Part shown: in pieces, positions 1 through 64,000 of the stretch
Position numbering within the stretch: the stretch's first letter is position 1
How the letters are laid out: each line of letters begins with the position of its first letter
Source of the DNA: Deltaproteobacteria bacterium
GTDB lineage: Bacteria > Myxococcota > Myxococcia > SLRQ01
Direction of reading: 5' to 3'
Length of the DNA: 64,000 nt
Assembly: GCA_029210625.1 (NCBI GenBank)
Contig: JARGFU010000001.1
Span: 389,806-453,805 of the forward strand
The notes under the pieces: model-generated
The model's input: only the letters and a program-made list of their open reading frames with translations
Told to the model about the DNA's origin: nothing
Databases searched by the model: none
Position numbers and translations under genes: made by a program

Positions 1-127
1 CCCAGGCCGGCGAGACGAAGCGAGCGCGGGGGCTCACGTTCTCGGGGGTCTCCTCCGGGGGCACGCCCGGGCAGCCCGCGGAAGCGAGGGCTCCGGCGAG
101 GAGCGAGCAGAGAAGGAAGCGGCGCAT
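1..127 (-). CDS. Partial lipoprotein, 5' end only
   Basis: Start of a reverse-strand gene that runs off the window edge. The 42 visible residues begin MRRFLLCSLLAGALASAGC, a typical lipoprotein signal peptide with the lipobox ASAGC, followed by a Pro/Glu-rich linker. The ATG is at 127. Function cannot be judged from the fragment. It lies downstream of the ATP synthase operon on the same strand but is separated from it by a long palindrome, so co-transcription is doubtful. Confidence 0.6.
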   Translation of the reverse strand, partial: MRRFLLCSLLAGALASAGCPGVPPEETPENVSPRARFVSPAW

Positions 128-172
128 CTCGCGGGCTAATGTACCCCAGCGATCCGCGCCGCGATACGCCAG

Positions 173-255
173 GATGGGGTCAGACCCCGACACTTGACAC
201 TTCACTTCGCTCGCACCGCGGCGGCAAGTGTCAAGTGTCGGGGTCTGACCCCATC
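173..255. repeat. Palindromic repeat, copy 1 (GGGGTCAGACCCC family)
   Basis: Two perfectly complementary 30-nt arms (173-202 and 226-255) enclose a 23-nt loop. The outer part of each arm holds GATGGGGTCAGACCCCGACA, which itself contains the smaller palindrome GGGGTCAGACCCC. Related copies lie at 23445-23524 and 25953-26038. This one sits just after the atpC stop and before the next reverse-strand gene, so it may also act as a terminator or transcript-end stabiliser. It resembles REP-like elements mobilised by Y1/RAYT transposases, but no such transposase is visible here. Confidence 0.85.
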
Positions 256-264
256 TGCGTGGGC

Positions 265-660
265 CTAGAGGTTGGCCATCGCGCGCGCGCGGGTCAGGCG
301 AGCGTCGGCGAGGCCGTAGGCCTCCGACCCGACGGCCTGGCCGGCCAACGCACCGAGGGCCGAGTCGATCTCGGCCTTCGCGCCCGCGGCGTCGACCTCG
401 GTCTCGGGGATGGCCTCGGCGGCCAGCACCACGACCGAGGAGGGGCCGGCCTCGACGAAGCCGCCGATGACCACGAAGCGCTCGGCCTTGCCCTCGTCCA
501 CCAGGGTGAGGGTGCCCGCCCCGAGGGTGGAGAGCAGGCCGGCGTGCCCGGCCCGGACCCCGAAGCCACCGCCACCGCCGGGGATGCGGACCTCGTCGAC
601 CTCTCGGCTGACGAGCTTCGCGGTCGGGGTGACCAACTCGAAATGAATCTTCTCTGCCAT
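265..660 (-). CDS. atpC: F1F0 ATP synthase epsilon subunit
   Basis: 131-residue epsilon subunit of the F1 sector, part of the central stalk that couples rotation to catalysis and can inhibit ATP hydrolysis. The N-terminal beta-sandwich is recognisable: it starts MAEKIHFELVTP, followed by the Gly-rich PGGGGGFGVRAGHAGLLSTLG segment typical of the family (normally GxxGxxxxxxxHxP/G). The C-terminal helical hairpin is Ala/Leu/Arg-rich. It is the last gene of the operon, 11 bp after atpD. Confidence 0.95.
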   Translation of the reverse strand: MAEKIHFELVTPTAKLVSREVDEVRIPGGGGGFGVRAGHAGLLSTLGAGTLTLVDEGKAERFVVIGGFVEAGPSSVVVLAAEAIPETEVDAAGAKAEIDSALGALAGQAVGSEAYGLADARLTRARAMANL

Positions 661-671
661 CGCTCTTCCCC

Positions 672-2123
<1,452 letters not shown>

Positions 2124-3011
2124 CTACTTGAGGGCTTCGGCGCCCGAGACGATCTCCATCAGCTCCTTGGTGATGGCGGCCTGGCGCGTGCGGTTCGCGA
2201 TGAGGGTGAGCCGGTCGATCATGTCGCCGGCGTTTCGGGTGGCGCTGTCCATGGCGCTCATGCGGGCGCCCTGCTCGGAGGCGACCGACTCGAGGAGCGC
2301 CCGCCAGACCTGGGTGGTCAGGTAGGCCGGCACCAGGCGCGTCAGGACGTCGTCCTGGCTGGGCTCGAAGAGGAAGTCGACGCCCTGGGGCACGTCCTCC
2401 ACCTCCCTCGCCTCGGGCGGCTCGATGGGCAGCAGCTGCAGCAGGGTGACCTCCTGGGAGATCACCGACTGGAACTTGTTGTAGAGCAGGAAGACCGCGT
2501 CGAGCTCACCAGCCAGGAAGCGGCTGGAGAGATCCTCGGCGAGGTGGTGAGCGCGGGGGTAGCGGACGTCACCGAGGAGGTCCGAGTGGTACTTCCCGTG
2601 GGTGAAGCCCTTGCGCCGCTTGAGGAAGTCGTTCCCCTTGCGGCCGACCACCGAGATGCGGATCTCGTCGTAGTCGCGCTGGTGCTCCGCGACGAAGCGC
2701 ATGGCCCGCCGCTGGATGTTCGAGTTGAAGCCGCCGCAGAGGCCGCGGTCGGAGCTGAGGACGAGGACCTCGGCCACCCGCACCCGCTCCCGCCGCTGCA
2801 GGAGGGGGTGGGCCGGGCCGTCGCCGCCCTCGTTCGCTCCGGCCAGGTTCCCCAGCAGGGTCTCCAGGCGGTCGGCGTAGGGCCGCGCCTGGGTGATCGC
2901 GTCCTGGGCCCGCCGCAGCTTGGAGGCCGCGACCATCTTCATGGCCTGGGTGATCTGCTGGGTGCTCTTGACCGAAGCGATGCGCTTGCGGATGTCCTTG
3001 AGGTTCGCCAT
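2124..3011 (-). CDS. atpG: F1F0 ATP synthase gamma subunit
   Basis: Central rotor shaft of F1, 295 residues. The family signature is clear at both ends: N-terminal MANLKDIRKRIASVKSTQQI with TQAMKMVAASKLRRAQ, and C-terminal SEQGARMSAMDSATRNAGDM followed by a coiled-coil helix (LIANRTRQAAITKELMEIVSGAEAL). Three bases separate its start from the atpA stop, so translation is probably coupled. Confidence 0.97.
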   Translation of the reverse strand: MANLKDIRKRIASVKSTQQITQAMKMVAASKLRRAQDAITQARPYADRLETLLGNLAGANEGGDGPAHPLLQRRERVRVAEVLVLSSDRGLCGGFNSNIQRRAMRFVAEHQRDYDEIRISVVGRKGNDFLKRRKGFTHGKYHSDLLGDVRYPRAHHLAEDLSSRFLAGELDAVFLLYNKFQSVISQEVTLLQLLPIEPPEAREVEDVPQGVDFLFEPSQDDVLTRLVPAYLTTQVWRALLESVASEQGARMSAMDSATRNAGDMIDRLTLIANRTRQAAITKELMEIVSGAEALK

Positions 3012-3014
3012 GAC

Positions 3015-4559
<1,545 letters not shown>

Positions 4560-4581
4560 GAATGCTCCCAGAGGGTGGAAA

Positions 4582-5118
4582 TCAGCCCAGCGCGCGGGTG
4601 CGCATCCGGGCGAGCTGAGTCTTGAGAGAACCGTCGTAGAGGGTGTCACCCACCTTGGCCTCCAGGCCCCCGATGATCTCGGGGTCCTCGCGGCGGGTGA
4701 GGACGACCGTCTTGCCGGTCGCCTTCGCCAGCGCCGCCTCGAGCTCCTTCGCCTCGGCGTCGGAGAGGGGCAGGGCCGTGGTCACCTCGGCCCGGACCCG
4801 GCCGGCGGTCTCGTCGGCGAGCTCCCGGAAGAGGCGGGCGACGAAGGGGAGCTCCGGCGTCCGGTCGCGATCGACCAGGAGCTGGAGGAAGTTCTGCACC
4901 AGCGGGCCGAAGCCGGCCTTCGAGGCGATCTCGAGGAGGACGGCCCGGCGCTGATCCCGCGTGATCTGCGGGCTCTCGAGCACTCCCGCGAGGTCGCTGG
5001 ACTCGGCGATGGCGTCGCTGAGGGTCTCGAGCGCCTTCAGGGTGGCGTCGACCTCGGAGGCCTCTTTCGCCACCGCGTGCAGAGCGCGGGCATAGCGTCG
5101 AGCGATGCTGATCGGCAT
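4582..5118 (-). CDS. atpH: F1F0 ATP synthase delta subunit
   Basis: Delta subunit that ties the top of the F1 head to the peripheral stalk, 178 residues. The start at 5118 ([20 protein letters not shown]) gives the conserved [10 protein letters not shown]-terminus; a longer in-frame start at 5199 has no family support. The C-terminal region ends [20 protein letters not shown], the family signature for this end. It is the first gene of this operon: no atpF, atpE or atpB precedes it here. Confidence 0.95.
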
Positions 5119-5189
5119 GATGCGTAACCTGCTGAAAATCAGAGGAAAATCGCCTGTGGGGCGCAGCTCGCACCCCTTCGGGGGCCGCC

Positions 5190-5218
5190 CAAGTAACATG
5201 GCCCTCCTGAGGGGTCAA
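5190..5218 (-). promoter_or_regulatory. Candidate sigma70-type promoter of the atp operon
   Basis: On the reverse strand there is TTGACC (5218-5213), a 17-bp spacer, and an extended minus-10, TGT-TACTTG (hexamer 5195-5190), 70 bp before the atpH start. The minus-35 is good and the minus-10 is weak but has the TGn extension. This is a pattern match only. Confidence 0.4.
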
Positions 5219-5262
5219 GACGAGCCCCGAACGCCGGATCCGGGGCGATTCCTGGCTGGCCC

Positions 5263-6742
5263 CTACTTGCCCTGCCGGGTCCTTTGCGACTCTTCCATCT
5301 GCTCGGCCACGGTCTTGTAGTCGCCCGGAGGCGGCAACCAAGACCGATGATCAGCCTCCCGCCACCTCGCGAGATCCAAGGGGGGGACCTCGACCTGGGC
5401 AACCGGGGGCAAGCCGAATCGTACCCGCAACGAGTTGAGGCTCTCGAGCTCCGGGATGGAACCCCTCCCATCCGAGATCTTCGAGCAGCGACCTCCTGAT
5501 GGACGATCGGCTGGAAGTAGGAGAAGTGAGAGACCTCGGCGGTCACCCCCGGCAGAGGCGTCGTCTCCGACTCGAGGTCCGCCCAGCGGGCGGCGGCCTC
5601 GTCGAAGGTGGCCAACCGCACGCCCGAAACGGGAACCAGCAGGGAGCGGGCGAGCTCGGGCCAGTAGGCCAGCTCCAGGGTCACCGAGCTGGAGAATTCC
5701 ATGCCTCCCGGACCGAGCTCCAGCAAGGGCCCCACGCCCTTCCGGTCCTCGTCCAGTCGGGGACCGTCGGACGGAACCCGGAGGAAGAGGGCGACCTCTT
5801 CGCTCAGGGCACCAGGGGGAACCGTGACCGTGGCGCCACCCGCGGCCCCGCTGGCCTCCACGACACCGCCGGCGTTTCCGATGATGCCGACTGCCGCGGG
5901 GGGGGCTCCGAGCAGGATCGTGAGCGCGTCGAAGCGGGCCTGCGAGCGATGAAAAGGTCGGTAGGCCCAGGGTCGATGAGCACCAGGTCCTTCGACTCCT
6001 GCGGCGGCCACTGGGCTCGATGTGCTCCCCGGAACGCGGCGTAGAGCTGCAATACCGGCGACTCGATGATCGTCTGCGGCCCGATCTCCAGCGGGAGGCT
6101 CGTGCCACTGCCGCAGGAGGGCTGTCCGAGTGCTTCCTGGACCGCGCAGGCGATTTCCCAGGACAACCCCTTCTTCGCGAACCGCTGCCCGACGAGATCG
6201 ATGTCCGGCACGGGGTGACCCTGGCTGGCGTTGACGAGGAGCGCCACCTCCAAGACGGTCCTCGGGGACCCATCCGGTAGGTAGCGCAGGTACTCGCAGC
6301 GCAACTCCAGATCGGTGGCAAGCGTGATGGCGGCCGCCACCAGGGTTCGCTCCGCGTCGCCCACGGGCAGGCCAGCGAGCGATGGCCATCGAGAGGCATC
6401 CAGCGAGCCGCTCCGGAGATCGTCATCGAGGGCGATGACCTGCGGGGCGATCTCCCCCAGACCCAGCGCTCTCGTCAGCGCCTCATCGACGCTCGCTCCC
6501 GGAGGAAGCGCGGAGAGCTCGACGCCCAGAAAGTTCCAGGCCGCGTTGGACAGGAAGGCCTCTACCGGCAGCTCGCTACACTCCAGGGCCGACCCTGGAA
6601 GAGGCGGCGGATCTTCTCGCCGAAGGCAGGTGAGGTTCGTGGTCGCAAGCAGCACGATGAGGAAACCCAGGGCTCTCGAGGAAACTCCCTGCGGCCCGAA
6701 CCTGGCATGCCACTTGCCCCCCCCGATGACCCACGAATCCAA
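5263..6742 (-). pseudogene. Frameshifted secreted protein with ZU5-like domain
   Basis: One protein appears spread over three frames of the reverse strand. Frame 1 runs from the 5' end to about 5950 and includes a hydrophobic N-terminal segment (LGFLIVLLATTNLTC). Frame 2 runs from about 5950 to about 5500, with a ZU5-type segment (GGVVEASGAAGGATVTVPPG) and the following VSHFSYFQPI. Frame 3 runs from about 5500 to the TAG at 5263 (SLNSLRVRFGLPPVAQVEVP). The start is also unclear, since only TTG fits in the first frame. Either the gene is decayed or the assembly has two indels. Similar proteins are cell-surface lipoproteins of unknown role in Myxococcota. Confidence 0.7.
6703..6717 (+). promoter_or_regulatory. 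Candidate sigma54 promoter upstream of the FHA operon
   Basis: TGGCAT-GCCAC-TTGC, with the invariant GG and GC dinucleotides separated by exactly 10 bp as in the minus-24/minus-12 consensus. The predicted start, near 6729, lies about 120 bp before the FHA gene. It overlaps the 5' end of the broken gene on the other strand. Confidence 0.5.
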
Positions 6743-6849
6743 TCCACGCAGCCCTCCCGTCTCGCCAGGTTCGCCCCGAGTCTACCAGATTCCCCCCATC
6801 ACTCCGGGCCTGTTTCCCGACCGGCGGATTCGGGTATTCTCTTCACTCC

Positions 6850-7260
6850 ATGGCGATGGGCGGGGATCACGATCCCGGGGACGGCAAGAAGGCCCCGGAC
6901 GAGAGCTGGGAAGACCAGACCGCGACGAACAACGGTCTCGACCTCGGCCAGCTCCGGACGGGTGCGCGGATCTTCGTCCTGCACCAGGACACCGGCCCGG
7001 ACGCCCCCCAGGACCACATGCTGGTGGGCGACCAGACGATCGTCGGCCGCTCCACCGAGGCCGACATCCAGATCGACGCCGCCGACCTCTCCCGCAAGCA
7101 CATGCTGCTCTACCGGGACGGCGACCTCTACCACTGCAAAGACCTCGACAGCCGCAACGGGGTCCACCTCAACGGCACCTTGATCGCCTCCGCGACCCTC
7201 CAGGACGGGGACGTCCTGCAGCTCGGGAGCGTCATCTTCTTCTTCCGGGAGACCCGCTGA
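6850..7260 (+). CDS. FHA-domain protein
   Basis: 136-residue cytoplasmic protein with one forkhead-associated domain in its C-terminal 80 residues, a module that binds phosphothreonine peptides. The signature is complete: IVGRSTEADIQI, then DLSRKHMLLY, then DSRNGVHLNG. The first 40 residues are acidic and likely disordered. The stop overlaps the next start (TGATG at 7258-7262), so the FHA protein is probably made with the hydrolase that follows. FHA modules usually link to Ser/Thr kinase signalling; no kinase is in the window. Confidence 0.9.
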   Translation: MAMGGDHDPGDGKKAPDESWEDQTATNNGLDLGQLRTGARIFVLHQDTGPDAPQDHMLVGDQTIVGRSTEADIQIDAADLSRKHMLLYRDGDLYHCKDLDSRNGVHLNGTLIASATLQDGDVLQLGSVIFFFRETR

Positions 7261-8144
7261 TGGGCATCTTCGTGAAGTTCTGGGGGACCCGGGGCTCCAT
7301 CCCCACCCCCGGACCCCGGACCCGGCGCTACGGCGGCAACACCTCCTGCGTGGAGATCCGCTTCGGCGAGACCCTGCTCATCTGCGACGGCGGCTCCGGC
7401 CTGCGCGAGCTGGGCATCGACCTGCAGCGCCGGGGCGGCGGCCCGGTCGAGGCGCACCTCTTCTTCAGCCACATGCACTGGGACCACATCCAGGGCTTCC
7501 CCTTCTTCCCGCCGGTCTACGACCCCCGCTCGACCATCCACATCTACGACGCCTCCGGCGACAGCCGGGGCTTCGAGGGGCTCCTGGGCAACCAGATGCA
7601 GGCGGCCTACTTCCCGGTCGAGTTCCGGGACCTGGGCGCCACCCTGGTGAACCACGCGGTCACCGGCGACTTCGAGGTGGACGGGATCGCGGTCACCATC
7701 TTCGAGCAGACCCACCCGGGCGCCTCCTGGGCCTACGGCTTCGAGAAGGACGGGGTGCGGATCGTCTACGCGACGGATCACGAGCTCGACAAGGACCTCG
7801 AGGACACCGAGCTGCCCTCCCGCGAGCCCAACGCCCTGCGGCCGGTGCGGCCGGCGTTCCTCGAGTTCGCCCGGGGCGCCGACCTCCTCATCATGGACTC
7901 GCAGTACACGGACGAGGAGTACCCCTTCAAGGTGGGCTGGGGTCACCCCCGGGCCTCCACCGCCGTGGACGCGGCCCTCGGCGCCGGCGTGAAGCGCCTG
8001 GCCCTCTACCACCACGACCCGATGCACACCGACAGCGAGGTGGAGAACATCGTCGAGGACTGCCGCGCCCGCGCGGCGCGCGGCAGCGAGGAGCTCGAGG
8101 TCTTCGCCGCCCGGGAGGGCGTGGAGCTGCGCCTGGCGCGATGA
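7260..8144 (+). CDS. Metallo-beta-lactamase-fold hydrolase
   Basis: 294-residue cytoplasmic metal hydrolase. The HMHWDH motif (H71, H73, D75, H76) is the HxHxDH zinc site, followed later by the metal-ligand contexts YATDHE and YHHDP. The N-terminus (VKFWGTRGSIPTPGPRTRRYGG) matches the cyclic-nucleotide-phosphodiesterase-like branch (GTRGSxPTPG), whose substrates are mostly unknown. The start is the ATG in TGATG. The stop overlaps the next gene by ATGA, giving a three-gene coupled unit with the FHA protein. Confidence 0.9.
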   Translation: MGIFVKFWGTRGSIPTPGPRTRRYGGNTSCVEIRFGETLLICDGGSGLRELGIDLQRRGGGPVEAHLFFSHMHWDHIQGFPFFPPVYDPRSTIHIYDASGDSRGFEGLLGNQMQAAYFPVEFRDLGATLVNHAVTGDFEVDGIAVTIFEQTHPGASWAYGFEKDGVRIVYATDHELDKDLEDTELPSREPNALRPVRPAFLEFARGADLLIMDSQYTDEEYPFKVGWGHPRASTAVDAALGAGVKRLALYHHDPMHTDSEVENIVEDCRARAARGSEELEVFAAREGVELRLAR

Positions 8145-9106
8145 AGCTCCCCCGCTGGTGGCCCATCGGGGCCATGGTGCTGGGGATGCTCCTCTCCATC
8201 GCCTCGGTCTTCCTGATGCTCGAGGCGAAGAAGCAGGAGGCCCGGCAGGTCGAGGACCTCGCGGGCAGCGGCGGCGCCGCCGATCCCTCCCGCTCCTGGA
8301 ACCTGCCCACCGGCACCCTGCCGGCCGACGACGACCCGGACGACGCGGGGGCGGCGCCGGGCACCCCCCCGGCGGCCCAGGGCCTCCAGCAGCAGGCCCA
8401 GCAGACCCTGGCGATGCTGCAGCAGATGAACGACGCCCTGACCGGCCAGCACGACCCTCTGGCCCAGCCCCTGGCGAAGCCGGCCGGGGGAGGTGAGCCC
8501 GAGCCCCTCCCCTTCTCGGTGCCCCAGCGGATCGCCTACGGCTTCTTCGTCCTCTCCCCGGCCGCCGCCGCCGCCGCCCTGCAGGGCGCGAACCCCAGCG
8601 GCCGGCGCCTGCCCAAGCACGTCACCCGCATCCTGATCCAGAACCTCGAGAAGCCCGGCGCCAGCACCTCGGCGGTGATCCGGGTGCAGGGGCGCACCGA
8701 CCCCGGCCCCGGGGTGGGCGCCATGCTGGCCGGCCTGGGCCTGCCGGGCGTGCTGCCCCCCCTCTTCGGCGATCCGGTGGTCCTCGACGCCGGGGAGGCC
8801 CGGGAGCGCCTCCGGCTGCTCGAGAAGGGCCTGGAGGAGGTCGGGGGCGCCGACGCCCTGGGCGCCCGGGCCGCCCTCTGGCGGGTGAAGGTGCTCCAGC
8901 CCGAGCTCGAGACCGCCATCGGGACCGTCCCGCCCCCGGGGGAGCCCCTCCTGCCCCACCAGCTGGAGGTCGCCCGGAAGGCCCGCTACGAGCCGGATGC
9001 CCAGCTGATCCGCAGCCTCCTCTCGGCCCTGAAGGCGGCCGCGGAGGGCGGCGGCGAGGCCGATCCGGGCCCGCGGGTCCTGCTGATGGTCAAGACCGTG
9101 GCCTGA
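8141..9106 (+). CDS. Membrane-anchored protein of unknown function
   Basis: 321 residues with one N-terminal transmembrane anchor (WWPIGAMVLGMLLSIASVFLML), then a Pro/Ala-rich, Gln-rich linker (to about residue 120) and a predicted extracytoplasmic globular domain. No family was recognised. It is coupled to the upstream hydrolase gene by an ATGA overlap, so its job probably belongs with the FHA/hydrolase pair. Confidence 0.75.
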   Translation: MKLPRWWPIGAMVLGMLLSIASVFLMLEAKKQEARQVEDLAGSGGAADPSRSWNLPTGTLPADDDPDDAGAAPGTPPAAQGLQQQAQQTLAMLQQMNDALTGQHDPLAQPLAKPAGGGEPEPLPFSVPQRIAYGFFVLSPAAAAAALQGANPSGRRLPKHVTRILIQNLEKPGASTSAVIRVQGRTDPGPGVGAMLAGLGLPGVLPPLFGDPVVLDAGEARERLRLLEKGLEEVGGADALGARAALWRVKVLQPELETAIGTVPPPGEPLLPHQLEVARKARYEPDAQLIRSLLSALKAAAEGGGEADPGPRVLLMVKTVA

Positions 9107-9214
9107 AGGCCGGGGCCGGGCCATCCTGTGCTCCAGCGCACACCCGGCTCGCATCGGGCGTGCTATTAATGAGGCTTCGGACGCCTTTCATCGACCTGCT
9201 TCCTGGAGGGGAAG

Positions 9215-9913
9215 ATGCTCAAGTCACTGTCGGCTCTCACCCTGTCGCTGCTGCTCCTCGCGGCTTGCGGCGCGCTCTCGAACCTCACCACCATCACCCT
9301 CGGTGACGGCGAGATCCCCGAGTTCCAGATCGACCGCGAGTACCCCATCGGCTCCCAGGCCCTCGAGGCCTGCCCGGAGGGGACCCGGAACATCACCGAT
9401 CAGCGCACCGGCGACACCCTCACGGTGAACATCACCAAGACCACCGGTGGCTGCCAGATGGCCTTCGTCCAGCCGCAGATGGTCCTCTTCGACGAGGCCG
9501 AGGCCCGCCAGGCCAGCGCCAAGCTCCAGGGCATGCAGATCGAGGGCCTCGAGAGCGCGGCCCTGCTGATCAAGGACTTCTCCCTCACCGACGAGAACGA
9601 CGCCGCCATCGACATCGAGACCCGGCTGACCTCGCTCTCGGTGAACGTCGACGGCGCCGACCTCTTCACCCGGGAGGACATCCTCGCCCTCTCCAACGGC
9701 CCGGTGCGCAAGGAGATCTCCGGCGCGCTGCTCCAGAAGATGGTCGACGGCGTGAACAACGGCACCGCCGTGCGGGCCGACGTGGCCGCCACGGTCGAGT
9801 TCCCGGACAGCGCCATGCAGAACCTGCCCGGCCTCCTCCACGTGCAGACCACCCTGCAGCCCGAGGTGCGGCTCGACGTGCTCGAGGCCGCCGCCGGCGC
9901 CGCCGGGGGCTGA
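9215..9913 (+). CDS. Lipoprotein of unknown function
   Basis: 232 residues. A strong Shine-Dalgarno (GGAGGGG) lies 6 bp before the ATG. The signal peptide ends in the lipobox LLAAC (MLKSLSALTLSLLLLAAC), so the mature protein is lipid-anchored. The rest looks beta-rich and has a segment typical of LEA14-like or bactericidal-permeability-like sheets (EGLESAALLIKDFSLTDEND), but no family could be assigned. A good terminator follows. Confidence 0.8.
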   Translation: MLKSLSALTLSLLLLAACGALSNLTTITLGDGEIPEFQIDREYPIGSQALEACPEGTRNITDQRTGDTLTVNITKTTGGCQMAFVQPQMVLFDEAEARQASAKLQGMQIEGLESAALLIKDFSLTDENDAAIDIETRLTSLSVNVDGADLFTREDILALSNGPVRKEISGALLQKMVDGVNNGTAVRADVAATVEFPDSAMQNLPGLLHVQTTLQPEVRLDVLEAAAGAAGG

Positions 9914-9990
9914 TCCACCGGGCCGGGTGGCCCGATCGTGCCTCCGATTCACAGGGGGGTGCCCCTGGAGGCCGATCACCACACCCCGAG

Positions 9991-10032
9991 ACCCGCTGGA
10001 GTCTTCAATGATTCCAGCGGGTTATCTTTTTC
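9991..10032 (+). terminator. Rho-independent terminator after 9215-9913
   Basis: The 13-nt arms ACCCGCTGGAGTC and GATTCCAGCGGGT pair around a 6-nt loop with one mismatch, and are followed by TATCTTTTTC. Confidence 0.88.
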
Positions 10033-10039
10033 TTGAATC

Positions 10040-10054
10040 TGGCATCCCGCTTGC
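10040..10054 (+). promoter_or_regulatory. Candidate sigma54 promoter of the His-rich lipoprotein gene
   Basis: TGGCAT-CCCGC-TTGC with the correct 10-bp GG to GC spacing. The predicted start near 10066 gives a leader of about 32 nt before the ATG at 10098. It follows directly after the upstream terminator, where a promoter is expected. Confidence 0.65.
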
Positions 10055-10097
10055 TGTCCAATCAGGTGAGTGATTCCCCCGAACAGGGAGACGGACC

Positions 10098-11339
10098 ATG
10101 AAGAACCAGAAGCGAAACAATCGAGTGTGGCAGCTGAGCGGCGCGATCGCCGTCGTCCTCTTCAGCTCCGGCTGCATCATCCACACCTACGACCACCGGG
10201 ACGACTTCTACGAGACCCAGTCGCGCACCCGGACGGTCTACACCACCAGCTACGCCTACGTCGGCGGCCACGTGATCCCCGACGTGCACGGCGGCGGCTG
10301 GTGCTTCGTCACCGGCCAGCACCACCACGGCTACGCCCCGGACTACCCGAGCTACTACGGCGACGCCGGCGGCTACTACCAGTACCAGGGGCCGGTGAGC
10401 TTCTACTTCTACGGCTACCACCCCATCCCCGCGGGCCACGGCCACGGCTGGTGCAACCTCCACGGTCGCCACGTCCACCGCTACCACCCGGGGAACCGCA
10501 GCGGCTGGCAGTACCACCGCAGCCGCCGCTACTACTGGTACGACGACCGCAGCCCCCGCCGCGACCCGCACCCGGCCGAGCCCGCCTGGGCCGACCGCAA
10601 CCCCCGCGGTGAGCCCGTCCGCGGCACGGCGATGGGCCCCACCGGCCACGCCGCCACCCCGGCCCCCCGTGGCCAGCCCGCGCCCGCCGACGACCGGCAC
10701 TCGAACACCCGCGGCCAGGGCCACCAGCCCGGCCACAGCAACGGCGTCGGCCACGAGCCGCGGGCCAACCCCGCGCCGGTGCGCCGCTACGGGGAGACCC
10801 CCTCCTACGACCTGGGCACCGCCTCGGACCGCGGCGGCACCTACATCCCGGCGACCCCGGCCCAGCCGGCGGCCACCCGCGCCGACCCCCGTCCGACCTA
10901 CGGCGCCTCGGGCGTGACCCCCGCCGCCACCCGGGCGGATCCCCGCCCCACCTACGGCGCCACCCCGGTGAACGAGGACCGCACCGCCGTCCCGGCCCGC
11001 CCCAACTACGGCGCGCAGCCCGTGCCGCCCTCGGCCACCCGCGCCGACCCCCGCCCCACCTTCGGCGCCACCCCGGTCGACCAGAGCCGCTCGCCGGTCT
11101 CCCAGCCCGGCAACCGGGTCGACCCCCGCTGGCGCCAGCCGCAGGATCCCACCGGCGGCACGGCGACCACCCCGGCCCGCAGCGGTGGCGTGCGCCACCT
11201 CGGCCCGGCGAAGGCCGAGCGGGCCAAGCAGGGTGACAAGGACGAGCGCGAGGCGCAGGGCCTGAAGAAGAAGAAGGAGTCGCCGGCCAAGGGCGCGAAG
11301 ATCCGCCTCGAGCCGGCCACCCCCGCCAAGGGCAACTAG
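10098..11339 (+). CDS. His/Tyr-rich lipoprotein with ATRADPRPTYGA repeats
   Basis: 413 residues. The signal peptide ends with lipobox FSSGC. Residues about 25-150 are packed with His, Tyr and Gly (for example FVTGQHHHGYAPDYPSYYGD) and contain two GWC motifs, suggesting metal binding or a surface structure. The second half is Pro/Arg-rich, low-complexity and carries three near-identical copies of ATRADPRPT[YF]GA about 16-40 residues apart. The C-terminus is Lys/Arg-rich. No known family was recognised. A sigma54-like promoter precedes it and a terminator follows, so it is a single-gene unit. Confidence 0.8.
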   Translation: MKNQKRNNRVWQLSGAIAVVLFSSGCIIHTYDHRDDFYETQSRTRTVYTTSYAYVGGHVIPDVHGGGWCFVTGQHHHGYAPDYPSYYGDAGGYYQYQGPVSFYFYGYHPIPAGHGHGWCNLHGRHVHRYHPGNRSGWQYHRSRRYYWYDDRSPRRDPHPAEPAWADRNPRGEPVRGTAMGPTGHAATPAPRGQPAPADDRHSNTRGQGHQPGHSNGVGHEPRANPAPVRRYGETPSYDLGTASDRGGTYIPATPAQPAATRADPRPTYGASGVTPAATRADPRPTYGATPVNEDRTAVPARPNYGAQPVPPSATRADPRPTFGATPVDQSRSPVSQPGNRVDPRWRQPQDPTGGTATTPARSGGVRHLGPAKAERAKQGDKDEREAQGLKKKKESPAKGAKIRLEPATPAKGN

Positions 11340-11364
11340 CTTCCTCCCCCCGAAAGGGGTCCCG

Positions 11365-11406
11365 GAGCGCGGTGGATCGACCCGGTCCACCGCGCTCTTC
11401 CTTTGG
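11365..11406 (+). terminator. Rho-independent terminator after 10098-11339
   Basis: Perfect 12-bp stem GAGCGCGGTGGA / TCCACCGCGCTC with a 9-nt loop, followed by TTCCTTT. Confidence 0.85.
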
Positions 11407-11524
11407 TTCTCCGGGCAGGGCACGGCATCTTGCTCCTGCGGCCCGCTGGTGTAGGCTGTCGCGAGTTTCCGCCCCGGGGAGGGCGCGGAAGAAGAGAGAC
11501 CGCCGGGGACAGCCGGGAGGACGC

Positions 11525-12994
11525 ATGCGGAAGGCTCCGCTTCGGACCGCGATCATTGCCCTTTGCCTGCAGGCCACCGTGGCCAGCGCGGGCGGCTTCG
11601 AGTTCCCCGACCACGCCGCGACGGCCATGAGCCGGGGGGGCAGCGCGGTCGCCGCCACCGAGGGGACCTCGGCGATCTATTACAACCCGGCCGGGCTCGC
11701 GGACCTCGACGGCCTGCAGCTGATGCTCGACGGCGAGCTGGCCCTGATGAGCACCTCCTTCCAGCGCAAGGCGGACGACGGCAGCGGCAACTTCGTCAAC
11801 GTCGGCCAGCAGGTGAGCAACTCCCGCAACCCCTGGGTCGCTCCCTTCGGGGCGGTGAGCTACCAGGTCCTCGACGGGCTGACCGTCGGCATCGCCGGCT
11901 ACGGGCCCTCCGCCTTCGCCTGGCAGCGCTACCCGGATCCCCGGGACCTCCAGCCCACGGCCTGGGACGGCGACTACAGCAACGATCCCACCGACTACAC
12001 GGCGACCGAGCAGGGCGCGCCCCAGCGCTACAACCTGATCGACTCCTCGATCCTCCTGGCCTTCCCCTCCATCGCCGTGGCCTACCGGCCGGTGAAGTGG
12101 GTCTCCTTCGGCGCCACCGGCCAGGCCCTCATGGGCGGCACCTCCTTCTCGATGGCCCTCTACGCCGGCCTCGCCGCGGGTGAGGATCCGGCCAGCGACG
12201 CCATCGGCTCCCTCGACGTGAAGGCCCGGCCCACCTTCACCTCGATCCTCGGCCTGCAGGTCCACCCGCTGGACGAGCTCTCGGTCGGCGTGAGCTGGCG
12301 GCCGGGCTTCACCGTCGCCTCCGACGGCACCCTCGATCTGCAGTTCTCCGACGGGCTGGCCGGCCTGGCCGAGCTGCTGGGTCAGGACCTCGAGCAGACC
12401 GGCAACACCACGACCTTCTACAACGACTTCCCCGACGTGATCCGGCTGGGCGTCGCCTACCGGGGCAAGGGCTGGCTCGCCGAGATCGGCGGCACCTACG
12501 AGGGCTGGTCCCGGGTCGAGGCCTTCGACGTCACCACCGACGAGATCGTGGTCTGGATGGGGGACGAGCAGATCGAGGTCCCGCCGATCTCGATCCCCAA
12601 GAACTGGGACGACACCCTCTCCTTCCGCCTCGGCGGCGCCTTCGCCCTCGGCGAGCTGCTCGGCAAGGACCTGCCCCTGACCGTGCGGGCCGGCTACGTC
12701 TTCGAGACCGGGGCCATCCCCGACTCCACGATGGCCCTCGACTTCATCTCCGCGCCCCGCAACCAGCTCACCCTGGGCGCCAGCTACGACCTCGGGCCCA
12801 TCACGGTGAACGCCGCCGCGACCCGCATCTTCCAGAAGACCGTCGAGGTGACCACCTCCGAGGTCCCCCAGGTCGCCGCGCCCCCGCCGGGCTTCCCGCC
12901 CTACGAGGGCTCGATGGTCGGCAACGGCACCTACGCGGCGAACTACACCCTCTTCATCCTCGGCGTGGAAGGTCACTTCCTCGCCGCGGACTGA
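11525..12994 (+). CDS. FadL/TodX-type outer-membrane transport porin
   Basis: 489-residue beta-barrel of the FadL family, which carries fatty acids and other hydrophobic compounds across the outer membrane. Evidence: a signal peptide (cleavage after ATVASA), then the FadL N-terminal signature with Gly-rich GGFEFPDHAATAMSRGGSAV and IYYNPAGLADL (the NPA motif). The rest is amphipathic beta-strand repeats, and the chain ends with an aromatic/hydrophobic strand. The start at 11525 was chosen because the signal peptide begins there and GGGAGGA precedes it; an upstream ATG at 11372 would hide the signal peptide. Confidence 0.88.
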   Translation: MRKAPLRTAIIALCLQATVASAGGFEFPDHAATAMSRGGSAVAATEGTSAIYYNPAGLADLDGLQLMLDGELALMSTSFQRKADDGSGNFVNVGQQVSNSRNPWVAPFGAVSYQVLDGLTVGIAGYGPSAFAWQRYPDPRDLQPTAWDGDYSNDPTDYTATEQGAPQRYNLIDSSILLAFPSIAVAYRPVKWVSFGATGQALMGGTSFSMALYAGLAAGEDPASDAIGSLDVKARPTFTSILGLQVHPLDELSVGVSWRPGFTVASDGTLDLQFSDGLAGLAELLGQDLEQTGNTTTFYNDFPDVIRLGVAYRGKGWLAEIGGTYEGWSRVEAFDVTTDEIVVWMGDEQIEVPPISIPKNWDDTLSFRLGGAFALGELLGKDLPLTVRAGYVFETGAIPDSTMALDFISAPRNQLTLGASYDLGPITVNAAATRIFQKTVEVTTSEVPQVAAPPPGFPPYEGSMVGNGTYAANYTLFILGVEGHFLAAD

Positions 12995-13033
12995 TCCTCT
13001 CTCTCTTTTCCTCCCACTCTTGGAGAACGAACG

Positions 13034-13921
13034 ATGAAGAAGCTCACCTGGCTCATGATCCTCCCGCTGATGGCGGGCCTTTCCTTCACCGCCGCCTGCG
13101 GCGAGAACGGCGATGACACCCCCGACGGTGGCGGCAGCGACGGCAGCACCAGCTGCCTGGACACCGCGGCCTGCGACGCCGAGTGCAGCGACACCCTGAT
13201 CGCCGTCTCGGGCGTCGCCTCCGTGCACCCCGTGAGCGCGGCCATCGAGCCGACCCTCACCATGAACAACGTCTCGATGACCCTCGAGGATCCGGTCCAG
13301 GTCCTCGCCGGCCGTGACGGCACCCTGGAGAAGGCGGACTGCACCTCCGCGACGGTGACCCTCACCGCCAACTCCGGCGCCGAGACCACCGCGAACTACG
13401 CGTTCGCCGACGTCGACACCTCGGCGATCGCCCTGGGCCTCGTGGCCACCTTCGACGACGCCGACATCGCCGGCGCCAGCTACGAGAAGACCACCATGGG
13501 CCTCGCCGGCGGCCCGCAGACCGCCGACCTGACCGTGGCCACCCCCGCCTTCGCCGTGGCGACCACCACCGAGGCCTACTTCTCCACCCAGATCGGCCAG
13601 GCCCCGGGCTACCTCCGTGACGCCGGCTGGATCTTCGGCATGTTCGTGACCGCCGCCGGCGCCCCGATCGACGGCGTCGAGCTGGTCGACGGCAACGGCG
13701 CCCCCTACACCACCGGCATCCACTACCTCGCGGTCGACGGCACCACCGGCGCCATCGTCGGCACCGAGACCGACGGCAACACCTCCCCGGCCGGCATCTT
13801 CCTCGTCGAGGGCGCCCCGCTGCAGGAGTACGGCGGCAACATCGCCGGCATGACCTGCGCCAGCCAGCAGGCCGCCACCGCCGCCGGCAGCGTCTTCGTC
13901 GTGATGCTCGTCTGCCAGTAG
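13034..13921 (+). CDS. Lipoprotein of unknown function
   Basis: 295 residues with the lipobox FTAAC, then an acidic Gly/Ser linker and a short Cys cluster (SCLDTAACDAEC). The remainder is Ala/Thr-rich and beta-prone, resembling all-beta adhesin-like or carbohydrate-exposed surface proteins, but no family was identified. GGAGAACGA precedes the ATG. It follows the FadL-type gene by 39 bp and is followed by a terminator, so the two probably form one operon. Confidence 0.8.
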   Translation: MKKLTWLMILPLMAGLSFTAACGENGDDTPDGGGSDGSTSCLDTAACDAECSDTLIAVSGVASVHPVSAAIEPTLTMNNVSMTLEDPVQVLAGRDGTLEKADCTSATVTLTANSGAETTANYAFADVDTSAIALGLVATFDDADIAGASYEKTTMGLAGGPQTADLTVATPAFAVATTTEAYFSTQIGQAPGYLRDAGWIFGMFVTAAGAPIDGVELVDGNGAPYTTGIHYLAVDGTTGAIVGTETDGNTSPAGIFLVEGAPLQEYGGNIAGMTCASQQAATAAGSVFVVMLVCQ

Positions 13922-13958
13922 GCCCGAGGCACGATCCGCCGCCACCCGGCGGCGAGCG

Positions 13959-13996
13959 AGAGCCCGGTTTCCCCGAGAGGGGAGCCGGGCTCTTTG
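13959..13996 (+). terminator. Rho-independent terminator after 13034-13921
   Basis: AGAGCCCGG pairs with CCGGGCTCT, with an inner CCCC/GGGG stem around GAGA, then TTTGCTT. The T tract is short. Confidence 0.75.
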
Positions 13997-14053
13997 CTTC
14001 TCCGGGCCGGGCGTCCGCTTGCAAGTACGCGCCCGGGATCACAGACTCCCCGC

Positions 14054-14635
14054 ATGAAGATCCGCCCCCTGACCCTCGCCTTCCTGATCTTCGCCACTGG
14101 CGCCGCGACCTGCGGGGGCATCGATCGGATCCGGATCCGCGAGACCGCGACCGCCGAGATCCCCCCCAGCACCCTCCTCGAGAACCTGGTCGGCGATCTC
14201 GGCTTCTCCCAGTTCGCGACCCTCGACCTCTCCCAGAACCAGGAGCTCCAGAACCAGGGGATCGAGAAGCACCAGATCGACCACGTCTATCTCCAGGAGC
14301 TCGCCCTGCAGATCACCGCTCCCCCCTCCGGTCAGGACTTCACCTTCATCGACCGCCTGGAGTTCTTCGTCGAGTCGGATGGCCTGCCCACCGAGCTCCT
14401 CGCCGCGGGCGGCCCCTTCGCGGCCGACCTCACCGCGGTGAACCTGGACGTCGAGGACGTCGATCTCGCCCCCTACGTCACCGCGCCCTCCATGGCGATC
14501 ACCACCCAGGTCCAGGGGCGCCGGCCCCGCGAGCGCACCACCATCGAGGCCAGCCTGCGCTTCCAGGTGGACGTGAACGTCGGCGGCCTGGTCTGCGGCG
14601 GCGGCAAGGACGAGGCCACCGACGGCGGCGCATAG
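14054..14635 (+). CDS. Predicted lipoprotein of unknown function
   Basis: 193 residues from the ATG at 14054, chosen because it begins the signal peptide MKIRPLTLAFLIFATGAATC. The Cys after GAAT makes lipidation likely. The mature part (IRIRETATAEIPPSTLLENL; later LDVEDVDLAPYVTAPSMAIT) looks like a small beta-sandwich and shares its general style with the lipoprotein at 9215-9913, but no clear homology can be claimed. It converges with the gene at 14642, leaving only 6 bp between stops. Confidence 0.75.
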   Translation: MKIRPLTLAFLIFATGAATCGGIDRIRIRETATAEIPPSTLLENLVGDLGFSQFATLDLSQNQELQNQGIEKHQIDHVYLQELALQITAPPSGQDFTFIDRLEFFVESDGLPTELLAAGGPFAADLTAVNLDVEDVDLAPYVTAPSMAITTQVQGRRPRERTTIEASLRFQVDVNVGGLVCGGGKDEATDGGA

Positions 14636-14641
14636 GCGCCC

Positions 14642-15868
14642 CTAGAGCGCTCGCATCCGCGCCCACAGCCGCTCGGCCTCGCGCCGCGCCTCCTCCTCGA
14701 TCGCCTCGAGCTTGGCTCCGACGAGGCGCCCGTCGAGCACCACGGGCTCGCCGGCGACCAGCACGTGGCGGACCGCGCCGCCGGGATCGTCCTCCCAGAC
14801 GACGAGATCGGCGCGGGCGCCCTCGGCGAGATCACCGAAGGTGCCGCCGAAGAGCTCCGAGGCCAGCCACTGGCCGTTCTCCAGCCGCAGGTGGGCCTCG
14901 CCCACCTCCTCCTCGCCCTGCTCGGCGGCCAGGCGCAGGAGCGCCTCCTCCTCCTCCCCCATCACCGCCGGGTAGCCGTCGGTGCCCAGGGCCACCTTCT
15001 CGGCCGCGATGAGGCTCGCCGCGTAGCCCACCGCGTTGCCCTCGTTGGAGCGGGGGTTCTGCACGAACCAGCAGCCGGCCTCCGCGGCCTGCTCGACCTC
15101 CTCCTCCGAGAGGTGGATCCCGTGGGCGAGGATCGACCCCGGCGGCAGGGCCTCGAGCGCGAGCAGCCGCTGCAGCACGCCCGCGTGGCCGCGGGCCTTC
15201 GCGTCCTCGACGTCGGCGCCGTCCTCGGCCAGGTGCACGTGCATCACCGCGCCGAGCTCCCGGCAGAGCTCGCCGGCGGCGCGGACGGTCTCGTCGCTGC
15301 AGGTGAAGGAGGCGTGGAGGGCGACGGTGCCCACCAGGCGATCCTCGCCCTCGACGGCGCGGAAGAAGCGGGCGCACTCCGCCAGGCCCCGGGCGCCCTC
15401 CTCGGGGCCGCCGTTGCGATCCGTCGCGCCGTAGCCGGTGAGCAGGCGGAAGCCGAGCTCCCGGGAGGCGTCCGCCAGCACGTCGAGGGAGCCCTCGATG
15501 AAGGCCGGCGACTCGTGGTGATCGATCAGGGTGGTGGTGCCCGAGAGCAGGGCCATCGCCCCGTAGTAGCGGGCCGAGGCCCGGAGGCTGGGCGCGTCCA
15601 GGGCGCGATCGAGCCGCCACCAGAGGCGCTCGAGGATCTGCACGAAGCTCTCGGGCTTCGGCTCGGGCGCCGGCAGGCCGAAGGGGGCCAGCCCGGAGTA
15701 GAGGTGGGTGTGGGCGCAGACCCTTCCCGCGGTCAGGGCGCCGCCCCGGGCGTCGAGGATCTCGACCTTCGAGCCCTGGCCCGGGACGAAGACGTCCACC
15801 GCGGCGATGACGCCGTCCTTCAGGTGCAGACCCCGGCCCGCGCCGAGATCGAGGTAGCGCTCGCTCAT
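14642..15868 (-). CDS. SsnA-like amidohydrolase
   Basis: 408-residue metal-dependent aminohydrolase of the SsnA / guanine-deaminase-like branch. The metal ligands are visible: HTH in CAHTHLYSGL, H in VMHVHLAED, H in ILAHGIHL, and D in ALGTDGYPAVMGEEEE. The C-terminal sandwich returns in ADLVVWEDDPGGAVRHVLVA. The ATG at 15868 overlaps the stop of the molybdenum hydroxylase gene (ATGA), as expected if both act on the same nitrogen heterocycle. In E. coli ssnA lies in the xdhD-ygfK-ssnA-ygfM-mocA cluster. Substrate unknown. Confidence 0.88.
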   Translation of the reverse strand: MSERYLDLGAGRGLHLKDGVIAAVDVFVPGQGSKVEILDARGGALTAGRVCAHTHLYSGLAPFGLPAPEPKPESFVQILERLWWRLDRALDAPSLRASARYYGAMALLSGTTTLIDHHESPAFIEGSLDVLADASRELGFRLLTGYGATDRNGGPEEGARGLAECARFFRAVEGEDRLVGTVALHASFTCSDETVRAAGELCRELGAVMHVHLAEDGADVEDAKARGHAGVLQRLLALEALPPGSILAHGIHLSEEEVEQAAEAGCWFVQNPRSNEGNAVGYAASLIAAEKVALGTDGYPAVMGEEEEALLRLAAEQGEEEVGEAHLRLENGQWLASELFGGTFGDLAEGARADLVVWEDDPGGAVRHVLVAGEPVVLDGRLVGAKLEAIEEEARREAERLWARMRAL

Positions 15869-18504
15869 CTCCACTCCTCCCGGGGGATCCGCGCGCGGAT
15901 CCTCCCCACGGTGATCGCCCGCCCGGCGGGCGAGTCCTTCATCGGCAGCGTGCGGCGCCGCACCCCGTCGAAGGCGAAGAGGGCCGCGGCCACCGCGCCG
16001 GCGGTGGGCACCAGCCCGATCTCCCCCACCCCCTTGGCGCCGAAGGGGCCCTCCGGCTCGTGGGCCTCGACCAGGTGCACCTCGACCTCGGGCATGTCCC
16101 GGGCGCGCAGCACGCCGATCTCCCGCAGGCGGGTGGCGATGGGCATCCCGTCCACGCAGGGGAGCTCCTCGGAGAGGGCGTGGCCGAGGCCCATGTGCAC
16201 CGCGCCCTGGATCTGACCCACGCAGAGGTCGGGGTTCACCACCCGCCCGACGTCGTGGGCGGCCACCACCTTCTCCAGCCGGCCCTCGGCGTCGAGGATC
16301 ACCAGCTGGGCCGCGAAGCCGTAGGTGGTGTGGGTCTTGGGGCGCTCGACCTTCTTGCCCAGGGGGTGGGTGTCGGTGATCTCGATCTCGCCCCGGTAGG
16401 TCTTCCCGGCCAGGCTCTCCAGGGTCGCCCCGGCGGCGAGGTCGTCGCGAAGCTGCTCGGCCGCCGCGATCACCGCCCTCCCGGAGAGGAGGGTGCCCCG
16501 CGAGCCGGTGGTCTGGCCGCAGCCGAGCTCGAAGGAGGTGTCGGTGCGGGGCACGAAGCGCGAGGAGGGCAGCCCGGTCACCTCGGCGGCGAACTGCTGG
16601 AGCAGGGTCGAGAGCCCCTGCCCCATCTCGGTGAAGCCGTTGTAGAGGGCGACGGTGCCGTCCGCCTCGACCCGCAGGCGGGTGCGGCCGTGCTCGACGG
16701 CGCCGTTGCCGATGCCGCTGTTCTTGATCCCGCAGGCGACCCCCACGGCCTTGCCGGCCGCCCGGGCCGCCTCGTAGGCGGGCCGCAGGCGCTCGAGGCA
16801 CTCGCCGATGCCCACCGACTTCTCGAGCCGCTGCCCGCTGGTGAGGGTGTCGCCGACCTCCACCACGTTCCGGCGGCGCAGCTCGAAGGGGTCGAGGCCG
16901 GCGGCCTCGGCGAGCGCGTCGAGGACGCCCTCCATCGCGAAGGAGGCCTGGTTCACCCCGAAGCCCCGCATCGCCCCGCAGGGCGGGTTGTTGGTCATCA
17001 CCGCGGCGGCCTCCACGTCGAGGGTGGGCACGCGGTAGGGGCCGCAGGCGTGGCCCGCCGCCCGGCGCAGGACCTTCTCCCCCACCGAGGCGTAGGCCCC
17101 GGTGTCACCGATCAGCCTCGCCCGCACCGCCGTCAGCCTCCCCTCGGCGTCGCAGCCGGCCTCGTAGCGCAGCTCGATCGGGTGGCGCTTGGGGTGCATC
17201 CGGATGGACTGCTCGCGGGTGAGGGTGAGCTTCACCGGCCTCCCGGTGAGCCGCGCCAGCAGCGCCGTCTGGGGCTGGATCGAGAGGTCCTCCTTGCCGC
17301 CGAAGGCGCCACCGTTGGGGAAGAGCTCGACGAAGACCTCCGCCTCGGGCACCCCGAGGAAGGCCGCCACCTGCCGCCGGTCGTCGAAGATCCCCTGGCC
17401 CTGGGTGGCCAGGTAGAGGGTGCCGTCCTCGCGCGGCTCGGCGAAGGCGGCCTCGGGCTCGAGGAAGGCGTGCTCGATGCGCTGGGTGCGCCAGGTGCCC
17501 TCCACCCGGTGGGCGCTGCCCCGGAGCGCGGCCTCCGCGTCGCCCAGGACGATCTTCGAGATCGAGAGGAGATTTCCGGGGTGACGATCGTTCACCCTCG
17601 GGGCGTCGGGCCGCATCGCCTCGTGCACGTCGACCACGGGGGGGTGCACCTCGTAGTCGACGGCGATCGCGGCGGCGGCGCGGCGCGCGGTCTGGGGATC
17701 GCGGGCCGCCACCACCGCCAGCACATCGCCGACGCAGCGGGTGGTCTCGCCCACCGCCACGAAGCCCGGCCAGTCCTGGTGCAGCAGGCCGTGGAAGCGC
17801 TCGCCCGGGACGTCCGCCGCCGTGGCCACCCGCACGACGCCCTCCATCGCCTCGGCGGCGCGGGTGTCGATGGCGCGCACCGTCGCCCGGGCGTGGGCCG
17901 AGAGGTGCACGGCGCCGAAGAGCATCCCCTCGCGGCGCAGGTCGTCGACGTAGGGGCGCTCGCCGAGGGCCAGGGCCTCGCCCTGGTGGCGGGCCACGGC
18001 CTCGCCCACCCCCCCCGCGGCGAGGGGCTGCGGGTCCACCTCGCCGCGCAGCGCCCGGGCGGCGAGCTCCACCGCCTCGAAGAGCTTGAGGTAGCCGGTG
18101 CAGCGGCAGAGGTGGACGTCGAGGGCCTTCGCGATCTCCTCCCGGGAGGGATCGGGGCTCTGCGCGAGCAGGTGGTGGGTGCGCAGGACGATGCCGGGGA
18201 TGCAGAAGCCGCACTGCAGGCCGGCGGCCGCGACGAAGCTGCGGGCGAGCAGCCGCCGCTCCTCTTCGGGCACCCCCTCGAGGGTGACGATCGCCTTGCC
18301 GTCGGCCCTCTGCGCCGGGATCGTGCAGGTCGTCTTGGGCTGGCCGTCGATCAGGGCCAGGCAGCAGCCGCACTGCCCCTGGGGTTCGCAGCCGTTCTTC
18401 GGAGAGGAGAGGCCGAGGCGATCGCGCAGGAGGGAGAGGAGGGACTCGCCCTCGCGGGGCTCGACCTCCTGCCTCGTTCCGTTGAGCTCGAAGTGGATCG
18501 CCAA
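15865..18504 (-). CDS. XdhD-like molybdenum hydroxylase, fused FeS and Mo domains
   Basis: 879 residues. Residues 1-150 are a two-cluster [2Fe-2S] domain: C39, C45, C47 and C60 form the ferredoxin-like cluster; C98, C101, C133 and C135 (CGFC and CRC) form the second. The rest is the molybdopterin domain of the xanthine-dehydrogenase family: GGAFGGKEDLSIQ and MRGFGVNQ bind the cofactor, and FGAKGVGEIGL carries the catalytic Glu near the C-terminus. There is no FAD domain and no separate FAD subunit nearby. This is the XdhD architecture (E. coli XdhD is about 950 residues), linked to selenium-dependent purine or heterocycle hydroxylation. The substrate and the electron acceptor are not known. 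Confidence 0.9.
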   Translation of the reverse strand: MAIHFELNGTRQEVEPREGESLLSLLRDRLGLSSPKNGCEPQGQCGCCLALIDGQPKTTCTIPAQRADGKAIVTLEGVPEEERRLLARSFVAAAGLQCGFCIPGIVLRTHHLLAQSPDPSREEIAKALDVHLCRCTGYLKLFEAVELAARALRGEVDPQPLAAGGVGEAVARHQGEALALGERPYVDDLRREGMLFGAVHLSAHARATVRAIDTRAAEAMEGVVRVATAADVPGERFHGLLHQDWPGFVAVGETTRCVGDVLAVVAARDPQTARRAAAAIAVDYEVHPPVVDVHEAMRPDAPRVNDRHPGNLLSISKIVLGDAEAALRGSAHRVEGTWRTQRIEHAFLEPEAAFAEPREDGTLYLATQGQGIFDDRRQVAAFLGVPEAEVFVELFPNGGAFGGKEDLSIQPQTALLARLTGRPVKLTLTREQSIRMHPKRHPIELRYEAGCDAEGRLTAVRARLIGDTGAYASVGEKVLRRAAGHACGPYRVPTLDVEAAAVMTNNPPCGAMRGFGVNQASFAMEGVLDALAEAAGLDPFELRRRNVVEVGDTLTSGQRLEKSVGIGECLERLRPAYEAARAAGKAVGVACGIKNSGIGNGAVEHGRTRLRVEADGTVALYNGFTEMGQGLSTLLQQFAAEVTGLPSSRFVPRTDTSFELGCGQTTGSRGTLLSGRAVIAAAEQLRDDLAAGATLESLAGKTYRGEIEITDTHPLGKKVERPKTHTTYGFAAQLVILDAEGRLEKVVAAHDVGRVVNPDLCVGQIQGAVHMGLGHALSEELPCVDGMPIATRLREIGVLRARDMPEVEVHLVEAHEPEGPFGAKGVGEIGLVPTAGAVAAALFAFDGVRRRTLPMKDSPAGRAITVGRIRARIPREEWR

Positions 18505-18584
18505 GGTGGGTGGGACTCTACCAACAATGGTCGGGGCGGGCAGGCGCCTCCCTCATCTGCGGGTGGTAGAATATCCGGGTAGAG

Positions 18585-19211
18585 ATGCCCGGCTCGGCCC
18601 CCTCCCTCTTCACGATCCTCCTCGCGGGTGGACGCTCGCGCCGGACCGGCGAGCTGCTGGGACCCAAGGGGCTGGTCGAGCTGCGCGGGGTGCCCTTCCT
18701 CCTGCGGCAGGTGCAGGCCCTGCGGACCCTGGGGCTGATGCCGGTGGTGGTGACCGGCTTCCACCACGAGGCCTACGCCGGGGCGCTGGCCGGGGCGGCG
18801 GCGAGGATCGTCCGGAACCCGGATCCCGATCGTGGTCCCTTCTCCTCCCTCCAGTGCGGGCTCGAGCTCTGCCTGAAGGATCGCGGCTTCTCCGGGGGGC
18901 TCTTCGTCCTGCCCCTCGACGTCCCGGTGCCGAGCGGCCGGGTCTTCGAGATCCTGCGCGAGGGCGGGGGCGGCACCCACGCGGCCATCCCCACCCACCA
19001 GGGCCGCGGCGGGCACCCCGTCTGGCTGCCCCGGCCGATCGCCGAGAACCTGCTGGCGGTCGCCGACGGGCCCGACGCCCGCCTCGACCGGCAGCTCTCG
19101 GCCTGGGCCGGGCGCGGAGCCGTCCGGCGGCTGGCCGTCCCGGACGGAGACGTGCTCCTCGATCTGAACACCGAGGGTGCGTGGCGAGCCTACCTCGACC
19201 TACACGACTGA
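18585..19211 (+). CDS. MocA-like nucleotidyltransferase
   Basis: 208-residue NTP-transferase-fold protein. The N-terminal LLAGGRSRRTGELLGPKGLV is a variant of the LAAGxSxRMGxPK motif that binds CTP or GTP, and LDVPVPS supplies the metal-binding Asp. In the family (MocA, MobA, YgfJ) these enzymes add CMP or GMP to molybdopterin. It is divergent from the hydroxylase gene, with 80 bp between the starts, which supports a role in making its cofactor. The changed signature means the nucleotide specificity is not certain. Confidence 0.82.
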   Translation: MPGSAPSLFTILLAGGRSRRTGELLGPKGLVELRGVPFLLRQVQALRTLGLMPVVVTGFHHEAYAGALAGAAARIVRNPDPDRGPFSSLQCGLELCLKDRGFSGGLFVLPLDVPVPSGRVFEILREGGGGTHAAIPTHQGRGGHPVWLPRPIAENLLAVADGPDARLDRQLSAWAGRGAVRRLAVPDGDVLLDLNTEGAWRAYLDLHD

Positions 19212-19299
19212 AGAGATCGCGAGGGGGCTTTGTGGCAAGCGCCCCGCGCCTCGGGTTATCCTTCGATCGAATCGCTTTCTCGTCTGGAGGGACCCCGTG

Positions 19300-20991
19300 A
19301 TGACCACGCGACTTTCTCGCGTCCTGCCGATCTTCGTCCTCGCTTTCGCCGCCGCCTGCGGCGACCCCGGCCTCGTCGACATCCCCGGAGGGGACAAGCC
19401 CGAATACAACGGTGAGGGCTACAAGCTCGAGATCGTCACCCCGATGCCGATGGTCCTGCAGACCTCGACCACCGGCCTGCTGACGGTCCGCCTGACGCGC
19501 CAGGACGTTGGCGTGGCCGGCGCGAACGTGGCCTTCGCGGTGGACGGCGCCAGCGGCGGCGGACGGGTGGGCGCCCTGCGGGCCGCGACCTCCGGCACCG
19601 GTGAGGCCTCGGTCGAGGTGATCGCGGGGGCCGAGGAGGCGACCTTCCGCATCGCGATGGAGAGCCAGTACACCAACCTGATGTACGCCGACGTGCAGGT
19701 GCGCGCGGCGAACAACACCGGCACCACCGTGACGGTGAGCATCGCCTATCCGGATCAGACCACCCAGCCGATCCAGACGGCGACGATCTCGATCCACGAG
19801 GGCACGGTCACCTGCGACGCCCTCAACGCGGCGACCCCGCCGACGGCCCTCTCCTCCCAGGTCCTCAGCAACATCACCAGCAGCGTGGTGTTCACCGACG
19901 TCCAGGGCGGCCAGCAGGTCACCGTGCTGGCGGTGGGCAAGAACGTGAACTCCGCCGAGGTCGCCGACGGCTGCGTCGCCGCCACCGACGTGGTGCTCGG
20001 CCAGGACAACCCGGTGATGGTCACCCTCGCGGCGCGCACCCTGCGCCTGCAGGGCACCTACGACTACACCAGCGAGTTCGACATGGCGAACGCCATCCCC
20101 GGCGTCTTCGGCGACATCGTCAGCGAGGTCGCGGCCATCTCGAGCGACCCCGGGCTCTACATCGTCCTGAAGATCGAGGACCTCGTCGCCGATCCGGGCG
20201 ACTTCCCCGGGTGGATCATCGACGCCGCCGCCAACGCGGTGAACAACCTCATCACCTCCTACCTGCCGGAGACCTTCCTCAACTGGCTCACCTGGATCGG
20301 TGACGCCGCCCGGGTGGTCACCAACCTCACCGTCGAGGGCACCCTCACCATCGCCGACGACGGCAGCGGCGGCCTGCAGGCCACCGAGGTCTGGCAGAAC
20401 GTGGTCTTCCAGTGGCGCGGCCAGTGCGATCCGGCCACCTCGCCGCTCTGCGACCAGCGCCGCATCGCCCTGCGCAACACCCGCATCGGCGAGCAGACGA
20501 TGACCTACGCGGTGACCCGCGACAACCTGGTCTTCCGCGCCGGCGAGCACACCCGCAGCGTGCCCTACGCCCGCTTCTTCCACCTCTTCCTGCTGCAGGT
20601 CGTCTATCCGGAGCTCGTCCCCGGCGCGACCGGCACGGGGCAGATCCTCGCCAACGCGATCGACTGCAACGCGGTCGCCGAGTGGGTCGAGGAGGTCGAC
20701 GGCAACGACGACGGGCAGATCGACGTGGTGGTCACCACCCTCTCCGTGGCCCAGCTCGAGGGCTACTGCGGCCAGGGCCTCTCGGCGGTCGGCGGCGTCA
20801 TCGACGGCAAGCTCGACCAGCTGGCCAACTCGGTGAACAGCAACGTCAGCCTCACGGGCGCCGCCGAGATCGTCGATCTCAACGCCGACCTCCTGGTCGA
20901 CAAGCTGCAGAACGGCGTCTGGACCGGCACCATCACCGTGGACGGCTCGGCCGAGCCCGTGACCGGCTCCTTCGACGCGAGTCGCAACTAG
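19300..20991 (+). CDS. Large lipoprotein of unknown function
   Basis: 563 residues from the ATG at 19300 (GGAGG 8 bp upstream). Lipobox FAAAC. An N-terminal Ig-like/Big-type beta region (LTVRLTRQDVGVAGANVAFA, the pattern of invasin-like or Ig-like repeats) is followed by a longer, mostly beta domain with four Cys that could pair (CDPATSPLC, CNAVAEW, YCGQG). Similar lipoproteins are common in Myxococcota; their function is unknown. Confidence 0.8.
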   Translation: MTTRLSRVLPIFVLAFAAACGDPGLVDIPGGDKPEYNGEGYKLEIVTPMPMVLQTSTTGLLTVRLTRQDVGVAGANVAFAVDGASGGGRVGALRAATSGTGEASVEVIAGAEEATFRIAMESQYTNLMYADVQVRAANNTGTTVTVSIAYPDQTTQPIQTATISIHEGTVTCDALNAATPPTALSSQVLSNITSSVVFTDVQGGQQVTVLAVGKNVNSAEVADGCVAATDVVLGQDNPVMVTLAARTLRLQGTYDYTSEFDMANAIPGVFGDIVSEVAAISSDPGLYIVLKIEDLVADPGDFPGWIIDAAANAVNNLITSYLPETFLNWLTWIGDAARVVTNLTVEGTLTIADDGSGGLQATEVWQNVVFQWRGQCDPATSPLCDQRRIALRNTRIGEQTMTYAVTRDNLVFRAGEHTRSVPYARFFHLFLLQVVYPELVPGATGTGQILANAIDCNAVAEWVEEVDGNDDGQIDVVVTTLSVAQLEGYCGQGLSAVGGVIDGKLDQLANSVNSNVSLTGAAEIVDLNADLLVDKLQNGVWTGTITVDGSAEPVTGSFDASRN

Positions 20992-21002
20992 GCGCGAGCC
21001 GA

Positions 21003-21113
21003 CCTCAGCCTCCGCTTCCGCTTCCGCCTCAGCGGCTTTTCCATGGTGTGCCCGGATGCGTCCGGGGAACCAGGGAGAAACCGCTGAGGCTTAGGCTGAG
21101 GCGGAGGCTTAGG
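21003..21113. repeat. 111-bp imperfect palindrome between two genes
   Basis: The 40-nt arms (21003-21042 and 21074-21113) match at 32 of 40 positions, and the interior holds a second short stem (TGGT...CCGGA / TCCGG...ACCA). The arms are built from CCTCAGC, CTTCCGC and CCTAAGC units. It fills the gap between two forward-strand genes and could form a large mRNA hairpin. It is unrelated in sequence to the GGGGTCAGACCCC family. Confidence 0.7.
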
Positions 21114-21127
21114 AGTAGAACAGGAGC

Positions 21128-22549
21128 ATGATCGGTGCCCGCCTGTTCGCTCTCGTCCCCCTCCTCGTGACCCTGGGCTGCGCGGGGCATCTGCCCCGCC
21201 TGGTGAAGCTCCCGGCCAAGGAGCCGGGGACGATCTTCTTCGAGGGGGTGCGGGTCTTCGACGGCGAGGATCTCCTCCCGGGACCGCAGGACGTGCTGGT
21301 CCGCAAGGGGAAGATCGCCTTCGTCGGCCCCGCCGGGACCGTGCCGCCCCCCGAGGGCGCGACGAGGATCCCGGGAGCCGGGCGCACCCTCCTGCCGGGG
21401 CTCTGGGACAGCCACCTCCACCTCGGCGGCGCGCAGGGTGAGCTGCCCTGGGACGCCCGCCTGCCGGACCTGCGCCGTCAGCTCGAGGGCCTGGTCTACT
21501 CGGGGGTGACCTCGGCGGTGGACGCCGGACGCAGCCTCGACGTCCAGAAGCTCCACCGGCGCATCCGCCGCGGGAAGGTGGTCGGCCCCCACCTGATCTC
21601 CTTCTCCCGGGTCCTCACCAAGAAGGAGGGGCACCCGATCCCCCTCATCCGGACCTTCCTCCCCTGGCCGGTCTCGTCCATCGGCATCAAGCGCTCGGTG
21701 CGGGAGATCGACTCGGTGGAGGAGGCGGGCCCGGCGGTGGCGAGGGAGATCACCAGCAGCCAGACCCCCTGGGTGAAGATCGTCTACAACTCGATCCCCG
21801 ACGACGCGGCGCACCTCTCCTTCGAGGAGCTCGAGGCGCTCATCCTGGCCGCCCACGCCGGTGGGCGGAGGGTCGGCGTCCACGTCGGCACCCCCCGGGA
21901 GGCGAAGGAGGCGGCCGCCGCCGGCGCCGACCTCCTGATGCACACCCCCTGGACCGCGGAGCTCACCGAGACAGTGCTCCTGGCGCTGCAGGAGGGTGGC
22001 GCCCCGGTGATCACCACCTCCCAGATCCAGGGCTCCGTCGACCGCGCCGTGCGCGGCGAGCTCGACCCCTTCGAGCTCGAGCAGGCGGTGGCGGACCCCG
22101 AGCGCCTCGCGCGGCTGGGGCCCAAGCCCCGGGGCTACCGGGAGGAGGTCTTCTCGCCGGAGTACCTCGAGAAGCTCGCCGTCTGGGACCGCCGGCTGGG
22201 GGAGAACCTCCTCCGCCTCTTCGAGGCCGGCATCCCCCAGCTGGTGGGCACCGACGCCAGCGTGCCGGGGCTCTACCAGGGCCCGGCCCTGCACCGGGAG
22301 CTGGAGGCGCTGGTGGCCCTCGGCCTCCCGCCCCTGGAGGTCCTGCGCCGGGCGACCTCCCGGCCGGCGGCCTTCTTCGAGCCCCAGGGCAAGCGCGGCC
22401 GCGTCGAGCGGGGCCACCTCGCCGATCTGCTCCTGGTCGAGGGCAACCCCCTCGAGAACATCACCGACACCCGGCGCATCGTCGGGGTGTGGGTCGGCGG
22501 CCGCCGGGCCGAGCGCCTGACACCGGCGCACGTCGCCGAGGCGCGCTAG
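21128..22549 (+). CDS. Lipid-anchored amidohydrolase
   Basis: 473 residues: lipobox VTLGC, then an imidazolonepropionase-like amidohydrolase. Metal ligands: HLH in LWDSHLHLGG, a likely carboxylated Lys in WVKIVYNSI, His in VGVHVGTP and LLMHTP, and Asp in LVGTDASVP. The C-terminal small domain ends DLLLVEGNPLENITDTRRIV, standard for the family. The export signal puts the active site in the periplasm or on the surface. Substrate unknown; related enzymes cleave dipeptides or cyclic imides. Confidence 0.88.
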   Translation: MIGARLFALVPLLVTLGCAGHLPRLVKLPAKEPGTIFFEGVRVFDGEDLLPGPQDVLVRKGKIAFVGPAGTVPPPEGATRIPGAGRTLLPGLWDSHLHLGGAQGELPWDARLPDLRRQLEGLVYSGVTSAVDAGRSLDVQKLHRRIRRGKVVGPHLISFSRVLTKKEGHPIPLIRTFLPWPVSSIGIKRSVREIDSVEEAGPAVAREITSSQTPWVKIVYNSIPDDAAHLSFEELEALILAAHAGGRRVGVHVGTPREAKEAAAAGADLLMHTPWTAELTETVLLALQEGGAPVITTSQIQGSVDRAVRGELDPFELEQAVADPERLARLGPKPRGYREEVFSPEYLEKLAVWDRRLGENLLRLFEAGIPQLVGTDASVPGLYQGPALHRELEALVALGLPPLEVLRRATSRPAAFFEPQGKRGRVERGHLADLLLVEGNPLENITDTRRIVGVWVGGRRAERLTPAHVAEAR

Positions 22550-22558
22550 ACTGAGGGG

Positions 22559-23443
22559 ATGCGTCGGCTCCTCACGTCCATCGCCCTCCTCCTGGCCGGC
22601 ACCGGCTGCGCCACCAACCTCTCGACCCTGCAGTCGGCCGAGACCCTCAAGCCGATGCAGGTGCGGCCGGCGATCGGCGGCGGCATCTACCTGCCGGTGG
22701 GGCAGGTGCAGGAGACCAAGGCCCTGGCCGACGAGGAGGCCGCGAACCTCCAGGCGGTGCAGGACGGCACCGGCGGCACGCCCCCGGACGCGGCCACTCA
22801 GCGGCGGATCATCGAGCTGGCCGCCTCCCTCGCCGTGCTCACCCCGGCCCCCGTCGCCCAGGGAGGCCTGCGCCTCGGCCTGGCCGAGGGCTTCGACGTG
22901 GGCTTCGCCTGGTCGACCTCCTCCTGGCGCATCGACGGCAAGCTGCGGCTGCGGGGCGGCGAGGGGAAGGGCGTCCACGTCGCGCTGCTGGCGGGCTACG
23001 AGCTCTACACCTTCGACGTGCGCCTCTTCGAGCTCGACCAGTACCTGCAGCAGGACATCTCGATGATCTTCGACTACGTGAGCCTGGACAGCCCCCAGCG
23101 CCACGACTTCGATCTGCGCCTGCTCCTCTCGGGGAAGATCGCGAAGCTCTTCGTCCCCTACGCCGCCCTCGAGTACCGGGTCGGCATCTACTCCCTGCCC
23201 CTGACCCTCACCTACACCCTGCCGCCGCCGGCCGCTCCCTTCGTCCACGAGGAGGACCTCAAGGGCACCCTCCACTACGGCGGGGTGATGGGCGGGCTGG
23301 CCTTCGGGCCGAAGATGGTCCGGCTCTACGTCGAGGTGCACGCCGGCTACGCGTATGCGCCGAGCACGGTCTACGGGGAGGCGGCGGAGCTGGGCGGCCT
23401 CGCCGTCTTCCCCGCCGCCGGCCTCGCGCTCACCCTGTTCTGA
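22559..23443 (+). CDS. Lipoprotein, possibly a small outer-membrane barrel
   Basis: 294 residues beginning with lipobox GTGC. After an Ala/Gln-rich stretch the sequence alternates polar and aromatic residues in strand-length pieces (GGLRLGLAEGFDVGFAWSTS; AALEYRVGIYSLPLTLTYTL) and ends in LALTLF, a terminal Phe like outer-membrane beta-barrel proteins. It begins 10 bp after the amidohydrolase gene, so the two are probably one operon. Function unknown. Confidence 0.75.
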   Translation: MRRLLTSIALLLAGTGCATNLSTLQSAETLKPMQVRPAIGGGIYLPVGQVQETKALADEEAANLQAVQDGTGGTPPDAATQRRIIELAASLAVLTPAPVAQGGLRLGLAEGFDVGFAWSTSSWRIDGKLRLRGGEGKGVHVALLAGYELYTFDVRLFELDQYLQQDISMIFDYVSLDSPQRHDFDLRLLLSGKIAKLFVPYAALEYRVGIYSLPLTLTYTLPPPAAPFVHEEDLKGTLHYGGVMGGLAFGPKMVRLYVEVHAGYAYAPSTVYGEAAELGGLAVFPAAGLALTLF

Positions 23444-23444
23444 T

Positions 23445-23524
23445 GGGGTCAGACCCCGACAATTGACATTTGGGGTCGAGACCGGACGAGCAGCTCCAAA
23501 TGTCAATTGTCAGGGTCTGACCCC
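23445..23524. repeat. Palindromic repeat, copy 2
   Basis: 29-nt arms 23445-23473 and 23496-23524 with one mismatch and a 22-nt loop. It lies between the converging 22559-23443 and 23510-24475 genes. The single arm mismatch (GTCGGGG versus GTCAGGG) falls in the stop codon of the reverse-strand gene. Confidence 0.9.
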
Positions 23525-24475
23525 AGCCTTCTTCCTCGGCGTGCCGCGGAAGCAGCGGTGGATCTTCTTGTCCCGGAAGTCCTCCGGGATGCTCCCCGGC
23601 GTGAGCTCCTCGATCTCGAAGTCGTCGAAGGCGCCCTCGGCGGGATCGAAGCTGCGGTAGTTGGCCGAGAAGTAGAGGGTGCCCGCGCCCTCCAGGCGCT
23701 GGCGCACGCCCCGCAGCAGGGCCTGATGATCGCGCTGCACCTCGAAGTCGCTCTCCATCTTCTTGCTGGCGGAGAAGGCCGGCGGGTCGAGGACGATCAG
23801 GTCGTAGCGGTCGGTCCCCTGGAAGAGCCAGCGCAGGACGTCCGAGCGCAGGAAGTCGTGGGTCTCGGTGGGGAGATCGTTGAGGGCGAAGTTGTCCTCA
23901 GCCCAGTCCAGGTAGGTGTTCGAGAGGTCCACCGAGGTCACCCGCTGGGCCCCGCCCGCCGCCGCGTGCACCGAGAAGCTGCCGGTGTAGCAGAAGAGGT
24001 TGAGCACCCGCTTGCCGCGGGCCTCGGCGCCCACCCGCGCCCGGGTCTCCCGGTGATCGAGGAAGAGGCCGGTGTCGAGGTAGTCGTCGAGGTTCACCCA
24101 GAACTTCAGGCCCGCCTCGGTGACGACGTGGCGCCTCCCGGTGCGGGCCCGCACCTCGTACTGCTCCTGGCGCCAGGCCTTCGGCGCCTTGATCGCGAGG
24201 TGTACCGCCTCCTCGGGGACCTCCAGCGCCTCGGCGCAGGCCGCGATCGCCTCCCGGGCCGGCGCCTCGCCCCCGGTGGGCACGCCCCGCCGCTCCTGAC
24301 CCGAGGGCAGCCAGAGCAGGCGCACCTGCCCCGCGTACCACTCCACGATGTAGCGGTGCCCGGGGATGTCACGATCGTAGACCCGCCAGGCGTCGGTCCC
24401 CGTGCGCTTCGCCCACTTGCGCAGCTTCTTCTGCTGCTTGCGCAGCCGGCCGACGAAGTCGTCCATCCTCTCCAT
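23510..24475 (-). CDS. RlmK/RlmI-type 23S rRNA methyltransferase
   Basis: 321-residue SAM-dependent methyltransferase, resembling the C-terminal half of E. coli RlmKL or RlmI, which methylate single positions in 23S rRNA. Motif I is VLNLFCYTGSFSVHAA (residues 157-172) and the catalytic-loop motif IVLDPPAF is at residues 227-234. A PUA-like domain is not obvious. The last residues (KKAGVRP) and the stop codon lie inside palindromic repeat copy 2. The start may instead be the Met at residue 4. It directly follows the caspase-like gene without a gap. Confidence 0.9.
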   Translation of the reverse strand: MERMDDFVGRLRKQQKKLRKWAKRTGTDAWRVYDRDIPGHRYIVEWYAGQVRLLWLPSGQERRGVPTGGEAPAREAIAACAEALEVPEEAVHLAIKAPKAWRQEQYEVRARTGRRHVVTEAGLKFWVNLDDYLDTGLFLDHRETRARVGAEARGKRVLNLFCYTGSFSVHAAAGGAQRVTSVDLSNTYLDWAEDNFALNDLPTETHDFLRSDVLRWLFQGTDRYDLIVLDPPAFSASKKMESDFEVQRDHQALLRGVRQRLEGAGTLYFSANYRSFDPAEGAFDDFEIEELTPGSIPEDFRDKKIHRCFRGTPRKKAGVRP

Positions 24476-25903
24476 CTAGAGTCCTCGCTCGCAGGCCCGC
24501 AGGCGCTGGAAGTGCTCCCAGTCCTCGCCGCCCGCCGCGGCGAGGCGGCCGGCCAGCTCGAGGTTCTCGGCGGCGCGCGCGAGGCGCTCCCAGCCCGCCG
24601 ACTCGAGGAGGAGGGCGTCGATCTTCGCGTCGACGCCCCGCTCTACGGCCCGCTTGGTCTGGTAGGCCCGGGAGAGGGGGTGGGTGTCGAGGAGCTTCAG
24701 GATCGCCTCCCGCTCCTCCGCGAGGAGCGCGGGGTAGGCGGGGTGGTAGGGATCGTCCAGCACCGGCCAGCGGGAGAGGAGCAGCCCGGAGAGATCCCAC
24801 CAGGCCTCGTCGGTCTCCTGCCGGGCCCGCTCGGCCTGCAGCTCCAGCGCCTGCAGCTGCAGGCGCGCCGCCTCCAGCTTCCGGGAGGCCGCGCGGGCGT
24901 CGAGGCCCAGGGAGGCCTCGAGGGCCTTCACCACCCGCCGCTCCTCGGGGAGGTCGACCTCCTTCGAGGGGCCGCGCTCGGGGGCGGCCTGCCGTAGCCA
25001 GCGCTCGCTGGTGGTGGTGGGCACGTCGAGGGTCTTCGAGACCAGCCGCACCCGGGTGTGGGCCTCGAGGAGCGAGACCCGGCGATCGCCGTCGAGGTCG
25101 AGGAGCCCGGGCTCCAGGGGCTTGCCCTCCCGGTCCTCACCCTTCAGGGCGTGGAGGAAGTGGATGCCGTAGCCCTCGTGGACCCGGCGATCGGGGTCGG
25201 GATCGCAGCCCGAGGCCTGCCGCTCCCAGGTGGTGGCGAAGAGGCCGCAGCGCAGGGCGCCCGGCCCCGGCCCCTGCGCCGCGTCGCCCTCCCGGAAGAG
25301 CACCTCGGAGAAGCCCCCGGAGTAGCACGAGGTCAGGATCAGCCGCAGGGTCGCCGCCTCGGGCGCCGCGTCCGCCACCGCGGCCAGGTCCGGCACCCCG
25401 ACGGACCAGCCGCCCCAGAGGCGGATGAGCGCGTCGGCGGGGGCTTCGCTGCTCTCGCCGTGGGCCGCGACGTAGAGGGTGGTGGTGCCCTCCCGCTTCA
25501 GCTCCAGGGCGAGCACCTCCTCCAGATCGTCGGCCCGGGCCGGGCCGCTGGGCTTCAGGCTCGTGGGCTGGTAGCGGGCGTCGCGGCCGCCGCGGGGAGC
25601 GAAGAGGTGACCGAGGCGGGCGACGAGGGGATCGCCCTTCACCTCCGGATCCCGCACCTGCACCGCCCGGGTCCCGGCGCCTCCCGCGTAGAGGAGCGCC
25701 ACCGGCTCCCCGAGGACCGCACGGGCCAGCTCGAGATCCTGCTCGATCGAGAGCTGGTTGGAGTCCGGGCTCGAGCCACCGCCCAGCCCGACCCAGCGCA
25801 GCTTGCCGAGCCCGGGGTGAGGGCGCAGCCCGCCGGCGCCGAGGCCGGCGGCGAGCGCCACCCCCAGGATCAGGGGGGGCAGGCGGCGGAAGATCGAGCG
25901 CAT
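24476..25903 (-). CDS. Secreted caspase-fold (C13/C14-like) protein
   Basis: 475 residues with an N-terminal hydrophobic signal or anchor (LILGVALAAGLGAGG). Residues 140-200 carry the His-Cys dyad of clan CD peptidases: TTLYVAAHGE (H148) and LILTSCYSGGF (C193). GGGSSPDSNQ resembles the N-terminal strand of C13 relatives. DLDGDRRVSLLEAH near residue 280 is a possible EF-hand-like loop. The C-terminal 150 residues are a long Ala/Glu/Arg helical region, possibly coiled coil. Proteolytic activity and substrate are inferred only. It precedes and abuts the methyltransferase gene. Confidence 0.78.
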   Translation of the reverse strand: MRSIFRRLPPLILGVALAAGLGAGGLRPHPGLGKLRWVGLGGGSSPDSNQLSIEQDLELARAVLGEPVALLYAGGAGTRAVQVRDPEVKGDPLVARLGHLFAPRGGRDARYQPTSLKPSGPARADDLEEVLALELKREGTTTLYVAAHGESSEAPADALIRLWGGWSVGVPDLAAVADAAPEAATLRLILTSCYSGGFSEVLFREGDAAQGPGPGALRCGLFATTWERQASGCDPDPDRRVHEGYGIHFLHALKGEDREGKPLEPGLLDLDGDRRVSLLEAHTRVRLVSKTLDVPTTTSERWLRQAAPERGPSKEVDLPEERRVVKALEASLGLDARAASRKLEAARLQLQALELQAERARQETDEAWWDLSGLLLSRWPVLDDPYHPAYPALLAEEREAILKLLDTHPLSRAYQTKRAVERGVDAKIDALLLESAGWERLARAAENLELAGRLAAAGGEDWEHFQRLRACERGL

Positions 25904-25952
25904 GGCCGATCAAAGACCACGAACCCACCGGCAGCGCCAGCCACGCGCCTCT

Positions 25953-26038
25953 GATGGGGTCAGACCCCGACACTAGACATTTGGTATCGAAGCGACTTCC
26001 GGGCTGCCAAGTGTCAAGTGTCGGGGTCTGACCCCATC
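25953..26038. repeat. Palindromic repeat, copy 3
   Basis: 32-nt arms 25953-25984 and 26007-26038 with two mismatches and a 22-nt loop. It lies in the divergent gap between the caspase-like gene and the RND exporter gene, ending 20 bp before the exporter start, so it may affect expression of either. Confidence 0.9.
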
Positions 26039-26057
26039 CGGGAGCTATACTCGCGCC

Positions 26058-28268
26058 ATGCGGGGCCACGAGGAGGACGGATACGAGGGCGTCGATCGCC
26101 GCTCCCTCTCCTGGCTGCTGCGCTACCGGGTGCCGATCCTGCTGGTGCTCTTCGCCGCCAGCATCACCCTGGCCCACGCGTCGAGCGAGCTGCGCTTCGA
26201 CTTCTCGCCCCAGCAGCTCTTCGAGACGGTGGACGAGGACCCGGCCTGGCGGGTGTGGCAGGAGACGATCGAGATCTTCGGCCGGGACGACCTCACCCTC
26301 TTCGTGGTCCTCGACCTGCGGCCCCTGGGTGAGGCCGCCGACGTCCTCGACGATCAGCACCGAGCCTGGCTGGGGGAGCTCGCCGAGGCCATGGAGGAGA
26401 ACCCGGACGTGGTGGAGCAGAGCTCCATCGCCCGGATGACCACCATCCGGGGCGACGGCGAGTCCCTCGACGTCCTCGACGCCTCCGAGCTCGACGCCGA
26501 GGAGCTGGCGAACGACCCCATCCTGCGGGGCAGCCTCTTCTCGCAGGATCGCAAGCTGGCGGTCGCGCTCCTGAAGCTCGACCCCGGCCGGCGGCAGGTC
26601 GACGACCTGCGGCCGATGGTCGAGGGGGTCGCCGCCTGGCTCGAGGCGCACCCCCCACCGGCGCCGGCGAGGGTCCACCTCGCGGGCATCCCCTACATCC
26701 GGGTGGACGTGGCGGACTCCCTGCGGGCGGACCAGCTGAAGTTCATGCCGATCACCCTGGCGGTGCTCCTCGCCCTGCTCGGCTTCATCTTCCGCAGCGT
26801 CACCCGGATGCTCCTGCCCCTGGCCACGGTGGGCCTGGCGGTGGTCTGGACCACGGGGGTGATGGCGCTGACCGGCACGCCGGTGGACATCATCAACAAC
26901 GTGGTGCCCTCCCTCCTGCTGGTGATCGGCCTCTCGGACGGGCTCCACCTCATGGCCCGGGCGCACGCCGAGACGGCCGGGGGCGTCGACCCGAAGGTCG
27001 GCCTCGACCGGGCGGTGCGGCGCATCGCGGCGGCCTGCTTCCTGACCAGCATCACCTCGGCGGTGGGCTTCGCCTCCCTCCTCGCCACCGGCACCGCGGG
27101 CTTCTGTATCCGCCACGCCTGGGCGACGGTGATCGCCAGCGCCCTACTCACCCTCGGCGCGGCCACCATCGGCCTCCTGCGGGTGCACCCCAACGTCCGC
27201 CTCACCGAGGTCTACGGGCCCGAGCACCCGGTGCGCACCCTGCAGGCGACCCTCGATACGCACCTCGGAGGGGTGCTGCCGATGGACCTCCTGGTGCGCT
27301 TCCCGCAAGCGGAGGCGGAGCGGGATCCCGAGCGCCTGAAGCAGGTGCAGGCGCTGCAGCAGCAGGTCGAGGCCCTCCCCGGGGTGACCCACGCCCGCAG
27401 CGTGGTCGACTTCGTGGCGGGCCTCCACCGCGCGCTCACCGGCGCCGGCCCCGGCTCCGCCGAGCTGCCCGGGACCCGGGAGCTCCTCGCCCAGGAGTGG
27501 CTGCTCTCGGAGATGGGCACGGAGACCCTGCCCCTCGAGCGCTACCTCGCCGACGAGGGGAGGCTGGTGCGGATCTTCCTGCGCACCGCCGACATCGGCG
27601 GCCGCCGGGCCGGCCAGCTCGAGGGGAGGATCCAGGAGCTCGCCGCCGGGATCTTCGGCGAGGCCAGCGAGGTCGAGGTGACCCTCACCGGCGACGCCTA
27701 CGTCGCGTCGCGGAACATGACCGCCCTGATCGGCGACCTCTTCCGCTCCCTCTCCCTGGCCAGCTGCTTCATCTTCGTGGTGCTGCTGGTGGCCTTCCGC
27801 AGCCTGCGCCTCGCCCTCCTCGCGGTCTGGCCCAACGCCCTGCCCCTGATCGTCACCCTGGGCGTGATGGGCCTGTGGGGGCTGGACCTCGACGTCACCA
27901 ACGTCGTGATCTTCTCCATCGCCCTGGGGCTCGCGGTGGACGACACCATCCACGTGATCGCCCGCTTCCAGGAGGAGCGCCGCGAGGGCGAGGATCCCAC
28001 CCTCGCCCTCGAGCGGGCCATGCAGGGGACCGGCCAGGCCATCGTCCTGACCTCGGTGGTCCTCGGAACCGGGATGCTGGTGCTCACGACCTCGACCTTC
28101 ATGCTCACCGCGCGCTTCGGGGCGCTGGCCGCCCTCACCCTGGGCCTCGCGCTGGTGGCCGATCTGGCCCTGCTGCCGGCCCTGCTCCACCTGGCCTACC
28201 GCCCGCGGGCTCCGGCGAGCGACTCCCCCGCCGGGGAGGAAAACGGGCTAGGATCGCGGGTGGAATGA
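26058..28268 (+). CDS. RND-superfamily (MMPL/HAE3-like) exporter
   Basis: 736-residue inner-membrane protein with the duplicated RND layout: one transmembrane helix, a large periplasmic loop, five helices, then the same again. First set near residues 23-45 and 235-370; second near 390-410 and 565-720. The conserved VSIxDGLHL-type helix 4 appears as VIGLSDGLHLMARAH in the first half and LGLAVDDTIHVIARFQEE in the second. HAE3/MMPL relatives export lipids, sterols or hopanoids; the substrate here is unknown. The ATGA overlap couples it to the next gene. Confidence 0.88.
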   Translation: MRGHEEDGYEGVDRRSLSWLLRYRVPILLVLFAASITLAHASSELRFDFSPQQLFETVDEDPAWRVWQETIEIFGRDDLTLFVVLDLRPLGEAADVLDDQHRAWLGELAEAMEENPDVVEQSSIARMTTIRGDGESLDVLDASELDAEELANDPILRGSLFSQDRKLAVALLKLDPGRRQVDDLRPMVEGVAAWLEAHPPPAPARVHLAGIPYIRVDVADSLRADQLKFMPITLAVLLALLGFIFRSVTRMLLPLATVGLAVVWTTGVMALTGTPVDIINNVVPSLLLVIGLSDGLHLMARAHAETAGGVDPKVGLDRAVRRIAAACFLTSITSAVGFASLLATGTAGFCIRHAWATVIASALLTLGAATIGLLRVHPNVRLTEVYGPEHPVRTLQATLDTHLGGVLPMDLLVRFPQAEAERDPERLKQVQALQQQVEALPGVTHARSVVDFVAGLHRALTGAGPGSAELPGTRELLAQEWLLSEMGTETLPLERYLADEGRLVRIFLRTADIGGRRAGQLEGRIQELAAGIFGEASEVEVTLTGDAYVASRNMTALIGDLFRSLSLASCFIFVVLLVAFRSLRLALLAVWPNALPLIVTLGVMGLWGLDLDVTNVVIFSIALGLAVDDTIHVIARFQEERREGEDPTLALERAMQGTGQAIVLTSVVLGTGMLVLTTSTFMLTARFGALAALTLGLALVADLALLPALLHLAYRPRAPASDSPAGEENGLGSRVE

Positions 28269-29200
28269 GCAAGCGCCCCAGGCACGAGAGCGAGATTCTC
28301 CTTCGCGAGGTGCGCGGGCCCGAGGAGCCCATCGAGGTGCTGGATCTGACCACCCGCACCGAGGCTCGCCACGAGCTGGTCGCGCTCATGGACGGTCCGA
28401 AGGCCGCCATCGATCTGGCGCAGGCCTGCCTGCTGATCACCCGGGACGAGCTGGACGGCGACCTGGACGAGGACGAGGAGGCGGCCAGCCTGGAGGAGCT
28501 CGACCACCTGGCGACCCGGGTGCGGCACACCTTCTCCCCGGGGGCCTCGTCGCCGGAGCGCCTCGCCGCCCTGCACCAGGTGCTCTTCGACGACGCCGGC
28601 TTCTGCGGCAACCACGAGGACTACTACGCCATCGACAACGCCCTGCTCCCCCGGGTGATGGCCACCGGCATGGGGCTGCCCCTCCTGCTCTGCGTCGTCT
28701 ACGTCGAGGTCGCCCGGCGCGTGGGGATCGAGGCGCAGCCCGTCGCCTTCCCCGGCCACTTCCTGGTCCGCTGCGAGCTCGACGACGGCTTCCTGGTCAT
28801 CGACCCCTTCAACGGTGGGCGCCTCCTCGACCGCGCCGACTGCGAGGAGCTCCTCGAGGAGATCACCGAGGGGCAGCACACCTTCGACGAGGCGATGCTC
28901 GAGCCGGCCACCGAGCTCGAGGTGCTGACCCGCCTCTACCTCAACCTGCGCCGCAGCCACCTCCTCGCCGGCGACATCGTGCGGGCCCTGCGGGCCCAGG
29001 ACGGGGTCGTCGCCCTCAACCCCGACTCGATCCCCGCCCTGCGGGATCGGGCCCGCCTCTACGCCCGGCTGGGGGCCCACCCCCTGGCGGCCCTGGACCT
29101 CGAGCACTGCCTGGAGCTGGGCCCGCGGACCGGCAAGCTCTACCAGGCCCTCCAGCAGGAGGCCGCCATGGCCCGGCGCAAGGGGCGCTTCCAGGCATGA
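28265..29200 (+). CDS. SirB1-family transglutaminase-like protein
   Basis: 311 residues. The family core is clear: NHEDYYAIDNALLPRVMATG, then GLPLLLCVVYVEVARRVG, then PGHFLVRCE and DPFNGGRLLDR. In SirB1 proteins the transglutaminase fold is kept but the catalytic Cys is usually altered. The C-terminal 80 residues are TPR-like helices (RALRAQDGVVALNPDSIPAL). The role is unknown. ATGA overlaps occur at both ends, making a three-gene unit with the exporter. Confidence 0.85.
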   Translation: MSKRPRHESEILLREVRGPEEPIEVLDLTTRTEARHELVALMDGPKAAIDLAQACLLITRDELDGDLDEDEEAASLEELDHLATRVRHTFSPGASSPERLAALHQVLFDDAGFCGNHEDYYAIDNALLPRVMATGMGLPLLLCVVYVEVARRVGIEAQPVAFPGHFLVRCELDDGFLVIDPFNGGRLLDRADCEELLEEITEGQHTFDEAMLEPATELEVLTRLYLNLRRSHLLAGDIVRALRAQDGVVALNPDSIPALRDRARLYARLGAHPLAALDLEHCLELGPRTGKLYQALQQEAAMARRKGRFQA

Positions 29201-29670
29201 AGACGATCGCCCACACCCTGATGAGCATCGCCCTGGCCGGCTCGGCCCTGCTCTTCGTCCCGGCCCTCTACCTGCGCTACCGGGCCGCGGCCGATCCGCT
29301 GGGGATCGTGGACGGACTCCTGCGCCTCTCCTGGTGGCTGCCGATCCTCTTCTTCGCCGCCCTCCTCATCTACGCCGAGGGGCGCATGTCCCGGGCCCGG
29401 GGGCTCTTCTCGGTCTACCTGCCCCTCTTCCTGGTCCTCTCCCTCACCGGGGTGGGGATCGTCGGCTGGGCGAACGACGGCAACATCATCGTCGACCACG
29501 AGGCGCGGCGCCTCTCCCGGGCAGAGGAGCTCGCGGAGTCCCGGGGCGAGCGGGTCCTGCGGGAGTCCGACTTCTCCCTGGTCGCGGGCCCGGCGATCTG
29601 GGCCCACGAGCACCTGCCCCGGCACCCCTTCGGGCGGGCGCCGCTGAAGGCGGGCGGCCCGGCGGACTGA
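29197..29670 (+). CDS. Small inner-membrane protein of unknown function
   Basis: 157 residues, three predicted transmembrane helices (about 7-27, 45-62 and 70-92), then a soluble tail ending FGRAPLKAGGPAD. The start overlaps the preceding stop (ATGA). No family recognised. Confidence 0.75.
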   Translation: MKTIAHTLMSIALAGSALLFVPALYLRYRAAADPLGIVDGLLRLSWWLPILFFAALLIYAEGRMSRARGLFSVYLPLFLVLSLTGVGIVGWANDGNIIVDHEARRLSRAEELAESRGERVLRESDFSLVAGPAIWAHEHLPRHPFGRAPLKAGGPAD

Positions 29671-29693
29671 AGGCCGTCGTCAGGCCGGCCCGA

Positions 29694-29894
29694 TCAGGGG
29701 ATCGGGCACTGGATCGCCGCGTAGATCGACCCGTAGTAGGTGTTCATCGCCTCGAGGAGGTCGATCAGGAAGGGCCAGGAGAGGGCCCCGCCCCCGAGGA
29801 TCATCGCGGAGATGATCGCGTACTCGGAGGAGGCCTGCCCCGCCTCGACGGCCGCGCCGGCCTTGCGCCAGAGCTCACGCAGCCGGGAGATCAC
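29694..29894 (-). CDS. Flp/Tad-type small prepilin-like protein
   Basis: 66 residues beginning with GTG at 29894, which overlaps the stop of the gene before it (GTGA). It has a short basic head (ISRLRELWRKAGAAVEAG), then QASSEYAIISAMILGGGALS. A Gly followed by a segment with Glu at position +5 and Tyr at +6 is the class III (Flp) prepilin cleavage motif, and the hydrophobic stretch follows directly. The tail has one Cys (AAIQCPIP). It is therefore a likely pilin or pseudopilin processed by a TadV/PilD-type peptidase that is not in the window. Confidence 0.75.
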   Translation of the reverse strand: MISRLRELWRKAGAAVEAGQASSEYAIISAMILGGGALSWPFLIDLLEAMNTYYGSIYAAIQCPIP

Positions 29895-30145
29895 GGCTGC
29901 TCTCCCTGGCAGTTGCCCTTGGAGGAGCACTTCTGCTTGCACTTCGCCTCCACGGTCTTGCAGGCGCCCTTGCACTTGCCGGCGCCGCGGCCCGCGTACT
30001 CGTCGCAGGCCTCCTCGCACTTCTCGGTGCGCTCCTCGCAGCGGACCTCGCACTCCATCACGTCGTCGTAGGCCATCGCCTGGCCGGGGAGCACGAGTGC
30101 GCCGGCCAGGAGGCCAAAGATCGCCAGAGCTCGAATCGTCTTCAT
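29891..30145 (-). CDS. Small secreted protein with repeated CX3C motifs
   Basis: 84 residues with a cleavable signal peptide (MKTIRALAIFGLLAGALVLP then GQAMA). The mature 60 residues hold nine cysteines; eight fall in four CX3C motifs (CEVRC, CEEAC, CKGAC, CKQKC), spaced as two helix pairs, plus one late Cys. The composition is Lys/Glu-rich. Such twin-CX3C helical hairpins are held by disulfides in other systems (for example small TIM chaperones), but no homology is implied. It lies between the pilin-like gene and a membrane protein gene in the Tad-like cluster. Confidence 0.8.
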   Translation of the reverse strand: MKTIRALAIFGLLAGALVLPGQAMAYDDVMECEVRCEERTEKCEEACDEYAGRGAGKCKGACKTVEAKCKQKCSSKGNCQGEQP

Positions 30146-30161
30146 ACCTTCCTCCAGGAGT

Positions 30162-31007
30162 TCAGTTCGCCACCGCCGGGGGCGCGGCCCCCGCGGGCTT
30201 GCTGTGATCGGATAGCAGAGAGAAGACCTGGATGCCCGGACGCTGGGAGAGCGGGTCGTGGCGCAGGCTGACCTGCGCCTCCAGCTGGCTCTTCCGCGCC
30301 TTGATCCAGGCGTTCTTTCCGTCCTTGCCCATCGTCACGCTCGGCCGCTGCCAGCCTCGTTCGACGAAGGCCGCCTCGTAGTATTCAATCAGCTGCCCGA
30401 GGGTCAGATCGGGCACCGTGGCCGTCACCCACTGCTGGCCGATCCCCTCGACGCCGGCGCCCATCACCGCGGTGTGGGTGGCGCTCGGCGGGTGGGGTAG
30501 GACCTCGGGCACCCGGGCCTCCTGCATGCTCCGCATGACGTCCGGGGCGCTGGAGGTCGAGACGAAGACCAGGGTGGAGTCGTCCCCCTGCGGGATCAGG
30601 GTGGCCGTGTGCTGCAGGTCGGTCATCTTCTCGCGGTAGCCCACGTAGCCGATCCCGCTCTCGAAGCGCTTGGAGACCAGCTGCATCCCGGCCTCGGAGA
30701 GCCGGGTCTCGTAGAACTGCTGCACCACCTCGATCGGGTCGGGGGCGGTGAACCATCCGGTGGACATGGGGACGCCCTGGACGTTCATCTGATCGCTGAA
30801 GGCGCTCAGCTGTGCGTCCGCGTAGGCGGGCATGCCGCTCTCCTTCTCCGAGATGGGGCGCGGGGGCACGTCGAGGGGCTCGAGGGCGCCGACCTCCAGG
30901 ACCTCCAGCTCGGCGGGCCCCGTCTCCGAGCGCAGGAAGCCGAGCCCCACGCCGAGGACGGTGCCGGCCACTGCGGCCAGGAGAATGGTTCGAAGCCAGC
31001 CCGGCAT
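30162..31007 (-). CDS. Membrane-anchored protein in the Tad-like cluster
   Basis: 281 residues with one N-terminal transmembrane segment (LRTILLAAVAGTVLGVGLGF). The rest is predicted extracytoplasmic and consists of two similar alpha/beta units: PIEVVQQFYETRLSEAGMQL near residue 92 and LTLGQLIEYYEAAFVERGWQ near residue 198, each followed by beta strands. The duplicated 'YYExxxxxxGW' pattern suggests an internal repeat. No family assigned. It lies 10 bp after the TadE-like gene. Confidence 0.75.
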   Translation of the reverse strand: MPGWLRTILLAAVAGTVLGVGLGFLRSETGPAELEVLEVGALEPLDVPPRPISEKESGMPAYADAQLSAFSDQMNVQGVPMSTGWFTAPDPIEVVQQFYETRLSEAGMQLVSKRFESGIGYVGYREKMTDLQHTATLIPQGDDSTLVFVSTSSAPDVMRSMQEARVPEVLPHPPSATHTAVMGAGVEGIGQQWVTATVPDLTLGQLIEYYEAAFVERGWQRPSVTMGKDGKNAWIKARKSQLEAQVSLRHDPLSQRPGIQVFSLLSDHSKPAGAAPPAVAN

Positions 31008-31017
31008 GACGTCCCTG

Positions 31018-32133
31018 CTAGCAGCTCTCCGCGTCCTTGCAGCCCATGTACCACTTGCCGCGGTCCGAGTTCTTGTAGGTGTTCTCGTACTTGTCGCCGT
31101 CGCCGTCCTTCCAGGGCGTGACGAAGTACTTCCGGTTCTGTCCCTCTTCGCTGACGTTGTTCTTGGGCGTCTGCGAGCTGCTGCCCGAGCCCACGCCGTA
31201 GCGCTGCTTGAGCTGGCCGTGGCGGACGGCCAGGTCGGCCTCGAAGAGGTTGTCGCCGAAGAACCAGCCGTAGCCCGGCATCAGGAGCTCGTTGCCCCAG
31301 GCCTGGGCCAGGAAGGCGATGGAGCCGCCGAAGTAGCCCCAGTAGATGATGCTGCCGGTGTAGGCCTTGTCGACCCGGTCGAAGAAGTTCCCCGACTCGT
31401 TCTCCTGGTCCTGGTCGGCCACGTCGTTGAGCGCCCAGGTGTCGGTGAGGATCGCCGTGCGGTAGGGCGGGTACTGGAAGAAGCCGCCGCTCACCCCGTG
31501 GGCGTCACCCTGGAGACCGTTGTTGACGTGGTGGACCTCCGAGAGCCCGCCGGCGCCCTTGTCGTCGCCCTCCAGGATGTCGTGCTGCGAGAACTGCTGC
31601 ATGAACTTCGAGGAGATCCGGTCGTTGATGACCGAGAGCTGGGCCTTGCAGGTGAAGAAGCCTCCGTGCGCGCCGTTCTGGATCTCCCCGATCAGCGCCC
31701 CCGAGGGCCCCAGGAAGTCCATGGGCACGTCGGCGGCGAAGCTGTCGTCGGTCAGCTCGCAGGCGACCTGGTTGGCCGACCCCCCGCCCTGCAGCCAGCA
31801 CTGGTGAGCCGAGAGGGCGAGGTGGTGGGTCTCGTCGTCGCAGTCGGTGCCGGCGGAGTAGGCGTTGTAGGCCGCGCTGTGATCGCAGTAGAGGAGCCGG
31901 TTGGCGGCCCCGACGCTGTTGGCGTGGTTGCTGCCCTTCTCGTAGTCGCGGGCGGTCAGGTCCCACTGAGCCGAGATCACCGTCTCCTGCAGGTTCAGCT
32001 TGTAGCGCAGCAGGTCGTCGAGGAGCAGCGCGTAGAGGATCATCGGCACGAAGACGATCATCGAGATCGCCATCTCGACCATCGCGCCGCCGCGCTCGTC
32101 GGTGAAGCGGGAGAGGAGAGGAAGGTATCGCAT
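31018..32133 (-). CDS. TadE-like prepilin-domain protein
   Basis: 371 residues from the ATG at 32133 (a longer start at 32187 adds residues with no support). The N-terminus is MRYLPLLSRFTDERGGAMVEMAISMIVFVPM: Gly, then a segment with Glu at +5, then a hydrophobic helix, the TadE/pseudopilin layout. The large C-terminal region is extracytoplasmic with scattered Cys (YCDH, DCDDE, CWLQG, CELTD, CKDAESC). No known domain. It follows the TadG-like gene by 12 bp. Confidence 0.75.
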   Translation of the reverse strand: MRYLPLLSRFTDERGGAMVEMAISMIVFVPMILYALLLDDLLRYKLNLQETVISAQWDLTARDYEKGSNHANSVGAANRLLYCDHSAAYNAYSAGTDCDDETHHLALSAHQCWLQGGGSANQVACELTDDSFAADVPMDFLGPSGALIGEIQNGAHGGFFTCKAQLSVINDRISSKFMQQFSQHDILEGDDKGAGGLSEVHHVNNGLQGDAHGVSGGFFQYPPYRTAILTDTWALNDVADQDQENESGNFFDRVDKAYTGSIIYWGYFGGSIAFLAQAWGNELLMPGYGWFFGDNLFEADLAVRHGQLKQRYGVGSGSSSQTPKNNVSEEGQNRKYFVTPWKDGDGDKYENTYKNSDRGKWYMGCKDAESC

Positions 32134-32144
32134 GATCGTCTCTC

Positions 32145-33749
32145 CTAGTTCTTGGGAACGGTGGGGATGGCAGAGACAATGGCCCACTCGACCTCACCGG
32201 CGGCCGCCAGCACGATGGCCGCGTCGAGGGTGTCGAAGGGGTGGAGCTTCGCCCGCCAGTAGGGGTTGAAGAGGTTGGGCTGCTCCTTCCAGTCACCCAG
32301 GCGGTGGTAGTAGACCAGCGCCTTGCTCATCGCGCTGCCGGTGCCCGGGGCGAGGCGCACGGTGGCGTCGCCCTGCGCGCCGTGGGTGAGGGTGAGCTCA
32401 CCGGAGTCGGTGATCTCCCAGGGCTTGGCGGCGGACTCACCGATGCCCCGCAGGCGCAGATCCTGGGTGGTGTAGGCGTAGACCGAGGGCTGGCCCCAGT
32501 CGGCGCTCTTCTTGTCGTTCGCCCGGAACTTGATGAAGCAGTTGTTCTGGAAGAGGCAGGAGAAGCCCCCGCCGGCGTTCACCCCGTCGAAGTCGTGGTC
32601 GTCCTCGTGGGCGTCGCTCGGGTCGTGGTCGCCGCCGTTCTCGTCCGAGAAGATCGACGCCTCGTAGGGGAGCATCATCGCGGCGTGGTCCTTCCAGGAG
32701 AAGACCCAGCCGTGGTCGTCGGCGCCGATGGTGGTGCCCTTGCGCATCGAGCGGCCGTCGTGGAGCTGACCGGTGCTCTTGCTGTCGATCAGCTTCGCCG
32801 TGCCGTCGTGCATCAGGGCGATCGACATGCCGTCGTCGGGGACGTCGGTCATGAAGTCGATGTTCCAGGTCGGCGAGAGGAAGAGGAGGGGCAGGAAGGG
32901 CCGCTCGGCGGGCCACTCGGGCCGGGTGCCGTTGGCCACCTCGGCCATCACCTTCGCCCGGTTCTCGTCGTCGACCGAGGGGCAGCCGATGGCGGCGATG
33001 TCGAGGAGGGGCGGCTTCTCGACCGCGCAGGCCAGCTCCCGAACGTTGTAGGCGCCGACGCCCATGGGCAGCTCGGAGGCGTGGGGTGCGTATTGCTCGT
33101 CGGTGTCCCGCTCGGCCCCCGTCTGTCCCTTGAGCTTGGACTGGAAGGAGATCGTCCCGTCGGTGCCCAGCAGGACGTCGGAGGTCCGGGTGAGCATCGA
33201 GAGCTGGGAGAAGTGGATGACGTTGATCATCAACTCCAGCATCTGCATGGCGAAGCGGAAGGAGCTCTCGAGGTCTTTGACGTCGTCCGCCTTCTCGTCC
33301 GCCATGTCGAAGTAGTCGAAGGCGATGCCGATGTCCTCGATGCCCTCGATGCAGTGTTGCACGCAGGAGCAGTAGGTGCAGGCACAGCAGAGGCCGAACT
33401 CGATCGCCGCCATGATCAGGAAGTTGTAGGCCGCCCGCTGGCTCATCGCCGGCACCGAGCTCGCCGCCGACATGTAGGCGTGCAGGCTCATCGCCGAGAC
33501 GTAGGCCGCGGCCATCGCCCGGTTGGTGTAGGCGATGTAGTTGAAGGCCCGCGCCTCCTGGACGGCCATCGAGTAGGCCTGGGCGTCGGCGTAGTTCTGG
33601 ATGCGGATCTTCTCGTGGATGGCCTGGCTGATGTTGAACGAGAACATCAGCATCAGGGCCAGGACGAGCATGGAGCCGGCGCCCAGGGCCAGCGCCTGTC
33701 CGCTCTGGCCGTCCCTGGGATCTCGCAGTGCGTTCTTCAGCATCTTCAT
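32145..33749 (-). CDS. TadG-like membrane-anchored protein
   Basis: 534 residues. The head MKMLKNALRDPRDGQSGQALALG leads into a hydrophobic helix and then IHEKIRIQNYADAQAYSMAV, the TadG/Flp-Tad 'lqnaaDaAA' style region. There is a Cys cluster near residues 115-130 (CCACTYCSCVQHC). The remainder is a large extracytoplasmic region of unknown fold. Start MKM or the next Met; one in-frame stop follows at 32145. Together with its two TadE-like neighbours it probably builds a surface or pseudopilus structure. Confidence 0.72.
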   Translation of the reverse strand: MKMLKNALRDPRDGQSGQALALGAGSMLVLALMLMFSFNISQAIHEKIRIQNYADAQAYSMAVQEARAFNYIAYTNRAMAAAYVSAMSLHAYMSAASSVPAMSQRAAYNFLIMAAIEFGLCCACTYCSCVQHCIEGIEDIGIAFDYFDMADEKADDVKDLESSFRFAMQMLELMINVIHFSQLSMLTRTSDVLLGTDGTISFQSKLKGQTGAERDTDEQYAPHASELPMGVGAYNVRELACAVEKPPLLDIAAIGCPSVDDENRAKVMAEVANGTRPEWPAERPFLPLLFLSPTWNIDFMTDVPDDGMSIALMHDGTAKLIDSKSTGQLHDGRSMRKGTTIGADDHGWVFSWKDHAAMMLPYEASIFSDENGGDHDPSDAHEDDHDFDGVNAGGGFSCLFQNNCFIKFRANDKKSADWGQPSVYAYTTQDLRLRGIGESAAKPWEITDSGELTLTHGAQGDATVRLAPGTGSAMSKALVYYHRLGDWKEQPNLFNPYWRAKLHPFDTLDAAIVLAAAGEVEWAIVSAIPTVPKN

Positions 33750-33755
33750 TCCCCC

Positions 33756-34592
33756 CTAGAGCCAGCGGGCTTCGCAGTCGCCGTTGATGCCCGAGCTGTC
33801 GTTGGCCGGCAGATTGCTCTTGTAGAGGTTGGACTGCATTCGCATCGAATAGGACGCCCGGATCGGCCAGATGTAGATGCCCATCTCGCCGAGCATGTCG
33901 TACATCATCAGGCCGTCCTGCCAGGCCTTCATCCGCCGCTGCATCCCCCGCATCCGGTCGATGGCGGTCTCACCGCCCATGTAGAGGGCGCGGGAGATGT
34001 CCTTGCCCAGGGCGATGTTGTGGAAGATCTGGTTCGCGAAGGGGATCGGCATCCGGTAGTTGTAGGTGACCTGGATCCGCAGCTTGGTGCGGTCGAACTT
34101 CTTCCAGTTGGCGTCGTCACGGTTGGCGACGTTGGCGGTGTTGATCTGGGGATCGTCGAAGTCGACCTCGTTCGTCTTCCACTGGATCGCCGCCTGGGTG
34201 GGGCCGCAGATGGCCACCTCCACGTGCTTGAAGATCGGCGCGTCGAGCATCATCCCGTCGAGCAGCCCGTGCCTGAACCACTTCATCAGGTAGTCCGAGG
34301 GCTCGGTGACCGGGGTGATGACCTCGGTACCGCTGCTGCTCTTCGAGATCAGGGGCAGCAGGGTCCACAGCGCCGTGCGGCGCATCTCGCGCACGTTGGC
34401 GTTGTGCACCGCCCCGGCCCGCACCGCCTTGTAGGCGGCGTACTTGGTCATCAGGCGCGCCTGGTGGATGAGCCCCAGCTGGAGCAGTCCCAGGATCAAG
34501 AAGACGTACATCGGGATGACGATGGCGGACTCGACCATCGCCTGGCCGTCCTCACCCCGCGCGCGACCTCGTCTCTTTCGCATCCAGTTCAT
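33756..34592 (-). CDS. TadE-like prepilin-domain protein
   Basis: 278 residues from the ATG at 34592, preceded by AAGGGGAG 7 bp upstream. MNWMRKRRGRARGEDGQAMVE carries the prepilin-type site G-QAMVES (Glu at +5), followed by the hydrophobic segment AIVIPMYVFLILGLLQLGL. The C-terminal part is soluble and mostly polar. It is the first gene of the reverse-strand Tad-like set, with 195 bp of non-coding sequence before it. Confidence 0.8.
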   Translation of the reverse strand: MNWMRKRRGRARGEDGQAMVESAIVIPMYVFLILGLLQLGLIHQARLMTKYAAYKAVRAGAVHNANVREMRRTALWTLLPLISKSSSGTEVITPVTEPSDYLMKWFRHGLLDGMMLDAPIFKHVEVAICGPTQAAIQWKTNEVDFDDPQINTANVANRDDANWKKFDRTKLRIQVTYNYRMPIPFANQIFHNIALGKDISRALYMGGETAIDRMRGMQRRMKAWQDGLMMYDMLGEMGIYIWPIRASYSMRMQSNLYKSNLPANDSSGINGDCEARWL

Positions 34593-34787
34593 CGCTGAAC
34601 TCCCCTTGGATCCCCGCCGCCGTCGACCCGATCCACAATCGGGTCTTCTGGCCGGAATTCGAGCAGTTCCAGTGTACCGCCTGTCCCCCCGCGACCCATC
34701 GGTCAGGTGGACCGAGCGGTGGGCCGGGGTGGGAAAACACCTACATTCACCCACCCCCCGGGCCGGAGAGAGGGGATCGGGTCCGGA

Positions 34788-35858
34788 TCAGCCCAGAGAG
34801 AGCTCTCGCTTCAGATCCGCGGGCCGGGAGGCGTGGAGGAGGGCCGTCGCCTCGGTGATCCGGGCCTCCCGGACGAGCCGGTAGAGGTGCTGATCGAAGG
34901 TCTGGCAGCCCAGCTCGGAGGCCTGGGAGATGTGGTGCTCGAGCTCGTCGAGCTTCTCCGGGTCCTTGATGCACTCCTGGATCGATCGGGTGGTCCGCAT
35001 GATCTCCACCGCCGGGATCATGCCGCCCTGCGCCCCCTTGATCAGGCGCAGGGAGACCGTCGCGATCAGCGACTCGGCCAGGCGCAGGCGGACGCTCGAC
35101 TGCTCGTCGCCGGGGTAGAGGCCGACCAGGCGGGTGATCGTGCGGCGGGCGTCGACGGTGTGCACGGTGCTGACCACCGAGTGGCCGGTCTCGGCCGCCT
35201 TCAGGCAGATGTCCACGCTCTCGCGATCGCGCAGCTCGCCCACCATGATGTTGTCCGGGTCCTGCCGCAGCACCGAGCGCAGCGCCCGCTGGAAGCTGTC
35301 GGTGTCGGAGCCCACCTCCCGCTGCACCACCAGGCTCCGGGAGGCCGGGAAGAGGAACTCGATCGGATCCTCGATCGTGACGATGTGGGCCCGGCGGCTC
35401 TGGTTGATGTGCTGCAGCATCGCCGCGATGGTCGTGGACTTGCCCATCCCGGTGGCGCCGGTGACGAGGATCAGGCCCCGGGGCATCAGCGCGATGTCGG
35501 TGAGCACGCGGGGCAGCTGCAGCTCCTCGAGGCTGCGGATGTGGAAGGGGATGATCCGCATCACCACCCCGAGCTCGCCGCGCTGCCGGAAGACGTTCGC
35601 CCGGAAGCGGGAGACGCCGGGGATGGCGTAGGAGGTGTCGTGCTCGTTGATCTTCTCGAGGCGCTCGCCCTCGCCCTCCTCGGCCAGGACGTAGCGGGCC
35701 ACGCTCGTGGTGTCCGCCGGGGTCAGCGCCGGGCCCTTCACCGCGACCAGATCTCCGAGCACCCGGAAGACCGGGGGGTAGCCCACCTCGAAGTGGACGT
35801 CGGAGGCCTGGTTGCGGACGGCCGTCTCCAGGATGCCCTGCAGCTGTTGCTCGGTCAC
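34788..35858 (-). CDS. PilT/PilU-type secretion or twitching ATPase
   Basis: 356-residue cytoplasmic hexameric ATPase. An N-terminal PAS-like domain carries ASDVHFEVGYPPVFRVLG. The Walker A GATGMGKST is at residues 134-142, the Asp box TIEDPIEF at 161-168, the Walker B region is DNIMVGELRD and the His box STVHT. The C-terminal CQTFDQHLYRLVREARITEA resembles PilU rather than classical PilT. It begins with GTG, overlapping the previous stop (GTGA). No pilin or PilC is adjacent, so it may power the nearby pseudopilus set or type IV pili encoded elsewhere. Confidence 0.9.
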   Translation of the reverse strand: MTEQQLQGILETAVRNQASDVHFEVGYPPVFRVLGDLVAVKGPALTPADTTSVARYVLAEEGEGERLEKINEHDTSYAIPGVSRFRANVFRQRGELGVVMRIIPFHIRSLEELQLPRVLTDIALMPRGLILVTGATGMGKSTTIAAMLQHINQSRRAHIVTIEDPIEFLFPASRSLVVQREVGSDTDSFQRALRSVLRQDPDNIMVGELRDRESVDICLKAAETGHSVVSTVHTVDARRTITRLVGLYPGDEQSSVRLRLAESLIATVSLRLIKGAQGGMIPAVEIMRTTRSIQECIKDPEKLDELEHHISQASELGCQTFDQHLYRLVREARITEATALLHASRPADLKRELSLG

Positions 35859-36619
35859 GCTGATCTCCTCTCGCCGGACTCCAAATAATAGTACCTCCAG
35901 TTCGAGAGGATCCGCGCGCCGTCGCTGCTTTCCCGGATCGAGGCCCGCACCCTGGCCAGGGCCGCCTCGCCCTCCTCGCCCAGGCCCTCCGCCGAGGACC
36001 GCACCAGGTCGGCGCGGGCCTCGACGTAGGCCGCCGAGAGCGCGGCGTCGAACTCCGGGTGGAACTGCACCGCCCGGACGCTCTCCCCCAGGGCGAAGGC
36101 CTGGTTCGGGGTGTGGGCGTTGCTCGCCAGCACCACCGCGCCCGCCGGCAGGGTGGTCACCGCGTCGCTGTGGGCCTGCTGGACCAGGAGGGTCTCGCCG
36201 AGGCCCGCGAAGAGGGGGTCGGCCCGGCCGGCCTCGCTCAGGGCGACCTCGACCGTGCCCGACTCGCGGCCCGCGGGGGAGCGCTCGACGACGCCACCGA
36301 AGGCGTCGGCCAGGAGCTGGTGGCCGAAGCAGATGCCCAGCACCGGCACCCCCAGCTGCGCCGCGCCCAGCAGCCAGCCCCCGGCCTCCCCCATCCAGCC
36401 GGGATCCTCGGTGATCGAGGCCGCCGAGCCGGTGACCAGGATCCCGGCCACCCCGCGGGCCGGCGGGAGGAGCTCGCCCCGGGTGGGATCGAGGACCCGG
36501 TAGCCCCCGGGCCAGTCGCCCAGGGCGCGCTGGAAGATCTCCGGGAAGTCGCCGGCGATGGCCCGCGCCTCGGGCACCGTCTCGCCGGTCTTGAGGATCA
36601 CGATGGGGCCGCTCGCCAT
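35855..36619 (-). CDS. Class I glutamine amidotransferase-like protein
   Basis: 254 residues of the GMP-synthase-like GATase family. The nucleophile Cys is in VLGICFGHQLLADA, and the His/Glu pair is in VRAVQFHPEFDA. It has no partner synthase domain. Such stand-alone proteins hydrolyse glutamine or gamma-glutamyl compounds. It starts at 36619 (MASGPIVILKTG) and its stop overlaps the start of the ATPase gene. Confidence 0.85.
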   Translation of the reverse strand: MASGPIVILKTGETVPEARAIAGDFPEIFQRALGDWPGGYRVLDPTRGELLPPARGVAGILVTGSAASITEDPGWMGEAGGWLLGAAQLGVPVLGICFGHQLLADAFGGVVERSPAGRESGTVEVALSEAGRADPLFAGLGETLLVQQAHSDAVTTLPAGAVVLASNAHTPNQAFALGESVRAVQFHPEFDAALSAAYVEARADLVRSSAEGLGEEGEAALARVRASIRESSDGARILSNWRYYYLESGERRSA

Positions 36620-36668
36620 GCCCGCGAATCTAAAACGGCCCTCTCGATCGTGATAGACCGTTGCTGCC

Positions 36669-39296
36669 GTGAGCGTCTCCCCCCTCATCCTGCTGCTCCT
36701 GGCCGGGCAGATCGGCGGCGTCCAGCCCGATCGGGAGGACGCCGAGCAGGAGCAGGCCGCGGCCGAGCACGTCCCGGTCCTCACGAAGGCCCCCGAGCTC
36801 CTCGAGTTCGTCGACCCCGAGTACCCGGAAGACATGCAGGCGGAGGGCGTCGCCGGCGAGGTCGTGCTGCAGCTGACGATCGACGAGCGGGGCGAGGTCA
36901 GCGAGGCGGTGGTCCTCGAGGGCCTGCACCCCCACCTCGACACCAACGCCCAGCAGGCCGGCCTGCGGCTGAAGTTCAGCCCGGCCGAGGTCGATCACGT
37001 GCCCTCGCCGGTGCAGATCGCGTTTCGCTTCGCCTTCACCCTGAGCGTCCCGGAGCCGCCGCCTCCCGAGGCCGACGAGCCCCTGCCGCCGCCCCCCGAC
37101 ACCCTGCGCGGCGTCGTGCGCCTGCGCGGCCGACGCACCCCCCTCGAGGGCGCCTTCGTCGTCAGCGGCGAGCTCTCCACCCAGACCGACGCGGCGGGGG
37201 CCTTCGCCCTGCCCCTGCCGGTCGGCGACCACCCGGTGACGGTGAAGGCCCCCGGCTTCTTCGACTTCGAGACGAAGGAGACGATCGTCGAGGGCGAGGC
37301 CACCGAGGTCACCTACTACCTGCTCAAGCGCTCGGGCACGCCCTACGAGACCGTGATCCGGGCGCCCAAGCCCAAGAAGGAGGTCTCGCAGGTCGTCCTG
37401 GCGCGGGCCGAGCTCCAGAAGGTGCCGGGCACCTTCGGCGACCCCCTGCGGGTGCTCGAGAACCTGCCGGGCATGGCCCGCTCCGGGATCATCGGCGGCG
37501 AGCTCCTGGTGCGCGGCGCCAACCCCGAGGACAGCGGCGTCTACTTCGACGGGGTGGGCATCCCGATCCTCTACCACTTCGGCGGCCTGACCTCGGTGGT
37601 CAACGCCGAGTTCATCGAGGAGATCGACTTCCAGCCCGGCGGCTTCGGCGCCGAGTACGGCCGGGCGACGGCCGGCGTGGTCGACGTGGAGAGCCGGCGC
37701 CTCACCGGCAAGCTGGCGCGGGGGTCGGTGAAGATCGACCTGATGGACACCGCCCTCTTCTACCGGCGGCCGATCACCGAGAAGGTGGCCGTCGGCGTCG
37801 CCTTCCGGCGCTCCTACGTCGACGCCCTCCTGCCGATCTTCCTGAAGGCCGCCGGCGCCGAGGGCATCACCCTGGCCCCCCAGTACACCGACTACCAGCT
37901 GAAGGTGGACTGGGACGCGGCCCCCGATCAGGACGTCTCCTTCTTCCTCTTCGGCAGCAACGACACCTTCAAGGTCATCGCCCCCCAGGAGGAGCGCGAC
38001 GCCGGCTTCGAGCTGAAGCTACGGATCGGCTTCCACCGCCTGATGGGCAGCCACGTCTACCGCCTCTCTCCGAAGCTGACGCTGGTGAGCCGCCCCTGGG
38101 TCGGGGTCACCCTCCAGAGCGTCGGCGGGGGCGAGGTCGGCCAGACCGGCGGTGGGCTGCAGATCGAGCTGCGCCTGACCAACTGGGAGGCGGGGCTGCG
38201 CGAGCGGCTGACCTACGAGCTCTCCGACCGGCTCACCCTGCGCGCGGGCCTGGACCTCTACTACCTCGCCGCCCGGGCGGTGGTGGAGGCGCCCATCGGC
38301 GGGGACATCATCGCCTTCCCGGCCCCCGAGCAGCCCCTCTCCGAGAACCAGGAGTTCCGGGTCGACGAGGACGGGATGGGCGACGGCCTCTGGATCGAGG
38401 CGACCTGGAAGCCGTCGAAGAACTGGTCGATCACCCCCGGCCTGCGCACCGAGCTCTACTTCTTCCCCGAGAAGACCCACCCCACCCTCGAGCCGCGCCT
38501 GGCCGTCCGCTGGAAGGTGCGCGAGGGCAGCGCCGCCAAGCTCGCGGTCGGGCACTACCGCCAGGCCCCGGACGTCTTCGCCATCGGTGAGCAGACCGGC
38601 AACCCCCTCATCGAGCCGGAGGCGGCCCTCCACTACGTCGTCGGCTGGGAGCAGCAACTCACCGAGCTGATCGATCTGAACCTCGAGCTCTTCTACAACG
38701 ACCGCTTCCACCGGGTGGTCAGCTCCAACCGGGTCGAGATCGTCGATGGCGAGGCCATCGTCGAGAACTACAACAACGACGGCCTCGGCCGCGCCTACGG
38801 CGCCGAGCTCCTCCTGCGTCACAAGCTCTCCGAGCGCTTCTTCGGCTGGGTCGCCTACACCCTGATGCGCTCCACCGAGCGCAGCCACCCCGGCGACCCC
38901 TTCATCGTCACCGACCACGACCAGACCCACATCCTCACCGTCATCGGCTCCTACCGGCCCTGGCGGCCCTTCGAGGTGGGCCTGCGCTTCCGCCTGGTCA
39001 CGGGCAACCCCTACACCCCCATCGAGGGCGCCTCCCACGACCTCGACACCCTCGGCTGGCCCTCGATCCGCGGCGAGCCGAACTCCGAGCGGATGCCGAC
39101 CTTCCACCAGCTCGACCTGCGGGCGGAGTACACCTCCACCTACGACCTCTTCACCGTCTCCTACTTCCTCGATCTGCTGAACGCCTACAACGCGAAGAAC
39201 GCCGAGGACTTCCAGTACGGGTATCGCAAGCGCGAGAAGGTGAACTTCTACGGGCTGCCGATCTTCCCGGTGCTCGGTGTGCGGGGGGAGTTCTGA
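36669..39296 (+). CDS. TonB-dependent receptor with fused TonB C-terminal domain
   Basis: 875 residues, GTG start. Order: signal peptide; a TonB C-terminal-like domain at residues about 40-115 (YPEDMQAEGVAGEVVLQLTI, then GLRLKFSPA); a Pro-rich linker; a carboxypeptidase-regulatory-like domain (LRGVVRLRGRRTPLEGAFVV, ending TYYLLKR); a plug (DPLRVLENLPGMARSGIIGG, then VRGANPEDSGVYFDGVGI); then the beta-barrel, ending LGVRGEF. The family takes up metal chelates, vitamins or glycans across the outer membrane. The built-in TonB-like domain is seen in Myxococcota. Substrate unknown. It is followed by a lipoprotein gene with a TGATG overlap. Confidence 0.88.
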   Translation: MSVSPLILLLLAGQIGGVQPDREDAEQEQAAAEHVPVLTKAPELLEFVDPEYPEDMQAEGVAGEVVLQLTIDERGEVSEAVVLEGLHPHLDTNAQQAGLRLKFSPAEVDHVPSPVQIAFRFAFTLSVPEPPPPEADEPLPPPPDTLRGVVRLRGRRTPLEGAFVVSGELSTQTDAAGAFALPLPVGDHPVTVKAPGFFDFETKETIVEGEATEVTYYLLKRSGTPYETVIRAPKPKKEVSQVVLARAELQKVPGTFGDPLRVLENLPGMARSGIIGGELLVRGANPEDSGVYFDGVGIPILYHFGGLTSVVNAEFIEEIDFQPGGFGAEYGRATAGVVDVESRRLTGKLARGSVKIDLMDTALFYRRPITEKVAVGVAFRRSYVDALLPIFLKAAGAEGITLAPQYTDYQLKVDWDAAPDQDVSFFLFGSNDTFKVIAPQEERDAGFELKLRIGFHRLMGSHVYRLSPKLTLVSRPWVGVTLQSVGGGEVGQTGGGLQIELRLTNWEAGLRERLTYELSDRLTLRAGLDLYYLAARAVVEAPIGGDIIAFPAPEQPLSENQEFRVDEDGMGDGLWIEATWKPSKNWSITPGLRTELYFFPEKTHPTLEPRLAVRWKVREGSAAKLAVGHYRQAPDVFAIGEQTGNPLIEPEAALHYVVGWEQQLTELIDLNLELFYNDRFHRVVSSNRVEIVDGEAIVENYNNDGLGRAYGAELLLRHKLSERFFGWVAYTLMRSTERSHPGDPFIVTDHDQTHILTVIGSYRPWRPFEVGLRFRLVTGNPYTPIEGASHDLDTLGWPSIRGEPNSERMPTFHQLDLRAEYTSTYDLFTVSYFLDLLNAYNAKNAEDFQYGYRKREKVNFYGLPIFPVLGVRGEF

Positions 39297-40405
39297 TGCG
39301 AGCAAAGCGAGCAGCAGTGAGCCGTGAGCCGTCAGCCGTGAGCCGTGTCGGACAGATCTGCAGCCTCGAGATCTTCATCGGGCTCGCTCTGATCACCCTC
39401 CTCTCCGCCTGCTTCCCGGGCCCCTCGGACCGCCAGGATCACGTCCACGACCTCCGCGTCCTCGCCATGAAGATGGAGCCCCCCGAGATCGAGGTGCCCC
39501 TCGATCCGGCCGCGCCGCCGGTGGAGGTGCTCTCCACCGCGCTGGTGGTGGACCCCGCCCGGGGCGAGATCGAGCTCGCCTTCCGGGGCTGCCCGAGCCC
39601 CTCCTCCAGCGCCTGCCAGAGCAGCCCGGCCGACGCCTCCGATCCCCTCTACCAGCCGCTGATGGCCGAGCGCCGGGAGCGCCTCGCCTTCCCCGCCGAG
39701 CCCGGGGCGCCCGAGCTGCTCCCCACCGATCTGCGGGCCTACCCCGCCGCGACGATGAACCGCCTCATCGAGGACGTGGGCTTCGCGGGCATCGCCGGCG
39801 CCCGCCCCGCCCTCGAGCTCTCGGTCGACTCGCCGACCCTCGAGAGCCACTACGAGGTCGCCTTCAAGCGCCTCCAGATCTCCTACCCCGACGTCTTCTA
39901 CCGCGTCGCCCTCGGGGAGCTCGGCATCCCCATCTGCGACGCCCAGGGCCAGCCCGCCGGCTGCCTGGAGTACCGGACCAAGGTGCCCAACTCGAACCCC
40001 GTCCTCACCTCCCTCTCCTGGCAGGGGATGCGCGAGGCCGAGAACGGCGAGGATCCCACGCCGGTGCCCGCCGAGGGGCTCGAGGTCGCGGCCGGCACGA
40101 CGATCCGCATCCACCCCGACATCGACGCCGACGCGGTCGAGGCCTACCAGACCCTGGGCATCGATCTGTCGACCGAGCAGATCGTGGTCAACGACTACGA
40201 GGAGCTGCTGGTCCTCAACTGGTTCTCCACCGCCGGCGACTTCTCCCTCTCCCAGACCGTCCCCGAGCGCGACTTCGGCGCCTACACCGACTGGAGCGCC
40301 CCCACCGAGCCGGAGGAGATGGGCGTGCACTGGCTCTGGGTCGTCCTCCGCGACAACCGCGGCGGCGTCGACTTCACTCGCCTGAAGATCACCGTCGGGC
40401 CCTGA
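39296..40405 (+). CDS. Lipoprotein coupled to the TonB-dependent receptor
   Basis: 369 residues if the TGATG start at 39296 is used, but the N-terminal 14 residues come from a heptamer repeat. A GTG at 39338 (start of SRVGQICSLEIFIGLALITL) gives a cleaner signal peptide with lipobox LLSAC. The mature part is beta-rich and ends with a fibronectin-like strand pair (HWLWVVLRDNRGGVDFTRLK). It may help the receptor capture its ligand. No family recognised. Confidence 0.75.
   Translation: MRAKRAAVSREPSAVSRVGQICSLEIFIGLALITLLSACFPGPSDRQDHVHDLRVLAMKMEPPEIEVPLDPAAPPVEVLSTALVVDPARGEIELAFRGCPSPSSSACQSSPADASDPLYQPLMAERRERLAFPAEPGAPELLPTDLRAYPAATMNRLIEDVGFAGIAGARPALELSVDSPTLESHYEVAFKRLQISYPDVFYRVALGELGIPICDAQGQPAGCLEYRTKVPNSNPVLTSLSWQGMREAENGEDPTPVPAEGLEVAAGTTIRIHPDIDADAVEAYQTLGIDLSTEQIVVNDYEELLVLNWFSTAGDFSLSQTVPERDFGAYTDWSAPTEPEEMGVHWLWVVLRDNRGGVDFTRLKITVGP
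39317..39347 (+). repeat. Heptamer tandem repeat (GTGAGCC)
   Basis: Four units GTGAGCC, GTGAGCC, GTCAGCC, GTGAGCC, ending GTG, at 7-bp periodicity. As 7 is not a multiple of 3, each unit shifts the frame, so copy-number change would change which start codon reads into the lipoprotein gene. Confidence 0.8.
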
Positions 40406-40421
40406 AGCGGGCGGGCCCGCC

Positions 40422-43810
<3,389 letters not shown>

Positions 43811-43811
<1 letters not shown>

Positions 43812-44641
43812 CACCAGACCTCCGCCACGAAGAGCAGGCCGTTGGGCATCGGCGCCAGGCCCATGGCCGCGCCCTTCTCGCCCTTGGGCATCAGGAAGGA
43901 GCCCACCAGCAGGGCCGCCCCGCCGGCGGCGAGGCCGATGCCCACCCCCCAGCGGGTGTCGGCCGCCTGGGCCTGGGAGTAGGTCACCTCGGGGGCGTCG
44001 GGCGTGCCGCGCCCGGCGTAGGTGGCGTAGCCCGAGCCCATCAGGGCCAGGCCGCCGAGGGCCAGCGCCCCACCGCCGATCATCGAGCCGGTGCGCAGCA
44101 GGCCGCCGCGGCGCTTCGGCGGGGCCGGGTCGATCCGGGTCACGCCCGCGCCCGGGACGATCACCGCCGCCAGCTCGTCGGCCGCCGCGGAGGCCGCGTC
44201 GAGGACGCCGTCCTCGTCGTTGGCGGTCTTCGTCGTGCGCCCGGCGATGGTGGAGCCGGCGACGTCGATGAGGGAGAGGCTGACCACGTACTTGCTGCCG
44301 ATGCGGGCGATCTGCCCGGAGAGGACGTAGTTGGCGCCGAGGGCGCCGCCGATCTCGGCCAGGCAGGAGGCCGCCGAGTCGTCGCAGCCCAGGATCTGCC
44401 GCTGCCCCTCGAGGTCGAGGAGGGCCGCGACGTCCGCGGGGGTGATCACCTCGGCGCCGGTCCGCGACTCGAGGTGCGCGGCGACGACCAGCCCGAGGCC
44501 CTCGAGGCCCTTGGAGGGGTCGTCGGCCCGGATGGCGAAGTCGGTGACCGCGATGCGGATCCGCGCGGCCTCCCTGGCCTTCTCCTCGGCGCGGAGGCCC
44601 TGCGGGAGCGCGGCGCAGAGCACCGCCAGTCCTGTCGCCAC
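43811..44641 (-). CDS. FlgO/CsgG-like secreted protein
   Basis: 276 residues from a GTG at 44641, chosen because GAGGGG stands just before it and the signal peptide (ATGLAVLCAALPQGLRA) starts there. A TTG at 44731 is a longer alternative. The domain beginning RIAVTDFAIRADDP and running through ALGANYVLSGQIARIGSKYV to LSLIDV is the CsgG/FlgO-like alpha/beta fold. Then come two transmembrane segments (GSMIGGGALALGGLALMGSG; GIGLAAGGAALLVGSFLM). It probably partners the MopE-like lipoprotein whose gene it overlaps. Confidence 0.8.
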
Positions 44642-44778
44642 CGCGACCCCTCTGATTCCTGCCTGTGTCGTCTCTCCCTCTCGGGACCGGATGCCTGCAA
44701 GGAGGCCCGATCCACCGGCAGAGCTTAGCAAAGGCCGCCCGCCCCCTCGATAGGGCGGAGATCACATCCGAGGGGGGC

Positions 44779-45321
44779 CTACTCCTCGTCCGGCGGCACC
44801 GGCGAGATCGGCGCCAGCAGCTGCACCCGCATCTCCTCGGGCGCCGTCACCCGGGGGTCGTCCAGGATGCGGTGGTAGACCGGGCCGATGATCATCAGGC
44901 CCCTGGCCCGGATCTCGTAGAGGAAGTCCTCGTTGCGGGCCGCGGCGGCCATCAGCCCCCCCTCGACCTCGGCGGAGGCGTACTGCCCCCCCTCGACGTT
45001 GCGCATGAACCAGGGCCGCTCCAGCCGGGCCGGGCCGGCGACCGGGAAGGCGATCACCCGGTGGCCCTCCCCCTCGTAGACCACCAGGGGGTTGCCGTCG
45101 GGGGCCAGCTTGAGCTCCACGGCCTCGCGCAGGGCCATGCCCAGGCCCGCCTCCACCGAGGCATCGTCCTCGACCGGGCGGGCGACCGCGACCCAGCCCT
45201 CCTCCTCGACGACCTTCACCTTCAGGCCGGTGGCCGTGGGCTCCTCGTCGGGCTTCGCCTTCTTCGGGCAGCCGGGCAAGAGGAGCAGGCCCACGAGCAG
45301 GACGGAAGCGAGCAGTCTCAT
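44779..45321 (-). CDS. Lipoprotein with GyrI-like C-terminal region
   Basis: 180 residues from the ATG at 45321 (GGAGGGG upstream); lipobox LLPGC. The last 60 residues (GLMIIGPVYHRILDDPRVTA then MRVQLLAPI) resemble the GyrI/SOUL-like small-molecule-binding fold (G-x-x-x-x-x-Y-x-D-P), but the match is weak. Function unknown. The next gene starts 60 bp away on the other strand. Confidence 0.7.
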   Translation of the reverse strand: MRLLASVLLVGLLLLPGCPKKAKPDEEPTATGLKVKVVEEEGWVAVARPVEDDASVEAGLGMALREAVELKLAPDGNPLVVYEGEGHRVIAFPVAGPARLERPWFMRNVEGGQYASAEVEGGLMAAAARNEDFLYEIRARGLMIIGPVYHRILDDPRVTAPEEMRVQLLAPISPVPPDEE

Positions 45322-45380
45322 CGTCTTTTCCCCTCCCATCGGAAGTAGGGTAGGCAGGTCGCCACCACGATGACAAGCCG

Positions 45381-45680
45381 ATGGATGCCGCCTTCCAGAA
45401 GACGATCCTGATCGTCGTGCTCTTCGCCGTCTTCCTCGGGCTGGCGAATTACTACCAGTACAAGGTGGCGGGGGGATCGTCGGGGAGGAGGCGGAGGCGG
45501 AGGCGAGGTGCCGTCCTGCCGGAGGAGGGCGAGCCAGCCGCCGAGGAGCTTCCTCCTCCTGCGAGGGTCTTCATGGGGCGGTGGTCGATCTGGGCCTCGG
45601 CGATCGCGCTCTTGCTCTGCGGGCTGGCGCTGCTCCTGATGTGGATGGCGACGGTGCAGGGGGGGTTGGGGGCGCCCTGA
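45381..45680 (+). CDS. Small membrane protein with an Arg-run
   Basis: 99 residues: helix 1 (ILIVVLFAVFLGLANYY), a highly basic stretch of seven consecutive Arg residues, then a Pro/Glu segment and helix 2 (IWASAIALLLCGLALLLMWM). No family recognised. The Arg run implies a cytoplasmic loop. It is divergent from the lipoprotein gene at 44779-45321. Confidence 0.65.
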   Translation: MDAAFQKTILIVVLFAVFLGLANYYQYKVAGGSSGRRRRRRRGAVLPEEGEPAAEELPPPARVFMGRWSIWASAIALLLCGLALLLMWMATVQGGLGAP

Positions 45681-45701
45681 ACGTCGAGCCCGGGGAACAC
45701 C

Positions 45702-45755
45702 CGTGTACGTGTACGTGGACGTGCACGACCGTCGACGTACACGTGCACGTACACG
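45702..45755. repeat. Alternating purine-pyrimidine palindrome
   Basis: 26-nt left arm of CGTGTAC/GTGGACGTGCACG units and a 25-nt right arm GTCGACGTACACGTGCACGTACACG, with 3 nt between. The arms are imperfect reverse complements and are built almost entirely of alternating purine and pyrimidine (GT/AC/GC steps), the pattern that favours Z-DNA and cruciform extrusion. It is located 22 bp after the stop of the small membrane protein gene and 60 bp before the next start. It could serve as a hairpin terminator, though no T-tract follows. Confidence 0.7.
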
Positions 45756-45815
45756 TTCACGGCCTTTCCCTGGGTGCACACCGCCATGTCAGACCCCCTT
45801 GCTAGGGTCCCCCAC

Positions 45816-46610
45816 ATGGCCAACCCCCTCGCAATTCTCCCGACGTCGAACACCCGTAATCTCCCCACCGCCCTCGAGCTGATGCGTCAGAGCGGGGCCG
45901 GCTCCGACGAGATCTCGGCCCTGACCTCGGCCGGCAGCCGGATCGAGCTGGCCTGGGTCAGCAGCGGCCGGCCCGAGTGGATGCTGCGGCTGGCCTGGCT
46001 CCTCGGCGCCGACCGCCGGGTCCTGGTGGGGGTCCTCCTCTCCGCCCTCTCCGAGGCCGCCGCCGGCCTCGAGCTGCCCGCCCCCCTGGCCGAGCTCCTC
46101 GAGCGCCTGCCCGGCTGGCTGCGGGGTGAGGTGGGGATGGACGAGCTCTGGGACCTCCTCGAGGCGGTGAACGAGCTCGAGGACGAGGTCGACCGCCACC
46201 ACCCCTCTCCGCGGGCCCTCCTCACCTGGGCCGCCGAGCTCGCGACCTGGGCCGCCGGGGCCGCCGAGTCCACCGATCGCCGGCGCTGGGAGCTCTCCCG
46301 CCTCGAGGCCGAGCCCGAGGAGGGGCTGGCGAAGATCCTCCCCTTCCCGGGCGTCGAGGAGGGCACCACGCTCCCCGAGCTGATCCACGAGGGCGCCGAG
46401 CACGCCGCCGCGGCCCTGCGCCTCGCCCTCGAGGCCCGGGGGGAGCGGGGCCTTCCCGCCGAGCTGGACGGCGCGGGCATCCCCTGGACCCCCCGGGCCG
46501 CCGCCGCCCGCCGGGCCGCCGACGGCCTCCGCGCGCTCCTGCCCGCCGGCCTCCTCCTGCGCCGCCTCTCCGTCGCCAGCCTCTCGCCCGCCGCCAACTG
46601 GATCGACTGA
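45816..46610 (+). CDS. Predicted cytoplasmic protein of unknown function
   Basis: 264 residues from the ATG at 45816 (MANPLAILPTSNTRNLPTAL), preceded by AGGG. In-frame ATGs at 45774 and 45786 lack a ribosome site. The protein is almost all helical (many Leu/Glu/Ala stretches) with an acidic centre (ELEDEVDRHHPSPRALLTWA), no signal or membrane segment, and no recognisable family. Confidence 0.65.
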   Translation: MANPLAILPTSNTRNLPTALELMRQSGAGSDEISALTSAGSRIELAWVSSGRPEWMLRLAWLLGADRRVLVGVLLSALSEAAAGLELPAPLAELLERLPGWLRGEVGMDELWDLLEAVNELEDEVDRHHPSPRALLTWAAELATWAAGAAESTDRRRWELSRLEAEPEEGLAKILPFPGVEEGTTLPELIHEGAEHAAAALRLALEARGERGLPAELDGAGIPWTPRAAAARRAADGLRALLPAGLLLRRLSVASLSPAANWID

Positions 46611-46642
46611 CCTCCGCGGGCGTGGCAGATTGCGCCACGCCG

Positions 46643-47104
46643 ATGCGCAAGGGACTCCAGCTACCCGTCTTCCTCCTCGCGGTGGGGACCGTCCTCGTGG
46701 TCGCCTACCTCCAGGCCAGCCTGGTGCTCGTGCGCCTGGGCGGCAGCGAGCTGCACTGGGGCGTGATCCTCTTCGCCGTGCCGGTGGCCAACGGCCTCGC
46801 CGCCGCCCTGCTGACCCGCAAGGCCTACCTGGCCTCGTTCCTCTCGAGCCTGCTGGCCTCCGGCGTCCTCCTCGTCCTCTACCGGACCATCTTCTGGAAG
46901 GAGCCGCCCTCGCTGGTGCAGGCCGCCGGCTTCTTCACCACCCTCGCCCTCTTCTCCGGCTTCGGAGTGACGGGCTCGAAGCTAATCGGCGGCCGCGCCC
47001 GCCGCGGCGGCCACGACGCCGCCCGCCGCGCCGTGCTGGTCCTCTACCACCTGCTCGCCATCTCCGCCGCGGTCGTCACCCTCGTCAGCTACCTGCAGAA
47101 GTAG
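46643..47104 (+). CDS. Four-helix membrane protein
   Basis: 153 residues with four predicted transmembrane helices (about 5-25, 36-55, 58-78 and 88-108) and a basic loop (GGRARRGGHDAARR) before a fifth short hydrophobic segment at the end. It lies 4 bp before the acyl-CoA-ligase gene, implying an operon. No family recognised. Confidence 0.7.
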   Translation: MRKGLQLPVFLLAVGTVLVVAYLQASLVLVRLGGSELHWGVILFAVPVANGLAAALLTRKAYLASFLSSLLASGVLLVLYRTIFWKEPPSLVQAAGFFTTLALFSGFGVTGSKLIGGRARRGGHDAARRAVLVLYHLLAISAAVVTLVSYLQK

Positions 47105-47108
47105 GGCG

Positions 47109-48419
47109 ATGATCGATCTGGCCCGCGCGGCCCGCGAGGCCCCCGACACGCCCGCCCTGATCGAGGCCGGCCCGGGCGGCCGCCGGCTCACCTACCGGGA
47201 ACTCGCCGCCGAGGTCGCCGGGGTGAGCGCCCGGCTCGAGCGCGACGATCGCCTGCGCACCCTCGTCGCCGAGCCCTCCCTCGAGACCGTGGTCGAGCTC
47301 CTCGCGAGCCTCGAGCGGGGCCAGCCTCGCCTCCTCCTCTCGGAGAAGCTGCAACCCGCCGAGCGCGCCGAGCTCGCCGCGCACCTCGGCGCCGTCCGGC
47401 CGCTCCCCGCGGCCAGCGAGCCCACCGCCCTCGTCGTCCCGACCTCCGGGAGCACCGGCCGCCCCCGGGGGGTGCGCCTGACCCGCGCCGCCCTCGAGGC
47501 CGCGATCGGCGCCTCGGCCGCGCACCTGCGCACCCTGCCCGAGGACGTCTGGCTCTGCCCCCTGCCCCTCTCCCACCTCGGCGGCCTCTCGATCCCCCTG
47601 CGCGCCGTGGCCGCCGCCCGCCCCTGCGTGCTGCTTCCCCGCTTCGAGGTGGAGGCCTTCGCCGAGGCCGTCGAGCGCGAGCGGGTGACCCTCGCCTCGC
47701 TGGTCCCGACCCTGCTGCACCGGCTGCTCTCCGGGCTGCCCGGCTGGCGTCCGCCCTCGCACCTGCGGGCCGTCCTCCTGGGCGGGGCCGGCGTCGATCC
47801 GGCCACCCTCGAGGCCGCGGGCGAGGCCCGCTACCCCGTCCTTCCCACCTACGGCCTCACCGAGACCTGCGGCCAGGTCTGCACCGTGACCCCCGGCACG
47901 CCCCCCGACGCGAGCAACGGAGCGGGGAGACCGCTACCCGGCCTCGAGGTCGACCTCACCCCCGAGGGCCGGCTCCGGGTGCGCGGCCCCACCCTCTTCC
48001 AGGGCTACCTGCCCGAGGACGGAGACCCTCCCCTCGACACCGGAGGCTGGCTCGTCACCGCCGACCTCGGCCGCCTCGACGAGGCAGGCAACCTCCACGT
48101 CCTCGGCCGCGCCGACCAGGTGATCGTCACCGGCGGCGAGAAGGTCCACCCCCACGAGGTCGAGGCCGTGCTCCTGCGCCACCCCGCCATCGAGGCCGCC
48201 GCCGTCGTCGGCCTCCCCGATCCAGAGTACGGCCAGGTCGTCGCCGCCGCCGTCGTGGCGCGCCCCGGCACCAGCGCCGAGGCCCTCGAGGCCCACCTGC
48301 GCGAGCACCTCGGCGGCCACCGCCGCCCCCGCCGCCTCGTCCAGCTCGAGAGCCTGCCGCTGACCCCCAGCGGCAAGCTCGATCGGCCGGCCCTGCGCAA
48401 GCTGCTGACCGAGGCCTGA
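47109..48419 (+). CDS. AMP-forming acyl-CoA ligase, MenE-like
   Basis: 436 residues of the ANL superfamily. The AMP-binding loop VVPTSGSTGRPRGVRLTR is at residues 109-126, then YGLTETCGQ, then the C-terminal domain with GGEKVHPHEVE and LPLTPSGKLDRPAL (the catalytic Lys is in PSGKLDR). The short length fits MenE (o-succinylbenzoate-CoA ligase), and menaquinone would suit an anaerobic electron-transfer lifestyle, but no other men gene is in the window. Substrate remains uncertain. Confidence 0.78.
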   Translation: MIDLARAAREAPDTPALIEAGPGGRRLTYRELAAEVAGVSARLERDDRLRTLVAEPSLETVVELLASLERGQPRLLLSEKLQPAERAELAAHLGAVRPLPAASEPTALVVPTSGSTGRPRGVRLTRAALEAAIGASAAHLRTLPEDVWLCPLPLSHLGGLSIPLRAVAAARPCVLLPRFEVEAFAEAVERERVTLASLVPTLLHRLLSGLPGWRPPSHLRAVLLGGAGVDPATLEAAGEARYPVLPTYGLTETCGQVCTVTPGTPPDASNGAGRPLPGLEVDLTPEGRLRVRGPTLFQGYLPEDGDPPLDTGGWLVTADLGRLDEAGNLHVLGRADQVIVTGGEKVHPHEVEAVLLRHPAIEAAAVVGLPDPEYGQVVAAAVVARPGTSAEALEAHLREHLGGHRRPRRLVQLESLPLTPSGKLDRPALRKLLTEA

Positions 48420-48442
48420 CCCCGGCCAGCGCGGCTCACCGC

Positions 48443-49858
48443 CTACTCGGAGTCGTCCGCCCCCGCCTCGGGGATCGGCGGCGTCTCCTCCGGAGTCTCT
48501 TCCGGCTCGGCCTCGGGGATCGGCGGCGTCTCCTCCGGAGCCGCCTCCGCCTCGGCGTCGGCGTCGGCCTCTGCTGCGGCGCCCTCATCGGCAGAGGCGT
48601 CGCCCTCCGCGCTCTCCTCGGCCGAGGGGATGTCCGGCGTCTCCTCCGGAGCAGCCTCGTCCCCGGCCTCCGCCTCACCGTCTTCCACGGTGTCGTCGGC
48701 GTCCTCGACCTCATCGTCCGCGGAGGGAATCGGCGGCGTCTCGTCCTCCGAGACCTCGACCTCCTCGTCCTCTTTCACCAGCGGCTTGCGATCGACTCCG
48801 AGTGCGGCCTTCTCGGAGACGTACTCGTAGCGGGTGATCCGGGCGTTGTACTGGTCCGCAACCAGGACCCGATCCCACTGATCGACGTGGAGCCCGGCGG
48901 GCAACATGATCCTCCCGGGATCCCGACCGGTGCCCCCGAAGACGAGGAGGAGCTGTCCCTGCTTGTCGAAGATCATCACGGCGTTGAAGGCCGCATCCAC
49001 GACGTAGATGTTCCCATCCGAGTCGAGGCCAATCCCCTTGCCCCGGGGCATGCAGGGGATCTTGTCGCAGTTCTCCCCGAACTTGTGGATCAGATCGTAG
49101 TCAGGGGAGAGGATCTGGATGCGGAAGTTCATCGCATCCATCACGTAGAGATTGCCCTCAGGATCGATGGTCAGGTGGGTCGGGTAGTTGAACTCCCGGG
49201 GTCCCGCCCCCCGTCGGCCGATGGTCTCCTTCTTCCCGGGGCTCCCGAGCTCGAAGACCGCGATGGCGTGGTTCCCGGTGTCGGCGACGTAGAGGCGCTT
49301 GCGCTCCTCGTCGATGGCTACCCCGGTCGGCTTCTTCAGGTCGCCCACCATCCCGTAGGCCGTCGCGAACCTTCCTTCCGGGGTGAAGACGACCACCCGG
49401 GCCTGCACGCCGTCCGCGACGTAGATCCGGCCCTCGGAGTCGGAGGTGATCCCGGTGGGCAGCTTCAGGGTGCCGGGTCCGCCCTCTCCCCAGATCGCGA
49501 ACTCCCTCTTCTCCGGATCGAAGACGTGCAGCCGGTCCCAGCCACTGTCGCCGACGATGATCCTCCCCCTGGCGTCCCCGTGGACGACCAGGGGCTTCTT
49601 GAAGGCGACTGGTGCCTTCTGACCGGCGAAGAAGTCACTGACCTTGTCCCAGAAGGACTTCTCCTTGGCGACGTCGAGATCCGTCCGGTAGCTGTCCAGG
49701 AAGCGGATGCGCGCGGGCTCCGGAGGGGGCGGCCAGGTGAGCGCCTCTGGCACCTCCTCCTCGACCTTCTGCTTGCCCGCGCAGGCCCCCATGAGGGTGA
49801 TCAGGAGGATGGCACTCAGGCTCCGGACCCCCCAGAGCTTCCACCGGACATCGAACAT
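48443..49858 (-). CDS. NHL-repeat beta-propeller lipoprotein with acidic repeat tail
   Basis: 471 residues, lipobox LMGAC, then six-blade NHL propeller repeats (for example GKGIGLDSDGNIYVVDAAFN and LKLPTGITSDSEGRIYVADG). The last 130 residues are very acidic and contain five copies of E-T-P-[PD]-I-P with spacers. NHL propeller lipoproteins accompany several multiheme cytochrome operons. Here it is the last gene of the cytochrome operon, about 40 bp after the 18-heme gene. It may bind a cytochrome or the cell wall. Confidence 0.87.
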   Translation of the reverse strand: MFDVRWKLWGVRSLSAILLITLMGACAGKQKVEEEVPEALTWPPPPEPARIRFLDSYRTDLDVAKEKSFWDKVSDFFAGQKAPVAFKKPLVVHGDARGRIIVGDSGWDRLHVFDPEKREFAIWGEGGPGTLKLPTGITSDSEGRIYVADGVQARVVVFTPEGRFATAYGMVGDLKKPTGVAIDEERKRLYVADTGNHAIAVFELGSPGKKETIGRRGAGPREFNYPTHLTIDPEGNLYVMDAMNFRIQILSPDYDLIHKFGENCDKIPCMPRGKGIGLDSDGNIYVVDAAFNAVMIFDKQGQLLLVFGGTGRDPGRIMLPAGLHVDQWDRVLVADQYNARITRYEYVSEKAALGVDRKPLVKEDEEVEVSEDETPPIPSADDEVEDADDTVEDGEAEAGDEAAPEETPDIPSAEESAEGDASADEGAAAEADADAEAEAAPEETPPIPEAEPEETPEETPPIPEAGADDSE

Positions 49859-49900
49859 CTCTTCGCTCCCTAGAGCTCCACCGAGCTCTTCGTGATTTCC

Positions 49901-51598
49901 CTATCTGGAGGAGAGGGGGGTACCGCCAGGCTTGGTCTTGCTCGCGGCGGGCTCCCCCTTCTTCTCGTCGGTCTTCTTGGCGGGGGCCTTCTTGGCGTCG
50001 GCCTTTCCGGCGCCCCCATCCTTCTTCTTCTCGTCCCGGGAGGCCGTCACGATCTCGCCGCCGGGTGCCTTCGGATCCTCGTCCACCTCGGGGTTCAGGT
50101 AGAGCACCCGGCCGCCCTGGTGGCAGCGCTTGCACATCGCATCCCGGCGCTCGCCCCCCCACCAGAGGTTGGGGTAGGGGCTGCCGTGGGGCTGGTGGCA
50201 GGAGACACAGCCGAGCGCCTGACCGGGACGCTGCGGATCCCTGGGTCCCTTCACCGGATGGGGCTGGCCCGAGAAGCTGGTGAAGATGTGCGAACCCGAC
50301 TTCTGCTTCTCGTGACACCCGATGCAGACCGAGTTGGGCTCCTTCGGGGCGAGCTTCGGATTGTCCCCCCCGTGGGGGTCGTGGCAGATGGTGCAGCCGA
50401 AGCGATCGATGGCGGCGTGCTTCTGCCCCTCGAAGGCGAACTTCAGCTTCGACTCCCCCTCCGCGCCGTGACAGCTCAGGCAGGTCTCCTGACCCTCGCC
50501 GCGGGAGAGGAGCATCGGGTTCTTCGCGCCGTGGGGATCGTGGCAGGCCATGCAGGCGCCTGCCTCGGCTGGGGCGTGCTGGAAGGGGCGGCCGGTGAGG
50601 TCGTCCTCGTGGCACCGGAAGCACAGGCCCGAGCCGTCGGCCTTCAGTAGGGTCTCCCGGTCCTCTCCGTGGGGATCGTGGCACTCGTTGCAGCGCCCGG
50701 TCCGCACGGCCGAGTGAAGGAAGGTGCGCTCGATCTCGTCGTGGCACTCGTAGCAGAGCTCCGGGCGCTTCTTCTTGAGCAGGGCCGGCTGGCCCGCGCC
50801 GTGCGGCCCATGGCAGTTCGAGCAGGTCCCTGCCTCGAGGGCCTCATGAACGACCTCGGCGTCGTTGCGGATCCCCTTGAGGCTGGTCTCGGCGGAGGTC
50901 TTGTTCGCAGCGTGGCAGTTCAGACAGAGGATGTTCCCCGTCTCCCGCAGCAGGGGCTTCTCGTCTGCCGTGTGAGGCTTGTGGCAGGAGAGGCAGCCGC
51001 CTCCCTCCACCGGGTAGTGCTTGACCACGTAGCCGCTCTCGGAGGTGGGCCGCAGGGTCGAGACCTCGTGGCAGGTGTAGCAGAGCTCCTTGCGGCTGGC
51101 GCGCAGCAGGGGTGCGAACTCGGAGGCGTGGGGGTTGTGACAGCCGGTGCAGCGGCCCTCGTCGACCGGCTTGTGGGTCGAGTCGCCCTCGAAGGGATCG
51201 TGGCACTTGGCGCAGATGTCCTGGACCGTCGACTTCTCGAGGTTGAAGGCGTTCTCGCCCCCATGGGGTCCGTGGCAGTTCATGCAACCGTCGAGGAGGG
51301 CCGCGTGGGTCTTGCCCTCGATCCGGGGATCGTCGTGACACCCGAGGCAGACGTCTGGATCCTCGTGGCGCTCGAAGACCAGCCCGGAGCCGCACCGGGC
51401 GGACGCGTCCTCGTTGCCATCGTGGCAGTCCGTGCAGTCCCCATCCTCGAGGGCCGTGTGCTTGTGGACCTGCAGGAGGACGGTCGCGTGGCACCCCTGA
51501 TCGGCGCAGCCTCGCTCCTGAGCCCGAAGCTCGGCCGGTGCGAAGATCGCCCCGAGGATCACCCAGGCACCGATGGCCCCCTTGAGCCCCCTGGCCAT
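49901..51598 (-). CDS. Large multiheme cytochrome c, 18 CXXCH motifs
   Basis: 565 residues from the ATG at 51598 (TGATG overlap with the preceding gene). Signal peptide (ends AELRA), then 18 CXXCH motifs from about residue 54 (CTDCH) to CKRCH, and an unusual CX4CH (CADQGCH) at the first possible site. Many alternate with CHxPHG, the doubled-CXXCH style. Low-complexity C-terminal tail rich in Lys, Ala and Pro (from about residue 515). It is predicted to be a secreted or surface electron carrier that fits the outer-membrane conduit encoded beside it. Confidence 0.93.
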   Translation of the reverse strand: MARGLKGAIGAWVILGAIFAPAELRAQERGCADQGCHATVLLQVHKHTALEDGDCTDCHDGNEDASARCGSGLVFERHEDPDVCLGCHDDPRIEGKTHAALLDGCMNCHGPHGGENAFNLEKSTVQDICAKCHDPFEGDSTHKPVDEGRCTGCHNPHASEFAPLLRASRKELCYTCHEVSTLRPTSESGYVVKHYPVEGGGCLSCHKPHTADEKPLLRETGNILCLNCHAANKTSAETSLKGIRNDAEVVHEALEAGTCSNCHGPHGAGQPALLKKKRPELCYECHDEIERTFLHSAVRTGRCNECHDPHGEDRETLLKADGSGLCFRCHEDDLTGRPFQHAPAEAGACMACHDPHGAKNPMLLSRGEGQETCLSCHGAEGESKLKFAFEGQKHAAIDRFGCTICHDPHGGDNPKLAPKEPNSVCIGCHEKQKSGSHIFTSFSGQPHPVKGPRDPQRPGQALGCVSCHQPHGSPYPNLWWGGERRDAMCKRCHQGGRVLYLNPEVDEDPKAPGGEIVTASRDEKKKDGGAGKADAKKAPAKKTDEKKGEPAASKTKPGGTPLSSR

Positions 51599-52827
51599 CA
51601 GGGAGCGCCTCCCCACCCCGGTCCGAAGTCCGGGACGATGGGACGGTCGGCGGGGAAGGGGCGTGGAGCCCCGCTCGACTCGCCGACCTCCACGACCTTC
51701 CCGTGATCGCAGGGGGTCTCGGGCGGGCAGTAGCGCCCCGGAGCGTGCTCGAAACCGTGGCAGGTCAGGCGGCAGGTCCCCTGCCGGCCGCCGGTGCCGT
51801 CGTATTCCAGCTCGCCCGCCCGGGTCGGCCGGACGATCATCGGATCGAACTCGATCAGGTGATCGTACTCCCGGCTGCCGTGAGCGTTGTGACAGGTGCG
51901 GCAGGAGGTCTGGGCCCGAGGTGAGGTCAGGTGGAGGCGATGCATGGAGAAGCTCTCGTCGGCCAGGATGCTCTGCCGAGCGTGACACCGATAGCAGAGA
52001 CGATAGGAAAGCTCACTCTCTCCGGCAGCATCGACCATGTGGTAGGTCTCGCGCAGCAAGCTCGGGTTCTGGGAGCCGTGGGCGCCCGGCCGATCATCTC
52101 CGCTGCCGTGGCAGTCCAGGCAGGAGAGCTGGCCTCCGGTGCTCCAGGGGGCCCGCAGCGAGGGTGAGTCCACGATGCCCCGTCTTGGCCCCAGGAGCGG
52201 ATGGTAGGAGCGGTTCGCCGGATGGAGCAGGCTCTGGATGTTGCGTGCCCCGACCGGGAGGTTCGCGCTGTCCCCGTGACAACGCAGGCACACGTCGTGG
52301 AGGAAGGCCTCGTCCTTCAGGGTGCTCGGCGCCTGGTCATTGGAGCCCTCGAGCCGCGCGGGCGAACGAAGGGTCCGGTGGGCGTCGTGGCAGTCCAGGC
52401 AGGTGACGTGGCGGGCGAGGTTCGGATCGACCTCGGGGAGCTCCTCGCCCCGCCGGTGGATCTCGGCGGTCCCGAGCTTGTGACCATAGGGGGCCTCGAA
52501 CTGCGGCCTCAGATCCTTCAGCCGACGGAGGGACTCCGGCGCGATGTGGTCTCGCATCCGGGGATCGACTCCGCCGTGGCACATCAGGCAGGTCTCCTCG
52601 GTGCTCTCCATCAGCATCGGAGTTCCCGACCGCCCGTGCCCCCGATGACAGGTTCCACACCCCCGGGTCAGCACCCGCTCGTCCAGGTGAGGTGCCTCTC
52701 CCTTCTCGGCCGCGGCAGGCATCGACGACAGGCTCAGCCCACCGAGCAACGCCAGGAGGACGCCCCTCGGCCACCCGGAGCCGTCTCGCCGGAGCGGATC
52801 AGAGCTTGTGGCAGACGGTGCAGACAT
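51598..52827 (-). CDS. Multiheme cytochrome c, 7 CXXCH plus one CX3CH
   Basis: 409 residues from the ATG at 52827, which overlaps the tetraheme gene by 29 bp. A signal peptide lies near residues 18-40 (GVLLALLGGLSLSSMPAAA). Motifs: CGTCH, CLMCH, CLDCH, CLRCH, CLDCH, CYRCH, CRTCH, and CRLTCH as a CX3CH variant. It is exported and could sit in the periplasm or in the barrel, as in porin-cytochrome complexes where a small multiheme protein lies inside the barrel. The start is less certain: MSAPSATSSD gives a long n-region. Confidence 0.88.
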   Translation of the reverse strand: MSAPSATSSDPLRRDGSGWPRGVLLALLGGLSLSSMPAAAEKGEAPHLDERVLTRGCGTCHRGHGRSGTPMLMESTEETCLMCHGGVDPRMRDHIAPESLRRLKDLRPQFEAPYGHKLGTAEIHRRGEELPEVDPNLARHVTCLDCHDAHRTLRSPARLEGSNDQAPSTLKDEAFLHDVCLRCHGDSANLPVGARNIQSLLHPANRSYHPLLGPRRGIVDSPSLRAPWSTGGQLSCLDCHGSGDDRPGAHGSQNPSLLRETYHMVDAAGESELSYRLCYRCHARQSILADESFSMHRLHLTSPRAQTSCRTCHNAHGSREYDHLIEFDPMIVRPTRAGELEYDGTGGRQGTCRLTCHGFEHAPGRYCPPETPCDHGKVVEVGESSGAPRPFPADRPIVPDFGPGWGGAP

Positions 52828-53479
52828 CGGAGAAGCTCGCCTTCCGGTAGAAGTGGACGCCACTGCCCGCGAAGTTCGAGTCGTCGTGGGGGTCGTGACA
52901 GGTGGTGCATTGGAGCTGATCGCTCCCATCGAGCCGCACCTCGGAGTCCGCCTTCATGGACTCCAGGGGGACGAGCAGGCTGTCCCGGGCGTTGTTGGCC
53001 GAGATCTGCCCCGGGGTGACCTGCATGGAGACGGGATGAGAGCCCGAGAGATCATGCCCCAGGGCCGAGGCCGACTTGGAGGGGATCCGGCCGGCCTCGG
53101 TCCCGATCATCGAGATGGTCTCCCGCTGGCTCTTGACGGCCCCCAGGGCGATGGTCCCATCGTGGCAGGCCATGCACAGGCGGCTGGTCCCCGTGAGGGG
53201 GCGGACGGGCTCGCGGTCCTCCGCGTCGCTCGAGGGAGAGGTGTACTGCAGGAAGGGCTTGTCGGGCAGGTCCCGGTTCCAGAGGGGCACCTCGGCCTTC
53301 GAGGTGTGCGGCGTATGGCAGAAGACGCAGATCCGGGTCTCGTTGGTGGCCCGGATCGGGCCCGGACCACTGACGGAGAGGTTGTGACGGGTCTCCGCGA
53401 TCGCGGCCGGACCAGCCCGCAAGACTGCCGGGACGGCCAAGAGGGCCGCGAAGGTCAGGATGAGGCGGAGGTGACTCAC
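52799..53479 (-). CDS. OmcE-like tetraheme cytochrome c
   Basis: 226 residues, GTG start at 53479 with GTGA overlap. Signal peptide, then four CXXCH motifs: C51-H55 (CVFCHTPH), C102-H106 (CMACHDG), C191-H195 (CTTCHDPH), C220-H224 (CTVCHKL). Non-motif His residues H32 (RHNLS), H58, H148 (SHPVS) and H198 can serve as second axial ligands, giving bis-His hemes; H142 and H209 are also present. The order and spacing match the 58450-59115 protein, so the two are paralogues. Confidence 0.9.
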   Translation of the reverse strand: MSHLRLILTFAALLAVPAVLRAGPAAIAETRHNLSVSGPGPIRATNETRICVFCHTPHTSKAEVPLWNRDLPDKPFLQYTSPSSDAEDREPVRPLTGTSRLCMACHDGTIALGAVKSQRETISMIGTEAGRIPSKSASALGHDLSGSHPVSMQVTPGQISANNARDSLLVPLESMKADSEVRLDGSDQLQCTTCHDPHDDSNFAGSGVHFYRKASFSDVCTVCHKL

Positions 53480-54528
53480 GGGTCGTGGATCTCCAGATAG
53501 CGCAAGATCTGGACTCGCTGATTAGCACTGTCGGCGATGAAGATCCTCCCCTCTCCATCGACGGCGATCCCCGAGGGCAGATCCAGCTGCGCCGGCCCCG
53601 AGCCGGTCTCGGCGAAGTAGAGGAGGAGGGTGCCGTCCCGCTCGAAGATCTGCACGTTCCCGAAGAGCGCGTCGGCCACGAAGAGGTGCCCCTCCTCGTC
53701 GAAGGCGATGCCCTTGGGATGGGCGAAGGTCCCGGCGCTGTCCCCCGGCCGGCCCACCGAAGCCAGGAAGGCGCCCTCCAGGTCGAAGCGCTGGATGCGG
53801 CCGTTCATGGCGTCGACGACCCAGGGATCCCCATCGGGATCGAAGGCCAGGTAGGTGGGGAAGTTCAGCTGTCCGGGCTCGCTCCCCCGGGACCCGAAGC
53901 TCCGGATCAGGTTCAGATCGTCCCCGAGGACGAAGACCTGATGGGCCAGCGTGTCCACGACGAAGATCTCCCGGGTCCGGGGGTGGACCGCGACTCCGGT
54001 CGGGCGCTCGAAGGACTCGAGGACCTCGGCTTCTCCCTCTCCCCCCGGATCGATCCGGGCCAGCAGCCCCAGGCTGGAGTCGGTGACGAGCAGGCGTCCC
54101 TGCCGGTCCAGGGCCACCCCCATGGGGGAGACGAGCCGGTGCGTGCCGATCGCCTCGATCCTGCGCACCTTCCCCAGAGAGGTCTCGAAGATGAACAGGG
54201 CGGATTGACCCGGATCGCTCACGACGATGGTTCCCCGGCCGTCGACCGCCACCCCCGCCGGGCGCACGAGCGTCTGGGGCTCCTTGCTCCCGAGGAAGAC
54301 CCTGCCGAGCCAGTCCAGCGCCCCCCTGGAGGCCACGATCTCCTCGGAGGAGCGGAGGCTTCCGACCTGGACGATCCTCGCCTTCGCGGGGGGCTTCGGC
54401 CAGGCCGGCGCCTCCCCCCACCGGTCTCGGGGAAGCTCGGGCATCCGCCCGTGACCGCAAGCGGTCAGCAACAACGCGAAGGTCAGCAGGAGGCGTCGAG
54501 CGCCGGTTTCGAAGCTAGAAGGAAGCAC
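53476..54528 (-). CDS. NHL-repeat beta-propeller lipoprotein
   Basis: 350 residues, GTG start at 54528 with a 14-bp overlap into the barrel gene; lipobox LLTAC. Six NHL-type blades are visible by their G-x-A-x-D-x-x-G-x-[IL]-x-V-x-D pattern (VRPAGVAVDGRGTIVVSDPG, FERPTGVAVHPRTREIFVVD, LDLPSGIAVDGEGRIFIADS). It lacks the acidic tail of 48443-49858. It is predicted to be lipid-anchored in the outer membrane, probably on the surface or periplasmic face. NHL proteins accompany filament-forming cytochromes in Geobacter, which supports an assembly or anchoring role. Confidence 0.88.
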   Translation of the reverse strand: MLPSSFETGARRLLLTFALLLTACGHGRMPELPRDRWGEAPAWPKPPAKARIVQVGSLRSSEEIVASRGALDWLGRVFLGSKEPQTLVRPAGVAVDGRGTIVVSDPGQSALFIFETSLGKVRRIEAIGTHRLVSPMGVALDRQGRLLVTDSSLGLLARIDPGGEGEAEVLESFERPTGVAVHPRTREIFVVDTLAHQVFVLGDDLNLIRSFGSRGSEPGQLNFPTYLAFDPDGDPWVVDAMNGRIQRFDLEGAFLASVGRPGDSAGTFAHPKGIAFDEEGHLFVADALFGNVQIFERDGTLLLYFAETGSGPAQLDLPSGIAVDGEGRIFIADSANQRVQILRYLEIHDP

Positions 54529-56314
54529 CGAAGCTCCTTCGCAGATCGATCAACAGCACCTGCGTGCGGCCGGGAAGTCCCAGCTGGTTGGTGAGGCTGA
54601 GCCGGTAGGCCGCGCTGAGCACCAGGGAGCGGATCCGCCAGCGCAGGGAAAGGGTCGTGTCGAAGGAGGTCCGGGTCCCGGCCCCCACGAGGACCACCCG
54701 CCAGCCGAGCTGCCCCCCCAGGGTCAGGGTCCGGTAGGGCAGCCAGGAGAGGCCCGCCGAGGCGACGGCGGTGTTGGTGGTCTGGGCAGCCCGGGAGGAG
54801 TGGATCGTGGACCACCCCAACCGGCCGTTCAGCTTGAGCGCGTACTGGAAGTCCCTCCTCCCCCCCACCCAGGTGTCGAAGCGAGACTGCCGGTCGGGGA
54901 GGAAGCCCTGGGGGCCGCCGCTGCGCCTGGAGTGGGAGAAGCGGGTCGTGCCGTAGGCCTGGATCCGGGCCGGGAGGAGCCCGGTCCAGTTGCCCGCCAG
55001 GTTGTAGGCCGCCGTGGTGCTGCCGAAGCTCGAGCGATCGGTTGCGTTCTCGATCCCGGCGTTCAGGGCCAGGTCGTGCCCCCTCGCCAGGGGCATCCAG
55101 TGGTTGGCATGGAGGCCGTTCGAGACGATGATCCCGGCCTCTCCCGGATCGGCCTGGGCGACGCCCGCCCGGAAGGTCTCGGAGAGGGAGGTCCGATGCG
55201 CGCCGAAGCTCTCGTTCCAGGAGGTGCCCAGGGAGAGGACCTCCTGGGTGCGCGAGCGCAAGGGGGCCCCTTCCGCGAAGCGGCTCTGATCCACGTTCAG
55301 CATGGACCGGAAGCTCCAGGCGTCGGAGTACTGGTAGCCGCCGAAGGCGCTGGCGTTGTGGCTGGCGCTGCCGAAGAGGGACTCGCCCTGGAAGGCGTAG
55401 CTCGCACTGGTAAAGAAGCGCTCCTCGGGCTCGTAGCGGAGGTGGGCGCGGGCGCTGTAGCGGCGGTTCTCGAAGCCCTCCATCCGGGTGTTGCGCAGGT
55501 TCCCGTCGAGGGCGAGGCGCAGCCGGCTGCTCGGGTTCGCCGCCCCCTGCAGGTTGACCGCCTCGATGACCATGGTGCGGCTCTCCACCGCCCCGGTGAG
55601 CGAGTTGACCCGATCCTCCTTCCGCTCCCGGATGCGGTACTGCGCGAAGATCCGGGAGGCGGCGTCGTTGTGCATCAACTCGAAGGAGCCGAGGCGCATC
55701 CGGCCGGCGAAGTCCTGCCCCCGGCGCAGGCCGGTCTGATCGGGCAGGAAGACCGAGTCGGAGTGCATGACGAAGCTGTGCTCGGCGAGGTTCAGCCAGA
55801 GCCGGGGGAAGAGCCGGGGCGCCAGGAACTTCCAGGAGAGCCCCAGGGTGCGCGAGCGATAGTCCTGCCCGGGGAGGGTCGTGGTGGAGAGGACGCGCTG
55901 GCGGCTCGCGAACTCGAGCCGGAGGGGGAAGACACTCACGGGCAGGAGAGCCAGCTCGGCCTCGAAGCTCGCCAGCCGGCCGGGAGCATAGTGGTCCGGG
56001 GAGAAGCGCTGGAGGGTCCCCGCCTCCAGGCCGAGGCGGACCTGGGCGAAGCGGGGCCGCCAGATGTAGCCTCGCCCGCTCCCCTCGGCGAGCTCCGAGA
56101 GGAGCGTGCTGGTGGAGCGGTTCGGCCCCAGCCGGGTCTCGTAGCCCTGGAGGGAGAGGCGCAGCGCGCCGTTGGCGCTGAAGCCCTCGATCATCCGCTC
56201 GCTCCGGCGAGACCCGGCGGCGCTGGCGGGGGCGGGCCAGACGCCGGCCGCCACCAGGGCCGCCACCAGGGCGGGCCTGAGCGTGCGGAGAGCTCGTGGA
56301 AGGAAGCCGCTCAC
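54515..56314 (-). CDS. Outer-membrane beta-barrel of the cytochrome conduit
   Basis: 599 residues, GTG start at 56314 (GTGA overlap). Signal peptide with ASA|AG. The rest is made of amphipathic strand-length pieces (RAHLRYEPEERFFTSASYAF; LNGRLGWSTIHSSRAAQTTN; SLRWRIRSLVLSAAYRLSLT) and ends LLIDLRRSFGASF, a C-terminal Phe typical of barrels. Its size is that expected for roughly 20 or more strands. Beside multiheme genes it is the candidate porin of a porin-cytochrome complex. It is not clearly MtrB. Confidence 0.85.
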   Translation of the reverse strand: MSGFLPRALRTLRPALVAALVAAGVWPAPASAAGSRRSERMIEGFSANGALRLSLQGYETRLGPNRSTSTLLSELAEGSGRGYIWRPRFAQVRLGLEAGTLQRFSPDHYAPGRLASFEAELALLPVSVFPLRLEFASRQRVLSTTTLPGQDYRSRTLGLSWKFLAPRLFPRLWLNLAEHSFVMHSDSVFLPDQTGLRRGQDFAGRMRLGSFELMHNDAASRIFAQYRIRERKEDRVNSLTGAVESRTMVIEAVNLQGAANPSSRLRLALDGNLRNTRMEGFENRRYSARAHLRYEPEERFFTSASYAFQGESLFGSASHNASAFGGYQYSDAWSFRSMLNVDQSRFAEGAPLRSRTQEVLSLGTSWNESFGAHRTSLSETFRAGVAQADPGEAGIIVSNGLHANHWMPLARGHDLALNAGIENATDRSSFGSTTAAYNLAGNWTGLLPARIQAYGTTRFSHSRRSGGPQGFLPDRQSRFDTWVGGRRDFQYALKLNGRLGWSTIHSSRAAQTTNTAVASAGLSWLPYRTLTLGGQLGWRVVLVGAGTRTSFDTTLSLRWRIRSLVLSAAYRLSLTNQLGLPGRTQVLLIDLRRSFGASF

Positions 56315-57357
56315 TCGACTCCCTCCCGCGCGGGCTTCCCGGCCTTCTCCTTGGCGGCCGGGGGCGGCGCCTCCTCCTGACCGGACCAGGTGGGCCGGAT
56401 GCGCATCCGGAAGCGAGGGGTCGGCGTGGTGAAGCGAGGAATCCGAGACTCGCCGGTCTCGGGATCGATCACGGGCTGGCCGTCGGGGCAGCCGTCCTCA
56501 TCATCGATCCGGTTGATCGTCTCGGGCTCGAAGGGGCAGCGGTCGATGAGGTCGGCCACTCCGTCGGAGTCGTGGTCGACCTCCCGCTCCTTCGCGGTGC
56601 CGTAGATCAGGCCCACGCTCACCCGGAAGCTCGCCGCCTCGGGTCCGATCCCTCCGGTGAGGGCCAGGGAGAGCTGGACGCCCTGACCCGCCTCGTAGGC
56701 CGTACCCGCACTGAAGTGGAGGGCGCCGAGACCGTAGCGCTGGCTCTCGGAGAGACGGAAGCCCACCTCGGCCAGGGGCCGCCACTCGTGAAAGGTCCCC
56801 TGGGCGCCCACCCCGAAGGTGAGACCCCGGCGCTGATCCCCCAGGCGCCCGGTGGCCGCGTCGTAGCCCAGGGAGACCACGCCCTGGAAGGGCGCGTAGC
56901 TCTTCTGCACCACCACCCGCGGCGCGAGGTCGATGGTGCCGGCGACGTAGCGGAGCCCGAAGTCCACGGCCACCCCCGGCCGCAGCGCCTCCTCGTCCAG
57001 GTAGCGCCACTTCAGAGCAGCGCGGACCGCATCGGGACCCCGCCAGCTCTGCTCGTCGCTGCTCGGAGGATCCATGCGAGTCGAGAGGGAGACCTCGCCC
57101 CGCTCGTGGAAGCCCAGCGCGGCCCCCATCGGACCGCCGACGGCCGCCCCGCCTCGCCCGTCGATCACGCCGGCGAACCAGAGCCCGACCTCCATGCGCC
57201 CCTTCTCGACCGTGTCGGCCAGGGGGATGGAGAGGATGCCGCGCCCATCGGCGGGGGTCGCGGCGGCCCGGACCACTCCCGGCACCAGCACGAGCGCGAC
57301 CGCCAACCAGAGCGCTGTCCCTGGGGGTGAGCCCCCTGGCCAACGCGGAGGACTCAC
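56311..57357 (-). CDS. Outer-membrane barrel with thrombospondin type 3 Ca motif
   Basis: 348 residues, GTG start at 57357. Signal peptide; strand-rich region (residues 40-265, such as GLRYVAGTIDLAPRVVVQKS). DHDSDGVADLIDRCPFEPET then DDEDGCPDGQPV follows, the Ca-binding thrombospondin type 3 / OmpA-linker motif. The chain ends Pro/Lys-rich with no OmpA domain. Such linkers normally reach into the periplasm. It is in the middle of the cytochrome operon with 4-bp overlaps on both sides. Confidence 0.82.
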   Translation of the reverse strand: MSPPRWPGGSPPGTALWLAVALVLVPGVVRAAATPADGRGILSIPLADTVEKGRMEVGLWFAGVIDGRGGAAVGGPMGAALGFHERGEVSLSTRMDPPSSDEQSWRGPDAVRAALKWRYLDEEALRPGVAVDFGLRYVAGTIDLAPRVVVQKSYAPFQGVVSLGYDAATGRLGDQRRGLTFGVGAQGTFHEWRPLAEVGFRLSESQRYGLGALHFSAGTAYEAGQGVQLSLALTGGIGPEAASFRVSVGLIYGTAKEREVDHDSDGVADLIDRCPFEPETINRIDDEDGCPDGQPVIDPETGESRIPRFTTPTPRFRMRIRPTWSGQEEAPPPAAKEKAGKPAREGVE

Positions 57358-58331
57358 CGAGCCTCCGGCTCCCCGGACGACTGCTTCACCTCGAACTTCG
57401 CCCTCGCCTCCTCGATCAGCGCGAGCCGCAAGGCGGCCCTGCGCGACTTCTCGAGCTCGGCCGAGATGGCTCCCCGGACCTGCTCGAAGGCGAGGGGCTG
57501 CGGCGGCTTCTTCCCCAGGAGCTTGACCGCGAAGTAGCCCTGGAAGGCCTTGATCGGGCCGGCGACCTTGCCGACCTCCAGCTTCTCCACGGCCTCGGCG
57601 AGCTCGGGGACGAGGGCGCCGGTGTGGGCAAAGCCGAGATCCTTGATCTCGGCCATGGTGTAGTCCTTCGCCAGGGCTTCGATGCTCTCTCCGGCCCGCA
57701 TCCGCTCGGCGATGTTCGCCGCGGTGGCCTGGAGGGTGTCCCGGTAGCCTTGCTGGCTCAGCCGGCCGGGATCGAGCTTGACCAGGGCCGCGACCACATG
57801 GAAGGAGGCGGGCATCTGGTAGCGCTGGCGGTTGTCGTCGAAGTGCTTGCGAATTTGGGCCTCCGGGAGCTCACCGGCCCTCCGGGCCTCGGCCTCGACC
57901 AGGGCGTCCGCCTGGACCTGCCAGGCGAGCTGGCGGCGGTAAAAGGCCGGGTTGGTCTTCGCCCGCGTCAGGAGCTTCTCGAAGCCCCGCGCCCCGCCAT
58001 AGGACTTCTCCACCGCCGCGTAGCGGGCCGCCACCCGGGTCTCATCCAGTGGCAGCTTCCTCCGAGCGGCGAGAGAGGCGAGGAGCATCTCCACGGAGAG
58101 CTGTCCGGCGACCTTCTTGCGGGCCGCGGCCACCGCCGCCGCGTCCGGGGTCTTGTGGAAGCTGTTGAGGGTGAAGTCCAGGGCGATCGCCCCCTGGAGC
58201 TCCTCCTCGCTGACCTTCAGGGCTCCGACCTCGAGGGCCGGCGTTGCCGCCGGAGCCGCCCGTCCCGCCGCCGGCAGGAAGGCGGCGGCCAGTGCGAGAG
58301 TGAGACCGGAGAGCGGTGCTCGCATTCCCAT
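57354..58331 (-). CDS. Parvulin-type peptidyl-prolyl isomerase
   Basis: 325 residues with signal peptide (PLSGLTLALAAAFLPAAGRA). An N-terminal SurA/PrsA-like helical region (YRRQLAWQVQADALVEAEAR) precedes a rotamase domain at residues 175-285 (SFHVVAALVKLD, then GFAHTGALVPELAEAVEKLE, then PIKAFQGYFAVKLLGK). It catalyses prolyl isomerisation and may chaperone outer-membrane or secreted proteins. The first gene of the dense operon after the OmcE-like gene. PPIases are repeatedly found beside filament-forming cytochrome genes. Confidence 0.9.
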   Translation of the reverse strand: MGMRAPLSGLTLALAAAFLPAAGRAAPAATPALEVGALKVSEEELQGAIALDFTLNSFHKTPDAAAVAAARKKVAGQLSVEMLLASLAARRKLPLDETRVAARYAAVEKSYGGARGFEKLLTRAKTNPAFYRRQLAWQVQADALVEAEARRAGELPEAQIRKHFDDNRQRYQMPASFHVVAALVKLDPGRLSQQGYRDTLQATAANIAERMRAGESIEALAKDYTMAEIKDLGFAHTGALVPELAEAVEKLEVGKVAGPIKAFQGYFAVKLLGKKPPQPLAFEQVRGAISAELEKSRRAALRLALIEEARAKFEVKQSSGEPEAR

Positions 58332-58378
58332 GATGTGCTCCCGAGGGGCGAAGAAGTGGAATCCGGGGAATACAGGAA

Positions 58379-58406
58379 CGCCGCCGAGGTGGACACCCCG
58401 GCGGCG
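58379..58406 (-). promoter_or_regulatory. Strong hairpin between cytochrome and operon
   Basis: CGCCGCCG and CGGCGGCG (8 bp, extended by G-rich/CACC pairs) form a hairpin in the 118-bp gap between the OmcE-like gene and the isomerase gene. There is no T tract beyond TTCCTGTATTCC, so it is more likely an attenuator or a 3'-end stabiliser than a clean terminator. It would let the cytochrome be made in excess of the rest. Confidence 0.55.
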
Positions 58407-58449
58407 CTCCGAAACTGCCAGTCCATGGCTTGCGCCACGGGTGCTGCCG

Positions 58450-59115
58450 CTACTTCATGTGGCAGGCGGTGCACATGGCGGAACCGGCGTTGGTGACCCG
58501 GTAGAAGGTCGGCAGGTTGCCCTCGTGCGGGTTGTGGCAGGAGGCGCACTCGACGGTGTTGCCGGTGAAGAGGCGGATGCCGGCGCCGGTCACGGCCGCG
58601 ATCGAGTTGAAGGCGGTGTCGAGGGTGTTGTCGTAGGTGATGCCGATCGGGTGGTCGTTGCTCAGGTCGGTGGCGACGTTGGCGACGCCGGTCAGCAGCT
58701 CGGTGCCCGCGGTCCAGGTCCAGGCCATGTTGGCGCCGCCGAGGGTGTAGTTACCGGAGCCCGGAGCGTTGACCAGGGTGTCCATCGCGACCGTGCCGTC
58801 ATGGCAGGTGAGGCAGGCCATGGACTCGTTCGCCGGAGCGAGGGCGACGGCCATGTCCATCGTGGAGCTGGAGTACATGGTGTAGATCGCGCCGGTCGGG
58901 CCCTTGTTCCACAGGGCGACGCCGATGCTGATGTCGGCGGCGTGAGGGGTGTGGCAGAAGACGCAGACCTCGTCGGTGTCGGCAACGTAGAAGTTGTTGA
59001 CCGCGCCGGTGGAGGAGAGGTTGTGGGGGGTGTTGACGACGTTGTCCTGAGCGAAGGCGGAGGTGGCGAAGCCGATGGCGGCGACGGCGACCAGGATGCG
59101 ATTGAGATGCTTCAT
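58450..59115 (-). CDS. OmcE-like tetraheme cytochrome, candidate filament subunit
   Basis: 221 residues from the ATG at 59115, chosen because GGGGAGGAAACACA stands before it. Signal peptide ends AFA (residues 20-22). Hemes: C51-H55 (CVFCHTPH), C101-H105 (CLTCHDG), C190-H194 (CASCHNPH), C215-H219 (CTACHMK). Exactly four other His lie in the mature chain: H31 (NTPHNLSSTG), H58, H155 (SNDHPIG) and H197, enough to give every heme a second His. OmcE of Geobacter sulfurreducens is a tetraheme protein of similar size that polymerises into filaments. The sigma54-type promoter and strong ribosome site suggest high, regulated expression. Confidence 0.9.
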   Translation of the reverse strand: MKHLNRILVAVAAIGFATSAFAQDNVVNTPHNLSSTGAVNNFYVADTDEVCVFCHTPHAADISIGVALWNKGPTGAIYTMYSSSTMDMAVALAPANESMACLTCHDGTVAMDTLVNAPGSGNYTLGGANMAWTWTAGTELLTGVANVATDLSNDHPIGITYDNTLDTAFNSIAAVTGAGIRLFTGNTVECASCHNPHEGNLPTFYRVTNAGSAMCTACHMK

Positions 59116-59225
59116 TGTGTTTCCTCCCCGGAAAAACGGGGCTTTACGTGGTGTTTTTTGGAATTTCTTCCGATTCGACTGCCCGAGGAGTCCGGGAGCG
59201 GGCCCTCGACGCACCCTGTCCCTAA

Positions 59226-59240
59226 GCAATGGTCATGCCA
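59226..59240 (-). promoter_or_regulatory. Sigma54-type promoter of the OmcE-like gene
   Basis: On the reverse strand TGGCAT-GACCA-TTGC with GG and GC 10 bp apart, as in the minus-24/minus-12 consensus. The predicted transcription start near 59214 gives a leader of about 100 nt ending in a small CCCCG/CGGGG hairpin just before the ribosome site. Confidence 0.7.
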
Positions 59241-59348
59241 GATCGGGTCGAAGGTGCGGTTCAGGAGTCCAGCGTGATTGAAATGGGGGCCCCGGAGCGC
59301 CGCGCCGATTGACGCACTGTGGCAAGCCGGAGCCGCGGGAGAAAAATA

Positions 59349-59362
59349 GGGGCATATCACCC
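59349..59362. promoter_or_regulatory. Candidate regulator site, upstream copy
   Basis: GGGGCATATCACCC, matched by GGGGCATATGGCCC at 59447-59460. It lies between the two divergent promoters, about 75 bp upstream of the forward one and 110 bp upstream of the reverse one, distances usual for an activator of sigma54 promoters. Confidence 0.4.
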
Positions 59363-59424
59363 GATCGCTGATTCGCGGGCGATCTGGCGCTGGTAAGGCT
59401 GGCGGCTGGTGATCCGGCTCTCCG

Positions 59425-59439
59425 TGGCACGTGCGTTGC
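59425..59439 (+). promoter_or_regulatory. Sigma54-type promoter of the two-component operon
   Basis: TGGCACGTGCGTTGC, a full match to the TGGCACG-N4-TTGC consensus. The predicted start near 59451 lies in the palindrome at 59442-59465, so a repressor there would block initiation. Confidence 0.75.
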
Positions 59440-59441
59440 GC

Positions 59442-59465
59442 TCGGTGGGGCATATGGCCCACCGA
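59442..59465. promoter_or_regulatory. 24-bp palindrome at the predicted transcription start
   Basis: TCGGTGGG-GCATATGG-CCCACCGA: the ends are perfect and only one internal pair mismatches. It includes the second copy of the GGGGCATAT motif. It is a good candidate operator for a dimeric regulator of the two-component operon. Confidence 0.5.
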
Positions 59466-59629
59466 CGACCCATGACCCCGAACCGGGCGGAAAGCTCGAA
59501 TTTCGATCCTGAAGGGGTTCTGGAGGCCATCCTGGATCCGGCCGGAGGCACAGCGATCCACCCCGGGCAAGTGCCGAGTCTGCGTTGTCGAAACTTTTTT
59601 ACGCATGAAATGCGCGAGGCCGGGGCAGC

Positions 59630-61213
59630 TTGACTGATCGACCCCAGAAGCCCGGAAAACGACCCAGAAGCTGGGATTCCGTGGGGATACGGCTCGGAGC
59701 CCTGCTGGTGGCCTCCCTCCTGGCCATCACCCTCATCACCCTGGTCATCGAGCAGACCGTCCACGAGCGCCGGGTGCGCACCGATTTCCAGGCCCGCTAT
59801 CAGCTCCTCTCCAGCCAGACCTTCGAGCTGATGCTCCTCGCCATGCGCCAGGAGGCGCCGGCCTCGGTGGACGAGATCCTCACGATGGCCGCCGACAACC
59901 CGCAGATCGACCACGTGCGGGTCCTCGACACCTCCGGGCGGGTCCGCCACTCCTCCGCGAGCGCCGAGATCGGCCAGCAGACCCCCCTGCGCAACATCAG
60001 CGGCCTGAAGCCCGGGGAGGTCCGGGTCATCCGGAGCGAGGTGGGGGGCCGCCCGGTGGCCGACGCCCTCTCCCCCATCGCCAACGCCCCCCGCTGCCGG
60101 GCCTGCCACCCGGTGGGGGAGGTCAACGGCATCATGGAGGTGCGCCTCGACGCCGCCCGGGCCGTGCAAGAGCTGCAGTCCAACCGGATCGTGGTCTTCT
60201 TCCACGTGGGGCTCGGGGTCCTCCTCATCTTCGGGGTCCTCTGGCTGCTGGCCCGCCGGATGGTCCTGCGGCCCCTCTCCGAGCTCGGCGCCTCCATGAA
60301 GTCGGTGGCCGGCGGCGACCTCTCCACCCAGATCAGCCTGGAGGCCCCGGCCGAGCTGCGGGAGGTGGCCGCCTCGTTCAACGAGATGACCCGGCACCTG
60401 AAGGAGGCCCGGCGGCAGCTCGAGCACCACCACCAGGACGACCTGGTGCGGGCCGACCGCCTGGCCACGGTGGGCGAGCTGGCCTCCACCATGGCCCACG
60501 AGATCCAGAACCCCCTGGCCGGCCTCTCGGGGGCGCTGCAGGTCTTCGCGCGGGATCCGGCCTTCGCCCACCGCAAGGAGATCCTCGAGGAGCTCGACGC
60601 CACCGTGCGGCGGCTCTCGAACACCGTGCGCGAGCTGCTGCGCTTCGGCCGGCAGTCGAACCCCGAGCTCCAGCCCACCGATCTCAACGAGCTGGCCCGG
60701 ATGGTGGCCCTCTTCCTCGAGCAGCAGCTCGCCGGCAAGGGCAGGATCGCGATCCACACCCAGCTCGAGGAGGCGCTGCCCGAGGTGCTCCTCGATCCCC
60801 AGCAGTTCCGGCAGGTGCTGCTCAACCTCTGCCTCAACGCCGTGCAGGCGATGAAGGAGGGGGGCGGCGAGCTCTTCATCGTCACCGAGGCCGTCGAGCA
60901 CCCCGAGAGCCCCTCCGGCGAGTCCGGCCCGCCCAGCGGGCCCGGTGTGCGCGCCACGGTGCGCGACACGGGCCCGGGCATCGAGCCCGAGCGCCTCGAG
61001 CTGATCTTCCGGCCCTTCTACACGACCAAGATCCGGGGCACCGGCCTCGGCCTCGCCATCGCCCGCCGCATCGTCGAGAAGGTGGGCGGCCGGCTCACCC
61101 TCGAGAGCGAGGTCGGGGTCGGCACCACCGTCAGGATCGACCTGCTCCCCCGCGCCGTCGCCGAGGCGAAGGTGGCGAACGAGGGCGGGCTCGATACGGG
61201 AGAAGACTCATGA
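59630..61213 (+). CDS. Sensor histidine kinase with periplasmic c-type heme motif
   Basis: 527 residues; TTG start (the only start near, with an in-frame TGA at 59606; GTG at 59681 is the alternative). Transmembrane helices at about 18-40 and 187-208 flank a periplasmic PAS/Cache-like domain that contains CRACH (residues 156-160), a c-type heme site. Then a HAMP (LRPLSELGASMKSVAGGDLS), the phosphoacceptor H290 in STMAHEIQNPLAGLSG, and an HATPase domain with N, G1 (DTGPGI) and G2 (GTGLGLAI) boxes. It is predicted to sense redox state or a heme ligand in the periplasm. It overlaps the response regulator gene (ATGA). Confidence 0.92.
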   Translation: MTDRPQKPGKRPRSWDSVGIRLGALLVASLLAITLITLVIEQTVHERRVRTDFQARYQLLSSQTFELMLLAMRQEAPASVDEILTMAADNPQIDHVRVLDTSGRVRHSSASAEIGQQTPLRNISGLKPGEVRVIRSEVGGRPVADALSPIANAPRCRACHPVGEVNGIMEVRLDAARAVQELQSNRIVVFFHVGLGVLLIFGVLWLLARRMVLRPLSELGASMKSVAGGDLSTQISLEAPAELREVAASFNEMTRHLKEARRQLEHHHQDDLVRADRLATVGELASTMAHEIQNPLAGLSGALQVFARDPAFAHRKEILEELDATVRRLSNTVRELLRFGRQSNPELQPTDLNELARMVALFLEQQLAGKGRIAIHTQLEEALPEVLLDPQQFRQVLLNLCLNAVQAMKEGGGELFIVTEAVEHPESPSGESGPPSGPGVRATVRDTGPGIEPERLELIFRPFYTTKIRGTGLGLAIARRIVEKVGGRLTLESEVGVGTTVRIDLLPRAVAEAKVANEGGLDTGEDS

Positions 61214-62562
61214 AGAAGCGCGTCCTGGTGGTCGACGACGAGAAGCTGATCCGCTGGACCCTCGTCGAGACCATGTCCCGCGCCGGGCACGAGGTGCTCG
61301 AGGCGACCAACGGGGTCGAGGCCCTGCGCATCGCCGAGGCCGAGCTGCCCGACGCCATCCTCCTCGACCTGAAGATGCCCGAGATGGACGGGCTCACCGT
61401 CCTCTCGGAGCTCGAGCAGCGGCAGATCGACGCGGCGGTGATCGTGATCTCCGCCCAGAGTGATCTGGAGACCGCGGTGGAGGCCATGCGCCGGGGCGCC
61501 GAGGACTTCATCAAGAAGCCCTTCGACGCCGACGAGGTCGAGGTCGTCGTCGCCCGCTCCCTCGACCGGCGGGTCGCGACCCGTGAGCTGGCCCGCCAGC
61601 AGGCGCAGGCCGAGGCCGCCTTCCAGGTGAATCGTCTCTCGGGAGACTCACCCGCCACCGAGGAGCTGCGGCAGCTCCTGCAGCGGGTGGCCGACTCGGA
61701 TGCCCGGGGCGTGCTGGTCACCGGCGAGTCGGGCAGCGGCAAGGGCCTCGTCGCTCACATCCTCCACTTCGGCAGCCGCCGCCACTCCGAGCCCTTCGTG
61801 CGGCTGACCTCGGTGGGGCGGGAGGACGACGTCCTCGAGCGGGAGATCTTCGGCTTCGAGAAGGCCGCCGTCCCCTCGGCCGCCGCCGCGGGAAGGGGGC
61901 TCATCGAGCGGGCCTCCGGCGGCACCCTCTACATCGAGGAGGTCGCCGACCTCCCGCTGATCTGCCAGGCCCGCCTCGTCGACGTGATCGAGGACCGGGT
62001 CGTGCGCCGGGTCGGCGGCGTGCGCTCCCTCGCGGTGGACGTGCGGGTCGTCGCCGCCACCAACAAGGACCTCGCCGCGCGGGTGGAGGAGGGCAAGTTC
62101 CGCGAGGACCTCTACTACCGGCTCTCCTCGGTGCCCCTGCACCTGCCGCCCCTGCGCGATCGGCTGGATGATCTGCCCGCCCTGACCCGGAGCCTGCTCG
62201 AGGAGCTGGCCCCCGAGCTCGGCGCCCGCTGCGAGCCCCTCACCGAGGCCGTGCTCGCCCGCCTGCGCCAGCACGACTGGCCCGGCAACACCCGAGAGCT
62301 GCGCAACGTGCTGGAGCGCGCGATGATCCTCGCCGGCGGCCGCTGCATCGAGCCCTCCGACGTCGCCGTCTCCCGCCCCCGCGCCTCCACCGCGCCCGAC
62401 CCCACCACCCTCGCCTTCGAGGGCATGACCCTCGACGAGGTCGAGCGCGAGCTCATCCGCCGCGCCATGGAGCGGGCCGGCGGCAACCAGGCCAAGGCCG
62501 CGCGGGCGCTGGGCCTCTCGCGCGACACGCTGCGGTACCGGTTGAAGAAGCACGGGATGTGA
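61210..62562 (+). CDS. NtrC-family response regulator with degenerate GAFTGA
   Basis: 450 residues: receiver (D53; acidic pair D9-D10; K103), AAA+ domain (residues about 145-385) and Fis-type HTH (residues 423-448, GGNQAKAARALGLSRDTLRY). The AAA+ domain is present but altered: Walker A is GESGSGKG (172-179), Walker B has GGTLYIEEV instead of GGTLFLDEI, and the GAFTGA loop that contacts sigma54 reads AAVPSA (219-224). The R-finger-type FREDLYYRL and LPPLRDRLDDLP segments are kept. It is the partner of the heme kinase by position. Confidence 0.9.
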   Translation: MKKRVLVVDDEKLIRWTLVETMSRAGHEVLEATNGVEALRIAEAELPDAILLDLKMPEMDGLTVLSELEQRQIDAAVIVISAQSDLETAVEAMRRGAEDFIKKPFDADEVEVVVARSLDRRVATRELARQQAQAEAAFQVNRLSGDSPATEELRQLLQRVADSDARGVLVTGESGSGKGLVAHILHFGSRRHSEPFVRLTSVGREDDVLEREIFGFEKAAVPSAAAAGRGLIERASGGTLYIEEVADLPLICQARLVDVIEDRVVRRVGGVRSLAVDVRVVAATNKDLAARVEEGKFREDLYYRLSSVPLHLPPLRDRLDDLPALTRSLLEELAPELGARCEPLTEAVLARLRQHDWPGNTRELRNVLERAMILAGGRCIEPSDVAVSRPRASTAPDPTTLAFEGMTLDEVERELIRRAMERAGGNQAKAARALGLSRDTLRYRLKKHGM

Positions 62563-62575
62563 GGTCGGGGTCTCG

Positions 62576-64000
62576 ATGACATCCGACCGCGAGACGAAGC
62601 TGCGACGCTGGTGGTCACTGGCGGTCTTCGGGGCAGCGGTGGCGGTCTACCTGCCGACCCTGGGCCACGGCTTCGTCTTCGACGACGACGTGCTGGTGGT
62701 CCGCAACGAGGTCGTCCATGAGGGCTCCCTCGCGCGCCTCTTCTCCACCAGTCACTGGGAGGGCGCCGGTCTGCGGGCCGATCTCTATCGCCCCATTCCG
62801 GCCGCCACCTACGCTCTGGACCACGCCCTCTGGGGGCTCGATCCCCTCGGCTATCACCTGACGAACCTGCTGCTCCACGCGCTGGCCGCCCTGCTCCTGC
62901 TCTGGCTGGCCTGGACCTGGCGGCTGCCTGCGCTCCCTGCGGGTCTCGCGGGCCTCGCCTTCGCCCTGCATCCCATCCACGTCGAGGTGGCGGCCCACGT
63001 CGCCGGCCGCAAGGACGTCCTGGTGACGGTCTTCTTGCTGGCGGCCCTCCTGGCCCACGCGCGGTGGCGCCGTGGTGGCGACGCGCGCTGGCTCCTGCTG
63101 GCACCCCTCTTCCTCGCCGCCGGGCTCTTCTCGAAAGAGAACGCGATCGTCGGGCTCGGATTGCTGCCCTTGCAGGACCTCCTCATCGACCGGAGAGAGC
63201 CGGTCCGGTGGCGACGTCTCGCGGCCCTCTATGGCGCCTACGCCCTGGTGACCCTCGGCTGGGCTGCGGCACGCTGGAGCGTCGTCGGCGCGCTCGCCTC
63301 CACCGTGGTTCCCTTCCTGGACAACCCCCTCGTCGAGGCGAGCCTCACCGGGCGCTGGATGACCGCACTGGCGGTGCTCGGCCGGGGCCTGGGAGCCCTC
63401 GTCTGGCCGACGACCCTCTCTCCCGACTACTCCTTCGATGCGCTGCCAGTGGTGCGCTCGGCGCTCGACCCCGGCTTCGTGGGCAGCCTCCTCCTCCTCG
63501 GCCTGCTCACCTGGCTGGCGGCGCGCAACTGGCGAGCACGGCCCGCCGTCACCGCCGGCCTGCTCTTCTGGGCCGGAGCCATCTTCCCGACCTCGAACCT
63601 CTTGCTGGTCATCGGAACCATCTACGGAGAGCGCCTGCTCTATCTCCCGAGCGCCGGCATCGCCCTGGCCGCGGCCGCACTGCTCCCCGCGGAGCTCGGC
63701 ATCGCCCGGCCTCGGGGCAAGGCGATCCTCGCGCTGGCGGCAGGCCTCCTGCTCGCCTGGTCGGCGAGGAACCTGCACTACTCCGCCGCCTGGGAGAGCG
63801 AGGCCACGCTCTTCGCCTGGGCCGCCCGGGCCGTGCCGGGATCGGCGAAGGTTCACCACAAGCTCGGTGAGCGAGCGATGGCCGAGGGACGCCACGCCGA
63901 GGCCGAGGCCGCCTTCGCCCGGGCGCTGGCCATTCACGACGAGGCCTTCCAGACCCACCGGGGTCGTGCGGCGGCGCTGCGCGGCCTGGGTCGCCTCGCC
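62576..64000 (+). CDS. TMTC-like TPR membrane glycosyltransferase, partial
   Basis: 475 residues visible from the ATG at 62576; it runs off the window. The protein is polytopic. The family signature near the N-terminus is YLPTLGHGFVFDDDVLVV, then YRPIPAATYALDHALWG, HLTNLLLHALAALLLL, AFALHPIHVEVAAHVAGRKD and SKENAIVG. This is the TMTC/DUF1736 O-mannosyltransferase-like layout with DD in the first loop. TPR repeats begin near the end (AEGRHAEAEAAFARALAIHD). It probably glycosylates exported proteins. It starts 14 bp after the regulator stop, so it may be in that operon. Confidence 0.85.
   Translation, partial: MTSDRETKLRRWWSLAVFGAAVAVYLPTLGHGFVFDDDVLVVRNEVVHEGSLARLFSTSHWEGAGLRADLYRPIPAATYALDHALWGLDPLGYHLTNLLLHALAALLLLWLAWTWRLPALPAGLAGLAFALHPIHVEVAAHVAGRKDVLVTVFLLAALLAHARWRRGGDARWLLLAPLFLAAGLFSKENAIVGLGLLPLQDLLIDRREPVRWRRLAALYGAYALVTLGWAAARWSVVGALASTVVPFLDNPLVEASLTGRWMTALAVLGRGLGALVWPTTLSPDYSFDALPVVRSALDPGFVGSLLLLGLLTWLAARNWRARPAVTAGLLFWAGAIFPTSNLLLVIGTIYGERLLYLPSAGIALAAAALLPAELGIARPRGKAILALAAGLLLAWSARNLHYSAAWESEATLFAWAARAVPGSAKVHHKLGERAMAEGRHAEAEAAFARALAIHDEAFQTHRGRAAALRGLGRLA

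What the first reader, a model, noticed from the sequence alone, without database searches (positions are those of the whole stretch)
29694..34592. Stripped-down Tad-like pseudopilus cluster with a twin-CX3C protein
Four proteins have a prepilin-like or TadG-like head (QASSEY, QAMVES, GAMVEM and QALALG after Gly), followed by large unknown ectodomains, yet there is no TadA/B/C, CpaB or secretin nearby. A tiny secreted protein with four CX3C motifs is coupled by GTGA overlap to the pilin-like gene. This could be a new pseudopilus or a surface fibre with a disulfide-bonded partner.
Basis: partly seen in the sequence, partly recalled or inferred. Interest (0 to 1): 0.6.

Follow-up and report, generated by a model that had tools for sequence, protein, structure and literature searches.

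The report
Tip3 cassette of a Kil pilus
The cluster encodes the interchangeable tip of a prey-contact (Kil-type Tad) pilus known from the predatory bacterium Myxococcus xanthus, and in this bacterium and many relatives (though not M. xanthus itself) it carries an extra, uncharacterised small secreted protein that looks like a helical hairpin stapled by four disulfide bonds.

Summary
The genes exist as described, but this is not a stand-alone pseudopilus. It is an orthologue of the M. xanthus tip3 cluster: the TadE/F/G-type minor pilins (KilL/M/N) plus the adapter pilin KilO, which cap the Kil pilus (Herrou 2025, PMC12075869). The missing machinery is elsewhere in the same genome: peptidase, secretin and FHA-fused ATPase on C5; CpaB and two TadB/C-type platform proteins beside a Tip4-type cassette on C7; a KilP-like major pilin on C1; a T3SS export apparatus on C27. 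In trees the window cassette falls in the Tip3 clade with M. xanthus (100/99 and 100/100 support). Two cassette genes are not mentioned in that paper's main text: a membrane-anchored tandem-repeat protein (30162-31007), and the CX3C protein (29891-30145), found in 22 of 32 complete Tip3 loci scanned but lost in M. xanthus. The latter has eight ordered cysteines and a predicted helical hairpin; cysteines 3 and 6 were lost together in two lineages, supporting a C3-C6 disulfide. Its strong homologues occur only in Tip3 cassettes or at contig ends. Verdict: known kind, with an undescribed accessory subunit whose function (structural partner or cargo) is open.

The parts
33756..34592 (-). TadE-type minor pilin with large ectodomain (KilL/KilM type; which of the two not resolved), 278 aa
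   Evidence: PF07811 E=1.9e-9; Tip3 clade in trees
32145..33749 (-). TadG-like large minor pilin (KilN-type, predicted distal tip domain), 534 aa
   Evidence: PF13400 E=2.6e-4; homologous to M. xanthus L104 525-aa protein
31018..32133 (-). TadE/F-like minor pilin (the other of KilL/KilM), 371 aa
   Evidence: prepilin motif G/GAMVE; aligned with the paralogues of C4 and C7; orthologues in the same order
30162..31007 (-). P281: N-terminal membrane helix plus two tandem alpha/beta domains; conserved member of Tip3 and Tip4 cassettes, uncharacterised
   Evidence: halves homologous, hhalign E=4e-9; AF2 mean pLDDT 86; no Pfam
29891..30145 (-). 84-aa secreted protein with four CX3C motifs; predicted helical hairpin stapled by four disulfides
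29694..29894 (-). 66-aa Flp-type pilin, KilO-like adapter; 46% identical to the 59-aa M. xanthus protein of L104
34788..35858 (-). PilT/PilU-family ATPase upstream; neighbour, not part of the conserved cassette
   Evidence: TIGR01420 E=9e-122; not adjacent to the Tip3 cassettes read in L064, L068 and L074

Best explanation
The segment is the Tip3 cassette of a Kil-type Tad pilus in a Myxococcia bacterium outside Myxococcaceae. The TadE-, TadF- and TadG-like pilins are inserted in the inner membrane, cleaved by the KilA-like peptidase, and assemble into a heterotrimeric spearhead. The 66-aa Flp (KilO-like) couples it to the end of a KilP-like filament, which is pushed out by the FHA-ATPase, platform and secretin encoded elsewhere. 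The large TadG-like ectodomain probably contacts the target cell. P281 is a membrane-anchored periplasmic helper. The CX3C protein is exported and folds as a helical hairpin with pairs C1-C8, C2-C7, C3-C6 and C4-C5; most likely it is an accessory subunit or stabiliser of this particular tip. Shown by sequence: gene content, order, orthology, presence of the machinery, and paired cysteine loss. Inferred from M. xanthus genetics: tip and adapter function and predation. Inferred only: the roles of P281 and the CX3C protein.
For: Gene order E-G-F-P281-(CX3C)-Flp recurs across Myxococcia. The window falls in the Tip3 clade with M. xanthus AM003 (100/99; 100/100). AM003 has four TadE-type places and two strong adapter-type Flp hits, one in cluster II and one of 59 aa in the L104 cassette; this matches KilK and the 59-aa KilO of tip3 (PMC12075869). 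Its 97-aa Flp with Ala96 matches KilP, and the window genome has an 85-aa homologue. Core: KilA-like peptidase, secretin and FHA-T2SSE on C5; CpaB, two T2SSF proteins and an FHA protein on C7. SctV/U/R/Q plus an SctT/FliR-family protein on C27. 22 of 24 strong CX3C hits lie about 4 kb downstream of a TadE-type cassette hit, the other two at contig ends.
Against: Tip3 assignment of L104 rests on the 59-aa Flp and elimination; MXAN locus tags could not be looked up. No complex prediction was possible. No phenotype is known for this organism, so predation is extrapolated. M. xanthus Tip3 lacks the CX3C gene, so it is not universally needed. The KilP homologue in the window genome was a weak profile hit (E=0.024), identified by its sequence.
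Confidence: 0.88

Rival explanations
1. The CX3C protein is not a structural subunit but a small secreted cargo: a disulfide-stapled hairpin peptide that the Tip3 pilus delivers to, or releases at, the target cell.
For: Its non-Cys positions diverge fast: 20% mean pairwise identity against 55% for Flp, 53% for TadE and 47% for TadG in the same 12 loci. It is patchy, with about three losses, and tandemly duplicated in one genome (L148). The architecture resembles Pfam Toxin_13, the nemertine helical-hairpin neurotoxin B-IV (2 of 22 members, best E=1.9e-5; PDB 1vib E=0.4).
Against: The resemblance is Cys spacing, probably convergence. There is no immunity-like partner gene. M. xanthus Tip3 works without it. 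A Cys-clamped spacer also diverges fast.
Confidence: 0.25
2. A separate, new pseudopilus or surface fibre with its own assembly.
For: No core Tad gene in the window.
Against: A Kil core and a KilP-like pilin exist elsewhere in the genome. The cassette is orthologous to a described tip. RcpC/CpaB is single-copy.
Confidence: 0.04
3. The cassette works with the neighbouring PilT/PilU ATPase, as part of a type IVa pilus.
For: A PilT/PilU-family gene lies 196 nt upstream on the same strand.
Against: The pilins are Tad/Flp type. PilT is not next to the orthologous cassettes read. PilT homologues are found throughout T4aP genomes.
Confidence: 0.03
4. A Tip3 cassette as described, but used in this lineage for adhesion or surface sensing rather than predation.
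For: No phenotype is known. Tad pili elsewhere serve adhesion, and the 2025 paper predicts similar tips in non-predators.
Against: Three cassettes, an FHA-fused ATPase and a T3SS export apparatus are present, as in predatory myxobacteria.
Confidence: 0.2

Closest known systems
M. xanthus Kil system Tip3 (KilL3/M3/N3) with adapter KilO (PMC12075869)
   Same: TadE/G/F-like trio, Flp adapter in the same cluster, scattered away from the core, same clade in trees
   Different: An extra CX3C gene between P281 and the Flp; window Flp 66 aa instead of 59; about 42-46% identity for the TadE protein
Canonical Tad/Flp locus (Caulobacter cpa, Aggregatibacter tad)
   Same: TadE, TadG-like and Flp pilins, CpaB, secretin, TadB/C-type platform, A24 peptidase
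   Different: Genes split over several loci; FHA-fused ATPase; several interchangeable TadEFG cassettes
Helical-hairpin disulfide peptides (nemertine neurotoxin B-IV, plant alpha-hairpinins, small Tim twin-CX3C)
   Same: CX3C-based helical hairpin stapled by disulfides
   Different: No demonstrable homology; bacterial Sec-type signal; genetic link to a pilus tip

Membership tests
Kil Tip3 cassette | KilL/M/N (TadE/F/G-like) trio in one cluster | tested here: met
Kil Tip3 cassette | Flp adapter (KilO) encoded in the cluster | tested here: met
   46% identical to the 59-aa Flp of M. xanthus L104
Kil Tip3 cassette | groups with M. xanthus Tip3 rather than Tip1/2/4 | tested here: met
   Tip3 identity of L104 by 59-aa Flp and elimination
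Kil Tip3 cassette | prepilin cleavage motif in all minor pilins | tested here: inconclusive
   G/XXXXE in three of four; the TadG-like protein lacks the Glu, as in M. xanthus
Kil Tip3 cassette | heterotrimer forming an alpha1N bundle docked on the pilus | not testable with these tools
   no complex prediction offered
Kil system | FHA-fused ATPase, short secretin, A24 peptidase in one cluster | tested here: met
   C5; whether the secretin lacks the N0 domain was not tested
Kil system | CpaB and two platform proteins next to Tip4 and KilK | tested here: met
   C7 (L005); same layout as M. xanthus L121
Kil system | KilP-like major pilin | tested here: met
   G000:C1:161925, 85 aa
Kil system | partner needleless T3SS* | tested here: inconclusive
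   SctV/U/R/Q and an SctT/FliR-family protein on C27; absence of needle not tested
Kil system | contact-dependent prey killing | not testable with these tools
   needs a cultured strain
Canonical Tad locus | TadZABC, RcpABC and pilins in one locus | tested here: not met
   split over C1, C4, C5, C7
Toxin_13 / neurotoxin B-IV | significant sequence relationship | tested here: not met
   window protein has no Pfam hit; 2 of 22 members best E=1.9e-5, PDB profile E=0.4; no fold match

The most novel reading that the evidence does not exclude
The CX3C protein is an ancestral subunit or delivered cargo of Tip3, a four-disulfide helical hairpin exposed at or released from the end of a predation pilus, with presence and absence tuning which targets a species can engage.
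Probability: 0.3. Interest if true: 0.7.

Novelty: new variant of a known kind. Interest (0 to 1): 0.45.

Why it matters
It extends the Kil Tip system, known by experiment only in M. xanthus, to a separate Myxococcia family. It also names two conserved cassette genes not discussed in the main text of the tip paper. The CX3C gene is missing from M. xanthus, so M. xanthus genetics cannot reveal it; Corallococcus, Archangium, Hyalangium and Citreicoccus can. A tip-specific disulfide hairpin is a concrete candidate for how one tip differs from another, an open question of the 2025 paper.

Tried and rejected
PF04964 (Flp_Fap) finds none of the Flp pilins in this genome; a profile of cassette Flps was needed. 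Pfam and NCBIfam do not know P281 or the window CX3C protein. PDB sequence and fold searches gave nothing significant for P281 (best E=1.1e-3, TM about 0.2) or for the CX3C model. An odd/even Cys count in the TadF-like pilin as a sign of an intermolecular disulfide was checked and is confounded by phylogeny. The PilT link was rejected. An early reading that L074 carries the CX3C gene was wrong; it does not. A literature search for twin CX3C with Tad pilus found nothing.

Full report
Observation. The six - strand ORFs are real. The TadE domain of 33756-34592 is significant; the Tad/TadG head of 32145-33749 is just under its cut-off; the other four proteins match no Pfam family above noise. Both recurrence in other genomes and sequence conservation show that the small ORFs are genes.

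Where the machine is. A TadE search of the whole genome gave four places: one in the window, one on C4 and two on C7. C4 and C7 carry paralogous cassettes with the same order TadE, TadG-like, TadF-like, P281, Flp (on C7 a 283-aa secreted protein gene lies between P281 and the Flp); only the window copy has the CX3C gene. C7 continues into CpaB/RcpC, two T2SSF proteins and an FHA protein. C5 carries an A24 peptidase, a secretin, an FHA-T2SSE ATPase and an FHA protein. This is the split layout and the FHA-fused ATPase reported for the M. xanthus Kil system (PMC8460266). An 85-aa Flp on C1 resembles the 97-aa M. xanthus pilin that matches KilP in length and Ala96. A T3SS export apparatus lies on C27, and FHIPEP is single-copy in the genome.

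Which tip. Herrou et al. 2025 (PMC12075869) describe four scattered KilLMN tip clusters in M. xanthus, with the adapter KilK in cluster II and KilO, a 59-aa Flp, in the tip3 cluster. In M. xanthus AM003 I find four TadE-type places: one beside CpaB and the platform proteins with a long Flp, two without P281 or Flp, and one (L104) with P281 and a 59-aa Flp. A tree of 66 TadE proteins places the window in the clade of L104 (100/99) and the C7 copy with cluster II. A TadE+TadG tree gives a Tip3 clade at 100/100. The window cassette is therefore a Tip3 orthologue in a family other than Myxococcaceae.

The CX3C protein. In the named-genome scan, 22 of the 32 loci that hold both P281 and Flp carry a small Cys-rich secreted gene between them. 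The profile found 24 strong hits in 58 related genomes. Twenty-two of them lie about 4 kb downstream of a TadE hit and the other two at contig ends. The pattern is C-x3-C-x6-C-x3-C, a loop of roughly 9-14 residues, then the same again. Of 22 aligned proteins, 15 keep eight cysteines and 7 lack exactly the third and sixth; two more (L085, L094) show the same pattern by eye. The six-cysteine state arose twice on the tree, in a Corallococcus clade and in Pyxidicoccus. Paired loss implies a C3-C6 disulfide, hence the ladder C1-C8, C2-C7, C3-C6, C4-C5 in an antiparallel hairpin. AlphaFold2 gives two helices, 29-50 and 52-75, at pLDDT about 85-91 over most of their length. Non-Cys positions diverge strongly (20% identity). 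The gene was lost about three times, including in the M. xanthus clade.

P281. It is present in Tip3, in the Tip4-type cassettes and in the C4 copy, but not in the two other M. xanthus tips. It has one N-terminal helix and two tandem domains: the halves are homologous (E=4e-9) and the model is confident. No known family matches.

Mechanism. By M. xanthus genetics, tips prime KilP polymerisation, adapters seat them, KilA matures Tip2-4, and Tip3 needs the T3SS* to kill (PMC12075869). Applying this here is inference from orthology. The roles of P281 and the CX3C protein are open; I favour accessory subunit over cargo, with about one chance in four for cargo.

Novelty. The cassette is a known kind. 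The CX3C subunit and P281 are not mentioned in the main text of the describing paper as far as I could search it; its supplement could not be read, so they may be shown there.

Noticed in passing
G000:C3:73000-76000 (L147 1433-1930, - strand): A lipoprotein-like protein with a second eight-Cys CX3C hairpin lies outside the Tip cassettes of the same genome.
   Followed up: partly
L105: A record titled Comamonas sp. KCTC 72670 carries a Tip3 cassette nested in the Myxococcus clade, so the record is probably mislabelled.
   Followed up: partly
L082, L086, L095: Three Myxococcus species carry tandem Tip3-type cassettes; the second copy in L082 shows no P281 hit.
   Followed up: partly
L006 10006-14812 (G000:C4): A third tip cassette that does not group with any of the four M. 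xanthus tips; it groups with copies from other Myxococcia families and may be a further tip type.
   Followed up: partly
window 49901-59229: Cluster with multihaem cytochrome-like proteins: 18 CxxCH in 49901-51988, four each in 52799-53479 and 58450-59229.
   Followed up: no
L148 5026-5823 (G004): Two tandem CX3C genes in one Tip3 cassette.
   Followed up: no
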